Source: Roseburia sp.
GTDB taxonomy: Bacteria; Bacillota; Clostridia; Lachnospirales; Lachnospiraceae
NCBI GenBank assembly: GCA_017549185.1
Contig: JAFYVJ010000052.1
Coordinates: forward strand, 1 to 54,573
Reading direction: 5' to 3'
Length of the DNA: 54,573 nt
Every line of letters starts with the position of its first letter. The first letter of the stretch is position 1. Of the stretch, positions 1 to 54,573 are shown piece by piece. The notes under the pieces were generated by a model. The model was not told where the DNA came from, did not search any database, and saw only the letters and a list, made by a program, of their open reading frames with translations. The position numbers and the translations under genes are program-made.

Positions 1-513
1 GGAAAGTATGCCTATGACAAAAGACAAAAAGGTACACTGCCATTGCGAGTGGATATGTTGGTTGTAAAGAAGAAGCATGATTGTGAGATTAAAAATGAAA
101 TTGGAAAAATATTTGGCAGATATAATTTAATAGAATATAAGTCACCGTCAGATTCATTAAACTATGATGTGTTCTTAAAGGGGATAGCATATGCGTATCT
201 GTATAAATCGAATGAAGCACATGTAGATGATATTCGCTTAGAGGAAGTTACACTTTCATTTATAAGGGAGATGAAGCCGGTAAAGTTATTTAAAATATTA
301 AGAAATGAGAAGTTTATTATTGAAGAAAAAGGATCGGGGATTTATTATATAATTAAAGAAGGGTATATTAAAATACAGATAATCGTTTCAAGAGAATTAA
401 GTGATAAGAATCATATTTGGCTAAATGTACTTTCGAATAGAGTAAAGGAAGAACAGATAGTAAAGTTTCAGGATGTTTCACAAAGTATGGAGAGTTTGGA
501 TGATGTGAATTAA
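1..513 (+). CDS. Partial hypothetical protein with IEYKSP motif (nuclease-like family)
   Basis: The reading frame is open from the first base of the window, so the N-terminus lies outside; the in-window TTG at 43 is probably not the real start. The visible part reads GKYAYDKRQKGTLPLR and continues into an acidic/hydrophobic fold with IEYKSP (Glu at base 133, Lys at base 139). The E-x-K spacing resembles the core of PD-(D/E)XK nucleases, and I recall similar proteins as hypothetical genes in Lachnospiraceae; no biochemical role is known to me. The protein ends abruptly, overlapping an N-terminally deleted HTH frame, so its C-terminus may also be truncated by a deletion. Function unassigned. 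Confidence 0.7.
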   Translation, partial: GKYAYDKRQKGTLPLRVDMLVVKKKHDCEIKNEIGKIFGRYNLIEYKSPSDSLNYDVFLKGIAYAYLYKSNEAHVDDIRLEEVTLSFIREMKPVKLFKILRNEKFIIEEKGSGIYYIIKEGYIKIQIIVSRELSDKNHIWLNVLSNRVKEEQIVKFQDVSQSMESLDDVN

Positions 514-725
514 AAGAATATTTAGGACTGTCTTGTGTACAGAGCATTTACCACTGGCTGGATGGGACATGCTTGCCGACGCTGGATAATCTGTACGCGA
601 TGAGCCAGCTATTTGGTATGTCAGTTGATGGAATGATATGTGGAAATAGAAAAAATGCAATGCTACGAGAGATGGATGCACGTAGCCGTAGATTATATGT
701 GTATTATATAAGGATGGTAGGATAA
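504..725 (+). pseudogene. XRE-like HTH protein, N-terminally truncated remnant
   Basis: An open frame after a TGA at 501-503 encodes a helix-turn-helix C-terminal half (IYHWLDGTCLPTLDNLYAMS) and ends at TAA 723-725. It has no start codon before the HTH core. It is clearly related to the intact HTH protein at 38978-39292, whose matching part is VYAWFNGKALPSIDNMCALS. The first helices are missing, so it should not form a working repressor. It probably marks a deletion that joined the preceding gene to this one. Confidence 0.65.
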
Positions 726-763
726 AGAAGAATAAGAGGAATATATTGATATTGTGGTTGAGC

Positions 764-796
764 AAAGGTTGTCTTTTGATAGGGACAATCTTTTTT
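764..796 (+). terminator. Intrinsic terminator after the HTH remnant
   Basis: A stem AGGTTGTC / GACAATCT with one G-T pair is followed by a run of six T at 791-796. It would end transcription coming from the left edge before the hypothetical gene at 887. Confidence 0.6.
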
Positions 797-824
797 AGTG
801 TAATTTTATTATGCTACAAGTTCA

Positions 825-853
825 ATGACAAGGAGAGTAATTTTACTTAGAAT
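825..853 (+). promoter_or_regulatory. Sigma-A promoter for the 887 gene
   Basis: The -35 ATGACA (825-830) and -10 TAGAAT (848-853) are separated by exactly 17 bp. Each matches the consensus at five of six bases. The next start codon, at 887, has a strong AGGGGG ribosome site. Confidence 0.55.
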
Positions 854-886
854 CATGCTTAGAAATAATTTTAGGGGGATTCTAAA

Positions 887-1462
887 ATGGGACGATGTGA
901 TAAAAGTTATACTGCACTAAATGAGAAGGAACGAAGACGGTTAGTAGAAGAATGGTACGAGTGTATAGTAAGAGATTTTCGTAAAGAGATTGTAAAAGAT
1001 GATTTTTACAGGTATGAAGTAATAATACAGAACATTAAGTTCATTACATATATGACAGATGAGGAAGTAAGATTATCAGCAGAATTTGCAATTGATTTAC
1101 TTGAAGAATTAAAGCGTATTAATAACAATGGAATAAAACGAAACGTATATGAAGAAATAATGGGAGAAATGGAACGAGAGGAAGAGTCAAATATTTTTCG
1201 TGTTATCGGAATATGGAATAAAATATCGACAGAAGAGATGGCAAAACTTTTTACTAAAATAAATATGGCACGACGTGTTGGAGGGGCGTATGCGATTTTA
1301 ATAGCTAATCCGGGGTTAATAAGTGCTATTTGTGCTGTATATGAGCAATTGGTGGATCGATTCGAAGATGAAGAAATGTACAATTTGAGCGGTTATTTTC
1401 TTTTAAGAGCTATTATGAAAATGAATAGTAGCGAATGTGAAGATGAGACAGAGCAAGAATAG
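887..1462 (+). CDS. Hypothetical helical protein, 191 aa
   Basis: I do not recognise this protein. The ATG at 887 is preceded by AGGGGGATTCTAAA, a good ribosome site, and by a promoter at 825-853. The product is highly charged and mostly helical by composition, with no signal peptide. A more hydrophobic patch lies around residues 130-155 (GGAYAILIANPGLISAICAV), short for a membrane segment and possibly a buried helix. It ends in an acidic tail (SSECEDETEQE). It is expressed separately from the large operon starting at 1614, which has its own promoter, so it may or may not belong to that system. Its position next to that operon is the only functional hint. Confidence 0.75.
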   Translation: MGRCDKSYTALNEKERRRLVEEWYECIVRDFRKEIVKDDFYRYEVIIQNIKFITYMTDEEVRLSAEFAIDLLEELKRINNNGIKRNVYEEIMGEMEREEESNIFRVIGIWNKISTEEMAKLFTKINMARRVGGAYAILIANPGLISAICAVYEQLVDRFEDEEMYNLSGYFLLRAIMKMNSSECEDETEQE

Positions 1463-1534
1463 TATTTGTAGCATATGAAGTCTGACAAGTTATGAACTTT
1501 ATTACACAATTAATACAAATGTCGAATAAAAGAA

Positions 1535-1563
1535 TTGAAGAACATGAATAATTAGGGTATACT
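1535..1563 (+). promoter_or_regulatory. Sigma-A promoter of the PRTase-GHKL operon
   Basis: TTGAAG (1535-1540), a 17-bp spacer and TATACT (1558-1563) form a near-consensus promoter about 50 bp upstream of the ATG at 1614. The start codon has a GGGGG ribosome site. Confidence 0.65.
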
Positions 1564-1613
1564 AAGTATAATGAAGCAGAGTACGGACAGAAAAAGTAAA
1601 TTGGGGGATAAAA

Positions 1614-4600
1614 ATGCACTGGACAATTTTATTTGACATACCAAATAGACAGGAAGATTATGCAAAGTGTCTGGAGCTGATTGAGAATATTTCAAACAGA
1701 ACAGATGAGGGGACGATTGATGAAGCATTTCTTGAAAACGTGTGCTATATTTCGGCAGAAAAAGAACTTTCTTTTTTGGAAATAATAAAAGGTCAGACTG
1801 TGCTATGGAATCAGAAGATACCCGAAATTAAGCAAGAAGATAATGTGAAGTATGTATTTTATGTAGATTGTTCTGATGAAAATGATATGATTAATATTAT
1901 CTATTTTTGTCAGGTCAATGATGTAGTAAAAGGTAATTGCATCCTTTGTATAAAGTCTGTTGATGAAGGGAAAAACCGGGCTAATATAACGGATTTGTTG
2001 TCAGAACTTTTGATTACAGGTGAGATTAAAGACTGCTATACCTTAATAGACAATAATTATAAAAGAGTAAATACAAATAAAGTTAGAATTCTGAAGCGTT
2101 TTTCTCCAATCTATAAAATTGACGAAGAAGAGAATTCGGTTGAATACTGGAGACAGTCCGTACATTCGTTTTTGTTAAAGTTATATAAAGAGATGCCGGT
2201 AGGAGGAAATGAATACCAGTATACAAAAAATTATTTTTTGCCACATATAGTTCCGGATTTATTAAAAAATCGTTATCCAAATGATATAGAAATCAAATCG
2301 TCGGACAATCATGACAGGAGACTCATGAAGATTTTTTTGGAATGTTTTTGTACACAGAAAAATTCGAAAAAAGACTTTGTGGAAAAAAGATATGAAATCT
2401 GGAAGTCTAAAGAACTGTTTGCATATATAAAGGATATGCCTTTATTAGCAATGTATATATTGTGTGTGTTGGATTATTTCCGAAAGAATCAGGAAAACGA
2501 TTCAATGGAGGAAATAAAGCAAGAGATTTTTGAAGCCAGAGATATGGCAGATGGATTGCTTCAAATTCTTGAAAATGTGTATCATTCAGAAAATAAATGT
2601 GGATATTTTTGCTTTCGTGTACATAAAAATAAGAAGGATAATAAGAATAAATATCTGGAAAAACAATATGCTGCCTTTATGGAAAAGATAGAAGAAATAC
2701 AGGGAAATACAGATAATTATTTGGAATTTAAAATAGTGGATTATTCTCATTACTCAATACCGGAACAATTCTATCAATGTTTTGTAAAAAGAATGGATAA
2801 TGCCGAAGAGGAAGAAAAGCAGATTTATGAGCAACTTTTGGAGCAGGCTCAGAAGATAGAGGTATTGTCTTTTTTTTCTTCGTCTGATTTCTGGTATTCA
2901 TATAATTCTATATCAGAGAATGTAGTGCATCATTACGGTTTGCAGATTTTTGAGTCATTAGTGGCTTGTTATGAAGGATATTTTCGTGTTAGGAGTAGTG
3001 GAAAATACCAGTTAAAATCTGAGAAAGAAATATATAGTACGATAGAAGATGAACCACATTCTATGATAAGCAGGAGGATTCCAGGAACACAGTATGAAAT
3101 TTTGCTTCCGTTTCGGATGAAAAAAGTGCCTCAGAACATTTCACTGAATGTAAATATTAATTACACAAATAATCTGTTGAAACAGTACGAAGTTTATGAA
3201 ACTATTAATTTTACAAGCAAATATTGTACAAGTGTTTATGAGGAGATACGCAAAAAAGAAATAAATAGGAATATTTCTTATCAAGAGATGAAAGAAAAAA
3301 CCATTCAGGAATTGGCAGTCAGACTACAGAACGATTTACAGAAAGTGACGGCAAAAAATCCGATTATACATTTTTCTGCGGAGAAGATATCACTTACAAT
3401 GGTGGAGATGTTCTGTAAAGCAATCATGCTTTATATTGCTCAGAAGCCGATTGGTGACAGTTGTTACATTATGATAACAGAATGTTCACAGGCTCATTTT
3501 ATTGAAATTACGAGAATGATGGCACTATTTTATGATAAGCAGGGGATGAATCAGCTGATGAAAGATACACAGCTATTTATGAGTGGTCAGAAAGAGGGAG
3601 AGGAATTTCTGATATATGGCAACAATCTGGGAGAAGCAATAGGTAGTACAGAAAAATTGGCATTTGCACGATGTATACATCCAGATTGTCTGAAGACTCT
3701 TAAAAAGATGTTGAAAAATCATAGTATGGGAAAATCTCCGAATGATATCGTAAGCATTGTGCCATTTGATATGATAAAGTATGATGAAAGCAAAGAAACG
3801 TTATTTGAGCGTAGTTTGCAAAAGGTACTGAATCAAGATGTGCAGACTGAAAAGTTTGGTTGTAAATTGGAAGATCTGCATGTAAAGATTGGTTCAAAAA
3901 TTCATATCAGGACATTTTATGAAGCAGAGCTTTTGTTCCATAATAATTATTATACATCCCGTTTTGCATACTGGCTGTTGAATGAGCTAAGTAGTAATAA
4001 GGAACTGGATTTGACAAAACGTTTTGTACTAGTGGGGTATGAGAATTATTCTGAAATGCTGTTAAATGAATTATGCAACATGTTTGGGAAGAACGGTATT
4101 CAAACAGATTATTTGATTTATGAGCAAAAGGCAGTCGGAAAATTCAGAGGAAGAGAACCCCTTAGTCAGTACAAAGACTGTCAATTTGTTATAATTGTAC
4201 CAATTAATTCTACCGTGACGACACATATTAAAGCAGCAGGTTTTTTGGAGAAAACAATAAAAGAAGAATTAAAAAAAGAAAATTACGAAAACTATTCAGA
4301 ATATCATTTGGGAAAGGTATGGAATTATGGAATTGTTCTGATATCAGACAAGAAAGAAAACCAATATTGGAAGAAGAGTCTAGAAGAACAGAACACCATC
4401 ATATCTACGATTTCTAATGAGAAAATGAAGTATTACACAGAGGTTATTTCAGAATGGGCACATCCGCTGAAGTGTAAAGCATGTTTTCCGGAGAATGATT
4501 ACACAAAAGAAGTTCCTTTGGTAGAAACCAATAAGGAGTCAGTGGTTCCGATGCATGCAATCAGTATAAAAAAAGAAAGGAGAAAAATAGACAGACATAA

Positions 4601-7517
4601 GATAAACGAGGAAGAAGAAAAGAAATTAGAGGAATTATCGGAGTTCTTAATTTATAAACATGTAGAAAGAAATGGTAATCATTTTAATTACTACTTTTCT
4701 ACGGAAAAACTATGGGATTTTCCCAAAGTTAGAAAAAACGTACAAGAATGGTTAAAGCAGAAAAAAGCATTGTTTCAGACTAGAGAGTGCAAGGTATATG
4801 ATATTATTGTTGCACCATTACATTTTAGCAATACGGCTTTTGTAGAAGAAGTAAACACATGGCTTTTTAGCAATGCAGCGTTAGTATTGCATTTTGACGT
4901 GGATAAAGAATTCCGAATGAATGTTAAAACAAAATACAGTTCGGTACAACAACTGTATGATAATCTGTGTATGGATGATGAAAAATCAGTTATTAATTTC
5001 CACTACGTGGACGATACCATCATTTCCGGTCATACATATAATAGAATGAAGAGCCTGATTATGTCGTTGATCACTCGTCGGGAAAACAGGAATGTAGAGA
5101 TTCATATTTTTAAAAGCATTGTATTGCTGTTAAATAGAATGTCTCCTTCTTCCATACAGCATTATATTGAAGAACCGGATTATTTCATGGCATATTTTAA
5201 TTTGAATATATCTTCTATGAGAGTAAATTCAGATGCATGTGTTTTATGTAAAAAACACAAGGAATGGAATAGTTTGGCAGAGCAGGCAGCATTAAATGAG
5301 ATATACGAATATTGGAAGAAAAAAAGTCGTAAAATAGAATGTAAAAAAATAGAACAAGAAGAGGAGAGTTTATTGCCAGGGAGACAGAAACGTGCAAAAC
5401 AATACATGATTGCATCTCATAGGGCAAAAAGTCTTCTTGATGTTGTATGTGTATCAGAGGAAATTGACGTAATTCAAAAGATGATTGTTGAGTACCTTTT
5501 CCCAAAGGCGGTAGAACAGTCGCTGGAAGAATTGATTGCCGTATTAAAGGTTCTGGGAAGACCATTTTTGATATTTCGAAGAGAAGCAAAAGAAGCTGTT
5601 TTCGGACTTATGCTGACAATGCTTGACGAGTTATTAAGAAATGAGGAACCTGCGGGAGAAGGAAAATTATATGATATTTTAAGAATGCTGTGGCGGAATC
5701 AAGCCAATCGTACAAAGATTATTACCATGCTTGTGAATAGACTTGCAGAAATGGGGGCAAACTATCTCATAAGAAAGCGAAGCATGAATTGTCTTATGTC
5801 TTATTGTATCCATGAAATTACGGATGAGCAGGAAAGCAGGTGTTTTGCGAGTAATTATTTAAACCGTGTGAAGCAATTGGTGGGACAGGGTAATGATTTT
5901 ACAAAGGGACTTTATCTGGAATATCTGCTATTGTATGGTGAGGAATATCAGAGCGATTTTTGTGATAAGCCTATGATACCGCTGGCAGGAAGTGACAGAG
6001 AAACAGCCTTTAAAAGAAATGTATATCTGGAAAATACAAAGCTGGCAAACTATGGAATTGAGTACCTTGCGGACTGTTTTACAAATGGAATGGACTATAC
6101 AAAAGAAAACTTCATGGAAGCGTTGAATGAGAACTATTATTTTGATAATTTTATTCAATATCTTTCCTTTCATAAGCAGGTTGAGATGGATGAGATGGGC
6201 AAGATTAAAGAATTCTCTTCAGAAGGTGTCATAAAGCAATTAGAAGGAATGGTGCGATTCCAGTTATTATATCAAAAGATATTTGGTGAATGGAAAATTA
6301 CAGGTATAGAGCTTGAAGAAGAAGAGAAAAATTTAAAAAATAAATTTGAGGAAATGTTAAAATGCCTAACGATGGCGGCAGGAGCTTTAGATGGAGAAAT
6401 TATAGTACCATACAGAAATCCGGAAAATGGAGAAAAGTTCATTGCATTGGGGCTGGGAAAAAGTGCTGAAATTCGCAGACTTAAGAATAAAGAGCAGAAA
6501 GTAATGAACTTTATGAAAGAGCACAGTGATTTTGAGGGTAATACATATGCTATTTGTGCTATGGAAGATGATAAAAAATGGATTTTACTGAAATTTTATG
6601 ATGGTACAAATGCAGGAAATGAAGATATCCCTATTATTTATATGCTCTTTCCATTCGATATAAAAGATGATGGAGAGATTTTACATGCATTAAAAAATAT
6701 TCTGATTTTTCGGAATAAGATATGGAAAATTTTAAATTTGTCAAGTAGTACATTATTACAGAACTGGACAGACAATCTGTTCTATAAGCAGCAGATGCTC
6801 AAATCTCGTGCGGTAGGTCATTCGGAATTAGATACTTTGGTAAATCAGATTAAAGAAGTGTCTGACATAATTTGTGATAAAGAAGATTCCGATATGAAAG
6901 GATCGGAACAGACGCTGTATAGGAAATATTTTGAACTTCTAGTGAATAACCTGATCGGATTTATGAATTCGCAGGTTCTGGGAGGAAATGGGAAGAACTT
7001 CATGATGCCGGCTGAGATGACATTTATGAAATTCTGGAATGGAGAAAAGAAAACCATTCAGGCCGCCGAAACGATCTGGAAATTGGAAGTAAAGCTTAAA
7101 GATGAGGAACATCTGCAACAGTATGCATTTAGAAAAGGAACAGAAAAGGTGAATTGGACCCCGGCACCGGATGCGTTACGGATACTTTTTCTTGCAATTT
7201 TACAAAATGCAAAAAAACATGGTATACGTGATAGAGAAGATAAAATTGTCATTATGATTTATGTGGAAGGAAATGATTTGTGTATTGCAAATCGAATCGA
7301 TAGTAAGGTGAAACCTCATATAGAGAGAGAAATCTGTTCGGAAGCATATCGAAGTGGAGAAGGAATCTCGCAGGCAGTAATTTTTGATATTTGTCAGAAC
7401 TGGTATCGACCTTTACATTATGAGGAATTATTTGCGTTGAAAGAGGAAAAAAACAATGACAATCAGTGGTGCTATGTGGTAAAATTACCTATAATACGAG
7501 GGGTGAATGAAGAATGA
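1614..7517 (+). CDS. 1967-residue protein: PRTase-like motifs plus C-terminal GHKL ATPase
   Basis: Very large soluble protein starting at ATG 1614 behind TTGGGGGATAAAA. Residues 1-790 match no family I recognise. About 790-1215 carries phosphoribosyltransferase-like signatures: an IVPINST segment with P863-T867, and VDDTIISGHT at 1132-1141, which fits the PRPP-binding loop of type I PRTases (two acidic residues, then S/T-G-x-T). A Cys pair CVLC at 1209-1212 follows. About 1220-1780 looks helical. The C-terminus is GHKL-ATPase-like: LQNAKKHG at 1863-1870 is the N-box (N1865) and SGEGIS (G1915, G1917) a G-box. No clear phosphoacceptor His region was found. The gene overlaps the next one, a receiver protein, by 4 bp, so the pair resembles an elaborate two-component device. 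I infer sensing or nucleotide signalling, possibly defence; substrate unknown. Confidence 0.85.
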   Translation: MHWTILFDIPNRQEDYAKCLELIENISNRTDEGTIDEAFLENVCYISAEKELSFLEIIKGQTVLWNQKIPEIKQEDNVKYVFYVDCSDENDMINIIYFCQVNDVVKGNCILCIKSVDEGKNRANITDLLSELLITGEIKDCYTLIDNNYKRVNTNKVRILKRFSPIYKIDEEENSVEYWRQSVHSFLLKLYKEMPVGGNEYQYTKNYFLPHIVPDLLKNRYPNDIEIKSSDNHDRRLMKIFLECFCTQKNSKKDFVEKRYEIWKSKELFAYIKDMPLLAMYILCVLDYFRKNQENDSMEEIKQEIFEARDMADGLLQILENVYHSENKCGYFCFRVHKNKKDNKNKYLEKQYAAFMEKIEEIQGNTDNYLEFKIVDYSHYSIPEQFYQCFVKRMDNAEEEEKQIYEQLLEQAQKIEVLSFFSSSDFWYSYNSISENVVHHYGLQIFESLVACYEGYFRVRSSGKYQLKSEKEIYSTIEDEPHSMISRRIPGTQYEILLPFRMKKVPQNISLNVNINYTNNLLKQYEVYETINFTSKYCTSVYEEIRKKEINRNISYQEMKEKTIQELAVRLQNDLQKVTAKNPIIHFSAEKISLTMVEMFCKAIMLYIAQKPIGDSCYIMITECSQAHFIEITRMMALFYDKQGMNQLMKDTQLFMSGQKEGEEFLIYGNNLGEAIGSTEKLAFARCIHPDCLKTLKKMLKNHSMGKSPNDIVSIVPFDMIKYDESKETLFERSLQKVLNQDVQTEKFGCKLEDLHVKIGSKIHIRTFYEAELLFHNNYYTSRFAYWLLNELSSNKELDLTKRFVLVGYENYSEMLLNELCNMFGKNGIQTDYLIYEQKAVGKFRGREPLSQYKDCQFVIIVPINSTVTTHIKAAGFLEKTIKEELKKENYENYSEYHLGKVWNYGIVLISDKKENQYWKKSLEEQNTIISTISNEKMKYYTEVISEWAHPLKCKACFPENDYTKEVPLVETNKESVVPMHAISIKKERRKIDRHKINEEEEKKLEELSEFLIYKHVERNGNHFNYYFSTEKLWDFPKVRKNVQEWLKQKKALFQTRECKVYDIIVAPLHFSNTAFVEEVNTWLFSNAALVLHFDVDKEFRMNVKTKYSSVQQLYDNLCMDDEKSVINFHYVDDTIISGHTYNRMKSLIMSLITRRENRNVEIHIFKSIVLLLNRMSPSSIQHYIEEPDYFMAYFNLNISSMRVNSDACVLCKKHKEWNSLAEQAALNEIYEYWKKKSRKIECKKIEQEEESLLPGRQKRAKQYMIASHRAKSLLDVVCVSEEIDVIQKMIVEYLFPKAVEQSLEELIAVLKVLGRPFLIFRREAKEAVFGLMLTMLDELLRNEEPAGEGKLYDILRMLWRNQANRTKIITMLVNRLAEMGANYLIRKRSMNCLMSYCIHEITDEQESRCFASNYLNRVKQLVGQGNDFTKGLYLEYLLLYGEEYQSDFCDKPMIPLAGSDRETAFKRNVYLENTKLANYGIEYLADCFTNGMDYTKENFMEALNENYYFDNFIQYLSFHKQVEMDEMGKIKEFSSEGVIKQLEGMVRFQLLYQKIFGEWKITGIELEEEEKNLKNKFEEMLKCLTMAAGALDGEIIVPYRNPENGEKFIALGLGKSAEIRRLKNKEQKVMNFMKEHSDFEGNTYAICAMEDDKKWILLKFYDGTNAGNEDIPIIYMLFPFDIKDDGEILHALKNILIFRNKIWKILNLSSSTLLQNWTDNLFYKQQMLKSRAVGHSELDTLVNQIKEVSDIICDKEDSDMKGSEQTLYRKYFELLVNNLIGFMNSQVLGGNGKNFMMPAEMTFMKFWNGEKKTIQAAETIWKLEVKLKDEEHLQQYAFRKGTEKVNWTPAPDALRILFLAILQNAKKHGIRDREDKIVIMIYVEGNDLCIANRIDSKVKPHIEREICSEAYRSGEGISQAVIFDICQNWYRPLHYEELFALKEEKNNDNQWCYVVKLPIIRGVNEE

Positions 7518-8020
7518 CAAAGATGAATATTTATCTAATTGAAGACTATATGAAGGAAGCAGAACAGATTATCAATAAGTTTAGGCAGATGGCAGAAAAA
7601 CGAGAGAATAAATATTTGTTCTGTATTGAACATCTGAAAGGAACAAAAAATACGATATATGAAGGTCTTGAAAGGGACTTTTATGAATTAGGTGTGCTAA
7701 AACAGATTGAAGATTTGTATGCTCAGAGTGAGAGAAAAAGGGAGAAGATGGGGATATTGCTGGATGTGTTGCTTACAGAAGAGGACATGGACAGTATGTA
7801 CTCCAGTTATTATCCACAGGCAGAACTTGCAAGGCGTATCTATCAGGAGTTCCATAACAGAATACCAATTTATATGATAACGAATACAGCAACTTTTGCA
7901 GTCCAAAGTGATGTGATTATGGGAGTGGACTTGTCAGATGCTTTTATAGCGAAGGATGCTTTGTTAAAATATGAATTAGAGAAAGAAATAGAGAAGATGT
8001 TTCATTATTATGAGAAATAG
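7514..8020 (+). CDS. Stand-alone response-regulator receiver protein, 168 aa
   Basis: Translationally coupled to the giant ATPase gene through an ATGA overlap. The protein keeps all hallmark receiver residues: acidic pair E10-D11 after IYLI, phosphoacceptor candidate D84 in ILLDVLL, T123 in IYMITN and K147 in IAKDAL. The D84 position is about 30 residues later than usual because of an extra charged helical segment (about 25-78). It has no DNA-binding or other output domain. The natural reading is that the GHKL domain of the upstream protein acts as its kinase or phosphatase and that the receiver controls a partner by binding. An alternative is a phosphorylation-independent pseudo-receiver. 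The fold call is an inference from spaced motifs. Confidence 0.7.
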   Translation: MTKMNIYLIEDYMKEAEQIINKFRQMAEKRENKYLFCIEHLKGTKNTIYEGLERDFYELGVLKQIEDLYAQSERKREKMGILLDVLLTEEDMDSMYSSYYPQAELARRIYQEFHNRIPIYMITNTATFAVQSDVIMGVDLSDAFIAKDALLKYELEKEIEKMFHYYEK

Positions 8021-8061
8021 CGGGGAAAGAAATAAATAAGGGAAGTAACAGAGGAGAAATT

Positions 8062-9246
8062 ATGTATAAATGGACATATGATGAGTCTGCTCAGCAACTC
8101 GCTAATGAGGAGATAGAGCAACTTCATATTTTAAATACTCCGAGTAAGCCATTATATCACTATACTTCCAGAGAAGTGTTTTGGTTGATTATGGAAAGCG
8201 AGACATTTTTAGCGAGACATATTAAGTTTTCAAATGATTATCAGGAAAATGAGATTGGAACGAAGATGATAGAGCAGGCTATGCAGGAGGCAGGAATGAC
8301 TTTGTCAGAGGTAGATGCACTGCCATTTATGATATGCTTTTGTGAAAAAGGAGATCTGCTCAGTCAATGGAGAGGTTATGCCAAAGAGGGTGTAGCGATG
8401 GAATTTGATTTTTCAAAAGGCTTGTATGGTATGCAAGAAGAATTTTCAAGCTATTATTGTTATACAATCATGAATAAAGATACAGAGAAAAAGAAAGGTG
8501 AGATGACGTATATTTCAGAATCATTGATAGGAGACGAAAAGCTGTGTATGGGAGCTATTGTATCTCCGTATTCTGTTATCTATACCGGAAGTGTGGATGA
8601 AGTTGCTCCGGTTGTGAGGGAAAATATTGAGAAAATTAAAAATGACAGTGTAGTAAATAAACAGCAGCATGTTATTGGAATGATTCCATACATAAAGAAT
8701 GATAAATTCTTAGAAGAATGCGAGTACCGTCTGTTATTTGACATGAAGCAATTCACACCGGGCTTAAATCAACATCTCCTACAGGAAAAATACGTCTATC
8801 TGGATGTGGATGGCATTAAGAAACCAAATATCAGAGTGAAGTTTGGAAATCAGGAAGAAATTGAGTCTGATGGAGTCATAAAGGTATATTATTCAAACAA
8901 TGACTGGACGGATAGCTTGGCAAAATTAAAAGATGAATTGGGCAAAGAGGATACACAGATAGAACTGATTAGTGATTGCAAACTATATCCGATGCAGGAG
9001 GACGAAATTGTATTATCGAGCGGTAAGAAGCAGGAAATTGTTGCAGCTAGGATTCGATCACTATTGGCACAGTCTGGTACGTCAGTTAGGGTGTGGTGCG
9101 ATGGGCATCTGCCGCTAAGGAGAGTTATTGTAGGTCCAAGTAAAGATGCGGAATTAATGAAATGTAGCATTGAAGAATACTTAAAGACAAAGTATTGGGC
9201 ACAGGATATTAAGGTGGATATTTCTGCTATTCCGCTTCGGACATAA
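8062..9246 (+). CDS. DUF2971 family protein, 394 aa
   Basis: Third gene of the operon, 41 bp after the receiver gene, with GAGGAGAAATT before ATG 8062. The sequence follows the DUF2971 pattern: LYHYTS (31-36), FSNDYQENE (56-64), ICFCEKGDLLSQWRGYA (91-107) and a C-terminal VIVGPS plus AIPLR ending. DUF2971 proteins have no agreed biochemical activity. The HYTS...ND spacing reminds me of ADP-ribosyltransferase-like folds, but that is speculation. In this operon it is the natural candidate for the output or effector, since the other two proteins look like sensor/ATPase and relay. A terminator follows at 9305-9343. Confidence 0.8.
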   Translation: MYKWTYDESAQQLANEEIEQLHILNTPSKPLYHYTSREVFWLIMESETFLARHIKFSNDYQENEIGTKMIEQAMQEAGMTLSEVDALPFMICFCEKGDLLSQWRGYAKEGVAMEFDFSKGLYGMQEEFSSYYCYTIMNKDTEKKKGEMTYISESLIGDEKLCMGAIVSPYSVIYTGSVDEVAPVVRENIEKIKNDSVVNKQQHVIGMIPYIKNDKFLEECEYRLLFDMKQFTPGLNQHLLQEKYVYLDVDGIKKPNIRVKFGNQEEIESDGVIKVYYSNNDWTDSLAKLKDELGKEDTQIELISDCKLYPMQEDEIVLSSGKKQEIVAARIRSLLAQSGTSVRVWCDGHLPLRRVIVGPSKDAELMKCSIEEYLKTKYWAQDIKVDISAIPLRT

Positions 9247-9304
9247 GAGGATAGAAAAATCAAATAAGAAATGTTGCGAAAAAAGTTATAACAAATTATG
9301 GTTA

Positions 9305-9343
9305 TTTAGTGGTAGTTTTTTAAAACTACCACTAAATTTTTTT
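9305..9343 (+). terminator. Strong terminator of the PRTase-GHKL operon
   Basis: A 15-bp perfect stem (9305-9319 with 9322-9336) around a 2-base loop is followed by seven T. It closes the three-gene operon. The right arm contains the CTAAA used as the -35 of the next sigma-D promoter. Confidence 0.9.
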
Positions 9344-9360
9344 GTTCTATCTTCCGATAT
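9332..9360 (+). promoter_or_regulatory. Sigma-D (SigD/FliA-type) promoter for flaG-fliD-fliS
   Basis: CTAAA (9332-9336) and CCGATAT (9354-9360) are exact copies of the Bacillus sigma-D elements, with a 17-bp spacer (15-16 is usual). The promoter lies 67 bp upstream of flaG. Confidence 0.7.
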
Positions 9361-9426
9361 AAATGGTAAGAGTATTAATAGGACTATTTTGGGAGTATAT
9401 CCAAGTAACAAAACACATGGAGGTGT

Positions 9427-9861
9427 ATGAAGATGGCAATAGAAGCTATTAAAGGAGCAGGGATGTCGTTTCAGGGAAGTGCGTCATCAGCAGCAATGAA
9501 AGCAGAAAGCGCACCAAGAGTAGAGAGTGCTTCAAACGTGACAGCATCAGATGCAATCGCACAGAAAACAGTAGAGATTTCTACAAAAGGTGCAGATGCA
9601 GATGGTGGCGGTAATGGTGGAGCTGGTAACCGGCAGATGCCAAGCAATGAACAGATTAAGAGAGCCGTAGAAGAGATTAATAAGAAAGCAAATAACTCAG
9701 AAGCCGTTTTCGGTGTTCATGAAGAGACAAATCGTATCACAATTAAGATTGTTGATAAAGAAAGTAAGGAAGTTATCAAAGAGTTTCCGCCAGAAAAGAC
9801 TTTAGATATGATTGCTAAAGTTTGGGAGATGGCAGGACTCATGGTGGATGAAAAACGTTAA
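9427..9861 (+). CDS. flaG: FlaG family flagellar protein
   Basis: 144 residues. The N-terminal 75 are low complexity (Ala, Ser, Gly, Lys). The C-terminal domain has the FlaG pattern: AVEEINKKANN, then FGVHEETNRITIKIVDKESKEV and EFPPEKTLDMIAKVWEMAG. FlaG proteins influence filament length or cap function and are commonly encoded beside fliD. ATG 9427 has GGAGG 5 bases upstream; ATG 9433 is an alternative. It is first in the sigma-D-driven flaG-fliD-fliS operon, 19 bp before fliD. Confidence 0.9.
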   Translation: MKMAIEAIKGAGMSFQGSASSAAMKAESAPRVESASNVTASDAIAQKTVEISTKGADADGGGNGGAGNRQMPSNEQIKRAVEEINKKANNSEAVFGVHEETNRITIKIVDKESKEVIKEFPPEKTLDMIAKVWEMAGLMVDEKR

Positions 9862-9880
9862 AGAAAGGTAAGGTGAGTAT

Positions 9881-11386
9881 ATGCCTATTCGTATATCAGG
9901 TTTGAATTCCGGCTTGGATACAGAATCCATTATTTCGGCATTAGTATCCAGCTACAATTATAAAACTCAGAAATATGAGAAAGCACAGACCAAATTATCT
10001 TGGAAACAAGATGCATGGAAAGAATTGAATACGAAGATTTACAGCTTGTATAATAATGTTGGTAATCTTCGCCTTAACAGTTCTTATAAGTTAAAGACAG
10101 CTACAGTTTCAGACGCGACAAAGGTATCTGTAACAGCAGGTGCGAATTCCATTAACGGTTCCTATAGTGTACAGGTTACGAAGCTGGCGAAGTCCGGTTA
10201 TATGACAGGTGAGGAATTAGGAAATGAGGCAAAAGCATCATCGACGTTAAAAGATTTGGGATATACCGGAGAAAAGGGAGAGATATCGCTTGTTGTTTCA
10301 GGAGAGACAAAAAAGATTTCTGTTTCGGCAGATACAACGATACAGGATGTAGTGAATCAGTTAAAAGAAGCAGGCGTAAATGCAAGCTTTGATGCGAAGA
10401 ATAAGCGTATTTTTGTTAGTGCGAAAGCTGCTGGTGAAGCGAATGACTTTGAATTAGTAGGGGCTGATGCAGCAGGAACGGCTATTTTAAATCGTTTAGG
10501 ATTGACAGAAGAAGCGGGTGCTACGCGTGTTGAAGGTTCTAATGCAGAGATTTATGTAAATGGTGCGAAATACACGAATGATACCAATACATTCTCTATT
10601 AACAACATGACATTTACTGCGTCTGCTATTACAGGAGAGGATTATGATCCAACCGAAGCACGGGCGGTAAATGTAATCGTTAATACCGATACGCAGGCGA
10701 TTTATGATAAGGTGAAAGATTTCCTTTCACAGTACAATTCGATTATTAATGAGATGACTTCATTGTATAATGCAGAGTCAGCTAAGGGATATGAACCATT
10801 AACCAGCGATGAGAAAGATGCTATGTCCGAGACAGAAGTAGAGAAGTGGGAAGCTAAGATTAAAGCATCCATTCTTAGACGTGATGATACCCTTTCTAGT
10901 ATTATCAGTACTATGACTAGTGCAATGTCTAAGTCTGTAAACGTGAACGGTGAGAATTTACACCTTTCGGATTTTGGTATTCAGACATTGGGATTTTTGA
11001 ATGCACCGAAGAATGAGCATAATGCATATCATATTGATGGTGATGAGGATGATGCCAATACATCAGGTAAGACAGATAAGCTGATGGCTGCCATTGCAGA
11101 AGATCCGGACAAAGTGATAGACTTTATGATGGGACTCTCAAAGAATCTTTATGAGGCGGTAGATAAGAAGATGAAATCTACTACATTGAGCAGTTCGTAT
11201 ACGATTTATAACGACAAAGAGATGGCATCTGAATATAGTGATTATACATCTTTAATTACTAAATGGCAGGATCGTTTGACACAACAAGAAGAGTATTATT
11301 ATAAAAAGTTTGCAGCAATGGAAACAGCATTATCTAAGCTAAATAGTCAGACTTCTTCTTTGAGTGGTTTATTTGGTGGTATGTAG
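9881..11386 (+). CDS. fliD: Flagellar filament cap protein FliD (HAP2)
   Basis: 501 residues. The N-terminus IRISGLNSGLDTESIISALV is diagnostic of FliD, which caps the filament and helps flagellin assemble. The N-terminal domain runs to about 105 (SYSVQVTKLAK), with a variable middle and a FliD C-terminal domain ending in coiled-coil segments (KWQDRLTQQEEYYYKKFAAM). There is no signal peptide, as expected for a type III-exported protein. The ATG lies 19 bp after flaG with AAGGTAAGG upstream. FliS follows 67 bp downstream, so this is a classic late flagellar operon. Confidence 0.97.
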   Translation: MPIRISGLNSGLDTESIISALVSSYNYKTQKYEKAQTKLSWKQDAWKELNTKIYSLYNNVGNLRLNSSYKLKTATVSDATKVSVTAGANSINGSYSVQVTKLAKSGYMTGEELGNEAKASSTLKDLGYTGEKGEISLVVSGETKKISVSADTTIQDVVNQLKEAGVNASFDAKNKRIFVSAKAAGEANDFELVGADAAGTAILNRLGLTEEAGATRVEGSNAEIYVNGAKYTNDTNTFSINNMTFTASAITGEDYDPTEARAVNVIVNTDTQAIYDKVKDFLSQYNSIINEMTSLYNAESAKGYEPLTSDEKDAMSETEVEKWEAKIKASILRRDDTLSSIISTMTSAMSKSVNVNGENLHLSDFGIQTLGFLNAPKNEHNAYHIDGDEDDANTSGKTDKLMAAIAEDPDKVIDFMMGLSKNLYEAVDKKMKSTTLSSSYTIYNDKEMASEYSDYTSLITKWQDRLTQQEEYYYKKFAAMETALSKLNSQTSSLSGLFGGM

Positions 11387-11453
11387 TAGAGAGGAAGAAT
11401 AAGATAAGAGCCGGTGCTGAAAAACTGTTACAGGCTCATTTACTGGAGGTTTT

Positions 11454-11843
11454 ATGTTACAGAGGCAAGGGTATGCGGCATATGCGAATAACAAAATTAC
11501 GACTGCCACCCCGGCAGATTTGGTGTTAATGCTGTATGAGGGAGCGATTAAGTTTTGTAATATTGCGATAATGGGAATTGAGCAGAAGGATATTGAGAAG
11601 GCACATAATAATATTATGAAAGTGCAGAAGATTATCCAAGAGTTTCAGATATCTTTAGATTATAAATATGAGACTGCCAAAGACTTTAATGAAGTATATA
11701 ATTATTTGTTACAACGTCTTATGGAAGCGAATATCAAAAAGGATAAAGAAATCTTAGAAGAAGTATTAAAACATCTTCGTACTATGAGAGATACTTGGGT
11801 AGAAGTAATGCGACTGACTAAGAATGGAACAGATGTGAGATAG
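11454..11843 (+). CDS. fliS: Flagellin export chaperone FliS
   Basis: 129 residues, the usual FliS length. The start AYANNKITTATPADLVLMLYEGAIKF is the family signature. The protein is an all-helical cytoplasmic chaperone that binds the flagellin C-terminus and prevents early polymerisation. The start has GGAGGTTTT upstream. It is the last gene of the flaG-fliD-fliS unit, ended by the terminator at 11882-11909. Confidence 0.96.
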   Translation: MLQRQGYAAYANNKITTATPADLVLMLYEGAIKFCNIAIMGIEQKDIEKAHNNIMKVQKIIQEFQISLDYKYETAKDFNEVYNYLLQRLMEANIKKDKEILEEVLKHLRTMRDTWVEVMRLTKNGTDVR

Positions 11844-11881
11844 GAAATCGCGAAAATGCAAGGAAGCATTATTATGAAAAA

Positions 11882-11909
11882 ATGGACCGGTTTCACGGTT
11901 CATTTTTTT
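11882..11909 (+). terminator. Terminator after fliS
   Basis: Stem ATGGACCG / CGGTTCAT (one G-T pair) with loop GTTTCA is followed by seven T. The sugar genes start immediately downstream, so they either read through or use an unrecognised promoter. Confidence 0.75.
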
Positions 11910-11942
11910 GTGGAATAAGGGAAATGATATGTGAGGTATAGT

Positions 11943-12893
11943 ATGTACAATTTTGCAGTAATAGGAGTGGGGGCGTTAGGGAAACGTCACTTAGAATCTA
12001 TTTTAAAGCTTGATTTGCCTTATAAGGTATATGTAATTGACAGAGATGAAAAAGCAGTTGCAGAAGCGGTTGATATGTGTTCTGAAAAAGTAAACGGTGG
12101 TTTGGACGTGACCATTTTGCCGGAAGAGTTAGATGTAGTTATCATTGCTACCAATTCAAATGTCCGTAGACTAGTTTTTGAACAGTTGATCGAGCATAGC
12201 AAGGTGAAGAATATTATTTTTGAAAAAGTTCTCTTCCAGAAAATCGAAGACTACTATGAAGTAGAAAAACGCTTGCAGGAACATGATATAAAGGCGTGGA
12301 TTAACTGCGCGAGACGTGAGCAACCGGCATATTGGGAATTCAAAGAGGTGGTAGACAAGAGTAAATACTTCACATTCCAGTTGGCAGGTGGTCAGTGGGG
12401 ATTGGGATGCAATGCGGTACATATGCTTGACCTGGTGAAATTCTTGAGCGGAGAGCAGGAATGTCGGATTCACAAATTGAATCTGCTTCCGGAAATCGTA
12501 GATAGTAAACGAAGCGGTTATAAAGAAATTTTTGGAACGATATCCGGTGAATGTGGTAAATGTCAGGCATTTTCGATTGCCTGCTATAAGGATAGTACAT
12601 TACCGATACAGATAGAGATTATTGGAGATAATTTCCGTGCACATATCTTAGAAGGTGGTAAGAAAATCACACTGATGCAAGAATCGAATGGTTGGCAGGT
12701 TGAAGAAAGAGAATTTCCGATGCTGTATGTCAGTCAGACGACAGGTAATATCATTAACAGTATACTGACGACGGGTGACTGCAAGTTGCCGAAGTTTGCA
12801 GATTCCATGCAGGCACATTTAGAATTATTACAGCCGTTAATGGAATTTTTTGAAAAACAAGGATTGGAGAAAGGAATATGTCCGATAACGTAA
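11943..12893 (+). CDS. Gfo/Idh/MocA-type oxidoreductase (first copy)
   Basis: Dinucleotide-binding N-terminus NFAVIGVGALGKRHLES, a strand VVIIATNS and IIFEKVLF at the place of the family EKP motif. This indicates an NAD(P)-dependent sugar oxidoreductase of about 316 residues. I prefer ATG 11943 (GAGG 6 bases upstream) over GTG 11931. The substrate is unknown. It overlaps a second, distinct family member by 16 bp and heads the CDP-dideoxysugar block, so it probably acts on a nucleotide sugar for flagellin glycan. The EKP variant (EKV) weakens confidence that it is a standard catalytic enzyme. Confidence 0.75.
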   Translation: MYNFAVIGVGALGKRHLESILKLDLPYKVYVIDRDEKAVAEAVDMCSEKVNGGLDVTILPEELDVVIIATNSNVRRLVFEQLIEHSKVKNIIFEKVLFQKIEDYYEVEKRLQEHDIKAWINCARREQPAYWEFKEVVDKSKYFTFQLAGGQWGLGCNAVHMLDLVKFLSGEQECRIHKLNLLPEIVDSKRSGYKEIFGTISGECGKCQAFSIACYKDSTLPIQIEIIGDNFRAHILEGGKKITLMQESNGWQVEEREFPMLYVSQTTGNIINSILTTGDCKLPKFADSMQAHLELLQPLMEFFEKQGLEKGICPIT

Positions 12894-13834
12894 AAGTATT
12901 AGTAGTAGGTGCCGGTGCGATGGCACAGGAATATTGCAAAGTATTAAAGGCACTCGAATATGAACCGGTAGTAATTGGCAGAGGGGAAGAAAAGGCTGCT
13001 AAGCTGGAAGCAGAGTTTGGAGTGCAGGTTTTAAGAGGCGGAATTGAGAATAATATAGACAATATGCAGGAACTCCCGGAATATGCCATTGTAGCGGTTG
13101 ATGTAGAATATCTTGCACATACCGCAATGATTCTGTTAGAACATGGCGTGAAGAATATTCTGCTTGAGAAACCGGCAGGCATCACACGAGAAGAAGTTGC
13201 CGCAGTGGCGGAATTGAGCAGAGAAAAAGATGCAAAAGTATATGTGGCATATAACAGAAGATTCTATGCATCTGTACAGAAAGCATTGGAGATTATCGAA
13301 GAAGATGGTGGTGTATCGTCTTTTCATTTTGAATTTACTGAGTGGGTGCATGTATTTGAAAAGCTTAATTTCTCAGAAGTGAAAAAACAGGTGATGTTCC
13401 TCGGAAATTCTACTCATGTCATTGATTTGGCATTTTTCTTGGGTGGAGCACCAAAGGAAATGTCTTCCTATGTACAGGGCGAGCTGGCATGGAATAAGGG
13501 AATTAAAAGCTATGCAGGTGCAGGTGTTTCCGAAAAGGGCATACTGTTTACCTATCAGTCCAACTGGTCAGCACCGGGCAGATGGGCAGTAGAGGTACTT
13601 ACTGACCAGCACAGATTGTACTTTAAGCCAATGGAGAAGTTACAGATACAGGAAAAAGGTTCTGTTGCAGTGGGTCCGGTGGAAATCGATGACGAACTGG
13701 ATGTACTTTATAAGCCGGGCTTATATCGTCAGACAGAATCATTCTTAAAAGGCATTGAGGATGGCAAAAAGGTTGCTATTGAAGAACAGTTGGCACACTG
13801 GGAGTTTTTTGAGAAAATAGAAGGTAAATTATAA
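12878..13834 (+). CDS. Gfo/Idh/MocA-type oxidoreductase (second copy)
   Basis: 318 residues with VLVVGAGAMAQEYCK (NAD(P)-binding), NILLEKPAG (canonical EKP) and a C-terminal sheet domain typical of the GFO/IDH/MocA family. The start overlaps the upstream oxidoreductase gene and is preceded by GGAGAAAGGAAT, suggesting coupled translation. It lies 18 bp before rfbF. A nucleotide-sugar dehydrogenase or reductase acting in the adjacent pathway is likely; the substrate cannot be read from the sequence. Confidence 0.8.
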   Translation: MSDNVKVLVVGAGAMAQEYCKVLKALEYEPVVIGRGEEKAAKLEAEFGVQVLRGGIENNIDNMQELPEYAIVAVDVEYLAHTAMILLEHGVKNILLEKPAGITREEVAAVAELSREKDAKVYVAYNRRFYASVQKALEIIEEDGGVSSFHFEFTEWVHVFEKLNFSEVKKQVMFLGNSTHVIDLAFFLGGAPKEMSSYVQGELAWNKGIKSYAGAGVSEKGILFTYQSNWSAPGRWAVEVLTDQHRLYFKPMEKLQIQEKGSVAVGPVEIDDELDVLYKPGLYRQTESFLKGIEDGKKVAIEEQLAHWEFFEKIEGKL

Positions 13835-13852
13835 AGAAAACGAGGGTATTAT

Positions 13853-14629
13853 ATGAAAGTAGTTATCTTAGCAGGTGGATTCGGAACAAGAATTAGTGAA
13901 GAAAGTCATTTGAAACCGAAACCAATGTTGGAAATAGGTGGAAAGCCAATTTTATGGCACATTATGAAAGAATATTCTTATTATGGATTTAATGAATTTG
14001 TTATTTGCTGTGGATATAAGCAACATGTGATCAAAGAGTGGTTTGCGGATTATTATCTTCATAATAGTGATGTGACATTCGATTTTAGCAATAACAATGA
14101 GATGACAGTACATAATAATGTGGCGGAACCGTGGAAAGTTACACTTGTAGATACCGGTTTGAACACGATGACTGGAGGGCGTGTGAAGCGAGTACAAAAA
14201 TACATTGGCGATGAGACATTTATGCTGACTTATGGAGATGGTGTGAGCGATGTAAATATCGCAGAGTTAGTAGCGTTCCACAAATCCCATGGTAAGATTG
14301 CTACAATTACAGCAGCAAATGTAGAACAGCGCTTTGGTGTATTAGATATTCAACAAGATGGAACAATCGAAGCGTTTCGTGAGAAAAGCGTGGATGACGG
14401 CGTTAAAATCAATGCAGGCTACATGGTTTTAGAACCACAGATTTTTGACTATATTGATGGTGATGAAACGATATTCGAAAAGAAACCATTAGAAACGGTG
14501 GCTCATAAGGGCGAGTTAAAGGCGTATGCGTTTGATGGTTTTTGGCAATGCATGGATACCAAACGAGAGATGGATAAGCTGAATGAAATGTGGGATTCAG
14601 GTTGTGCTCCATGGAAAAAATGGGATTAG
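13853..14629 (+). CDS. rfbF: Glucose-1-phosphate cytidylyltransferase
   Basis: 258 residues, the RfbF/DdhA length. The start MKVVILAGGFGTRISEESHL is the nucleotidyltransferase signature, followed by KPKPMLEIGGKPILWHIM and, near the C-terminus, FDGFWQCMDTKREMD. It makes CDP-glucose from CTP and glucose-1-phosphate, the entry step to 3,6-dideoxyhexoses. The presence of rfbH and rfbG within 4 kb supports the assignment. Confidence 0.93.
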   Translation: MKVVILAGGFGTRISEESHLKPKPMLEIGGKPILWHIMKEYSYYGFNEFVICCGYKQHVIKEWFADYYLHNSDVTFDFSNNNEMTVHNNVAEPWKVTLVDTGLNTMTGGRVKRVQKYIGDETFMLTYGDGVSDVNIAELVAFHKSHGKIATITAANVEQRFGVLDIQQDGTIEAFREKSVDDGVKINAGYMVLEPQIFDYIDGDETIFEKKPLETVAHKGELKAYAFDGFWQCMDTKREMDKLNEMWDSGCAPWKKWD

Positions 14630-14644
14630 TAGAGGATTGGCAGT

Positions 14645-15985
14645 ATGTTCGAGAATATGACAGAAGCACAGGCAAAACAACAGATTTTAGATATGGTATT
14701 GGAATATTGTGATACTTATCACAATCAAAAGAAAAGTTTTCAAGAAGGTGATAGAATTCCTTATGCATCCAGAGTATATGACCATGTAGAAATGTGTAAC
14801 TTGGTGGATTCAGCATTGGAATTTTGGTTGACAGCTGGGAGATATACAGAAGAGTTTGAAAGGGTATTTGCAGAGTATTTGGGAGTAAAATACTGCTCCC
14901 TTGTAAACTCTGGCTCGTCTGCCAATTTGAATGCATTCATGGCATTGACTTCACCATTGCTAGGAGAGCGACAGGTAAAGCCAGGAGACGAGATGATTAC
15001 TGTGGCAGCAGGGTTTCCGACAACGGTAACACCGGCTATTCAGTATGGAGTCATCCCGGTATTTGTGGATGTTACTATTCCACAATATAATATTGATGTT
15101 GCTATGTTAGAAGCCGCACTTTCTGAAAAAACGAAAGTAGTAATGATAGCACATACATTGGGAAATCCTTTTGACTTAAAAGCGGTTAAGGAATTTTGTG
15201 ATAATAATAATTTGTGGCTGATTGAGGATAACTGTGATGCACTTGGAAGTAAATACGACTTTGATGGAGAAGAGAAATTTACAGGAACCATAGGGGATAT
15301 TGGTACATCATCTTTTTATCCGCCACATCATATGACTATGGGAGAAGGTGGAGCAGTATATACCAATAATCCGTTGTTGCATAAATGCATTCGTTCTTTC
15401 CGTGATTGGGGAAGAGACTGTGTATGTGCATCAGGACAGGATAATTTGTGTAAACATCGTTTTGATAAACAATACGGGGAATTGCCGTTAGGATATGATC
15501 ATAAATATGTGTATTCTCACTTTGGTTACAATTTGAAAGCTACTGATATGCAGGCAGCAGTGGGATGTGCGCAGATAAAGAAGTTTCCAGGCTTTGTAAA
15601 ACGAAGAAGAGAAAACTTTGAAAGATTAAAAGCAGGACTTGCTGGAACGGAAGATAAGATAATTCTTCCTGTACCATGTGAGAATTCCAAACCTAGTTGG
15701 TTCGGTTTTTTGATTACCTGCAAAGAAGGGACTGATAGAAATAAGGTTGTGCAATATGTGGAAGAACATGGTGTGCAGACCAGAATGCTTTTTGCAGGAA
15801 ATTTGATTAAACATCCGTGCTTTGACCAGATGCGTGCAGAGGGAAAAGGTTATCGAGTGGTAGGAGAACTTACGAATACGGATCGAATTATGAATGACAC
15901 GTTTTGGGTAGGAGTTTATCCGGGAATGACGGATGAAATGATTGATTATATGGCTAAAATTATTAAAGAGGCTATTGGTAAATAA
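14645..15985 (+). CDS. rfbH: CDP-4-keto-6-deoxyglucose-3-dehydrase (E1), RfbH
   Basis: 446-residue PLP-fold (DegT/DnrJ/EryC1-related) enzyme. The usual PLP-binding Lys is replaced by His in FYPPHHMTMGEGGA, which marks the E1 dehydrases that use PMP. The C-x-C-x7-C motif CVCASGQDNLC plus an upstream Cys in DNCDALG fits their [2Fe-2S] site. It removes the C3 hydroxyl of CDP-6-deoxy-4-ketoglucose together with a reductase (E3) that is not in this window. It sits between rfbF and the reductase/rfbG genes. Confidence 0.93.
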   Translation: MFENMTEAQAKQQILDMVLEYCDTYHNQKKSFQEGDRIPYASRVYDHVEMCNLVDSALEFWLTAGRYTEEFERVFAEYLGVKYCSLVNSGSSANLNAFMALTSPLLGERQVKPGDEMITVAAGFPTTVTPAIQYGVIPVFVDVTIPQYNIDVAMLEAALSEKTKVVMIAHTLGNPFDLKAVKEFCDNNNLWLIEDNCDALGSKYDFDGEEKFTGTIGDIGTSSFYPPHHMTMGEGGAVYTNNPLLHKCIRSFRDWGRDCVCASGQDNLCKHRFDKQYGELPLGYDHKYVYSHFGYNLKATDMQAAVGCAQIKKFPGFVKRRRENFERLKAGLAGTEDKIILPVPCENSKPSWFGFLITCKEGTDRNKVVQYVEEHGVQTRMLFAGNLIKHPCFDQMRAEGKGYRVVGELTNTDRIMNDTFWVGVYPGMTDEMIDYMAKIIKEAIGK

Positions 15986-15996
15986 TTGGAGGAATT

Positions 15997-16914
15997 ATGC
16001 GAGCTGTCGTGACGGGTGCAACTGGATTTGTAGGCACATGGTTGGTAAAGGAGTTGCTAAAACAAAATGATGAAGTAACCATAATCGTTCGAGATAAGAA
16101 AAAGGTGCAGACTGAATGGTTAGGAAAAGTAGAAGTTGTGGAGGCATCCTTGGAACAGTTGCAGAATTTGACATCATGTGATTTTGCACAGAAGACAGCA
16201 GATATTTTTTTTCATTTGGCTTGGGCAGGAATGTCGAGAGAGAAACGAGCAAATATTGATTTGCAATTAGGAAATATCAGAACAACTGCCGAGGCAGTAA
16301 AGTTGGCGAAAAAGTTGTGCTGTAAGCGATTTGTATATGCTGGAAGTATTATGGAATATGAGGCGATACAATATGTGACATCTGATGACGGGATGGCAGG
16401 AATGGGAAGCATTTACAGTGTTGCCAAAGTTACCGGAGATTACATTGCCAAGACATTGGCAGTCCAAGAGTGTATGGAATATATAAATGTGATTATTTCT
16501 AATATTTATGGAGCGGGAGAAAAGTCAGAGCGTTTTTTGAATACAACCCTTAGAAAAATGCTTCGTAATGAGGAAATAGCGATGACGCATGGCACACAGT
16601 TATATGATTTTATTTATGTGGCAGATGCAGTAAAAGCAATTCTTTTAGTGGCAAAAGAGGGACGTGCCAATGCCTCTTATTATATTGGAAATGCAGAACA
16701 GCGAATGCTAAGAGACTATGTATTAGAAATGAAATCAGTCTTACATAGTAATTCAGAATTATTATTTGGAGCAATTCCTTTTGCAGGAACGATGTTGACT
16801 TATAAAGAGTTTGATACAAAAAAACTGCAAGAAATGGGTTTTCAGCCGGAGGTGTCGTTTGAAGAAGGAATTATCAGAACCAGAGATTGGATTTTATCAA
16901 ATTTAGAAGGATAG
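15997..16914 (+). CDS. NAD-dependent epimerase/reductase (CDP-abequose/paratose synthase-like)
   Basis: 305-residue extended short-chain dehydrogenase with AVVTGATGFVGTWL at the N-terminus, HLAWAG, a Ser in YAGSIMEYEA and the YSVAK catalytic pair. By position between rfbH and rfbG it most likely reduces the C4 ketone of CDP-3,6-dideoxy-4-ketoglucose to a final sugar, as RfbJ or RfbS do. Sequence alone does not tell abequose from paratose. Start ATG 15997 has TTGGAGGAATT upstream. It is 4 bp from rfbG. Confidence 0.8.
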   Translation: MRAVVTGATGFVGTWLVKELLKQNDEVTIIVRDKKKVQTEWLGKVEVVEASLEQLQNLTSCDFAQKTADIFFHLAWAGMSREKRANIDLQLGNIRTTAEAVKLAKKLCCKRFVYAGSIMEYEAIQYVTSDDGMAGMGSIYSVAKVTGDYIAKTLAVQECMEYINVIISNIYGAGEKSERFLNTTLRKMLRNEEIAMTHGTQLYDFIYVADAVKAILLVAKEGRANASYYIGNAEQRMLRDYVLEMKSVLHSNSELLFGAIPFAGTMLTYKEFDTKKLQEMGFQPEVSFEEGIIRTRDWILSNLEG

Positions 16915-16918
16915 CAGT

Positions 16919-17983
16919 ATGGTAGATTTTAGTTTTTATTGCAATAAAAAGGTATTGGTTACCGGTCATACGGGGTTTAAAGGTGCATGGATGTGTAAAC
17001 TGTTGATTATGGCAGGTGCGGATGTGATAGGTTATGCTTTGGAAAGCCCTACAGAACCAAGCCTTTTTCATATGTGCAAAATAGCGGAGGGTATGAATTC
17101 CATAATTGGAGATATCAGAGATTTGGAACATTTGCAGAGGGTCTTTGAAGAGGTACAGCCGGAAATTGTAATTCATATGGCGGCACAACCGCTGGTTCGT
17201 GAATCTTATCAGAATCCGGTATACACATATGAGACAAATGTGCTGGGAACAGTGAATATCCTTGAGTGCATTCGATTAAATCCATGTGTGAAGTCCTTTG
17301 TGAATGTAACGACGGATAAGGTCTATTTGAATAAAGAGTGGGAATGGGGATATCGGGAGAATGAAGAATTGAATGGATATGACCCATATTCAAATTCAAA
17401 GTCCTGTTCGGAATTAGTGACAAGCAGTTATTTGAATGCTTTCTTTAGAGAGAAAGCAGTAGCGATTACTACCTGCAGAGCGGGAAATGTGATTGGTGGT
17501 GGTGATTTTGCGACAGACCGTATCTTGCCGGATTGTATTAGGGCAGTAGAAAAGGGCGAAAATATTATTGTGCGAAATCCATTTTCCACCAGACCATACC
17601 AGCATGTATTGGAGCCTGTTGTGGCGTATCTGATGATTGCACAGCGTCAGTACGAGGATAAAAGTCTGGCGGGAAGCTATAATGTGGGACCGGACGAGGC
17701 GGATTGTTGGACGACAGGTAGATTAGTGGACTTGTTCTGTAAGGAATGGGAACGTCAGACGGGCCAGCATGTAGAATGGATAAATCAATACGATGGTGGA
17801 CCACATGAAGCAAACTTTTTAAAATTAGATTGTTCTAAGATAAAGAAGACATTTGGCTGGAAACCGGTGTGGAATGTGGAAATGACTATGGAAAAGATAG
17901 TGGAATGGTCGAAGTGTTACCTTGAGCAGGGGGATGTGCTGCTGTGTATGGAAAAGCAGATTAAAGAATATACGAGGGTATAA
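16919..17983 (+). CDS. rfbG: CDP-glucose 4,6-dehydratase
   Basis: 354 residues. KVLVTGHTGFKGAWMCKLL is the characteristic RfbG start (GHTGFKG rather than GATGFIG). VTTDKVY and YDPYSNSKSCSE carry the catalytic Thr/Asp/Lys and Tyr-x3-Lys, and AGNVIGGGDFATDRILPD is conserved in CDP-glucose dehydratases. It forms CDP-4-keto-6-deoxyglucose, the substrate of rfbH. The pathway order is rfbF, rfbG, rfbH, then the reductase. Confidence 0.94.
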   Translation: MVDFSFYCNKKVLVTGHTGFKGAWMCKLLIMAGADVIGYALESPTEPSLFHMCKIAEGMNSIIGDIRDLEHLQRVFEEVQPEIVIHMAAQPLVRESYQNPVYTYETNVLGTVNILECIRLNPCVKSFVNVTTDKVYLNKEWEWGYRENEELNGYDPYSNSKSCSELVTSSYLNAFFREKAVAITTCRAGNVIGGGDFATDRILPDCIRAVEKGENIIVRNPFSTRPYQHVLEPVVAYLMIAQRQYEDKSLAGSYNVGPDEADCWTTGRLVDLFCKEWERQTGQHVEWINQYDGGPHEANFLKLDCSKIKKTFGWKPVWNVEMTMEKIVEWSKCYLEQGDVLLCMEKQIKEYTRV

Positions 17984-17986
17984 TGT

Positions 17987-19657
17987 ATGAACCAAGATAA
18001 TGAATTGAAAATGTTAGAAGAATTGGGAGCATTTTACTACCAAAGAGCTGTGCAAAAGTTTGAATCAGGTGAGTATGAGGAAGCCGTTAAGCACTTTATT
18101 AAGGTGTATGAGATGGGCTTAAATCAAGAAGAAATAGTGGAACTTCTGTATGCATGCTTTATTACTCCGAATGAAGAAGAATTTAAGGAAAACTATGCTG
18201 CGAGCGCAGATGGTATAACAAACTTTACCTATGAGGATACGGAACTGGATTTCATCCCGGTGTCTGAGGACTGCTATTACTTATATAACAAAAAGGAAAA
18301 ATGCTTTTGTGGTTCCTTCCAGTTAGAGGATTTTGATGAACGAGAAAAGAATTTTCACAGCCTTTTGGTTGCGGATGTATGGGATGTAAGAGGACTTTTG
18401 CAGAGTTTTAAGAAAACGGAATATAAGACAATCTATTATCTTTTGAATGAACAGAAAAGTAAATTCTATTCTTTTTTGAAACTTCCTAAGTTCGCAAAGA
18501 TATACTTGGATAATGCGCTCTGTTTTGAGAGTACAGAAATAATGCAGATGTTTTTTAGGGAGTATTCAGATTTCTATTTGCCAAAGACGATTACGGGGGA
18601 AAACGTCGAGGTATATAGTGAAATTCTATCAAAAATTCACGAGGATCGAAAACGAGATTGCAGTATAGAGCGGAAGAATGTATTTTTATCTATCTGCATT
18701 CCAAGCTACAATCGTGGTCATTTAGCAGTGGAGCATGTAAAACAAATGCTTCTTTTGAATTATGATTCGGAGATTGAAATTGTAGTATCAGATAATGGGT
18801 CTACTGAAAATGTAGAGGGCTATTGTGAGCTTGCAAATATACAGGACTCGCGATTAAAATATGTTAGGTTTGATGAAAATAGAGGATATGCAGCAAATGT
18901 ATTGCATGTGTTAGAACATGCTTCCGGACAATTTGCGATGTTAGCGTCTGATGAAGATATGCTCATTTTAGAAAATGTGGGACAACTACTGAACATGTTA
19001 TGCAGGAATATTGATAAAGGGGTTATTAATGTCGCTGGTTATGGCGGAAATTTCATAAGACCGGAGCAGATTGAAGAAGAAGTGATAATAGCAGGAATGA
19101 ATGCGGTATGGAAGGGAATGAATACCAATTTTATTACAGGAAATGTGTTCAACATGGATGTTGTACGCCGGTATTGTGTATTAGAGCGTTGTAAGGAACT
19201 GAAAGATAATCTGTATGTGCAACTATATGTACATATGGCAATCGCATTGCAGATAGGAAAATATGCAAATCATTATCAAAGTGCGTTGCCGGTATGGAGA
19301 GAAGGAGATGTATGTGGTGTTGGTGGTTTCTCAGAAAAAGGGAAAAAGTTATTCCATTATATGACGCTTGAAAGCAGGATTGCACAGCATGAGACGGGAA
19401 TGCAATTAGTGGAAATCTTCTATCCGAAAGGAACAGAGATATACGAGTGGTTTTTTGTAATGTATTTGAGAAAAACATATTACTTACTTTCTATTGCGAG
19501 AAGCCTTAAAAGAGAGGAATTTGAACAGAGATATACTTGGAGCGATGTGTGTGAAAGTGTATATCAATATAGTATGCAACAGTTGCGGGAAGGGAAAATT
19601 TCTGAAAAAGCGAAACCGGTGATAAAAGCGTTATATGAACAGTATTATAGAGAGTGA
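17987..19657 (+). CDS. Family 2 glycosyltransferase with N-terminal TPR-like segment
   Basis: 556 residues. Residues 10-50 (FYYQRAVQKFESGEYEEAVK) look like a TPR helix pair. A GT-A domain begins near 233 with FLSICIPSYNRG, followed by VVSDNGS and a likely metal-binding ASDEDML. The start is 3 bp after rfbG, so it belongs to the same operon and probably transfers the dideoxysugar, or extends a glycan, on flagellin in the cytoplasm. A TPR fused to a GT2 is seen in other flagellar glycosylation loci. Flagellin follows directly. Confidence 0.85.
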   Translation: MNQDNELKMLEELGAFYYQRAVQKFESGEYEEAVKHFIKVYEMGLNQEEIVELLYACFITPNEEEFKENYAASADGITNFTYEDTELDFIPVSEDCYYLYNKKEKCFCGSFQLEDFDEREKNFHSLLVADVWDVRGLLQSFKKTEYKTIYYLLNEQKSKFYSFLKLPKFAKIYLDNALCFESTEIMQMFFREYSDFYLPKTITGENVEVYSEILSKIHEDRKRDCSIERKNVFLSICIPSYNRGHLAVEHVKQMLLLNYDSEIEIVVSDNGSTENVEGYCELANIQDSRLKYVRFDENRGYAANVLHVLEHASGQFAMLASDEDMLILENVGQLLNMLCRNIDKGVINVAGYGGNFIRPEQIEEEVIIAGMNAVWKGMNTNFITGNVFNMDVVRRYCVLERCKELKDNLYVQLYVHMAIALQIGKYANHYQSALPVWREGDVCGVGGFSEKGKKLFHYMTLESRIAQHETGMQLVEIFYPKGTEIYEWFFVMYLRKTYYLLSIARSLKREEFEQRYTWSDVCESVYQYSMQQLREGKISEKAKPVIKALYEQYYRE

Positions 19658-19719
19658 TTTTTGTGGAAAATACACAAAATAAATCAAGAAAATTGTGCAA
19701 AAAAATATTGTAATAAGTG

Positions 19720-19746
19720 TTAAGAAAAAAATAAACTATCCGATAT
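19720..19746 (+). promoter_or_regulatory. Sigma-D promoter of the flagellin gene
   Basis: CCGATAT at 19740-19746 is an exact -10; TTAAG at 19720-19724 is a partial -35 at 15-bp spacing. It lies about 127 bp before the flagellin start, leaving a long untranslated leader. Confidence 0.7.
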
Positions 19747-19831
19747 ATATTACAAGTAAACAAAGAGTTACTTGTGACATAACTCCAAAAGGAGCGTACG
19801 GCCGGATGGACGATGTCAATAAACAAATCTT

Positions 19832-19872
19832 TTGCAGCAAGGAAGCTGCAACTTAATTCAAGGAGGAAAATT
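19832..19872 (+). promoter_or_regulatory. Flagellin leader hairpin with AAGGA loop (possible CsrA site)
   Basis: TTGCAGC / GCTGCAA (19832-19838, 19845-19851) form a 7-bp stem whose loop is AAGGAA. A second AAGGA overlaps the AAGGAGG ribosome site just upstream of ATG 19873. The B. subtilis hag leader has two CsrA sites, one over the ribosome site, so this arrangement suggests the same control. No csrA or fliW is present in the window. Confidence 0.4.
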
Positions 19873-21051
19873 ATGGTAGTACAGCACAATCTTACAGCAA
19901 TGAACTCTAACAGAATGTTAGGTATCACACAGGGAAATCAGGCAAAAACTTCTGAAAAATTAGCTTCAGGTTACAGAATCAACCGTGCAGGCGATGACGC
20001 AGCAGGTTTAAAAATTTCTGAAAAAATGAGAAGCCAGATTCGTGGTCTTAATAAAGCTTCTACAAACGCTCAGGATGGTATCTCTCTTATCCAGACAGCA
20101 GAAGGTGCTTTAAATGAAGCTCACAGCATTCTTCAGAGAATGAATGAATTAGCAGTTCAGGGTGCTAATGATACTAACGAGTCAATCGACCGTGATGCTA
20201 TTAACCAGGAATTAAATGCATTAGTTGAAGAATTAGACAGAATTTCTGAAACCACACAGTTCAATAAACAGAACTTATTAGATGGTTCATTCTCAGACAA
20301 GAATTTACAGGTTGGTGCAAATGCTAATCAGAAGATTGCAATCAGCATTGAGAATATGGATGCTAAATCTTTAGGTCTTAAAGAAGTTACAGGTACGATT
20401 GAATATGAAGCACAGATGGGAGTTATTGTTTCTGGTGTTAATTATGAAGGTATGTCAGCTGCTTATGATATGCAAAAGGCTGCTGCTTCGAACTTGGCTA
20501 AAGCTGTTAGCAGTATTCAGGGTACGGCAAAAGCTAAATATACAAGTGCTAATTATGCTATACAGGCAAATGGCAAGTATAAGACTTTAATTGATGGTAC
20601 AGAAGTATCTACAAAAGCAAAAGCAATAAGTGCAGACCAGAAGGCTGCATTTACTAAGATTTCAGCAGATCTTAGAACTAATTTTGAAGCATATCAGGTA
20701 ACAGCAGAAACATCTGCAAAAGCATTATCTTCATATGATGTAGATGGCAACGTAAGAGTAGATAATTATGATGTTGCTAATAAGTCTATTACAGCTATTC
20801 AGAATGCGATTAATAAGGTTTCTGGACAGAGATCTGCACTTGGTGCATTACAGAACAGATTAGAGCATACAGTAGCTAACTTAGATAACGTATCTGAGAA
20901 TACACAGGCAGCTGAATCTCGTATCCGTGATACAGATATGGCTGAAGAAATGGTTGAATACAGCAAGAACAACATTCTTGCACAGGCTGGTCAGTCTATG
21001 CTTGCACAGGCAAATCAGTCAACACAGGGTGTTCTGTCATTATTACAGTAA
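19873..21051 (+). CDS. hag: Flagellin
   Basis: 392 residues from ATG 19873 (MVVQHNLTAMNSNRMLG); the longer in-frame ATG at 19813 is rejected because AAGGAGG sits right before 19873 and all family members start here. Conserved D0/D1 N-terminus runs to about 175 and the C-terminus ends QAGQSMLAQANQSTQGVLSLLQ. The middle (about 180-310) is variable, rich in Ala, Lys, Ser and Thr, and surface exposed, hence the likely glycosylation zone. Codon use is more uniform than in neighbours, as expected for a highly expressed gene. Exported by the flagellar type III system with FliS. Confidence 0.97.
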   Translation: MVVQHNLTAMNSNRMLGITQGNQAKTSEKLASGYRINRAGDDAAGLKISEKMRSQIRGLNKASTNAQDGISLIQTAEGALNEAHSILQRMNELAVQGANDTNESIDRDAINQELNALVEELDRISETTQFNKQNLLDGSFSDKNLQVGANANQKIAISIENMDAKSLGLKEVTGTIEYEAQMGVIVSGVNYEGMSAAYDMQKAAASNLAKAVSSIQGTAKAKYTSANYAIQANGKYKTLIDGTEVSTKAKAISADQKAAFTKISADLRTNFEAYQVTAETSAKALSSYDVDGNVRVDNYDVANKSITAIQNAINKVSGQRSALGALQNRLEHTVANLDNVSENTQAAESRIRDTDMAEEMVEYSKNNILAQAGQSMLAQANQSTQGVLSLLQ

Positions 21052-21087
21052 TGTACAGTCGACTTATAGGTCACAAACTGTAAGATT

Positions 21088-21120
21088 ACAGAGGGGCGAA
21101 GTTTCGTCCCTCTGTTTTTT
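21088..21120 (+). terminator. Terminator of the flagellin gene
   Basis: A 13-bp stem (21088-21100 with 21103-21115, one G-T pair) ends in six T. Flagellin is therefore a single-gene transcript. Confidence 0.92.
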
Positions 21121-21149
21121 AAAATGTGGGTAAGGGAGAACAATGTAGG

Positions 21150-21479
21150 ATGGAAGTATTGGCTTTGGAATTGCGGAAAAAGATAGATACTATATGTGTG
21201 GGATATCATTATTATAAGGATAAGAAAGTGTTGGAACATGCAGAGGAAGCTGCATCGTTGATACAACAATATTGTGAATTTTTCCTACAAGGGAATATTT
21301 TTGGAATGGAAGAGGACGAGTATGCGTCGCTACAACGATTTGTAATAGATGTGTTAAGTGATTATTTGGAAGCATTACAGCAGAGAGATATGGTGTTGAT
21401 GTTGGATACTTTGGATTATGGATTACGGGAATTAATTAATATTTATATAGAAGATGCAGAGGGAACAGAGCATGAGTAG
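21150..21479 (+). CDS. Small helical protein upstream of maf, 109 aa
   Basis: I do not recognise the family. The ATG at 21150 has AAGGGAG 11 bases upstream and is preferred over GTG 21126. The protein is acidic and helical (VLEHAEEAASLIQQYCEFF, SDYLEALQQRDMVLMLDTLD), cytoplasmic and without obvious motifs. Its stop codon overlaps the maf start (ATGAGTAG), so the two are translated together. A role as a helper or chaperone for flagellin glycosylation would fit the location but is not shown by the sequence. Confidence 0.7.
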   Translation: MEVLALELRKKIDTICVGYHYYKDKKVLEHAEEAASLIQQYCEFFLQGNIFGMEEDEYASLQRFVIDVLSDYLEALQQRDMVLMLDTLDYGLRELINIYIEDAEGTEHE

Positions 21480-23331
21480 AGAGATTTTTGAAAAGAATTT
21501 AAAGGCAATGGAAAAATGGTATGCACCCTTTGCAGAAGCATTGCGAGAGGAAAGCCTAAAGTCTGGGGAGGAAGAGATTACCATAGAACAATCTTGGGAC
21601 GGAGAACTTATTTTTCGAGTGAAAAAAGAAGGGAAGAATTTATATTTGGGTGGAAAACGTAATGCAAAAGAGCCTGTGCAGATGTGGATGGAACGTTTAG
21701 GTGAGTTGCCGGAACAGACACCGGTTTTCTTGTTTGGCTTGGGCAGTGGAGCGTATTTAAAGGAATTAGTACGCAATACAAATGAAAAGGTAAATATCGT
21801 GGCATATGAGCCGTCTGCGAAGCTTTTCATAACCATGTTAGAACATGTGGATATATCAGAGGAGATAGAGAATCGACCGATTGCTTTCCTTGTAGAAGGG
21901 GTGAATGCAGAAGGCTTTAAAACGATTACCAATCAAGTATTGGTATTAGAAAATTTGCAGATGCTCAAAGAGGAGATACATCCGAATTATATAGAATTAT
22001 ATGGCGAACATATCTTGCCGCATTTGAAAGGTTTGGAGAAAAAGGTAAGTATGGTTTTTGTAAATTATAGAACCGGTAGGAAAATGGCAGTAAGGATCGC
22101 ATTGAATTTGCTTAAAAATATGCCATATGTATGCGAGGGTTATAATACTAGGAGTTTGATAAAAGTGCTTCCGACGGATAGAGCTGCAGTTATGGTGGCA
22201 GCAGGTCCTTCATTAAATAAGAATATACACGAATTGAAAAGAGCAAAGAATAAATTATTTATTTTGGCGGTAGATACTGCGGTAAAACCATTGATGAAGG
22301 CCGGAATTGCACCAGATGCGTTCATTACGATGGATGCGTTGAAACCCTTATCTTTGATTGAAATAGAAGGTTCAGAGGAATTGCCGATAATTGCTCCTGC
22401 TTGTGCGGTGTATGAGGTAATTGAACATCAAAAGGGAAAAAAGTTATTTTATTTTGATGGGCGAGAGGTACCGCAGGAGGTTTATAAGAGAAACGGTATG
22501 TTTTTACCACCCGTGGCTTATGGTGGGAGCGTTTCATGTCCGGCATTATCGTTGCTCTATATGGTTGGATTTGAGACAGTTATTATGGTGGGACAGGATT
22601 TGGCATATACGAATAACCGTTCGCATGCCGATGGTACTTTTCAGGATAAGATGGAAGAGCAGAACACAGAACATATGCAAAAAGTAAAGGGGAATTATGA
22701 GGATGAGGTACCTGTCAGACCAGATTTTATTATTTACAAGGATTGGCTTGAAGATTATATACAAATGGCTAAAAAATATGACGAGAATTTCCGGGTAATC
22801 AACGCTACAGAAGGTGGTGCTTACATCGAAGGCACGGAGATTATGACATTAAAAGAGGCATTGGATGAGAACTGTCAGGGTGTGGAAGAGGTAGACTTTG
22901 CAGCGAGAATCAGAGAAATGCCATCCGACTTTGATGAAACGCAGAAAGAGAAGGCACTTGCCTATGTCAAGGAAATTCCGGGACTTTATGAGACTATATT
23001 AAAAGATGTTAAGGAACTGAAGCAGACCTATGTCAAGTTGAAGAAATTAGTAAAAAAAGATAATCCGGATCAGAAGGCGTGTCTAAAACTTTTGAAAAAG
23101 ATTAAGAAATTGACGAAGAAGTTTGAACAGAGTATTGAATATGATCTTTTACTCTCAATGATGAGCCGAGCAGATTTTATTATTCAAACGGAGTTTTATG
23201 TAGAGAAAGAAGATGATACCGAAGAACTGCGTCTTATAGCACGTCAGGGTATCTTGTATTGCGATTTGCTGATGGATGGTGCAGAGATTCTTAAAGATAT
23301 TGCAGAAGATGTAGTGGCAAATATGGAATAG
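21472..23331 (+). CDS. maf: Motility accessory factor (Maf) flagellin glycosyltransferase, DUF115 / MptE-like
   Basis: About 619 residues from ATG 21472. The core has the MAF_flag10/DUF115 signatures VMVAAGPSLNKNIHELK, FILAVDTAVKPLMKAGI, DAFITMDA and MVGQDLAYTNNRSHADGTF. Maf proteins transfer nonulosonic acids (pseudaminic or legionaminic) onto flagellin Ser/Thr in the cytoplasm. The C-terminal 150 residues are a Lys-rich helical region (KKLVKKDNPDQKACLKLLKK). Its presence between flagellin and the nonulosonate genes at 26566-35819 supports that role. It is followed by a 32-bp palindrome. Confidence 0.9.
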   Translation: MSREIFEKNLKAMEKWYAPFAEALREESLKSGEEEITIEQSWDGELIFRVKKEGKNLYLGGKRNAKEPVQMWMERLGELPEQTPVFLFGLGSGAYLKELVRNTNEKVNIVAYEPSAKLFITMLEHVDISEEIENRPIAFLVEGVNAEGFKTITNQVLVLENLQMLKEEIHPNYIELYGEHILPHLKGLEKKVSMVFVNYRTGRKMAVRIALNLLKNMPYVCEGYNTRSLIKVLPTDRAAVMVAAGPSLNKNIHELKRAKNKLFILAVDTAVKPLMKAGIAPDAFITMDALKPLSLIEIEGSEELPIIAPACAVYEVIEHQKGKKLFYFDGREVPQEVYKRNGMFLPPVAYGGSVSCPALSLLYMVGFETVIMVGQDLAYTNNRSHADGTFQDKMEEQNTEHMQKVKGNYEDEVPVRPDFIIYKDWLEDYIQMAKKYDENFRVINATEGGAYIEGTEIMTLKEALDENCQGVEEVDFAARIREMPSDFDETQKEKALAYVKEIPGLYETILKDVKELKQTYVKLKKLVKKDNPDQKACLKLLKKIKKLTKKFEQSIEYDLLLSMMSRADFIIQTEFYVEKEDDTEELRLIARQGILYCDLLMDGAEILKDIAEDVVANME

Positions 23332-23364
23332 AGATTTTGCATAACTATGTTATTAAGAAAAAAA

Positions 23365-23432
23365 TATATTTGTGTATAATAAATGGCTACACAGTTGATA
23401 AACTGTGTAGCCATTTATTATACACAAATATA
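23365..23432. repeat. 32-bp perfect inverted repeat, 4-nt loop
   Basis: Arms 23365-23396 and 23401-23432 are exact reverse complements around the loop GATA. Each arm contains TATAAT (TATAAT at 23375-23380 on plus, its mirror on minus). There is no adjacent T run. It could act as a bidirectional terminator, a protein-binding site or the remains of a small mobile element. Confidence 0.9.
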
Positions 23433-23434
23433 AG

Positions 23435-23456
23435 CTGAACAATTACTGAACAATTA
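23435..23456 (+). repeat. Tandem 11-bp direct repeat abutting a promoter
   Basis: CTGAACAATTA occurs twice without gap (23435-23445 and 23446-23456) and touches the -35 box at 23457. One helical turn of spacing suits an operator, perhaps for the winged-helix protein of the operon. Confidence 0.7.
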
Positions 23457-23485
23457 TTGACTTTAAGGGTGAAGTGTGCTATAAA
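23457..23485 (+). promoter_or_regulatory. Sigma-A promoter of the nitrilase-like operon
   Basis: TTGACT (23457-23462), a 17-bp spacer and TATAAA (23480-23485) match the consensus at five of six bases in each box. Confidence 0.7.
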
Positions 23486-23567
23486 TTAATTAAGATACAT
23501 ATGATAAAGAGATAGATTTTATAAAGGTAAGGAGACGTAAGAATGTATAATTTAGGAGGATAGTTAT

Positions 23568-24965
23568 ATGCAGTATCGAGAAGTATTTAACTTTATGGCG
23601 AGTACAATTGAAAGATTAGAAAAGAATACAGATGAAAGTTTTTTTGATACATATGATGCAAAGGTATGGAAGAAGGTAGAACGTTTAAAGCGAAAGTTGG
23701 AAACAATTTTACCAGAGCTTTTTATGGAAGCGAAAGTCTTTTTGGAAAATCTGTTGACACAAGACTTGCTGCAACGTGTAGAAATTATATGTGACAAAGC
23801 ATTTGAAGAGAAGAATTATGATATGATTCTGACTATTTTACAGAAAATGGATATTTTCTTAGAAGAGCCGGTAGAGACGTATCGTTTGATGTTTGCAGAT
23901 AAAAGAGCAGGAAATTGGAATGGCGAATTGATGGAGGGTTCAAAGTGCTTAAATGATAATTTTGATGTATGTAATCTCCAATTGTTGCCAAAATGTGCGT
24001 GTAAATGGAGTCATAATAGCAGAGAGAAAACAGCATCTAATACTATTAACGCTTATTTGAAGAATTGTTATTATATTTCGCTTGACAGATTGGGAAAGTA
24101 TAAAGTGAATCATATTTTTTTGCCGGAACAGTTTGAAAGAGCAAGTTGGAAGCATTGTTTGCGAATAGGAATGACACCACTTTGTAATATGGCAGAGTTA
24201 GACGTGGGATATTTTGTAGAGAATGAGACGAATTATTTTGAAATTGAGAATGTGCAGAATGAAAAGGAAGTAAAAGAAATTGCTCTTAATCAGTTAGAAC
24301 TTGCGAAAGAAAATGATGTAGATATAATGATGTATCCGGAAATGCTCGGAACAAAGTGTGTCTTAGATGCATTGTGTGAGAAATTAGAAGCTTTTGTTGA
24401 AGATGAAAAAGAGTATCCGGGATTAGTATTATGTCCTACGATATGGAAAGATAGAAAGAATATTTGTGTGGTTTTTGACAGAGAGGGCGATGCTATCGCA
24501 GAACAGGAGAAGCAACATGCGTATTCGTATCCGAAGGAAGGAAATGTATATATTGAGGGAATTATTCCGAATAATGTGATTAATGTGATTCATTGCGAGG
24601 GGATTGGAAGAATTGTTATTTTAATTTGCAAGGATGCATTAAAGAGAGAATATTTACACATGATTTTAGCAGAGTTGAAAGCGACTTTGATTTTAATTCC
24701 GTCTTTTTCAACGGGGAGTTATGATTTTGGAGAAATGACACAGATGTGTCGTGCTTATGATTGTTGTGCACTTTGGATTAACACATGTTCAGTGGGGGAA
24801 CCAGAGAATATCAAACCGGATAGAATGGAAATTAAGGGAACCTTCTTAAGAACTGGGAAAGCAGATAGTAGAATGAAGAATGAAACTTTGGAGTTTAGAA
24901 ATTGTAATCGAGAAGATGGTTCTGACTGTAAAGAATGTTTATATATTGCGGAGTTACTCTTTTAG
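23568..24965 (+). CDS. Nitrilase-fold (carbon-nitrogen hydrolase-like) protein with novel N-terminus, 465 aa
   Basis: The C-terminal half resembles the nitrilase superfamily. A Glu in IMMYPEMLG (E258), a Lys in EQEKQHAY (K315) and a Cys in ILICKDALKREY (C354) fall in the order and context of the catalytic triad, so it could cleave an amide or nitrile-type C-N bond. Residues 1-200 match nothing I know; they are helical at first and then Cys-rich (LQLLPKCACKWSH). There is no signal peptide. ATG 23568 follows TTAGGAGGATAGTT. First gene of a three-gene operon with a winged-helix protein and an unknown protein. An enzyme that makes or destroys a small signal is possible; the substrate is unknown. 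Confidence 0.7.
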   Translation: MQYREVFNFMASTIERLEKNTDESFFDTYDAKVWKKVERLKRKLETILPELFMEAKVFLENLLTQDLLQRVEIICDKAFEEKNYDMILTILQKMDIFLEEPVETYRLMFADKRAGNWNGELMEGSKCLNDNFDVCNLQLLPKCACKWSHNSREKTASNTINAYLKNCYYISLDRLGKYKVNHIFLPEQFERASWKHCLRIGMTPLCNMAELDVGYFVENETNYFEIENVQNEKEVKEIALNQLELAKENDVDIMMYPEMLGTKCVLDALCEKLEAFVEDEKEYPGLVLCPTIWKDRKNICVVFDREGDAIAEQEKQHAYSYPKEGNVYIEGIIPNNVINVIHCEGIGRIVILICKDALKREYLHMILAELKATLILIPSFSTGSYDFGEMTQMCRAYDCCALWINTCSVGEPENIKPDRMEIKGTFLRTGKADSRMKNETLEFRNCNREDGSDCKECLYIAELLF

Positions 24966-24995
24966 AGAAACAATATTTGAAAGGAGGGAATACGA

Positions 24996-25676
24996 ATGTT
25001 ACTTGATAAGAAGACCTATGATGAATGTACGGTATTAGTAAAGGAGAAAAGTTATGAAGAATTAGAAAGGAGGCTGGACAAGCTAAATGAGACTCTGGTG
25101 ATAAGTTATGTACAAGATTATTTGGATCATGATGATACCAGGATAAAAATAGACTTAAAAAATAGTAATAGATATAAAAAACTATTAGCAGGTATGGTGT
25201 CAGATCAGATGTCATATAGAGTAGGTGCTTTTGAAACAATTATATTGATTTTTGAATTGCTATTTTACAAAAAGAATCGAAAAGAGGATTTTGTAAAAAG
25301 AATGAAGGCTCTTAATGTTAAAAAGAATGTAAATAGAATTTTTATGTTTTTATATGCAAATCCGGATGCTCAGCATAAAGATATATCTCGAAGTATAGGG
25401 TTGAAACCGAATTATTTAAGTGAATTGATGAGGGAACTGGAAGGTGCAGAATGCGTAGAGCGTTACGCAATAGGAAAAAGGAGTTTTTATTCACTTTCGA
25501 AGCAGGCAAAGGAATTTATAATCGAGGAAAATAATAAGAAAGCTACTGAATTATATAAGTATAAGAATAATGGATATTTGAAGTATGAGACGGCGGAAAA
25601 TAGTCAGTCTAATATAATAATTATGGAAAAGTATGATGGAATAAAGCCTTTTAAAACATCTATTATGCAAATGTAG
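24996..25676 (+). CDS. Winged helix-turn-helix protein, 226 aa
   Basis: Residues 108-175 form a winged-helix domain: IFMFLYANPDAQHKDISRSI, NYLSELMRELEGAECVERYA and a wing IGKRSFYSLS, similar to MarR/ArsR-type folds. The N-terminal 100 residues are helical and unrecognised, perhaps sensing or dimerising. The C-terminal 50 residues are Asn/Lys-rich and probably flexible. Start ATG 24996 has AAAGGAGGGAATACGA upstream. It probably regulates its own operon through the repeats at 23365-23456 (inference). It ends 11 bp before the next gene. Confidence 0.75.
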   Translation: MLLDKKTYDECTVLVKEKSYEELERRLDKLNETLVISYVQDYLDHDDTRIKIDLKNSNRYKKLLAGMVSDQMSYRVGAFETIILIFELLFYKKNRKEDFVKRMKALNVKKNVNRIFMFLYANPDAQHKDISRSIGLKPNYLSELMRELEGAECVERYAIGKRSFYSLSKQAKEFIIEENNKKATELYKYKNNGYLKYETAENSQSNIIIMEKYDGIKPFKTSIMQM

Positions 25677-25687
25677 GGGAATGTCAA

Positions 25688-26320
25688 ATGAAAGAAATAC
25701 AGGAAATAATAAGCAAGTTTAATGAAGAAAGTCCAAATTGGAAAGAGTGGATTGCTACAGTAGAGGAACTGGATGAAGTATACAATAGTAGGGATAGTGA
25801 GCTATTTAGTGAACTGTTTGCATCTATACGGGAATATGTGAAGAAAGATGATAAAAAGAAGTTGGAAGAGATTGGCAAGTTGATTGCCAATGAAAAGGCA
25901 ATGGATGTTATATTAAAATGTGTAAATAAAATGTTAATGCATTATAATAATCTGTCGCTTTTGCGTGAAATAGAAAAAGAGAACAAAGAATTTGTGGGAG
26001 ATTTTCTTGAGGATATTATTGAAAATTTCATAGTAAGAGTTGATTATCAATTCGTAGATGAATATGAACGATATAAGATTAACAGTCATGATGAGATGAA
26101 GACCATACTAAGAACTATTGATTGTCTTACAGAATACTATGTTAGAAGAATATTTACCAAAAGAGCGATAGTGGAAGATTTTTATGACGAAACAGGACTT
26201 GCAAAGGAAAACTGCATACGATATGCGGAAATAGTTAATAAATATTTTAATGAGATGAAAATGAATATTCTTATGCAAGATACAGAGTACATAAGACAGA
26301 GTATGGTTACAAAGGATTAA
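25688..26320 (+). CDS. Hypothetical helical protein, 210 aa
   Basis: No family recognised. The whole chain looks helical and charged (EYVKKDDKKKLEEIGKLI, FVGDFLEDIIENFIVRVDYQF). There are no membrane segments, Cys clusters or evident catalytic motif. It is the last gene of the operon with the nitrilase-like and winged-helix proteins. It has AGGGGAATGTCAA before the ATG. Partner, adaptor or target of the upstream enzyme are all possible. Confidence 0.7.
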   Translation: MKEIQEIISKFNEESPNWKEWIATVEELDEVYNSRDSELFSELFASIREYVKKDDKKKLEEIGKLIANEKAMDVILKCVNKMLMHYNNLSLLREIEKENKEFVGDFLEDIIENFIVRVDYQFVDEYERYKINSHDEMKTILRTIDCLTEYYVRRIFTKRAIVEDFYDETGLAKENCIRYAEIVNKYFNEMKMNILMQDTEYIRQSMVTKD

Positions 26321-26388
26321 TATAATAGTCCCACCATAGACCAGTTATGTGAACTGATGTAAAAAGTACATCGGCTCTACTTCAGAAG

Positions 26389-26449
26389 CATTTGTCAAAG
26401 TAAGTGTAAAGTGGGAGATATATGAGAACTGCATTTACTTTGGCAAATG
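26389..26449 (+). promoter_or_regulatory. 18-bp imperfect inverted repeat around a leader ORF start
   Basis: Arms 26389-26406 and 26432-26449 pair at 16 of 18 positions. The loop holds GTGGGAGATATATG, a ribosome site and ATG (26422), opening a 19-codon frame (MRTAFTLANEEDICRNIKI). It may be the remnant of an acetyltransferase-like N-terminus (LANEEDI) or an attenuator. The rest of 26321-26565 shows only the sigma-D box at 26488. Confidence 0.4.
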
Positions 26450-26487
26450 AGGAAGATATATGCAGAAACATTAAAATTTGATTTTGG

Positions 26488-26515
26488 CTCAAAAACAAAA
26501 AAATAATGCCGATAT
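26488..26515 (+). promoter_or_regulatory. Sigma-D promoter of the nonulosonic acid genes
   Basis: CTCAA (26488-26492), a 16-bp spacer and exact CCGATAT (26509-26515). It lies 50 bp before the PtmE-like start. Confidence 0.7.
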
Positions 26516-26565
26516 ATATACTATACCTTATCATGGAAGATAAGCAGCAAACATGGAGGTTGTCT

Positions 26566-27639
26566 ATGAAGACAGAACAATTACTACCATTTCTTATATT
26601 TCCGGAGTCTACTGTAGTAGAAGCTATGCAGAAAATAGATGCAAATACAAAGGGCATTTTGTTTGTGGCGGATGCCAATCGTAAGCTATTGGGAGTTGTC
26701 ACGGACGGTGATATTCGCCGCTGGCTGATTAAGACTGGTGAACTGCAAGGCACGGTAGACCATATCATGAATAAAAATCCGAAAGTAATTTATCGCAAAG
26801 AGATTGGACTTGCCAAGGAATTTATGACCAAGCATGTGATTACCACGTTACCTGTGGTGAACGCGAGGGGGATTGTCACAGACATTCTCTTTAGAGGCGA
26901 GCTGGAGACGGAAGATATTGAACAGAACCGTGCATTAGCAGAAGTACCGGTGGTTATTATGGCAGGCGGTAAGGGAACCAGACTGTATCCATATACGAAG
27001 GTTTTGCCGAAACCGTTAATTCCGATTGGCGATATACCGATTATGGAGCGTATTATAGATAAGTTCCGTGATTATGGCGTGAGGGATTTCTATGCGACAG
27101 TTAACTATCGTAAAAATATGATTAAGTCGTATTTTTCTGAAGCATTATTGGATTGTGAGATTCAGTATGTGGAAGAGGACAAACCACTTGGAACAGCAGG
27201 AAGTCTGGCACTGATTGAAGAACAGTTCGAGCAGCCATTTATTGTGACGAACTGTGATATTTTGATTAATGCAGATTATGAGGATATTTATAAGTATCAT
27301 AATGAGACTGGGAATGAGCTTACGATTGTGACTGCCCTTAAGAATATTGTGGTCCCTTATGGTGTCGTGCATTCTAGTGAAAATGGTGCGATTGATTTTA
27401 TGGAAGAGAAACCGAAACTTTCGTATTTTGTAAATACAGGTATGTACATACTGAATCAGGAATTAATGAAAGAAATTCCGCAAGATACATTTTTTCATAT
27501 GACAGATTTGGCGAATAAGTTACTTGCAGAGGGAAGAAAAGTTGGAATGTACCCGATCAGTGAAGATTCTTTCTTGGATATGGGTGAGTTTGAAGAAATG
27601 CGTCGTATGGAAACGAAGTTGAATTTAAAGAGTGAATAG
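26566..27639 (+). CDS. ptmE: PtmE-like nucleotidyltransferase with two CBS domains
   Basis: 357 residues from ATG 26566 (ATGGAGGTTGTCT upstream); the in-frame ATG at 26506 lies inside the sigma-D promoter and is rejected. CBS pair at about 1-115 (GVVTDGDIRRWL, DHIMNKNPKVIY). The nucleotidyltransferase domain from 125 has VVIMAGGKGTRLYPYTKVLP and KPLIPIGDIPIMERII. This architecture matches Campylobacter PtmE, which makes GDP-glucosamine for legionaminic acid. It heads the nonulosonate operon. ADP-glucose-type or mannose-type activity is an alternative. Confidence 0.85.
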   Translation: MKTEQLLPFLIFPESTVVEAMQKIDANTKGILFVADANRKLLGVVTDGDIRRWLIKTGELQGTVDHIMNKNPKVIYRKEIGLAKEFMTKHVITTLPVVNARGIVTDILFRGELETEDIEQNRALAEVPVVIMAGGKGTRLYPYTKVLPKPLIPIGDIPIMERIIDKFRDYGVRDFYATVNYRKNMIKSYFSEALLDCEIQYVEEDKPLGTAGSLALIEEQFEQPFIVTNCDILINADYEDIYKYHNETGNELTIVTALKNIVVPYGVVHSSENGAIDFMEEKPKLSYFVNTGMYILNQELMKEIPQDTFFHMTDLANKLLAEGRKVGMYPISEDSFLDMGEFEEMRRMETKLNLKSE

Positions 27640-27717
27640 GGGACTCTATATGTGGAGGAGTAGGTGAAAGAAGTTTTGTCAGAATTAAGCAATTAGTTGA
27701 TTTTGTGAGGAATGAAG

Positions 27718-28383
27718 ATGGCAGAAGCAAAACATATCATATTGGTTGGAGCGGGCGGTTGTATGAGAGAACTGGCTTGGCAGATACAGGAACGAAATAG
27801 AGTAGATATGATTTGGCAGATAGATGGATATGTGGATGTGAAAAAACCGGAAACGGACGAGCAGTGCATTGTTGGAAAAGAGGTTATTCCATATTTGGGG
27901 AATGATGACTATCTGTTGCGAAAACAAGAGCCGGTAAATGTAGCGATTTGTGTGGGTAACCCGACTTTGCGAAAGAAGATCGCAGAGAGATTGAAAAAGA
28001 ATGTGAATATTCAATTTCCGAATCTGATTTTAGGTGATACTAGAATCTGTGACGATGTAAAGATGGGGGAAGGCTGTATAATAAGTATGGATTGTAAGGT
28101 TTCCACAAATGTCCGATTTGGCAATTTTGTGTTTTTAAATATAGGAAGTCAGGTTTGTCACGATGGGCAGCTTGGAGATTTTGTTACGTTAAGCCCTGAT
28201 GTCAAGCTTGCTGGTAATGTGCAGGTAGGATGCACATGTGATATTGGACTTGGTGTAAAAGTGATTCAGGGAATAACGATAGGAAAAGGTGCAGTAATTG
28301 GTGCAGGTGGTGTCGTGGTGCGAGACATAGAAGCAGGATGTACGGCAGTAGGTGTTCCGGCACGGTCAATGATAAAAGTATAA
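27718..28383 (+). CDS. neuD: NeuD/PglD-type sugar acyltransferase (hexapeptide repeat)
   Basis: 221 residues from ATG 27718 (GAGGA 6 bases upstream; ATG 27712 is too close). The N-terminus IILVGAGGCMRELAWQI is the NeuD/PglD Rossmann-like domain. From about 100 a left-handed beta helix of hexapeptide repeats follows (GDTRICDDVKMGEGCIIS to AVIGAGGVVVRDIEAG), ending in VGVPAR. It is probably acetyl-CoA dependent. In this operon it could do the N-acetylation step of legionaminic acid synthesis (LegH role) or an O-acetylation. Confidence 0.85.
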   Translation: MAEAKHIILVGAGGCMRELAWQIQERNRVDMIWQIDGYVDVKKPETDEQCIVGKEVIPYLGNDDYLLRKQEPVNVAICVGNPTLRKKIAERLKKNVNIQFPNLILGDTRICDDVKMGEGCIISMDCKVSTNVRFGNFVFLNIGSQVCHDGQLGDFVTLSPDVKLAGNVQVGCTCDIGLGVKVIQGITIGKGAVIGAGGVVVRDIEAGCTAVGVPARSMIKV

Positions 28384-28406
28384 AAACGCAGAAAGGTGTG
28401 GGATGT

Positions 28407-29396
28407 ATGAGTGTAACGATTATTGCAGAAGCGGGTGTCAATCATAATGGCAGTATGGAACTGGCGAAGCAGATGGTTGTAGCGGCAAAAGAAGCTGGTG
28501 CAGATTATGTGAAGTTTCAGACTTTTAATCCGAAAAAATTGGTTTCAAAGTTTGCAGAAAAGGCAGAATACCAGAAAAAGATGACAGGTGAAGAAGACTC
28601 ACAACTTCAGATGTTGGAAAAACTCGCATTGACACAGGATGATTTTGTGGAGTTGCAGGCATACTGCAAGGAAGTTGGAATTGGATTTATTTCTACACCG
28701 TTTGATTTGGATAGTATTGCATTTTTAAATACATTAGACATGGATTTTTGGAAATTGCCGTCAGGTGAGGTGACTAATCTTCCATATTTAGAGAAGATTG
28801 CACAGACGGGAAAGAAGATTGTTATGTCAACGGGAATGTGTGAGATGGACGAGATCCAGACTGCATTGTATGTGTTGGAGAAGAACGGAGTGGGAGAGAT
28901 TGTCGTGTTACATTGTAATACAGAGTATCCTACGCCATTTACAGACGTGAATTTATTAGCGATGTGTGAGATGGCAGAAGTTTTACAGAGGCCTATTGGT
29001 TATTCGGATCATACTGTCGGAATCGAGGTGTCGGTGGCGGCAGTAGCATTGGGAGCTACAGTTATTGAAAAGCATTTTACTTTAGATAAGACGATGGAGG
29101 GACCGGATCACGCAGCGAGTTTGGAACCGGCTGAATTAGCAGAAATGGTCAAAGCAATACGTAATATTGAGTTGGCACGTGGTGATGGGAAGAAGAAGCG
29201 TACAATTTCTGAAGAAAAAAACTGTCAGGTGGCACGAAAGAGTATTGTAGCAGCGAAGGACATTAAAGAGGGGGATATTTTTACAGAAGAAAATCTAACT
29301 GTAAAGCGTCCGGGAAGTGGTATTAGTCCAATGAAATGGCATGAGATTATTGGTACATGTGCTACAAGAGATTATAAGGCAGACGAATTGATATAA
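28407..29396 (+). CDS. neuB: N-acetylneuraminate/legionaminate synthase (NeuB family)
   Basis: 329 residues from ATG 28407; the in-frame ATG at 28338 lies inside the previous gene. IIAEAGVNHNGSMELAKQM and VKFQTFNP are NeuB hallmarks; GYSDHTVGIEVSVAAVALGA and IEKHFTLDKTMEGPDH carry the metal and PEP site residues. A C-terminal SAF antifreeze-like domain is present (ARKSIVAAKDIKEGDI). The enzyme condenses PEP with a 6-deoxy-hexosamine to a nonulosonic acid. Neighbouring LegB/LegC-like genes favour legionaminate over sialic acid. Confidence 0.92.
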   Translation: MSVTIIAEAGVNHNGSMELAKQMVVAAKEAGADYVKFQTFNPKKLVSKFAEKAEYQKKMTGEEDSQLQMLEKLALTQDDFVELQAYCKEVGIGFISTPFDLDSIAFLNTLDMDFWKLPSGEVTNLPYLEKIAQTGKKIVMSTGMCEMDEIQTALYVLEKNGVGEIVVLHCNTEYPTPFTDVNLLAMCEMAEVLQRPIGYSDHTVGIEVSVAAVALGATVIEKHFTLDKTMEGPDHAASLEPAELAEMVKAIRNIELARGDGKKKRTISEEKNCQVARKSIVAAKDIKEGDIFTEENLTVKRPGSGISPMKWHEIIGTCATRDYKADELI

Positions 29397-29450
29397 AATA
29401 TTCATGAAATAGTAAAAAGTGATGAGAGAAAAGCGATTGGGATTAGTTTG

Positions 29451-30599
29451 ATGAAGAAAGTAGCGATTGTAACAGCGACAAGAGCAGAATATGGGATATT
29501 AAGGCCGTTGATTATTCGTTTAGAAGCGGAAGCAGAGATAGAGTTACAGTTACTGGTAACCGGAACACATTTGTCTGAGAAATACGGTAAGACGGAAGAT
29601 GAAATTGTAAAAGACGGATTTCCTATATATGCGAGAATTCCTATTTTAGAAGAAGATAATTCGGCGTATGGTGTATCTTGCACGATGGCAAATGCAATTA
29701 AAGGATTTGCAGAATATTTTGCAAAGGAACATCCGGATTTGCTAATTGTGTTGGGGGATCGCACGGAGATGCTTGGCATTTGTAGTGCTGCGATGAATGA
29801 ACGTGTGCCGATTGCTCACTTGCATGGTGGCGAATTGACGGAAGGAGCAGTAGACGATTGTGTCCGACATGCATTGACGAAGATGAGTTATCTTCATTTT
29901 CCAGCATCAGAGGAATATCGAAGGAGGATTATTCAGTTAGGCGAAAGTCCGGATAGAGTATTTAATGTAGGTGCTTTAGGAGTTGAGAATATTTTGAAAA
30001 CACCATTGCTTTCTTATGAAGAAATGTGTGAAAATATAGGAATACCGAAAGATAAGAAATATGTGGTAGTTACATTTCATCCGGTGACATTAGAGGATGA
30101 AAGTGCGTCAGAGCAGGTAGATGCGCTAATAGAGGCAATGCGTCAAAAAGATGACTATTTTTATTTGATTACAAAAGCGAATGCAGATGTGGGCGGAGAA
30201 CTCGTTAATGCACGATTTGAAGCATATTGTCAATGTGTAGCGAATGCAAAATTGGTAGCGTCATTAGGTATGCAGAGATATTTGAGTGCAGTGAAATACA
30301 GCAGTTTTGTTCTAGGCAATTCTTCAAGCGGCATTATCGAAGCACCGGCATTTGGTGTTTCCACTGTAAATATTGGTGACAGACAAAAGGGCAGACTTAT
30401 GGCTGATACGATTATTCAGTGTGATGCAGAGAAAGAGGCGATTGCTGCAGCTATGGATAAGGCAGAGCAAATGGAGTCGGTTGTGTCAGGTTTATATGGT
30501 GATGGAAATACTTCTGAAAAGATTGTAATGGTGATAAAGGATTTTCTTTGTAATAAGAAAAGCGATTTGAAGAAAAAATTTTATGATTTGGAGTTCTAA
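29451..30599 (+). CDS. neuC: UDP-sugar 2-epimerase (hydrolysing), NeuC/LegG type
   Basis: 382 residues from ATG 29451. VAIVTATRAEYGILRPLI is the NeuC/NnaA start; VLGDRTEMLG, HLHGGELTEGAVDD and VLGNSSSGIIEAPAFG mark the nucleotide and catalytic sites of hydrolysing 2-epimerases. It removes the nucleotide and inverts C2 to give the NeuB substrate. Its stop overlaps the neuA start by one base (TAATG). It was identified together with NeuB and NeuA, so pathway membership is firm. Confidence 0.93.
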   Translation: MKKVAIVTATRAEYGILRPLIIRLEAEAEIELQLLVTGTHLSEKYGKTEDEIVKDGFPIYARIPILEEDNSAYGVSCTMANAIKGFAEYFAKEHPDLLIVLGDRTEMLGICSAAMNERVPIAHLHGGELTEGAVDDCVRHALTKMSYLHFPASEEYRRRIIQLGESPDRVFNVGALGVENILKTPLLSYEEMCENIGIPKDKKYVVVTFHPVTLEDESASEQVDALIEAMRQKDDYFYLITKANADVGGELVNARFEAYCQCVANAKLVASLGMQRYLSAVKYSSFVLGNSSSGIIEAPAFGVSTVNIGDRQKGRLMADTIIQCDAEKEAIAAAMDKAEQMESVVSGLYGDGNTSEKIVMVIKDFLCNKKSDLKKKFYDLEF

Positions 30600-31285
30600 T
30601 GAAGAATTTAGCAGTAATTACAGCCAGAAGTGGCTCAAAGGGATTAAAAGATAAAAATATTAAGTTGTTAAAAGGAAAGCCGTTGATGGCGTATTCGATT
30701 GAAGCAGCACTGGAAACGGGATTGTTTGATTGCGTACATGTATCTACTGATAGTGAGCAGTACGCACAGATTGCGAGAGAGTATGGTGCAGATGTTCCTT
30801 TTTTAAGAGATGCAGAACTGGCAACTGATAAAGCAGGGACGTGGGAGACGATACGAGCAGTGGTTAGAAAATATGCAGAACTCGGAAAGACATTTGAGAC
30901 GGTAACACTTTTACAGCCAACATCGCCATTGCGTGATGCAGAGGATATTAGGCTGGCATTCCGGGTATTTGAAACCAAGGGTGCAGACTCTGTAGTTAGT
31001 GTATGTGAGGTAGATCATTCTCCAAAGATTTGTAATACTTTGGGAGAAGGAGATTCAATGGAGGGATTCATTGATACATCATCTGTAGGAAGACGGCAGG
31101 ATTTGGGGAAATATTATCGCATTAATGGTGCAATTTATATTCAAACAACAGAAGTTTTAATGAATGAGAAGGATTTGTATGGACCAAAGTCGTATGCTTA
31201 TGTGATGGACAAGGTGCATTCGGTGGATATTGATGATGCATTTGATTTTATGGTAGCGGAAGTTGCAGTGGACTATCAAGGATAA
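30599..31285 (+). CDS. neuA: CMP-nonulosonate cytidylyltransferase (NeuA/LegF type)
   Basis: 228 residues. MKNLAVITARSGSKGLKDKN is the diagnostic CMP-NeuNAc synthetase start (ARSGSKG loop), followed by LLQPTSPLRDAEDI and HSVDIDDAFDFMVAE. It activates the sugar with CTP for Maf. It is the last gene of the first nonulosonate unit, ended by the bidirectional terminator at 31314. Confidence 0.94.
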   Translation: MKNLAVITARSGSKGLKDKNIKLLKGKPLMAYSIEAALETGLFDCVHVSTDSEQYAQIAREYGADVPFLRDAELATDKAGTWETIRAVVRKYAELGKTFETVTLLQPTSPLRDAEDIRLAFRVFETKGADSVVSVCEVDHSPKICNTLGEGDSMEGFIDTSSVGRRQDLGKYYRINGAIYIQTTEVLMNEKDLYGPKSYAYVMDKVHSVDIDDAFDFMVAEVAVDYQG

Positions 31286-31313
31286 ATTTTGAAGAATCTT
31301 ATGAATATATAAT

Positions 31314-31340
31314 AAAAAAGTGTGCATTGCACACTTTTTT
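31314..31340. terminator. Bidirectional terminator between neuA and the DUF3880-type gene
   Basis: A 27-base near-perfect palindrome has A6 on the left and T6 on the right of GTGTGCA/TGCACAC. It works for both convergent genes. Confidence 0.9.
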
Positions 31341-31349
31341 ATCTAGTAA

Positions 31350-32525
31350 TTATGAAAATGCAATCTGAAGTAATTCATCAAATCGCTTTAAATAGTTATA
31401 TTCGGTTGATATTTTTTCAAAAGCATTATGAGCAATTTCTTTTCTTGCATTTGTGTGTCGGAGATAATAATCCGTTTTTTCAAGTAGCTCGTCCTGGTTG
31501 CTATAATAATCAAAGTCTGCACCGGCTTCGAAGAATTCAGCTAATTCCGGCTGGTAGTTGCTCAATACAAATCCCTCACAGGCCATGATGTCAAAGACGC
31601 GTAGCGGAATACCACTTCGAATTGCTTTGGAAGTGATATTCAGGTTGATTTTACTTTCGTGAAAGATAATTGGCATTTCTGTCAGGGTTTTGGCAAATCC
31701 ACGGTTGTGAACCTTTGGTAGTCCGGAAGTGTCGCTGCCGGTATAAAGGTCTATAGGAAAATGTTTGCTTAATGTTTCCATGACATGTACGCGCTCTAAT
31801 GCAGAAATTTTATTTCCGACATAGAGCTGTGAAATAGTAATTTTATCTGTTAAAAAGTTCTGGAATGGTGATTTATAGTAGCCTTCCAGATTTTTTTTGA
31901 ATTCGAGGATAATGTCATCTGTTAAAAGTTCATCGATAAAATAATAGCCATAGACTTTTTCTTGTGCAGCCATGATACCGTTAAGATATCCTTCTGAATA
32001 AGGTGTGAGATTTTTTATTTTATCATAGGGACATTTTTCGGTATATAGTGAGCCTACGAAAGACACATCAGACTGAAAATGGTTGCGGAGGGCAGGAGTG
32101 GCCTGCTGAATAACTGTCTGTTTGTCCTGTACATTTACTGCTAATGGATAATGAAAGATGTGACCGGGGTTTAAGTGTGCTATATCCAAATATTGAGCCT
32201 TGTCGAAGCAGAATACACGATTACATGGGTTTTGGATACTTTTTGTAAAGAGTTCCATAACCGGTGAGTCTACAATCCAACTGATATATGGTATTTTAAA
32301 AATATTACACACATCAGAAATAGCAGGAAAGAAATTAATAGTGAAAACACAGTCGTGTGCTTGAGAAAGCAATACCTGACTAACTAATCGGGCACTGTTT
32401 CCCCAAGAAAGGTTTTTATTGTATATTTCTTCTGTGATTTGTGTGGTGCTGTGTCCAAGTTCGTTCAATGTATGAAGAATGTCTGGCTCACATATGCTTC
32501 CGTAGCGGTAAAATAGAACTTTCAT
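31350..32525 (-). CDS. DUF3880/CgeB-like glycosyltransferase
   Basis: 391 residues on the minus strand, with AAGGAGTCACAA right before the ATG. The N-terminus MKVLFYRYGSICEPDILHTL and the C-terminal GT1-like motif KSKINLNITSKAIRSGIPLR followed by RVFDIMACEGFVLSNY match the DUF3880 plus Glyco_trans_1_2 architecture of CgeB-like enzymes. Such genes often sit in flagellar glycosylation loci. It interrupts the nonulosonate set and is transcribed against it; the sugar donor is unknown. Confidence 0.85.
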   Translation of the reverse strand: MKVLFYRYGSICEPDILHTLNELGHSTTQITEEIYNKNLSWGNSARLVSQVLLSQAHDCVFTINFFPAISDVCNIFKIPYISWIVDSPVMELFTKSIQNPCNRVFCFDKAQYLDIAHLNPGHIFHYPLAVNVQDKQTVIQQATPALRNHFQSDVSFVGSLYTEKCPYDKIKNLTPYSEGYLNGIMAAQEKVYGYYFIDELLTDDIILEFKKNLEGYYKSPFQNFLTDKITISQLYVGNKISALERVHVMETLSKHFPIDLYTGSDTSGLPKVHNRGFAKTLTEMPIIFHESKINLNITSKAIRSGIPLRVFDIMACEGFVLSNYQPELAEFFEAGADFDYYSNQDELLEKTDYYLRHTNARKEIAHNAFEKISTEYNYLKRFDELLQIAFS

Positions 32526-32630
32526 TTGTGACTCCTTCAGAAGATTTTTCTTTAAGATAATTGTATTTTAACGTAGAAAAGAATAGGTGGCAAGGATTAT
32601 ATTGTTTAACCGAGATGTAAATGAATTAAG

Positions 32631-32659
32631 TTGCAGATAAAGAGCGTGAATGCTATAAT
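32631..32659 (+). promoter_or_regulatory. Near-consensus sigma-A promoter with no nearby start codon
   Basis: TTGCAG (32631-32636), 17 bp, perfect TATAAT (32654-32659). The next coding start is 300 bp away and has its own promoter at 32890, so this one probably drives a non-coding RNA. Confidence 0.7.
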
Positions 32660-32665
32660 GAATTT

Positions 32666-32875
32666 ATTCAGAAAGCATTTACGCTTTTTGACTTCTATAT
32701 CTATAGGCGATAAAGTATGGAAAAACGCCTACAAGAATTATAATCGTTCGCAGTGAAGTGTTATTTACTGCAAAAGTCATAGGACTTATGCCTTGTATGC
32801 GAAGTGATTGCTTCGTGTATTCTTTTAGCAATGCTCCCATTTCTGGGAAGTATATCCAATATTAATTATTTGAAA
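32666..32875 (+). ncRNA. Candidate structured non-coding RNA (~200 nt)
   Basis: The stretch between two strong promoters has no credible ORF but many stems: TAGGCG/CGCCTA (32704-32709, 32726-32731), AAGTC/GACTT (32774, 32783), TCCCA/TGGGA (32835, 32844). Two sets are mutually exclusive: TTCGCA/TGCGAA (32747, 32798) against GCAGT/ACTGC (32750, 32767) with CGAAG/CTTCG (32800, 32811). The size is like 6S RNA, but I could not identify a closing stem. The 3' end is a guess. It could instead be an intergenic repeat. Confidence 0.4.
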
Positions 32876-32889
32876 GTATAAAGTAACAA

Positions 32890-32918
32890 TTGCCAGTAGA
32901 ATGGAATTTTTGTATAAT
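32890..32918 (+). promoter_or_regulatory. Sigma-A promoter of the truncated Rpn-type gene
   Basis: TTGCCA (32890-32895), 17 bp and perfect TATAAT (32913-32918), 42 bp before ATG 32960, which has AGAAGGAGG upstream. Confidence 0.7.
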
Positions 32919-32959
32919 TTTTGTAGGCAGATTTTCTGTATGGTTACAGAAGGAGGACC

Positions 32960-33253
32960 ATGGGAAAAGATGTGATGTGGAGTGAATTTTTGGAGGATAA
33001 TCGCAGGTATGCGGATATTATCAATGGTGTTGTTTGTCAGGGACAGCAGTTAGTGTCAAAAGAGAATTTATCTGAACTGGACAGTAGAAGTAAGGGGAAG
33101 TTTCGGGATGCTGTGCGTAAAGTTGCATTCGGGGTTAATTTTGCTATTGTTGGAATTGAAAATCAAGATGAGATTGATTACGAATTTCCAGTACGCATAA
33201 TGGAATATGATGTGGCAAGATACAGAATTGTAAGCTTGTTCGATGTGATGTAG
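32960..33253 (+). pseudogene. Truncated Rpn/PD-(D/E)XK transposase-like protein, N-terminal 97 aa
   Basis: The visible part (EFLEDNRRYADIINGVVCQG, RKVAFGVNFAIVGIENQDEI, RIMEYDVARYR) matches the N-terminus of the Rpn-type family of nuclease/transposase-like proteins common in Lachnospiraceae, which are normally near 300 residues. Here the frame stops at 33253, losing the catalytic part. Promoter and ribosome site are intact, so a short product may still be made. The following 113 bp (33254-33366) hold no gene start, only a sigma-D-like -10. Confidence 0.6.
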
Positions 33254-33318
33254 AGTATGTGAGGGAGATAATGAAGAGTGTCTGACGCAGAAAGGTATTT
33301 ATCTATTTGAGGAGATTG

Positions 33319-33325
33319 CCGATAT
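33319..33325 (+). promoter_or_regulatory. Sigma-D -10 box before the LegB-like gene
   Basis: GCCGATATATAT is near-identical to the -10 region of the PtmE-like promoter (26508-26519). The -35 region (TTTAT at 33298) is poor, so this is a weaker prediction than the other three sigma-D sites. Confidence 0.45.
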
Positions 33326-33366
33326 ATATCATATAGTAATTTATGTAGTTAGGAAGGGAATAGGAG

Positions 33367-34575
33367 ATGTTTGATTTAGATAAATTTATAGCAGAATACG
33401 TTACGAAACGTCCAGTTAGTATGTTTTATAATGATATTCAAAAAAATAAAGAGACTTTAACAGAGAAAATCAAAGACAAAAGTGTGTTAGTAATCGGTGG
33501 TGCTGGAAGTATTGGAAGTTCTTTTATCAAAGCGATTCTGCCATTTATGCCAGCTACACTTGTTGTAGTAGATATTAATGAGAATGGGCTTGCAGAGTTG
33601 ACTCGTGACCTCAGAAGTACGAAAGGCCTATATGTGCCTAATGATTATATTACATATCCAATGGATTTTGCGGCTCCTGTTTTTGAGAAGATGTTTAGAG
33701 CTAGAGGTGGTTTTGATATTGTTGCGAATTTCTCTGCACATAAGCATGTAAGAAGTGAGAAGGATATTTATTCTGTGGAAGCTTTGATTCAGAATAATGT
33801 GCTTCATGCGAAGAAGTTATTGGATTTGTTGGCAAAGTATCCACCGGAAGAGTATTTTTGCGTGTCTACGGATAAAGCAGCGAATCCGGTAAATATTATG
33901 GGTGCAAGTAAACGTATTATGGAAGATGTGATTTTTTCTTATTCGGACAAGTTTCCTGTAAAGACGGCGAGATTTGCCAATGTTGCATTTTCTAATGGTT
34001 CTCTTCCGGCAGGATTTCTTGCAAGAATTGCAAAGTTACAGCCACTTAGTGCTCCATCTGATGTGAGACGTTATTTTGTGTCACCGGAGGAGAGTGGACA
34101 GATTTGTATGCTAGCTTGTATGCTTGGCAATAATCGTGAGATTTTCTTCCCGAAACTTTACGAGGCACAGATGATGACGTTTGATGCAATTGCGACTGCA
34201 TTGTTACAAGTGCAAGGCTATGAGGTATTGCAGTGCGAATCTGATGAAGAAGCAATTGACAAAGCTATAGCGTTGAAAGAGGGAAGCAAGGCTTATCCGG
34301 TTCATTATTCAGTTTCAGATACTTCTGGTGAGAAGGCTTATGAGGAATTTTTTACAGAACAGGAAACAGTCGATATGCAGCGTTTTGAAGCATTGGGTAT
34401 TGTTACTGAAAAAGAAGTAGTGGATGAGAAAAAGGTACAGGTTCTTTTTGAGGATTTGGAAGCAGCATTCTTAAGGGATGATGTGACAAAAGAAGATGTC
34501 GTTAAGATTATTGGTCAGTATTTGCCTTATTTTGAACATATGGAAAAGGGAAAATCTCTTGATTCGAAGATGTAA
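33367..34575 (+). CDS. legB: LegB/CapD-type nucleotide-sugar 4,6-dehydratase
   Basis: 402 residues. VLVIGGAGSIGSSFIKAILP is the NAD-binding loop; NFSAHKHVRSEKD and VSTDKAANPVNIMGASKR carry the active site, with Met (NIMGASK) in place of the usual catalytic Tyr as in the PglF/CapD/FlaA1 family. It forms a 4-keto-6-deoxy-N-acetylhexosamine intermediate. The C-terminal 80 residues are an acidic extension (EDLEAAFLRDDVTKEDVVKI). It precedes the LegC-like aminotransferase; together they supply the diamino sugar for NeuC and NeuB. Confidence 0.85.
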   Translation: MFDLDKFIAEYVTKRPVSMFYNDIQKNKETLTEKIKDKSVLVIGGAGSIGSSFIKAILPFMPATLVVVDINENGLAELTRDLRSTKGLYVPNDYITYPMDFAAPVFEKMFRARGGFDIVANFSAHKHVRSEKDIYSVEALIQNNVLHAKKLLDLLAKYPPEEYFCVSTDKAANPVNIMGASKRIMEDVIFSYSDKFPVKTARFANVAFSNGSLPAGFLARIAKLQPLSAPSDVRRYFVSPEESGQICMLACMLGNNREIFFPKLYEAQMMTFDAIATALLQVQGYEVLQCESDEEAIDKAIALKEGSKAYPVHYSVSDTSGEKAYEEFFTEQETVDMQRFEALGIVTEKEVVDEKKVQVLFEDLEAAFLRDDVTKEDVVKIIGQYLPYFEHMEKGKSLDSKM

Positions 34576-34649
34576 TGAGCAATAAGTCCGTCAAGTATAG
34601 GATTGAAGGCGTTAGATTTGTAGGTTGATACTAATTGGAGGATGGAAAA

Positions 34650-35819
34650 ATGGGACGTTTTATACCATTATCAATTCCAAATTTTGAAGGAAATGAGAAG
34701 AAATATGTAGATGATGCACTAGAGCAGGGCTGGGTATCTACCGGTGGTGCATATATTAATAAATTAGAAGCACAGATGGCAGAGTTTTTGCATGTGGAAA
34801 AGGTGGCAGCTTGTCAAAGTGGAACATCAGGATTGCATTTGGCGTTGGTTGAGTGCAATGTGTTGCCGGGGGATATGGTAATTGTGCCTACGCTTACCTT
34901 TATTGCAGCGGTGAATCCGGTTCGTTATCAGTTTGCGGAGCCGGTTTTTATGGACTGTGATGATAGTTTGTGTATGGACCCGGTAAAATTACGGAAGTTC
35001 TGTGAAACAGAGTGTCAGTTAGAAGAAAATGTATTGGTACATAAAGCAACCGGTAAGAAGGTAAAAGCGTTGGTTGTTGTGCATGTGTTTGGTAATCTTG
35101 CAGATATGGAAGCTATCATGGATATAGCAGAGGAATATCATCTTAAGGTAGTTGAGGATGCAACAGAAGCGTTAGGAACTTATTATACCGAAGGTAGATA
35201 TGCGGGTATGTATGCCGGAACGATTGGTGATTTTGGTGCATATTCGTTTAATGGTAATAAAATTATCACTACAGGCGGTGGCGGTGCAATAACCGCACGT
35301 AATCCGCAAGATGTGGCGCATATTCAGTACCTTTCTACACAGGCGAAGGATGATCCACATTTTTATATTCATAATGAAGTGGGATTTAATTATCGTATGA
35401 CGAATCTTCAGGCTGCTTTAGGAGTAGCACAGATGGAGGAATTGCCGGAATTTATTAAGAGAAAACATAAAAATTTGGATTTATACAGGGAAGTATTCGA
35501 AGGATTTGAAAACGGACATTTGTTAGGATTTCGTGAGGGAACTTACTCAAATCAGTGGTTTTATTCGTTGAAAATAGATAGAACAAAGATTACGGCTTCT
35601 ATGCGGGATATCATTAACAGATTGCAGGAAAAAGGTGTTCAGACTAGAGCTATCTGGGGATTGATTCATGAGCAGCTACCTTATAAGCAGTCAATTGCTT
35701 ATGAAATGGAGAAAGCACCATATTATAGTGAGTGTATTTTAAATATTCCTTGCAGTACGCAGATTACGGAAGAAGAAATAAAGTATGCAGCGGATTGTAT
35801 AAAAGAGGTTTTAATGTAG
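34650..35819 (+). CDS. legC: LegC-type PLP-dependent aminotransferase (DegT/DnrJ/EryC1)
   Basis: 389 residues from ATG 34650, which has TTGGAGGATGGAAAA upstream (TTG 34635 rejected). IPLSIPNFEGNEKKYVDDAL resembles LegC/PglE proteins; CQSGTSGLHLAL, VVEDATEALGTYY and the PLP Lys in SFNGNKIITTGGGGA are intact. It transfers an amino group to C4 of the LegB product. Unlike rfbH it keeps the Schiff-base Lys, so it is a true aminotransferase. Confidence 0.88.
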   Translation: MGRFIPLSIPNFEGNEKKYVDDALEQGWVSTGGAYINKLEAQMAEFLHVEKVAACQSGTSGLHLALVECNVLPGDMVIVPTLTFIAAVNPVRYQFAEPVFMDCDDSLCMDPVKLRKFCETECQLEENVLVHKATGKKVKALVVVHVFGNLADMEAIMDIAEEYHLKVVEDATEALGTYYTEGRYAGMYAGTIGDFGAYSFNGNKIITTGGGGAITARNPQDVAHIQYLSTQAKDDPHFYIHNEVGFNYRMTNLQAALGVAQMEELPEFIKRKHKNLDLYREVFEGFENGHLLGFREGTYSNQWFYSLKIDRTKITASMRDIINRLQEKGVQTRAIWGLIHEQLPYKQSIAYEMEKAPYYSECILNIPCSTQITEEEIKYAADCIKEVLM

Positions 35820-35871
35820 TAGAAAATGCTATTTGACAGAAACGTTACATAAAACAAAAATACTTTAGAAC

Positions 35872-35900
35872 TTGTTGTTTTTTTAACTTTATGTTAAAAT
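35872..35900 (+). promoter_or_regulatory. Sigma-A-like promoter of the short flagellin-like gene
   Basis: TTGTTG (35872-35877), 17 bp, TAAAAT (35895-35900). No CCGATAT is present, so this gene appears not to use sigma-D. Confidence 0.5.
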
Positions 35901-35970
35901 ATATATAAGAGAAACAATTCGTTAATTTATAATTGACATAGACATTTATTTATCGAAAGGAGGAATCCCT

Positions 35971-36747
35971 ATGAGTGGAATTTCACCAATTAGTTCATAT
36001 TCGTATAGTTCCTATAGTGATTACGGCAAGTTTGCCAGTGGCAAAGCCATTCAGAGTGCAGCAGACGGTCCGGCGGAGCTTTCAATTATTCAAAAATTAG
36101 ATACACAGTCGAGAGGATTAGATGCTGGTTCTAAGAATATTGCGACTACGAAGGATATGTTAAATATTGCGGATGGAGCAGCAGCCGGCATTACGGATTA
36201 TTTGCAGAGAATTCGTGAGTTAGCAGTTCAGGCGTCTAATACAGCGGTTATGTCTGATTCAGACCGCGAGAGTATTCAGATGGAAGTAGAGCAGTTAAAG
36301 CAGGGAATTTCGGATATTGCGAAGCAGACGAATTTTAATACCAAACCGCTTTTAGATGGTTCTAATTCAGAATTTAACGTAGCAACCGATTCTAATGGCA
36401 ATGGTACGAAGGTAAATACAACGGATGCTACTTTACAGGCACTTGGTATTGAAGATTTTGATGTGACAGGTGATTTTGATATCTCTGATATTGATAAAGC
36501 ACTTGATAAAGTGACTTCAGGAAGAAGTAAAATTGGTGCACAGACTAACGCATTAGAGTATGCCTATAATTACGGCACCAATGCACGTTTGAATACGCTT
36601 GCTTCTAAGAGCCGTCTAGAGGATTTGGATATTCCACAGGCGATTTCTGATATGAAGAAGAAGCAGTTGCTGCAGGAGTATTCGATGAATATGCAGAGGA
36701 CTCTTATGGATAATCAGGCGAATTTGATGAGAAAGTTCTTTTTCTAG
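35971..36747 (+). CDS. Short divergent flagellin-like protein, 258 aa
   Basis: The flagellin N-terminal domain is recognisable: FASGKAIQSAADGPAELSII, then GAAAGITDYLQRIRELAVQA and FNTKPLLDG. The usual first 20 residues (VVQHNLTAMNSNR) are replaced by a Ser/Tyr-rich start (ISPISSYSYSSYSDYG), and the C-terminus has KKKQLLQEYSMNMQRTLMD in place of the normal LLQ ending. It has no variable central domain. ATG 35971 has AAAGGAGGAATCCCT. It could be a minor filament, junction or regulatory flagellin; export is likely but not shown. Last gene of the motility region. Confidence 0.85.
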   Translation: MSGISPISSYSYSSYSDYGKFASGKAIQSAADGPAELSIIQKLDTQSRGLDAGSKNIATTKDMLNIADGAAAGITDYLQRIRELAVQASNTAVMSDSDRESIQMEVEQLKQGISDIAKQTNFNTKPLLDGSNSEFNVATDSNGNGTKVNTTDATLQALGIEDFDVTGDFDISDIDKALDKVTSGRSKIGAQTNALEYAYNYGTNARLNTLASKSRLEDLDIPQAISDMKKKQLLQEYSMNMQRTLMDNQANLMRKFFF

Positions 36748-36758
36748 GATACATAGTT

Positions 36759-36785
36759 AAAAGGGAGCGTAGGCTCCCTTTTTTT
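36759..36785 (+). terminator. Terminator of the short flagellin gene
   Basis: Stem AAAAGGGAGC / GCTCCCTTTT with loop GTAG is followed by more T. Closes the motility region. Confidence 0.92.
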
Positions 36786-36809
36786 AAATCATAGGAAATT
36801 CCTATGATT
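36785..36809. repeat. 12-bp palindrome with single central base
   Basis: AAATCATAGGAA and TTCCTATGATTT flank one A. It follows the terminator directly and precedes a GC-richer stretch (36815-36889) without genes. Confidence 0.7.
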
Positions 36810-36918
36810 TAAAAGCACTACGTGCCAACGATGCGCAGCTACGCGCGCGGAACAAAAGCTGTGCTATATCAGTAAATGAGGTCGCGAGAGTGTACGAAAG
36901 CACACTTTTGTTCATATT

Positions 36919-37000
36919 AAAATTGACGAATTTGCATATAAATAGTAGAATAAAATTGACGAATTTGCGTATAATGATAAAAATAAAAATGACGAATCTG
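36919..37000 (+). repeat. Three 33-bp-spaced iterons upstream of the AAA_14 gene
   Basis: AAAATTGACGAATTTGC starts at 36919 and 36952, and a variant (AAAAATGACGAATCTG) at 36985, so the period is exactly 33 bp. The first unit contains the -35 of a promoter (TTGACG 36923, TAGAAT 36946, 17-bp spacer). In the gene frame the repeat reads K-L/M-T-N-L every 11 codons. It could be an operator or an extended N-terminus. Confidence 0.7.
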
Positions 37001-37015
37001 GGGATGGTTAGGGAA

Positions 37016-38350
37016 ATGTTTCAAAGAAAGATATATAGCAAGATGCTGGAATGGAAGAAAGAGTCGGAGGGAAAAACGGCTCTTTTGATTGAAGGAGCTA
37101 GACGAATTGGAAAATCTACAGTGGCAGAATATTTTGCTCAGAATGAGTATAAAAGTTATATATTAATTGATTTTTCAAAAGCATCGAAGGAAGTAAGAGA
37201 ATTATTCGAGGATGTTTCTGATTTGGATTATATTTTTCTGAGATTACAGTTGATATATAAAGTCGATTTGCATAAAAGGGAGTCTGTAATTATCTTTGAC
37301 GAAGTGCAGTTATGTCCAATGGCACGTCAGGCAATTAAACATCTGGTGGCAGATGGTCGTTATGATTATATTGAAACGGGATCTTTGATATCGATACAAA
37401 AAAACATAAAAAATATATTGATTCCAAGCGAAGAGCGTAAGGTGAGCATGTTTCCAATGGATTTTGAAGAGTTTTTATGTGCATTAGGAGATACGTCGAC
37501 ATCTAAGATTTTAGAAACTGTATTAGAAAAAAAGAAAGCACTTGGTGACGCGGCACATCGAAGACTTATGCGCGATTTTCGTTTATATATGTTGGTTGGA
37601 GGTATGCCACAGGCAGTTGCGACTTATATAGATACCAATAATTTTCGAAAAGTAGATGAAATGAAAAGAGATATTCTAAAGTTATATGAAGAAGATTTTA
37701 GAAAAATTGACCCGACGGGGAGAATATCGATGTTGTTTGAAGGAATTCCATCACAGCTGAATACGAATGCATCTAGGTATCAGGTATCGAGTGTGCTAAG
37801 TGGGGAAAGAGCAGATACCATATTAGAAATGATAGCAGAGATGGTAGATTCAAGAACGGTGCAAATTGCTTATCACGCAAATGATCCCAATGTCGGTTTG
37901 GCAAATGCGAAAGATTTAAGGCGTTTTAAATTATTTTTAACAGACACAGGGCTTCTTACCACTTTGATATTCAAAGATAAAGAATTTACAGAAAATATTA
38001 TTTATGAAAAACTGCTAAGTGATAAGCTTGGAGTAAATTTGGGATATGTATATGAAAATGCAGTGGCACAGATTTTGGCAACAAACGGACATGCTTTGTA
38101 TTATTATACATTTTTAAATGAAAAGACAAAACACAATTACGAAATAGATTTTTTGCTCTCAAAGAAGAATAAAATTTGTCCAATTGAAGTAAAGTCATCT
38201 GGATATAGCACACACAAATCACTAGATGTATTTTCAGAAAAATACTCGGACCGTATATTAGACAAATACATGGTATATACAAAGGATTTGAAGAAAGAAA
38301 ATGATATTTTAATGTTGCCTATATACATGCTGCCTTTTGTAAAGGGATAA
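37016..38350 (+). CDS. AAA_14/DUF4143 family ATPase
   Basis: 444 residues from ATG 37016 (MFQRKIYSKMLEW); the frame is open upstream through repeats, so a longer form (36890 or 37004) cannot be excluded. Walker A IEGARRIGKST, Walker B VIIFDEVQ, GMPQAVATYI and the C-terminal DUF4143 nuclease-like segment NYEIDFLLSKKNKICPIEVK (PD-(D/E)XK-like E-x-K at IEVK). These proteins are common in gut Firmicutes and Bacteroidetes with unknown function; toxin or defence roles have been suggested. Stand-alone gene behind a promoter at 36923. Confidence 0.85.
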   Translation: MFQRKIYSKMLEWKKESEGKTALLIEGARRIGKSTVAEYFAQNEYKSYILIDFSKASKEVRELFEDVSDLDYIFLRLQLIYKVDLHKRESVIIFDEVQLCPMARQAIKHLVADGRYDYIETGSLISIQKNIKNILIPSEERKVSMFPMDFEEFLCALGDTSTSKILETVLEKKKALGDAAHRRLMRDFRLYMLVGGMPQAVATYIDTNNFRKVDEMKRDILKLYEEDFRKIDPTGRISMLFEGIPSQLNTNASRYQVSSVLSGERADTILEMIAEMVDSRTVQIAYHANDPNVGLANAKDLRRFKLFLTDTGLLTTLIFKDKEFTENIIYEKLLSDKLGVNLGYVYENAVAQILATNGHALYYYTFLNEKTKHNYEIDFLLSKKNKICPIEVKSSGYSTHKSLDVFSEKYSDRILDKYMVYTKDLKKENDILMLPIYMLPFVKG

Positions 38351-38490
38351 TTAGCGGTAGAGAAAAAGCATATTTCATGACTTGAAAATGATAGGGAAAG
38401 TGTATATTGTTGAGAAGATAAGGATAAGAAGGGATGACAAAATTCTAGTGTAGATGGAGACATAGTTGTAAGTTTGGAGGAGTTATAGTT

Positions 38491-38944
38491 TTGAATATAC
38501 GTGAAATAATAAAAGAGACCGTGATTTTAACAATCGCCGTGGCAATTACGGCGGCAGCAGTGTTTTTCTTTTTAGTACCAAGTCATGCTGCGGTCAGCAG
38601 TATCTCGGGTTTGGCGATTGTATTGTCTAATTTTGTGAAGCTCACGGTGTCAGAGATTACTTTTATTTTGAATATGGTGTTGCTGGTCGTGGGTTTTATT
38701 CTTTTTGGAAAAGAATTTGGCGTTAAGACAGTGTATACGTCAGTTTATTTTGCATGAGCTGCACAGTGGAGCGACGATTTACGAAGCTTTTGGAGCTTAC
38801 AATATGGAGATGCGTCACGAGATAATTACGATTGTGGATAAGAATGAGTACCAGAGCTTGATGAAATATATGGCAGAGGTTGACCCAGATGCATTTATGA
38901 CAGTGTATACGGTGAAAGAGATACAGTACAAACCGAAGGTGTAA
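38491..38944 (+). pseudogene. YitT-family membrane protein, internally deleted and frameshifted
   Basis: The first part (38491-38757) encodes a YitT N-terminus with hydrophobic helices (ILTIAVAITAAAVFFFLVPS, FILNMVLLVVGFILFG), starting at TTG with GGAGGAG upstream. The frame breaks near 38745. The DUF2179 C-terminus (ELHSGATIYEAFGAYNM to VKEIQYKPK) continues in another frame to 38944. A typical YitT protein is near 280 residues, so roughly 130 are missing. No functional product is expected. Confidence 0.85.
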
Positions 38945-38977
38945 ATAAGTAGAAGAGGTGAGTTTTTGGAGAATAAA

Positions 38978-39292
38978 ATGTTGGAGTTTCCGAGAATAAA
39001 TATGAAAGAAACTGGAAAGTGGCTTCGTTTTTTGTGTAAAAGAGAATTTTTAACGGTAGCTGAGTTGCAAAAGATACTTCAGATTGCTTCTAATCAAGCG
39101 GTTTATGCTTGGTTTAATGGGAAAGCATTACCATCTATTGATAATATGTGTGCTTTGAGTCGCGTTTTGCGTATGCCTTTGGATGAATTGCTGGTTTTGG
39201 ATGGAGCAGTACATCCATACTTAAAGAAAATGAAGAAAGAAGATCGGCGAATGGTAGCATATGCATATCTGTTTGCTGGGGGTGAAAACTAG
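38978..39292 (+). CDS. XRE-like helix-turn-helix protein, 104 aa
   Basis: ATG 38978 has TTGGAGAATAAA upstream. The HTH spans about 15-75 (LTVAELQKILQIASNQAVYA, WFNGKALPSIDNMCALSRVL, MPLDELL), and the C-terminus is short and basic (KKMKKEDRRMVAYAYLFAGG). It shares its core with the broken gene at 504-725, so two copies of this family flank the flagellar region. Likely DNA-binding; target unknown. Confidence 0.8.
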   Translation: MLEFPRINMKETGKWLRFLCKREFLTVAELQKILQIASNQAVYAWFNGKALPSIDNMCALSRVLRMPLDELLVLDGAVHPYLKKMKKEDRRMVAYAYLFAGGEN

Positions 39293-39334
39293 ATAGGGAT
39301 ATCCAATTTGTAATTGGATGATAGTAAAAAGTAG

Positions 39335-39382
39335 CAGAGATATAATCAGGTTAATGAATAACAGATTATATCTCTGTTTTTT
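39335..39382 (+). terminator. Terminator after the HTH gene
   Basis: A 13-bp perfect stem (39335-39347 with 39364-39376) is followed by six T. Confidence 0.9.
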
Positions 39383-39461
39383 AATTGCACATAAAAATTG
39401 AATAAAATGTAAAGTTGACAATACAACAAAAATGATGTATTTTAAAGAAAGGAAGAATAAA

Positions 39462-39791
39462 ATGAATAGAACATTTAAAGAAGTACCAATGTTTACTAAA
39501 AAATGGCAATTATTAGGATTAACTGACGAAGATTTAAGAAGCTTAGAGAATGTATTATTGAAAAATCCTAAATTTGGAAATACGATTCAGGGTACAGGGG
39601 GAATTAGGAAAATTCGTATCCCTTTAGAGAATATAGGAAAACGCGGTGGTGGTAGAGTAATTTATGTAGATATTGAAGTAAAGGAGACTATTTATTTTAT
39701 AAATGTTTATGCTAAAAATGAGAAAGATGACTTGACTGAGGATGAAAAGAAAGCATTTAAGGAAGTTGAAGAGAAGCTAAAGGGGGAGTGA
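39462..39791 (+). CDS. RelE/HigB-like toxin, 109 aa
   Basis: From ATG 39462, with AAAGGAAGAATAAA upstream (ATG 39432 rejected). The pattern GTGGIRKIRIPLENIGKRGG, VIYVDIEV, IYFINVYAKNEKDDLTEDEK is typical of the RelE-like family that includes HigB (ribosome-dependent mRNA cleavage). It is followed, not preceded, by its HTH antitoxin, the HigBA order. The Arg/Lys-rich centre and a C-terminal Lys-rich helix agree with ribosome binding. Confidence 0.85.
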   Translation: MNRTFKEVPMFTKKWQLLGLTDEDLRSLENVLLKNPKFGNTIQGTGGIRKIRIPLENIGKRGGGRVIYVDIEVKETIYFINVYAKNEKDDLTEDEKKAFKEVEEKLKGE

Positions 39792-39793
39792 GC

Positions 39794-40114
39794 ATGAGCA
39801 AATTTTTTGATGAAACTATGCAAGGGTTGTTAGAAGCAGTTTCAATAGAAAAGGGAGAAATTCCACTTAAAGAAAAAAAGAATATGCCGGCACAAACATT
39901 TGTTGTATCTGAAGATGAAGGTGAGCTGATTGACGAGTTTATTAAGTTAAGAAAATCTCTGGATATTTCGCAGAAGGAATTAGCTGAATTGATTGGAAGT
40001 AAGCAACAAGCGATATCACGTGTGGAGAAAAAAGAACATTGCCCATCATTGAAGTTGTTTTGTAGTATGGTTAGAGCATTGGGTTATGATTTGAAAATAG
40101 TTAAAAGGAATTAG
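39794..40114 (+). CDS. HTH antitoxin partner (HigA-like)
   Basis: 106 residues from ATG 39794 (AGGGGGAGTGAGC upstream; GTG 39788 overlaps the toxin stop). The C-terminal XRE HTH (KSLDISQKELAELIGSKQQA, SRVEKKEHCPSLKLFCSMV) would bind DNA; the N-terminal 55 residues probably wrap the toxin. The toxin stop is 2 bp before this start, so they are co-expressed. Repression of its own promoter is expected from the family. Confidence 0.85.
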   Translation: MSKFFDETMQGLLEAVSIEKGEIPLKEKKNMPAQTFVVSEDEGELIDEFIKLRKSLDISQKELAELIGSKQQAISRVEKKEHCPSLKLFCSMVRALGYDLKIVKRN

Positions 40115-40124
40115 TAGAGTAGTC

Positions 40125-40153
40125 TTGAGTTATCTCTGTAAATTTGATAGAAT
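40125..40153 (+). promoter_or_regulatory. Sigma-A promoter of thyA-folA
   Basis: TTGAGT (40125-40130), 17 bp, TAGAAT (40148-40153), 48 bp before thyA. Confidence 0.6.
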
Positions 40154-40200
40154 AAGATATTAATTTATATTTTGATAGAAAAGGATAGAGGAGGGGAACT

Positions 40201-41049
40201 ATGAGCCTGGCAGATCAGATTTTTGTAAACATGTGTAAGGATATTTTAGAGAATGGCACCAGTACGGAGGGAGAGAAGGTTCGTCCGCATTGGGAAGATG
40301 GTACAAGTGCCTATACGATTAAAAAATTTGGTGTGGTGAATCGCTATGATTTATCAAAGGAGTTCCCTGCTATTACGTTACGCAAGACGGCTATTAAGAC
40401 CTGTACAGAAGAGATGCTTTGGATTTGGCAGAGAAAATCGAATAATATCCATGATTTAAACAGTACAGTCTGGGATGAATGGGCAGATGAGACGGGGTCC
40501 ATAGGAAAAGCCTATGGCTATCAGTTGGGTGTAAAGCACCAGTATAAAGAAGGTATGATGGATCAGGTAGACAGGGTGATTTATGATTTGAAAAATAATC
40601 CGTTCAGTCGCCGTATTATGACGAATATTTATGTACATCAGGATTTACATGAGATGCATTTGTATCCATGTGCATATAGTATGACATTTAATGTAACAAG
40701 CAAACCGGGAGACGATAAGTTGACATTGAATGCTGTATTGAATCAGCGTTCACAGGATGTACTTGCGGCAAATAACTGGAATGTTTGTCAGTATGCAGTA
40801 TTGGTGCATATGTTAGCACAGGTGTGTGATATGAAGGTGGGTGAATTAGTACATGTAATCGCAGATGCTCACATTTATGACAGACATGTGCCGATTATAA
40901 AAGAGTTGATTGAACGTGAGCAGTTTGCCGCACCGAAATTCAGCTTAAATCCTGAGATTAAGGATTTTTATCAGTTTACGACAAAAGATATTATTATTGA
41001 GGATTATGTAACAGGACCTCAGATTAAAAACATTCCAATCGCCGTGTAA
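40201..41049 (+). CDS. thyA: Thymidylate synthase
   Basis: 282 residues. SRRIMTNIYVHQDLHEMHLY followed by PCAYSMTFNV holds the catalytic Cys. Most ThyA enzymes have PPCH here, this one YPCA, so the His after Cys is Ala; the family variant seems typical of some clostridia. NQRSQDV, NVCQYAVLVHMLAQ and HVIADAHIYDRH are intact dUMP and folate site segments. Converts dUMP to dTMP using methylene-tetrahydrofolate; dihydrofolate produced is recycled by folA next door. Confidence 0.95.
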   Translation: MSLADQIFVNMCKDILENGTSTEGEKVRPHWEDGTSAYTIKKFGVVNRYDLSKEFPAITLRKTAIKTCTEEMLWIWQRKSNNIHDLNSTVWDEWADETGSIGKAYGYQLGVKHQYKEGMMDQVDRVIYDLKNNPFSRRIMTNIYVHQDLHEMHLYPCAYSMTFNVTSKPGDDKLTLNAVLNQRSQDVLAANNWNVCQYAVLVHMLAQVCDMKVGELVHVIADAHIYDRHVPIIKELIEREQFAAPKFSLNPEIKDFYQFTTKDIIIEDYVTGPQIKNIPIAV

Positions 41050-41075
41050 GTGACGAGAAAAGGAGAATATAGATT

Positions 41076-41567
41076 ATGAACTTAATTGCAGCAGTAGACC
41101 AGAATTGGGCAATTGGTAATAAAAATGAGTTATTAGTAAAGATTCCGGCAGATCAGAAGTTTTTCCGTGAGACTACAACGGGAAAGGTTGTAGTAATGGG
41201 TAGAAAGACGTTAGAAAGTTTTCCAAACGGATTGCCATTAAAAAACAGAACAAACATTGTGTTAACCAGAGATATGAATTATGAAGTGAAGGATGCAATC
41301 GTGTTGCATTCATTAGATGAACTTCATGAAGAATTGAAAAAGTATCCAAGTGAAGATATTTATGTTATTGGTGGGGAGACCATTTATCGTCAGTTGTTAG
41401 ATGAGTGTGATGTGGCACATATTACCAAAATTGAGTTTGCTTATGAAGCAGATGCATATTTCCCAAATTTAGATGAACTTCCGGAATGGAAGATAACAGC
41501 GGATAGTGAAGAACAGACTTATTTTGATTTGGAGTATTATTTTTATAAATACGAGCGTGTAAAATAA
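41076..41567 (+). CDS. folA: Dihydrofolate reductase
   Basis: 163 residues, the standard DHFR length. MNLIAAVDQNWAIGNKNELL, VVMGRKTLESFPNGLPLKNR and IYVIGGETIYRQLL are the conserved folate and NADPH sites. Located 26 bp after thyA with AAAAGGAGAATATAGATT upstream, forming a thyA-folA operon that regenerates tetrahydrofolate. Confidence 0.96.
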   Translation: MNLIAAVDQNWAIGNKNELLVKIPADQKFFRETTTGKVVVMGRKTLESFPNGLPLKNRTNIVLTRDMNYEVKDAIVLHSLDELHEELKKYPSEDIYVIGGETIYRQLLDECDVAHITKIEFAYEADAYFPNLDELPEWKITADSEEQTYFDLEYYFYKYERVK

Positions 41568-41595
41568 CTTGCAAATGAGACAAGTACGCTGATAG

Positions 41596-41612
41596 TAATG
41601 TAAAATACATTA
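41596..41612. promoter_or_regulatory. 17-bp palindrome upstream of ilvB
   Basis: TAATGTA-AAA-TACATTA lies 63 bp before the ilvB start. It is a possible operator for amino-acid control. No T-box or leader peptide is visible. Confidence 0.35.
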
Positions 41613-41674
41613 GTTATTATAGGCATATTTATGTTTAGTGAGTAGCTGATAACTAAGAGAAAGGCGTAAGAGAT

Positions 41675-43396
41675 ATGAGTGTAGCGGGAAGAGAATTATT
41701 TGTAAAGGCATTGATGGAAGAGGGTGTAGATACTATTTTCGCTTATCCGGGCGGTACCGTAACAGACCTTTTCGATGAATTATATAAACAGGGAACGATT
41801 GATGTAGTACTTCCGAGACATGAGCAAGGCTTGATTCATGCGGCGGAAGGCTATGCAAAGTCTACCGGTAAAGTAGGAGTGTGTCTTGTGACGAGTGGAC
41901 CGGGTGCTACGAATATTATGACAGGTCTTGCAGATGCACATTATGACAATATTCCATTGGTATGTTTTACTGGTCAGGTGCCTCGTGATTTGATTGGTAA
42001 TGATGCATTTCAGGAAGTTGATATTGTGGGTATGACCAGAAGTATTACGAAGTATGGTGTAACGGTTCATGACCGTGCAGAACTTGGTAAGATTATTAAA
42101 ATGGCATTCCATATCGCAAGTACAGGAAAACCGGGACCGGTTTTAATTGATTTGCCAAAGGATATCCAGACGGCTATGGGACCGGCAGAGTATCCAAGAG
42201 AAGTAAATATTCGAAGCTATAAGCCGATTAAGACGGTACATATCGGCCAGTTGAAAAAGGGCTATAAATTATTAGAGGATGCAAAGCGTCCATTGATTCT
42301 TGCAGGTGGTGGTGTGTTAACTGCAAAAGCTGGCAAAGAGTTTAAAGAGTTTGTAGAGAAAGTACAGGTTCCTGTTGTTACGACTATTATGGGAAAAGGT
42401 ATCATGCCGACGAATCATCCGTTATATGTAGGTAACACAGGTATGCATGGCAAATATGCTTCGAATAAAGCAGTTAGTGAATGTGATGTATTGTTTTCGA
42501 TTGGAACCCGTTTTAATGACCGTATTACCGGAGATTTGAATGAGTTTGCACCAAAAGCTAAAATTGTACATATTGACGTAGATACAGCGTCTATTTCGCG
42601 AAATGTAGTAGTAGATATTCCGATTGTATCAGATGCAAAACTTGCACTGACTCATTTGATTGAATGGGCAGAAGGAAAAGATACCGTTGAATGGCAGAGA
42701 CAGATTAAGGAGTGGGATGAAGAAAATCCATTAGAGATGAGCCGTGATCAGGGTATGACACCACAGATGATTATGGAAGGTGTCAATAAAGTCTTTGAGG
42801 AAGCTATCTATGTAACAGACGTAGGACAGCATCAGATGTGGGCTACACAGTATTTGGATATTACAGATAAGCATCGCATGATTACATCAGGCGGTCTTGG
42901 TACGATGGGATTTGGTTTCCCGGCAGCATTAGGTGCTAAGATTGCGAATCGTGATAAGACGGTTATTTGTGTGACAGGTGATGGTGGTTTCCAGATGAAT
43001 ATGCAGGAAATGGCAACTGCTGTTGTGCAGGAAGCACCAGTTATTGTTCTTTTATTAAATAATCAATATTTGGGCATGGTTCGTCAGATGCAGCAGTTAT
43101 TCTATGGAGAACGTTATGAAGCTACCTGTTTACGTCGTAGAAGAAGCTGTCCGGCAAAATGTAAAGGTCCAAGTAGACTTTGTCCACCGTATGAACCGGA
43201 TTTTATAAAGTGGGCAGAAAGTTATGGAGCATTAGGTATTCGTGTAGAAAATGCAGAAGATATAGAAGCTGCTTTGTTGCAGGCAAAAGCTAATATAGAT
43301 ACACCGACAGTTATCGAATTTATGATTTCATCTGACCAATTGGTTCTGCCTATGGTTAAGGGTGGTAATCCGATGAGTGAGATGATCTTGAAATAA
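41675..43396 (+). CDS. ilvB: Acetolactate synthase large subunit
   Basis: 573 residues, ThDP-dependent. VDTIFAYPGGTVTDLFDEL, LPRHEQGLIHAAEGYAKSTG, TSGPGATNIMTGLADAHYDN and the ThDP/Mg2+ site GDGGFQMNMQEMATAV with LNNQYLGMVRQMQ are intact. A Cys-rich insert near 484-507 (TCLRRRRSCPAKCKGPSR, then LCPPYEP) interrupts the region after the ThDP site; four Cys suggest a bound metal. It makes acetolactate or acetohydroxybutyrate for branched-chain amino acids with ilvN. Confidence 0.96.
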   Translation: MSVAGRELFVKALMEEGVDTIFAYPGGTVTDLFDELYKQGTIDVVLPRHEQGLIHAAEGYAKSTGKVGVCLVTSGPGATNIMTGLADAHYDNIPLVCFTGQVPRDLIGNDAFQEVDIVGMTRSITKYGVTVHDRAELGKIIKMAFHIASTGKPGPVLIDLPKDIQTAMGPAEYPREVNIRSYKPIKTVHIGQLKKGYKLLEDAKRPLILAGGGVLTAKAGKEFKEFVEKVQVPVVTTIMGKGIMPTNHPLYVGNTGMHGKYASNKAVSECDVLFSIGTRFNDRITGDLNEFAPKAKIVHIDVDTASISRNVVVDIPIVSDAKLALTHLIEWAEGKDTVEWQRQIKEWDEENPLEMSRDQGMTPQMIMEGVNKVFEEAIYVTDVGQHQMWATQYLDITDKHRMITSGGLGTMGFGFPAALGAKIANRDKTVICVTGDGGFQMNMQEMATAVVQEAPVIVLLLNNQYLGMVRQMQQLFYGERYEATCLRRRRSCPAKCKGPSRLCPPYEPDFIKWAESYGALGIRVENAEDIEAALLQAKANIDTPTVIEFMISSDQLVLPMVKGGNPMSEMILK

Positions 43397-43544
43397 GAAG
43401 GACTGCAAAAATGAAAGCAGACAAATTGACTGCTGGCAGTCATATTTGGATGATTTCATTTTTATTGGACGAATATCCCAAGCGAGAAGAAACGAACTAG
43501 AATCGAGCTTGAACAGTCCGAATAAAAGGGAAAGGAAAGTAAGC

Positions 43545-44054
43545 ATGAAAAATAGATGGATTGCACTTTATGTAGAAAATCAAGTGGGTGTACTGGCTAA
43601 GGTTGCCGGACTTTTTTCAGGTAAATGTTATAATTTACAAAGTTTGACTGTTGGTACAGCGGAAGATGAGACGGTGTCCCGTATGACAATCTGTGTAAAA
43701 AGTAACGATGTAACTTTTGAACAGATTAAGAAGCAGTTGAATAGTATGATTGAAGTTATCAAGGTGATGGATCTTACCAATGTGCCGATTCATATGAAAG
43801 AGATTTTATTTGTTAAGGTAACAAAGATTGATGCTTCACAGAAATCAGAAGTGTTTCAGATTGCAAAAACATTTGACGAGCATGGTCATGTCAGAGTGGT
43901 GGACGTGGGACCGGACAGTGTGTTATTAGAGTGTATGTTGACTGAGAGTAAAAATAATGATTTAATCAGATTGCTAAATACAAACTACAAATATGTAGAA
44001 GTAGTACGTGGTGGTGCAGTTGCGATTGAATCAATCAGTACAACGAACCGATAA
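43545..44054 (+). CDS. ilvN: Acetolactate synthase regulatory (small) subunit
   Basis: 169 residues from ATG 43545 (AAAGGAAAGTAAGC upstream; ATG 43446 rejected). The ACT domain begins WIALYVENQVGVLAKVAGLF with NLQSLTVGTAEDETVSRMTI. The C-terminal domain (KTFDEHGHVRVVDVGPDSV) completes the IlvH/IlvN form. It confers feedback control by valine on IlvB. A GACTGC/GCAGTC hairpin lies in the ilvB-ilvN gap. Followed by the bidirectional terminator at 44061. Confidence 0.94.
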   Translation: MKNRWIALYVENQVGVLAKVAGLFSGKCYNLQSLTVGTAEDETVSRMTICVKSNDVTFEQIKKQLNSMIEVIKVMDLTNVPIHMKEILFVKVTKIDASQKSEVFQIAKTFDEHGHVRVVDVGPDSVLLECMLTESKNNDLIRLLNTNYKYVEVVRGGAVAIESISTTNR

Positions 44055-44060
44055 AAGTTT

Positions 44061-44116
44061 AAAAGGCATTTGCTTACAGAGTAGATAGATACAAACTTGT
44101 AAGCAAGTGCCTTTTT
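44061..44116. terminator. Terminator between ilvN and the PAP2 gene
   Basis: An 18-bp stem (44061-44078 with 44098-44115, two mismatches or wobbles) has A4 at the left edge and T5 at the right, so it can serve both convergent genes. Confidence 0.85.
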
Positions 44117-44132
44117 ATAGGTAGCATAGTTA

Positions 44133-44819
44133 TTAGATTCTGAGGAGTGTTTGTACCACCCGTCTTCGTATGCCAATTTCAAACTGGGTTCGATATATCA
44201 TATGTATAGTGAAGATGGCAAGTAGGATACCTGTTATCACATCAAATACGGAGTGTTGCTTTAAAAACATAGTTGCCAAAATAATACTTATCATCATGAT
44301 AGCCGAACCATAACGAATGAAATGATTCTGTTTAAAATCATCACAGTGCCAGATAACTGCATTTACCGCCAATGAATTATACACATGGATACTTGGAAAT
44401 AAATTGGTGGAAGTATCGGTGGCATAGAGTGCTTGTACCATATCTACAAAAATATTATCCCGTGCAAACGTAGTCGGTCGTAAGTGGTGTCCGTTTGGAC
44501 AAATAGTTGATATAATTAGAAAAACAGTCATGCCGAAAAACAAGATTTTACACAGATTATAATATTCGTCTTTATTTTTCAATGCAAAATATCCGATTCC
44601 CAGTGCAATGTAAGCGAACCATAGAAGGTATGGAATGATGAAGTATTCACAGAAAGGAATAGAATCATCCACTGCCATATGTACAATATGAAATTGTTTT
44701 GTTACGGTTTTCTCAAGGTAAGCAAACCAGGGGAGATATATCAGCCAGTAAACCTGCCACCAGAGATGCTTATATTTTTCATAAAAGGTATACGTATGCT
44801 TTAGCATAAAAGTTTTCAT
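44133..44819 (-). CDS. PAP2-family membrane phosphatase
   Basis: 228 residues on the minus strand with about six hydrophobic helices (YFIIPYLLWFAYIALGIGYF, ILFFGMTVFLIISTICP). The lipid-phosphatase motifs are NLFPSIHVYNS and KQHSVFDVITG, with the catalytic His in each. Probably dephosphorylates a lipid or undecaprenyl pyrophosphate at the membrane; substrate not determinable. No signal peptide beyond the first helix. About 210 bp upstream (44820-45029) hold no gene. Confidence 0.85.
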   Translation of the reverse strand: MKTFMLKHTYTFYEKYKHLWWQVYWLIYLPWFAYLEKTVTKQFHIVHMAVDDSIPFCEYFIIPYLLWFAYIALGIGYFALKNKDEYYNLCKILFFGMTVFLIISTICPNGHHLRPTTFARDNIFVDMVQALYATDTSTNLFPSIHVYNSLAVNAVIWHCDDFKQNHFIRYGSAIMMISIILATMFLKQHSVFDVITGILLAIFTIHMIYRTQFEIGIRRRVVQTLLRI

Positions 44820-45029
44820 ATTATAAGCCCTATTCTTTCATAATTTATAAAAATCATTCTAAAATTTATGTCCATGTCCGTTTTAGTAGAATGAAGATTC
44901 TTATGTAGAGGATTATAACACTGCTTTTTTTGAGAAACAATGGGCTTTCGTTTTTCTTAAGAAAGATTTCTGAAATGTTAAGAAATGGGAATGAGGATTT
45001 TATATGTCATTTCACCTATCAGTTTTATA

Positions 45030-45533
45030 CTAAAGTTCCTCAAAGATAATCTCATGGTTTTTGAGGAATTTTTTTATTAAAGCATCCCATTCACGGTCAA
45101 GGCTTTTATCAATGGTAAAAGTGCAGTAGGAAATACCTGTCGTTAAAAGCAGACTGTTATTCTGGAATTTTAAATTAATAAACGCAGCAGTTACATCCGC
45201 AGGTGTGAGAGAAGGTGCACTCTGTTGCAGTGTTTTTTCTAAGTTGGTTGGGGAAAGCAGTAATACAAACTTAAAGAAAGAAGGTGTACGTTTTCCTTTG
45301 ATTAAGTCGAAACATTGTGTACGGACTTTTCCATAAGGAATAAAACTAAGACCGCTTAGATGTTCCTGCTCCAGTTCGTTCTCAGAGTAAAAATTTTTAT
45401 GAAGTGTACCTTCAATGTGATAATTGATGCTTCCCTGTATGGTTGCTTCCTGTAATAAAAAATTGTCAAAAACTTCTGTGCAAAGTAATTTGTTCATAAA
45501 TACCCGGACTTCCGGTAATTTTAATGCAATCAT
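45030..45533 (-). CDS. DUF5721 family protein
   Basis: 167 residues on the minus strand from ATG 45533 (GAGGTTATC upstream). The upstream in-frame start at 45653 would add a hydrophobic 40-residue extension that I judge non-coding. IALKLPEVRVFMNKLL, FDNFLLQEATIQGSINYHI, DGTLHKNFYS-like GTLHKNFYSENE and CFDLIKGKRTPSFFKFVLLL match DUF5721, a small family known to me only from Lachnospiraceae. Function unknown; it is conserved enough to be a housekeeping accessory. Confidence 0.75.
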   Translation of the reverse strand: MIALKLPEVRVFMNKLLCTEVFDNFLLQEATIQGSINYHIEGTLHKNFYSENELEQEHLSGLSFIPYGKVRTQCFDLIKGKRTPSFFKFVLLLSPTNLEKTLQQSAPSLTPADVTAAFINLKFQNNSLLLTTGISYCTFTIDKSLDREWDALIKKFLKNHEIIFEEL

Positions 45534-45764
45534 GATAACCTCAATAAAATTTGGAATAATGCTTCGAAGTAAAGTACAAAAAATGAAAAGTTCTTTGAAT
45601 CCGAAAGATAAAAACATTATAACATAGCCTAGAATTCTTTTAAAGTTTTTCATTTTATGTTATGATAATTTCAACTGAGCTCATTTTTAGGAATTTGCAA
45701 ATTGAGATTAGAAAGAATTGTCGAGGGATAAAGTCTAATCAGGTGATATAGGAGGATAGAGAAA

Positions 45765-47042
45765 ATGACAGAGACACAGATTTTATTTGATTTATTAGAA
45801 AAAGGAGTATCTCCGGCTCATGCAGTCAGTGCATGTGAGGAGCGTTTAGTAGAAGCAGGATTTGAAAAACTAGATTATGGTACTGCTTGGAAACTGGAAA
45901 TGGGGAGCAAATATTATGTGAATCACTATGATACGACGTTGTTTGCGTTTACACTTCCGACAAATTGGGGGAAGGCAGAACCGGCGGTTCGTATCGCAGC
46001 AGCACATACAGATTTTCCATGTCTTCGCATTAAGCCGGCTTGTGATATGAAGAATAACGGTTATGCACAGATTAATATTGAAGTGTATGGAGGTGCGATT
46101 TTAAATACCTGGTTAGACCGTCCATTGGGAGTTGCAGGTCGTGTAGTAGTTCGTAGTGAAGAGGTATTCCATCCGGAAGTACGTCATTTTATTTCTAAGA
46201 AAAATATTACTATCCCAAATCTTGCGATTCATATGAATCGTGAGGTAAATAAAGGTGTAGAATTAAATAAACAGACCGAATTGCTTCCGATTGCAGGTTT
46301 ATTAAATGGTGAGCAGGATGGAGCATATTTCATGGATTTTGTGGCAGCAGAACTTGGAGTTGCCAAAGAAGACATTTTAGACTATGAACTGACAGTATTC
46401 TGTGATGAAAAACCACAGTTGGTAGGATTACAGGATGAATTGATTTCAGCTCCACGTTTAGATAATTTAAATTCTTGTGCAGCATTAGTCTCTGCTATTA
46501 TAAATAGTGAGAGAAACGATGGCTTGAATATGATAGCACTGTTTGATCACGAAGAAATTGGAAGTCGTTCAAAACAGGGTGCGGCGTCAATTTTACTTCA
46601 TGATATGATTTGTCGTATTTTAAAAGAAGTTGGAAAAGAAGAGGTAGATGCTACGATTTACAATAGTATGATTTTATCAGTAGATGTAGCCCATGGCTTA
46701 CATCCAAATTATGCAGGGAAAATGGACCCGACTAATAAACCTGTATTAGGAAAGGGACTCTGCATCAAAGAAGCATGCTCCCAGTCTTATGCAACAGACT
46801 GCGAAGTGGTAAGTATTATTGAGCAGATTTGTAAGGCAAAAGAGATTTCTTATCAGAAATTCGTGAATCGCTCCGATGTTATGGGCGGTGGTACATTAGG
46901 TTCCATTGCATCTGCGTTATTACCAGTGAAGACAGTAGATATCGGAATTCCTTTACTCGCGATGCATTCCGCAAGAGAATTAATGGCAGAGTGTGACCAG
47001 CAGAATATGGTGGATTTGGTGACAGCATATTTTACCATGTAG
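45765..47042 (+). CDS. apeB: M18 family aminopeptidase
   Basis: 425 residues, usual for M18 (aspartyl aminopeptidase). AAAHTDFPCLRIKP (first zinc His), LFDHEEIGSRSKQGA (catalytic Glu and zinc Glu), SVDVAHGLHPNY and VMGGGTLGSI are conserved. Cytosolic dodecameric zinc peptidase that removes N-terminal acidic or neutral residues. ATG 45765 has TAGGAGGATAGAGAAA. Monocistronic by spacing. Confidence 0.94.
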   Translation: MTETQILFDLLEKGVSPAHAVSACEERLVEAGFEKLDYGTAWKLEMGSKYYVNHYDTTLFAFTLPTNWGKAEPAVRIAAAHTDFPCLRIKPACDMKNNGYAQINIEVYGGAILNTWLDRPLGVAGRVVVRSEEVFHPEVRHFISKKNITIPNLAIHMNREVNKGVELNKQTELLPIAGLLNGEQDGAYFMDFVAAELGVAKEDILDYELTVFCDEKPQLVGLQDELISAPRLDNLNSCAALVSAIINSERNDGLNMIALFDHEEIGSRSKQGAASILLHDMICRILKEVGKEEVDATIYNSMILSVDVAHGLHPNYAGKMDPTNKPVLGKGLCIKEACSQSYATDCEVVSIIEQICKAKEISYQKFVNRSDVMGGGTLGSIASALLPVKTVDIGIPLLAMHSARELMAECDQQNMVDLVTAYFTM

Positions 47043-47177
47043 CATACCATTTACAAGGCATGTTTTGCAGAGAGATGCACATATGGGAGAAATAGGAAGA
47101 TGTAAGGGATTGTGTTCAATGTGTAGGATTTGCAGATACGTGGGTAATAAACATAATATACGAGTAAAGGTACAAAT

Positions 47178-48500
47178 ATGATACGGACAGTATATAGTTA
47201 TGAAGAAGTAATAGATATTATTCAAAATAGTAGACGATTTGGTAATCTCACAGGGTGTGAGATTACCAAAATTATGTTAGAGAAGCTTAATCATCCGGAA
47301 AATGGGATGTCCTATATCCATGTGGCAGGGACAAATGGAAAAGGTTCTGTTTCGGCTTTTTTATGTAGTATTTTAAAAGAGGCAGGATTGAAAACAGGTA
47401 TGTTTACATCTCCGCATTTGGTACATTTTGAGGAACGTATCCGGATAAATGGGGAAATGATTCCAAAAGAGGATGTGCATCGGCTTGGAAATAGTTTGCT
47501 TTTACAAGACTTTGGTGTGCAGCCAACTATGTTTGATTATTGTCTTGCTATGGGATTGTTATATTTTAAAGAGCAACAATGTGATGTGGTTGTCTTAGAG
47601 ACCGGATTGGGTGGAAAATATGATTCGACGAATGCTGTTGGAACACCTGACGTATCAGTAATTACGAAAATTGGTTTTGATCATATGGCGATTTTAGGTA
47701 ATACGTTGGTAGAGATTGCAGGAGAAAAAGCAGGTATTATCAAAAAAGGAACCAAGCTTATCTGTGAGAGTCAGGATGCGGATGTGGAAGAGGTGTTCAA
47801 AAAAGCGGCAGAGCAGGCAGGTGTTGCTAAGATAGAGATTCTTGCACCGGAGAAGATTCAGATAAAAGATTATCAGACGTTTTCAGCATATGGATACGAA
47901 GATTTGACGATGCAGATGCTGGGGTTACATCAGTTTGAGAATGCAACAGCAGCGATTCTTGCAGCAGAAGCCTATTTGACAGATTATTTACCTATAAAAT
48001 TAGGAGAAGAGTCGGAAACAGAGCACGAACTGGAAGAAAAAATAAGCCAACAGATACAACAGGCAGTGAGAGAAGGTATAGCGGCAACAAAGTGGCCTGG
48101 ACGTATGGAAGTATTGAGTCAGGATCCATTTTTTATGGTAGATGGTGCTCATAACGCGCATGGTGTAACTGCTTTACGAAAAAGTTTAGAAGCCTTATTC
48201 CCAGGAGAACAGTTTCATTTTCTTATGGGTGTGATGGCGGATAAAGATTATGTAGATATGATACAGGAGTTGTTACCGCTTGCATTGGATTTTACAACGG
48301 TAACAGTAGGATATAGTCGCTCCCTAGAAGCAGAACAATTAGCAGAGTGTATTCGTAGCAAAGGTGTTAAGGCAGTGAGTAAAGAGTCGCTTATCTCGGC
48401 TTTTGCAGAGATTACAGAGGAACGAAAAGAAAAAACCATTGCATTTGGTTCTCTGTATTTTGTAGGAGAAATTGAAGAAATCTTTCAAGAATTTGTATAA
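47178..48500 (+). CDS. folC: Folylpolyglutamate synthase / dihydrofolate synthase
   Basis: 440 residues. YIHVAGTNGKGSVSAFLCSI is the FolC P-loop; FTSPHLVHFEERIRING, VLETGLGGKYDSTNAV and VDGAHNAHGV are further family motifs. Adds glutamate to folates, retaining cofactors for thyA and other enzymes. A 135-bp gap before the start holds no recognisable signal. Confidence 0.95.
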   Translation: MIRTVYSYEEVIDIIQNSRRFGNLTGCEITKIMLEKLNHPENGMSYIHVAGTNGKGSVSAFLCSILKEAGLKTGMFTSPHLVHFEERIRINGEMIPKEDVHRLGNSLLLQDFGVQPTMFDYCLAMGLLYFKEQQCDVVVLETGLGGKYDSTNAVGTPDVSVITKIGFDHMAILGNTLVEIAGEKAGIIKKGTKLICESQDADVEEVFKKAAEQAGVAKIEILAPEKIQIKDYQTFSAYGYEDLTMQMLGLHQFENATAAILAAEAYLTDYLPIKLGEESETEHELEEKISQQIQQAVREGIAATKWPGRMEVLSQDPFFMVDGAHNAHGVTALRKSLEALFPGEQFHFLMGVMADKDYVDMIQELLPLALDFTTVTVGYSRSLEAEQLAECIRSKGVKAVSKESLISAFAEITEERKEKTIAFGSLYFVGEIEEIFQEFV

Positions 48501-48583
48501 AATATAGATATTTCTGAAAGTCGTAGAAAAACAGATTTTCTTGTGCTAATATAACTATGTCTTATATATAGAATGCAAAGTTT

Positions 48584-48612
48584 TTGTCGTTGAATATATA
48601 GATAAGTATATA
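48584..48612 (+). promoter_or_regulatory. Sigma-A-like promoter of the DUF368 gene
   Basis: TTGTCG (48584-48589), 17 bp, TATATA (48607-48612). A moderate match, 27 bp upstream of the ATG. Confidence 0.4.
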
Positions 48613-48638
48613 AATTTTAGAAATAGAGGTAATGATTT

Positions 48639-49511
48639 ATGATTATGCAGATGATAAATGGTTTTTGTATGGCACTAGCAGATAGCGTGCCAGGCGTATC
48701 AGGCGGAACAATTGCGTTTTTGATGGGATTTTATGACCAGTTTATTACATCCATTGATGATTTATTAACAGGCAATATGGAGAAAAAGAAAACAGCATTT
48801 ATGTTTTTAATAAAGCTTGGTATTGGCTGGGTAATTGGATTTTTATCAGCGGTGCTTGTACTTACAAGTGTGTTTGAAAGTCATATTTACGCGATTAGCT
48901 CGTTATTTATCGGTTTTATTATTTTTGCAATCCCTGTAGTAATTGGTGAAGAGAAAACGTGTTTATCAGAGAATAAAAAATGGATGATTTTTACAGTACT
49001 TGGAGCAGCATTAGTTGCAGCAATTACGTACTTTAATCCGGTTTCCGGAGGGGAAGGTATGAACTTTGATAATTTTTCGGCAGGATTTGGTTTATACTTA
49101 TTCTTAGCGGGTGCTGTTGCGATTTCTGCGATGGTATTACCGGGTATTTCGGGTTCTACTTTGTTGTTAATTATGGGTATTTATCTTCCGATTATCAATG
49201 GCATAAAGGATATTTTACATTTTGATTTTAGTAGTTTCCTTCCATTGTTCTGCTTTGGATGTGGTGTTATCGTAGGTGTTTTTAGCGTTGTAAAATTAAT
49301 TCGCAAAGCGTTAGAGAAGTTCCGTGCACAGACGATTTTTATGATTATTGGTATGATGCTTGGTTCTATTTATACGGTTATCATGGGACCAACTACATTA
49401 GATGTACCACAGCCTGCGATGGGACTTGGTGAATTTAATATCATTTTCTTTGTAATTGGTGGAGTGGTTATATTAGGAATGCAGAAATTAAAAACGATTA
49501 AAGAAAAATAG
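48639..49511 (+). CDS. popT: DUF368 undecaprenyl-phosphate translocase (PopT-like)
   Basis: 290 residues with about eight hydrophobic helices. GFCMALADSVPGVSGGTIAF and AMVLPGISGSTLLLIMGIY are the paired PG-S-G motifs of DUF368, recently shown to recycle undecaprenyl phosphate across the membrane in other bacteria. ATG 48639 was chosen because AGAGGTAATGATTT precedes it. An ABC exporter starts 8 bp downstream and may be co-transcribed. Confidence 0.88.
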   Translation: MIMQMINGFCMALADSVPGVSGGTIAFLMGFYDQFITSIDDLLTGNMEKKKTAFMFLIKLGIGWVIGFLSAVLVLTSVFESHIYAISSLFIGFIIFAIPVVIGEEKTCLSENKKWMIFTVLGAALVAAITYFNPVSGGEGMNFDNFSAGFGLYLFLAGAVAISAMVLPGISGSTLLLIMGIYLPIINGIKDILHFDFSSFLPLFCFGCGVIVGVFSVVKLIRKALEKFRAQTIFMIIGMMLGSIYTVIMGPTTLDVPQPAMGLGEFNIIFFVIGGVVILGMQKLKTIKEK

Positions 49512-49519
49512 GATATCGT

Positions 49520-51298
49520 ATGAAAAAGATACTTGCTTTATTAAAAGATTATAAAAAAGAAACTATTTTGGGGCCTCTATTCAAATTGTTAGAGGCTTCT
49601 TTTGAATTATTTGTACCGTTAGTTATTGCAGCAATTATTGATACGGGTGTGTCAGATGGTGATATCGCTTATATATTAAAGATGTGTCTCGTGTTAGTGG
49701 TATTAGCACTTATCGGTTTTGTATGTGCGATTACAGCACAATATTTTGCAGCAAAGGCGGCAGTAGGTGTGGCAGCCAAATTACGACATGCCTTATTTGA
49801 ACATATTGAAAAATTGTCTTATACGGAATTGGATACAGTGGGTACATCTACTTTGATTACACGTATGACGAGTGATGTAAATCAGGTGCAGAATGGTGTG
49901 AATTTAGTGTTACGTCTTTTCTTACGTTCTCCATTTATCGTATTCGGTGCTATGGTTATGGCATTTACGGTAGATGTGAAAGCCGCATTGGTTTTTGTAG
50001 TGACGATTCCGCTATTGTCGATTGTAGTATTTGTAGTGATGTATGCCACGATTCCGTTGTATAAAAAAGTGCAGGCAGCCTTGGATCGAGTATTAGCTAT
50101 TACGAGAGAAAACTTGACAGGCGTTCGTGTGATTCGTGCGTTTAACAAAGAAGAACATGAGATTAAACAATTTAACGAAAGCAATGATAAACTGACTAAT
50201 ATGCAGGTTTTTGTAGGAAAAATTACAGCACTTACCAGTCCGTTGACCTTTATTATTATAAATGTAGCAACGATAGTTTTGGTATGGACAGGTGCTATTC
50301 AGGTAAATGATGGTGTGATTAGTCAGGGAGAAGTGGTGGCATTGGTAAATTATATGTCACAGATTTTGGTGGAGTTAGTGAAACTTGCTAATTTGATTGT
50401 CAGTATTACCAAATCTATTGCCAGTGGTAATCGTATTCAGGCAGTGCTTAATATTGAGTCTAGTATGAAAGATGTGGCGATAGATACAGACGTGGAAATA
50501 GGTGCTCAGAAAGAGTCAGCAAGTAGTGTAAAGCAGACAAATATTACAGGTTTGCCAGAGGATGATGTGATCGTTGCATTTGAACACGTACATTTTACTT
50601 ATGCAAAATCGAAAGAAGAAGCTTTGACAGATATTCATTTTACTGCTAAGAAGGGTGAGATGATTGGTGTTATCGGTGGCACCGGTTCCGGTAAAACTTC
50701 GATAGTAAATTTGATTTCTCGTTTTTATGATGCTACAAGAGGAAGTGTGTCTATAAATGGTGTGGATGTAAAAGACTATCCACTTGAAAGCTTACGTGAA
50801 AAAATTAGCATTGTTCCACAAAAGGCGGTACTTTTTAAAGGAACGATTCGGGAAAACATTTGTTGGGGCAAAGAAGGTGCTACAGATGAAGAAATCCAGA
50901 GAGCATTAGAGATTGCACAAGCGACAGAATTTGTAAAAGAAAAAGGATTAGACTTTGTGGTAGAGCAGGGAGGACGTAATCTCTCGGGTGGTCAGCGTCA
51001 GCGTCTTACTATTGCAAGAGCACTTGTAAAGAATCCGGATATTTTGATTTTGGATGATAGTGCTTCAGCATTAGATTATGCGACAGATGCGAAGCTTCGA
51101 AAGGCAATTTCTGAAATGTCTGATGATATGACAGTGTTCGTGGTATCTCAGAGAGCAGCCTCGATTATGCATGCGGATCAGATTATTGTGTTAGATGATG
51201 GAGAAGTATCAGCGATTGGTAAGCATAATGACTTACTTGATAATTGTGAGATTTATCGTGAGATTTATGAGTCACAGTTTAGAGGTTCCGTTTTATGA
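49520..51298 (+). CDS. ABC exporter half-transporter with degenerate ATPase site
   Basis: 592 residues: six-helix permease domain (about 1-320), then an ATPase with Walker A GVIGGTGSGKTS, signature LSGGQRQR, Walker B ILILDDSASALD and VVSQRAAS. The catalytic Glu is Asp (DDSAS) and the switch His is Gln (VSQR), the known pattern of the non-hydrolytic half in heterodimeric exporters such as TM287/288 and BmrCD. It pairs with the next gene, which has canonical residues. Probably a multidrug or lipid exporter. Confidence 0.92.
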   Translation: MKKILALLKDYKKETILGPLFKLLEASFELFVPLVIAAIIDTGVSDGDIAYILKMCLVLVVLALIGFVCAITAQYFAAKAAVGVAAKLRHALFEHIEKLSYTELDTVGTSTLITRMTSDVNQVQNGVNLVLRLFLRSPFIVFGAMVMAFTVDVKAALVFVVTIPLLSIVVFVVMYATIPLYKKVQAALDRVLAITRENLTGVRVIRAFNKEEHEIKQFNESNDKLTNMQVFVGKITALTSPLTFIIINVATIVLVWTGAIQVNDGVISQGEVVALVNYMSQILVELVKLANLIVSITKSIASGNRIQAVLNIESSMKDVAIDTDVEIGAQKESASSVKQTNITGLPEDDVIVAFEHVHFTYAKSKEEALTDIHFTAKKGEMIGVIGGTGSGKTSIVNLISRFYDATRGSVSINGVDVKDYPLESLREKISIVPQKAVLFKGTIRENICWGKEGATDEEIQRALEIAQATEFVKEKGLDFVVEQGGRNLSGGQRQRLTIARALVKNPDILILDDSASALDYATDAKLRKAISEMSDDMTVFVVSQRAASIMHADQIIVLDDGEVSAIGKHNDLLDNCEIYREIYESQFRGSVL

Positions 51299-51384
51299 GC
51301 AAAGTTAGCTGTGAAACAGCGAGAAAGCGACATCGTCACCTTTGCGAATGGTGTGGGTGAATGAATATAAAGGAAAAGATAAGT

Positions 51385-53133
51385 ATGAAAAAAGAAAAAC
51401 AGACACAGACAATTTTTAAGATTTTAAAATATATCAAACGATACTGGGGATTCTTAGGCATATCCATTTTGTTGTCTGCCGTAACCGTAGTATGTTCTTT
51501 ATATCTGCCTCTTTTGACCGGTGACGCTTTAGATTTGATTATCGAAAAAGGTCAGGTGGATTTTACAGGTGTTTTTGATATACTAAAAAAAATGGGGGTT
51601 ATGGTGGTACTTACTGCTTTTGCTCAGTGGATTATGAATGTCTGTAATAATAAAATTACTTATAATGTTATTCGTGATGTACGAAAAGAAGCTTTTGCAA
51701 AACTAGAGAGGCTCCCATTGAAATATTTGGATGCTCATGCTCACGGTGAAGTGGTGAGCCGCCTGATTACAGACGTGGATCAGTTTGCAGATGGTTTGTT
51801 GATGGGATTTACACAGTTTTTTTCGGGGATTTTAACTATTTTCGGAACATTATTCTTTATGTTTGCAATTAGTGGTCGTATTACGATTGCCGTAGTGGTT
51901 CTGACACCACTTTCTCTTGTGGTGGCTAGTTTTATTGCTAAAAAGACATTTTCTATGTTTAAGCTTCAGTCTGAGACTAGAGGAGAACAGACTTCCTTTA
52001 TCGAGGAGATGGTGGGTAATCAGAAGGTAGTGCAGGCATTTTCGAGAGAAGATGAGACTTTGAAGAAATTCGATGAGATAAATGACCGTTTAGAAAAATG
52101 TTCCTTGAAAGCGATTTTTTTCTCAAGTATTACAAATCCTTCTACTCGATTTGTAAACAGTCTTGTATATGCAACAGTAGCAGTAATCGGTGCATTTTTA
52201 GCGATTTCCGGAGGCATTAGTATTGGTAATTTATCAGCTTTGCTTGCTTATGCAAATCAGTATACAAAGCCGTTTAATGAGATTTCCGGTGTAGTGACAG
52301 AATTGCAGAATGCTCTCGCCTGTGCAAGACGTGTGTTTGAGTTAATGGAAGAAGAACCTGAGATTCCAGATGCAATAGATGCAGTTGTATTAGAGCAGAC
52401 GGATGGACAGGTGGATTTGGAGAATGTGGCATTCTCTTATGTACCGGAACAGAGATTAATGGAAGGCTTGAATTTGAAAGTAAAACCGGGACAGCGTATT
52501 GCAATTGTTGGACCAACCGGTTGTGGAAAGACAACATTGATTAATCTTTTGATGCGTTTTTATGATGTAAAAGAAGGTTCTATCAAGGTAAATGATATAG
52601 ATATTCGCAATATGACGAGAAAGAGTCTGCGTAATAATTATGGCATGGTGTTGCAGGAGACGTGGCTTAGGAGTGGTACGATTCGTGATAATATTGTCAT
52701 GGGAAAACCGGATGCTACGGATGAAGAAGTGATTGCAGCAGCAAAAGCATCTCATGCGCATAGTTTTATCAAACGTCTTCCAGAGGGATACGATACGATT
52801 GTAGCGGAAGATGGAGGTAATTTATCACAGGGTCAAAAACAGTTACTCTGCATCACACGAGTGATGCTTTGCCTGCCACCAATGCTGATATTAGATGAGG
52901 CAACTTCTTCTATTGATACTCGTACAGAGGTGAAAATACAAGAAGCGTTTGCACGCATGATGAAAGGACGTACCAGCTTTATTGTAGCACACCGTTTGTC
53001 TACGATTCGGGAAGCAGATGTGATTCTGGTGATGAAGGATGGTAATATTATTGAACAGGGAAGTCACAATGAATTACTTTTGCAGAATGGTTTTTATGCC
53101 AAGCTGTATAATAGTCAGTTTGCATTGGTATAG
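51385..53133 (+). CDS. ABC exporter half-transporter with canonical ATPase site
   Basis: 582 residues from ATG 51385 (AAAGGAAAAGATAAGT upstream; ATG 51361 has a poor site). Permease helices are followed by Walker A IVGPTGCGKTTL, signature LSQGQKQ, Walker B LILDEATSSIDTRTEV with catalytic Glu, and IVAHRLSTIREAD with switch His. It forms the active half of the heterodimer with the upstream gene. The 86-bp gap holds nothing recognisable. Substrate unknown. Confidence 0.92.
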   Translation: MKKEKQTQTIFKILKYIKRYWGFLGISILLSAVTVVCSLYLPLLTGDALDLIIEKGQVDFTGVFDILKKMGVMVVLTAFAQWIMNVCNNKITYNVIRDVRKEAFAKLERLPLKYLDAHAHGEVVSRLITDVDQFADGLLMGFTQFFSGILTIFGTLFFMFAISGRITIAVVVLTPLSLVVASFIAKKTFSMFKLQSETRGEQTSFIEEMVGNQKVVQAFSREDETLKKFDEINDRLEKCSLKAIFFSSITNPSTRFVNSLVYATVAVIGAFLAISGGISIGNLSALLAYANQYTKPFNEISGVVTELQNALACARRVFELMEEEPEIPDAIDAVVLEQTDGQVDLENVAFSYVPEQRLMEGLNLKVKPGQRIAIVGPTGCGKTTLINLLMRFYDVKEGSIKVNDIDIRNMTRKSLRNNYGMVLQETWLRSGTIRDNIVMGKPDATDEEVIAAAKASHAHSFIKRLPEGYDTIVAEDGGNLSQGQKQLLCITRVMLCLPPMLILDEATSSIDTRTEVKIQEAFARMMKGRTSFIVAHRLSTIREADVILVMKDGNIIEQGSHNELLLQNGFYAKLYNSQFALV

Positions 53134-53205
53134 TCAGCGTGTTCGGATGAGCACTCTATGACTAAAGTGCGTGTAAGCAATAAAATTACAAAAGGTGGAT
53201 AGTAT

Positions 53206-54363
53206 ATGATTATCAATTTTGAATTTTTAGATGAAGAACCAATAGAAAATATTATTACATGTTTGCACTATAAGGTGGACAAGGTGGTCTTTTTCGGTGA
53301 AAAAGTAAGGATTGATGAAAAAAAGAATAGTATAGAACGTTTTTTGAAAAAATACTGTAATGTAAAAGAGAGACCGGAATTTTTGGAAATTTCTAATACG
53401 GATTTAGATGCCGTAGTGAATGTTATGAGAAATGCTATCAACTTGGAACGTAAACAAAATAATGAATGTTATTTTGACGTGACAGGTGGAGAAGGATTGG
53501 CATTGTTGGCATTTGGAATGTTATCGCGGGAATTGAAAGTGCCGATGCATATGTATGATGTAGAAAAAGATGAATTGTTGGAATTTGATAAAGATTATGC
53601 AGAACGCATTAGTAAGAATGTGCCAAGTCAGAGTGTTAGGATGAATTTAGATAAATTGATTGAAATGCATGGCGGGGTGATTTCTTATAAGCATAACAAA
53701 GGATATAAAGGATGCCACAGCAAAAAGGATAAGGCAGATATTCGGAAGTTGTGGAAATTAAAAGAGCGATTTGAAAAAGAGTGGAATCAGTTTACAATGT
53801 TTTTAGCACGCCATGCACAGATGATGACGGTAGAATTGAGTGTTGAGACAGTTAGTGAAGATATTAGCACTCGTAAAGGAATTAAAAATCTTACAAAACT
53901 GAATCAGATATTGGATGCATTGGCAGAAGTAGAGATGATTCGTAATCTAAAATATGGGAATGACAGCTATTCATTTACCTATAAGAGTGAATTTGTAAAG
54001 TCATGCTTGTGCGATAGTGGAAGTGTATTAGAGCAGTATACATTTTTGCAAGAGCAGAATAATACAGGAAATCTAGATTGTCGTGTAGGAGTACATATTG
54101 ATTGGGATGGTATTATTCACACAGAGCAGGGCAGGGATGTATTAAACGAAATAGATGTGCTGTCTATGTATGGCAATGTTCCGGTATTTATATCTTGTAA
54201 AGGTGGTAATGTGGATCAGAATGCACTCTATGAGTTAGATGCTGTGTCGAGCCGGTTTGGTGGGAAATACGCAAAGAAGGTGCTTGTAGTTTCCAAACCA
54301 TTGAGTAAAGGACATGCTTTACGGGCAGAGGAAATGGAGATTGAAGAAAGAATAGTAGAATAA
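53206..54363 (+). CDS. Card1/Can2-like CARF-nuclease (DUF1887 family)
   Basis: 385 residues. CARF-like N-terminus with the FDVTGGEGLALLAFGML motif (DVTGG 91-95), linker helices 145-265, and a C-terminal PD-(D/E)XK nuclease: E276 in SVLEQY, NEIDVL (D317) and VFISCKGG (K332), where the usual E of E-x-K is Ser. Family members in type III CRISPR systems are switched on by cyclic oligoadenylate and cut DNA or RNA. No cas gene or repeat-spacer array is visible. ATG 53206 has AAAGGTGGATAGTAT. Good ORF integrity suggests a working gene. Confidence 0.85.
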   Translation: MIINFEFLDEEPIENIITCLHYKVDKVVFFGEKVRIDEKKNSIERFLKKYCNVKERPEFLEISNTDLDAVVNVMRNAINLERKQNNECYFDVTGGEGLALLAFGMLSRELKVPMHMYDVEKDELLEFDKDYAERISKNVPSQSVRMNLDKLIEMHGGVISYKHNKGYKGCHSKKDKADIRKLWKLKERFEKEWNQFTMFLARHAQMMTVELSVETVSEDISTRKGIKNLTKLNQILDALAEVEMIRNLKYGNDSYSFTYKSEFVKSCLCDSGSVLEQYTFLQEQNNTGNLDCRVGVHIDWDGIIHTEQGRDVLNEIDVLSMYGNVPVFISCKGGNVDQNALYELDAVSSRFGGKYAKKVLVVSKPLSKGHALRAEEMEIEERIVE

Positions 54364-54385
54364 GTGAAAAATTAATCGTTTAAGA

Positions 54386-54573
54386 TAATCGTTACTGTTT
54401 ACTCGTACCCCGTAAACAGTAACAGATAATCCGTTACTGTTCACTCGTACCTCGTAAACAGTAACGATTCGCAGGCTCATTTATAGTTTTGCTTCGCAAA
54501 AGGAGCCTGCTCACTCTTGAATCATGTTCTTACGCAGCAAATCAGTAAATGATTAGCTGCTGAGTGAACAGTA
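54386..54573. repeat. Hairpin repeats downstream of the CARF nuclease gene
   Basis: Two tandem units (54386-54423 and 54427-54465) share ATAATC-GTTACTGTT-YAC, loop TCGTACCYC and GTAAACAGTAAC; the first stem is perfect over 12 bp. A longer stem GCAGGCTC/GAGCCTGC follows (54471 to about 54511). The last 12 bases (GAGTGAACAGTA) are the complement of 54435-54446, so the array continues beyond the window. Not a CRISPR array: units are palindromic and lack spacers of constant size. Confidence 0.75.

Follow-up and report, generated by a model that had tools for sequence, protein, structure and literature searches.

What might be the function of an operon that joins a giant protein of 1967 aa to a receiver-like protein and a DUF2971 protein, close to one end of a 54,573-nt contig (the whole stretch analysed here, termed the window) of a Roseburia sp., a gut-type bacterium? 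All features described below lie on the + strand. The giant gene (1614–7517) overlaps the receiver-like gene (7514–8020, 168 aa) by 4 bp, the DUF2971 gene encoding the candidate output follows (8062–9246, 394 aa), and a strong intrinsic terminator (9304–9337; a 15-pair stem, a T run after it, folding z of −5.06) lies downstream, so that ORF coordinates and stem and folding analysis bear out the layout of the original prediction, as they do its motif positions in the giant (PINST at 863, VDDTIISGHT at 1132 and LQNAKKHG at 1863). The promoter it proposed is no better than chance: the candidate at 1535–1563, TTGAAG-17-TATACT, matches the consensus at 9 of 12 positions, and promoter-like sites are no commoner than in shuffles (33 versus 36.0 ± 5.6). 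GC content is 31–37 percent within the operon compared to 36–40 percent on the flagellar side. Base 1 of the window is the contig end, and scans of the ORFs at 43–513 and 887–1462 against family libraries returned nothing better than E 0.05; the broken neighbouring genes of the original prediction were thus not confirmed.

The original prediction staked itself on the three genes not being rarely adjacent, and they are not: of 13 giants whose downstream sequence is readable, that of the window among them, 11 have receiver-like and DUF2971 genes directly after them, with intergenic gaps of −23 to +41 nt (10 measured). Furthermore, Mantel comparisons gave correlations of 0.907 for giant and receiver, 0.953 for giant and DUF2971 and 0.809 for receiver and DUF2971 (p at most 2e-4, n=11; the giant of locus L029 is split into two ORFs, and the distance matrices took the second ORF only). 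The three genes thus remain linked, and their proteins diverge in step. The remaining two giants (L025 and L185) carry a calcineurin-like phosphoesterase in place of the histidine, receiver and DUF2971 output, from which the output appears to be swappable. Three loci stand outside these 13: L009, whose contig ends 208 bp past the receiver, and two pieces at contig ends of genome G296 (L005 and L010). L122 is cut by a contig end. The distribution is patchy, giants being found in 3/392, 8/397, 2/391, 2/398 and 3/355 genomes of overlapping samples, with none found in plasmids or phages and none by pattern scans of viral contigs.

Whole-length searches gave little purchase on the giant, which matched nothing above noise in Pfam, NCBIfam and PHROGs (best, ASCH at E 0.43) and, like the DUF2971 protein, found no match when searched alone against PDB sequences. 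The three window proteins had no match in PADLOC apart from one between the giant and BrxA, which at E 0.023 we take as noise. Comparison of individual regions by HHalign was more informative. Residues about 290–500 (2481–3113) reached P=91.6 against same-genome histidine kinases, all other targets staying below 1, and none of 100 column shuffles scored as high. With an N-box (QILENVYHS from 317), D376, G442 and PGT at 490–492, of which N321, D376, G442, P490 and T492 are invariant in 11 of 11 aligned giant rows, this region combines N-box Asn, G boxes and profile similarity as expected of a GHKL ATPase, and we conclude that the giant has a predicted histidine-kinase-type ATPase region near its N-terminus. 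Pfam HATPase_c matched none of 12 giants at E 0.5. The region had gone unremarked in the first reading of this DNA.

The GHKL ATPase first proposed for the giant lies at the other end (residues about 1830–1967, 7101–7514; N-box LQNAKKHG at 1863–1870), and here the two halves of the claim part company. Residues 1675–1967 resemble histidine kinases (P=78, 66.7 and 77.7, the last equalled by none of 100 shuffles; residues 1830–1967 alone reach a P of only 7.5), whereas an intact ATP site is not general, the N-box Asn being kept in 5 of 12 aligned giants and lost in 7 of 12. Because of this loss, the N-terminal region is the better ATPase candidate. Upstream lies a candidate phospho-histidine, H1736 (codon 6819–6821, motif RAVGHS from 1732), present in 12 of 12 aligned giants and also in L184 (13 of 13). 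It precedes N-box Asn 1865 by 129 residues, compared to 112–118 in same-genome kinases (the 13 of 16 in which both sites were found). We therefore describe the C-terminal region as histidine-kinase-like, with an invariant histidine and an ATP site that is probably often degenerate. H1736 was not among the features first noticed.

The second protein gave P=73.8 against same-genome receivers (HHalign), rising to 86.9 over 98 columns when 12 rows were aligned, a level reached by 0 of 100 shuffles; profile comparison thus supports its receiver-like character well. The window protein carries all four signature features, namely an acidic pair, phospho-Asp, Thr/Ser and Lys, with D11, T123, K147 and the phospho-acceptor candidate D84 (codon 7763–7765) as key residues. 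D11 is found in 12 of 12 rows and D84 in 11 of 12; the Lys is absent from some aligned rows, and in L122 IND replaces the acidic pair. Pfam Response_reg matched none of 9 receiver-like proteins, and it is by profile comparison and conserved aspartates that we regard the second protein as receiver-like.

Between the two kinase-like ends of the giant lie the motifs first read as those of a phosphoribosyltransferase (PRTase), and these appear to fall in two separate regions of unequal standing. The VDDTIISGHT part of the claim has moderate support: region 2 (residues about 1010–1230, 4641–5303), with this PRPP-type motif at 1132–1141 and a CxxC at 1209–1212, reached P=69.5 in a 160-column comparison with 56 PRTases, a score equalled by 0 of 60 shuffles, several targets and settings having been tried and shuffle counts applying per single comparison. 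Other settings gave 9.7–55.7, and support turned positive only with larger target sets: P was 3.1 against the 6 own-genome PRTases (of 8 places, one with an internal stop and one short were omitted) and 0.12 when the targets were 11 sequences from a single PRTase group. Against the genome's own pyrE alone, the two PRTase-like regions gave 0.17 and 0.10. An orotate-type assignment is not established, since only 5 of 31 genomes had a sequence above the pyrE cut-off; each of the 29 ‘pyrE-model’ sequences is the top match of its genome (L145 omitted from 30). D1133 and D1134 of the motif are present in 11 of 11 trio giants, with VDT in L009 and VDY and VNT in the two phosphoesterase variants, and we consider region 2 PRTase-like with an invariant DD motif on moderate grounds. 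Pfam PRTase matched none of 12 giants. Domain profiles against PDB sequences gave weak matches taken as noise, with one possible exception, perhaps above noise: an amidophosphoribosyltransferase, matched at E 0.26 where region 2 has its PRPP motif.

The PINST part of the claim fared less well. Region 1 (residues about 738–1000, 3825–4613; GSKIHI..FYEAELLF from 760, GYENYSE from 808, VPINSTVTT at 862–870, CxxC at 954–957) is weakly PRTase-like and probably degenerate: VPINSTVTT replaces the PRPP motif, so that the acidic pair of a type I PRTase is missing. Against 56 PRTases it gave a weak P=12.3 over 122 columns (0 of 60 shuffles as high), against the 6-PRTase set 0.1, and in other comparisons 0.09–1.5, shuffles equalling it 2 times in 100 and 1 in 60 in two of them. 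As a second PRTase-like region it had escaped the first reading. Duplication of one region from the other found no support (P=0.14).

The third protein belongs to DUF2971, scoring 23.4 bits against PF11185 (cut-off 22). All 8 aligned trio members match the family at E up to 0.5, and the L184 member scores 16.4 bits, under the cut-off. The family is rare: by Pfam profile, genomes carry 0–3 such genes (11 genomes), a lower bound because the profile missed the trio's own gene in G578, G600 and G612; the window's own genome has one match, namely the window gene. DUF2971 also occurs in prophage contigs and on plasmids, and 37 of 42 pattern matches in viral contigs encode a relative. The PADLOC candidate PDC-S31 matched 24 of 28 members of alignment A12 (proteins from 26 of the 37 viral-contig loci, the window and L008), and at E 0.01 it did not match the window protein. 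A search of PDB sequences and domain profiles found no solved relative. The HYT motif of DUF2971 might suggest an ADP-ribosyltransferase, a reading set aside here; among 8 trio members, 4 have Tyr or Lys in place of its histidine.

Most likely, then, the operon is a patchily spread, co-inherited three-gene phosphorelay with an anti-phage role of the abortive-infection type. In the best specific reading, to which we give about an even chance, the relay is defensive: the giant would detect infection, perhaps via nucleotides, and hand phosphate on to the receiver, which would unleash DUF2971; we infer the defence role, the sensing, the phosphotransfer and the DUF2971 activity alike. The PRTase-like pair would bind or use a ligand whose level shifts on infection (PRPP, a base or a nucleotide); its ligand state would gate the N-terminal ATPase, which would phosphorylate H1736; phosphate would move to receiver D84, and the phosphorylated receiver would release or activate DUF2971, which would then harm the infected cell. 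The phosphoesterase swap in L025 and L185 would fit a sensor core with exchangeable outputs. More tentatively, the locus may represent a new class of bacterial immune sensor. In it, tandem PRTase-like domains (one PRPP motif intact, one lost) would gauge nucleotides or PRPP and drive the N-terminal GHKL kinase, a His-receiver relay and, as killer, DUF2971; in a second subtype they would drive a phosphoesterase instead. If true, this would add a phosphorelay-controlled immune system with a sensor built from metabolic-enzyme domains, provide DUF2971, met in one paper of the literature searched, with partner genes and a role open to testing, and make it possible to ask how bacteria might recognise infection from their nucleotide state.

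Genomic surroundings bear on this reading in both directions. The expected co-occurrence with defence islands was borne out at one copy, L029, which lies between brxA/B/C/pglX (BREX) and AbiH/SIR2-like and AAA-ATPase genes, whereas PADLOC recognised no defence gene among the L021 neighbours or in the two ORFs scanned left of the window operon. The L024 trio lies near a NotI-type REase and a methyltransferase, and the L022 trio adjoins an AAA ATPase that matches STAND/NACHT below threshold, so that a recognised or likely defence gene is close by in 3 of the 6 relatives scanned (chosen proteins, raw count; L008, L020, L021, L022, L024 and L029); L020 and L008 neighbours gave PADLOC candidate matches only. 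Reading of ORFs placed sugar-nucleotide or glycan genes beside the window operon, L021, L020, L025 and L008, and together with the bare L021 and window surroundings these would suit an accessory two-component system for stress or surface adaptation, not defence, with a giant responsive to nucleotide state or to changes in the envelope and a DUF2971 enzyme that adjusts metabolism or surface glycans. We consider this possible but rather unlikely, given the patchy distribution, the L029 island, the PADLOC defence candidate among DUF2971 relatives and the output swapping.

Two further schemes would dispense with the relay as main route. The small gene immediately upstream of the DUF2971 gene could encode an antitoxin-like receiver that binds and silences DUF2971 until the giant, on a trigger, removes it through a conformational change powered by ATP instead of through phosphate; divergent receivers with an incomplete signature and the C-terminal ATP site altered in 7 of 12 would agree with this, but conserved receiver aspartates together with an invariant giant histidine make it improbable. 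Quite improbable, too, is a second-messenger system in which the PRTase-like domains make a signal nucleotide and DUF2971 (or the variants' phosphoesterase) responds to it by becoming active, histidine and receiver serving only for tuning. The DD motif of the trio giants, the phosphoesterases of the variants and the Ter-system PRTases, for which the making of signal nucleotides is proposed (PMC7824862, PMC5512222, as far as available), speak for it; against it, region 1 is devoid of the DD motif, and the VDT, VDY and VNT forms of region 2 suggest that PRTase catalysis may be dispensable.

Among known systems, the preferred phosphorelay reading finds several partial counterparts. The phosphotransferases Spo0B and ChpT combine a DHp-like helix pair with a catalytic domain that is degenerate, and by this general description the C-terminal region of the giant resembles them; here, however, it is the tail of a giant also bearing a GHKL region with conserved motifs. 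Detocs effectors are exchangeable. The available description of Detocs (PMC11249213) gives it three genes and, in the best-described system, an ATP-cleaving PNP effector; the trio would share its three-gene defensive two-component logic, and by that description differs in its sensor of ~2000 aa with GHKL and PRTase-like regions and in its DUF2971 output with no recognised receiver or PNP domain. PADLOC, which may or may not cover Detocs, returned no match to it for the window proteins. PRTase domains also occur in Ter-system and polyvalent proteins, which the accessible text of PMC7824862 and PMC5512222 ties to biological conflict and credits with a proposed part in making or sensing nucleotides; in the giant, the PRTase-like regions are instead fused to GHKL and histidine-kinase-like regions, and no TerB or TerD gene was noticed beside trio copies by eye, as opposed to profile. 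Relatives of the trio may be among the DefensePredictor systems (PMC13092281), of which the part consulted names HATPase and REC among the domains of predicted, unvalidated systems and PRTase among validated ones; DUF2971 is absent from its main text. Finally, the third protein is linked to PDC-S31 by its PF11185 membership, and is set apart by its two fixed partner genes and by its length of 394 aa, greater than that of most aligned viral relatives.

The giant gene (1614-7517, 1967 residues), the receiver-like gene (7514-8020) and the DUF2971 gene (8062-9246) are co-inherited as a trio with parts resembling a kinase and a receiver, a PRTase-like region and a swappable output; one copy lies in a defence island. 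ORF calling on the window bore out all three positions given by the original prediction, which had also described a single promoter-to-terminator unit; a 15-pair terminator does stand at the unit's end, but the promoter candidate did not rise above chance. GC content is 31-37% in the operon, 36-40% on the flagellar side and 33% in the first kilobase. The left neighbourhood is lost because the window is one entire contig of a 2.3-Mb draft genome (completeness about 70%).

In line with the proposed co-occurrence of the three genes in relatives, downstream sequence could be read for 13 giants, and receiver-like and DUF2971 genes come next in 11 of them (the window and relative loci L008, L019-L024, L029, L122 and L184, the DUF2971 of L184 scoring under the Pfam cut-off). 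L009 carries giant and receiver and then reaches its contig end, and L005 and L010 are contig-end pieces. Intergenic gaps across the 10 loci measured run from -23 to +41 nt, varying with start choice. Protein distances correlate at 0.907 (giant-receiver), 0.953 (giant-DUF2971) and 0.809 (receiver-DUF2971) (n = 11, permutation p <= 2e-4 for each), with values of 0.83 and 0.88 upon removal of L008 (n = 10). The 11 genomes scanned hold 0-3 DUF2971 copies each by Pfam profile (one in the window's own genome), a lower bound because this profile misses the trio's own gene in genomes G578, G600 and G612.

The giant had no naming match in any library scanned, and 12 giants compared to Pfam likewise had none. 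Set against histidine kinases and receivers encoded in the window's own genome, profile comparison matched residues 290-500 to the kinases at 91.6% probability (other targets <1%), residues 1675-1967 to the kinases at 78% (the last 138 residues alone at only 7.5%) and the receiver-like protein to receivers at 73.8%, later 86.9%; for all three, 0 of 100 column shuffles reached the score. N321, D376, G442, P490 and T492 are invariant in 11 of 11 giant rows, and H1736 is present in all 13 giants holding that region (12 of 12 aligned, plus L184). The C-terminal GHKL ATPase of the original prediction retains its kinase-like match, but the N-box Asn is kept there in only 5 of 12 giants (Ser or Asp in the other 7), a frequent replacement that argues for the N-terminal GHKL region as the likelier working ATPase.

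The PRTases used for comparison came from the window's own genome and from as many as 30 others in the phylum. PRTase-like region 2 (~1010-1230) matched 56 PRTases at 69.5% over 160 columns, with 0 of 60 shuffles as high, and the 29 best pyrE-model matches, which exceeded the pyrE cut-off in only 5 of 31 genomes, at 39.5% over 152 columns. Other settings gave 9.7 to 55.7%, and smaller target sets gave 3.1% (six own-genome PRTases), 7.5% (16 others) and 0.12% (11 of one group). D1133, D1134 and both CxxC pairs are invariant in 11 of 11 trio giants. Region 1 (~738-1000), which has no acidic pair, matched weakly (0.09 to 12.3% across comparisons, with 2 of 100 shuffles equal in one). In L029 the giant is read as two overlapping ORFs (L029:6684-12879), split at the equivalent of residue ~700 of the window giant, a point that may separate the GHKL part from the PRTase/C-terminal part.

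Giants were found in 3 of 392 genomes of the order sample (single-protein query), 8 of 397 of the family sample (alignment query), 2 of 391 of the class sample, 2 of 398 of the phylum sample and 3 of 355 from the order of genome G748; these samples overlap, the own genome being among the matches in the first four and G748 being counted in the class, phylum and G748-order samples. A separate scan turned up a Roseburia draft genome with the L008 giant (75% identical to that of the window), and searching the 11 genomes then known for DUF2971 led on to one further trio, L122. Besides this complete trio, its genome, G296, carries fragments of one or more further giants on other contigs (L005, L010), so two systems may coexist there.

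Defence-related neighbours include brxA/B/C/pglX on one flank of L029 with AbiH/SIR2-like and AAA-ATPase genes on the other, a NotI-type restriction enzyme and methyltransferase ~2 kb from L024, an AAA ATPase adjoining L022 (STAND/NACHT matches sub-threshold) and, ~4 kb from L020, a phosphorylase-HAD fusion that matches a defence candidate; the PADLOC neighbour scan covered L008, L020, L021, L022, L024 and L029 and two ORFs left of the window operon. Just upstream of the L008 trio, L008:8882-9922 matches PADLOC viperin profiles (5e-22) and, in Pfam, Radical_SAM and SPASM. By ORF reading, transposase or recombinase genes lie close to L009, L023, L024, L025, L122 and L184, and several copies of the system lie near sugar-nucleotide genes, of CDP-sugar type at window 11931-17983 and L021:30-2819 and of GDP-mannose/fucose type at L020:3207-6516 and L025:10915-14303, possibly as shared insertion hot spots.

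In our working model, the giant would sense a ligand, phosphate would pass through the trio proteins and DUF2971 would be a toxic output, the whole serving defence. No description of the trio was found, and DUF2971 occurs in one paper, in the literature searched, a scope that leaves out most subscription papers and all supplements. The figure legends of DefensePredictor (PMC13092281) list HATPase and REC among the domains of predicted systems, and these may include relatives of the trio.

A phosphoesterase-bearing second subtype of the giant (L025:1129-8031 and L185:4296-13883) has a calcineurin-like phosphoesterase fused in place of the C-terminal region in L025 (3.9e-11) or as a separate gene in L185 (2e-14), followed there by an endonuclease/exonuclease/phosphatase-family (EEP) gene (8.7e-9). 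Neither locus has the histidine motif where it would be expected, and receiver and DUF2971 profiles matched no ORF of either better than E 0.03; the phosphoesterase, with the EEP gene in L185, replaces histidine region, receiver and DUF2971.

Among 28 aligned DUF2971 proteins, H33, N58, D59, E62, S101, Q102, W103, E219, E221 and R223 are invariant. Beyond the trio, viral contigs encode a DUF2971 relative at 37 of 42 pattern hits (L078-L114), and a 980-aa ORF at L115:1335-4277 with an in-frame DUF2971 match may join DUF2971 to another module.
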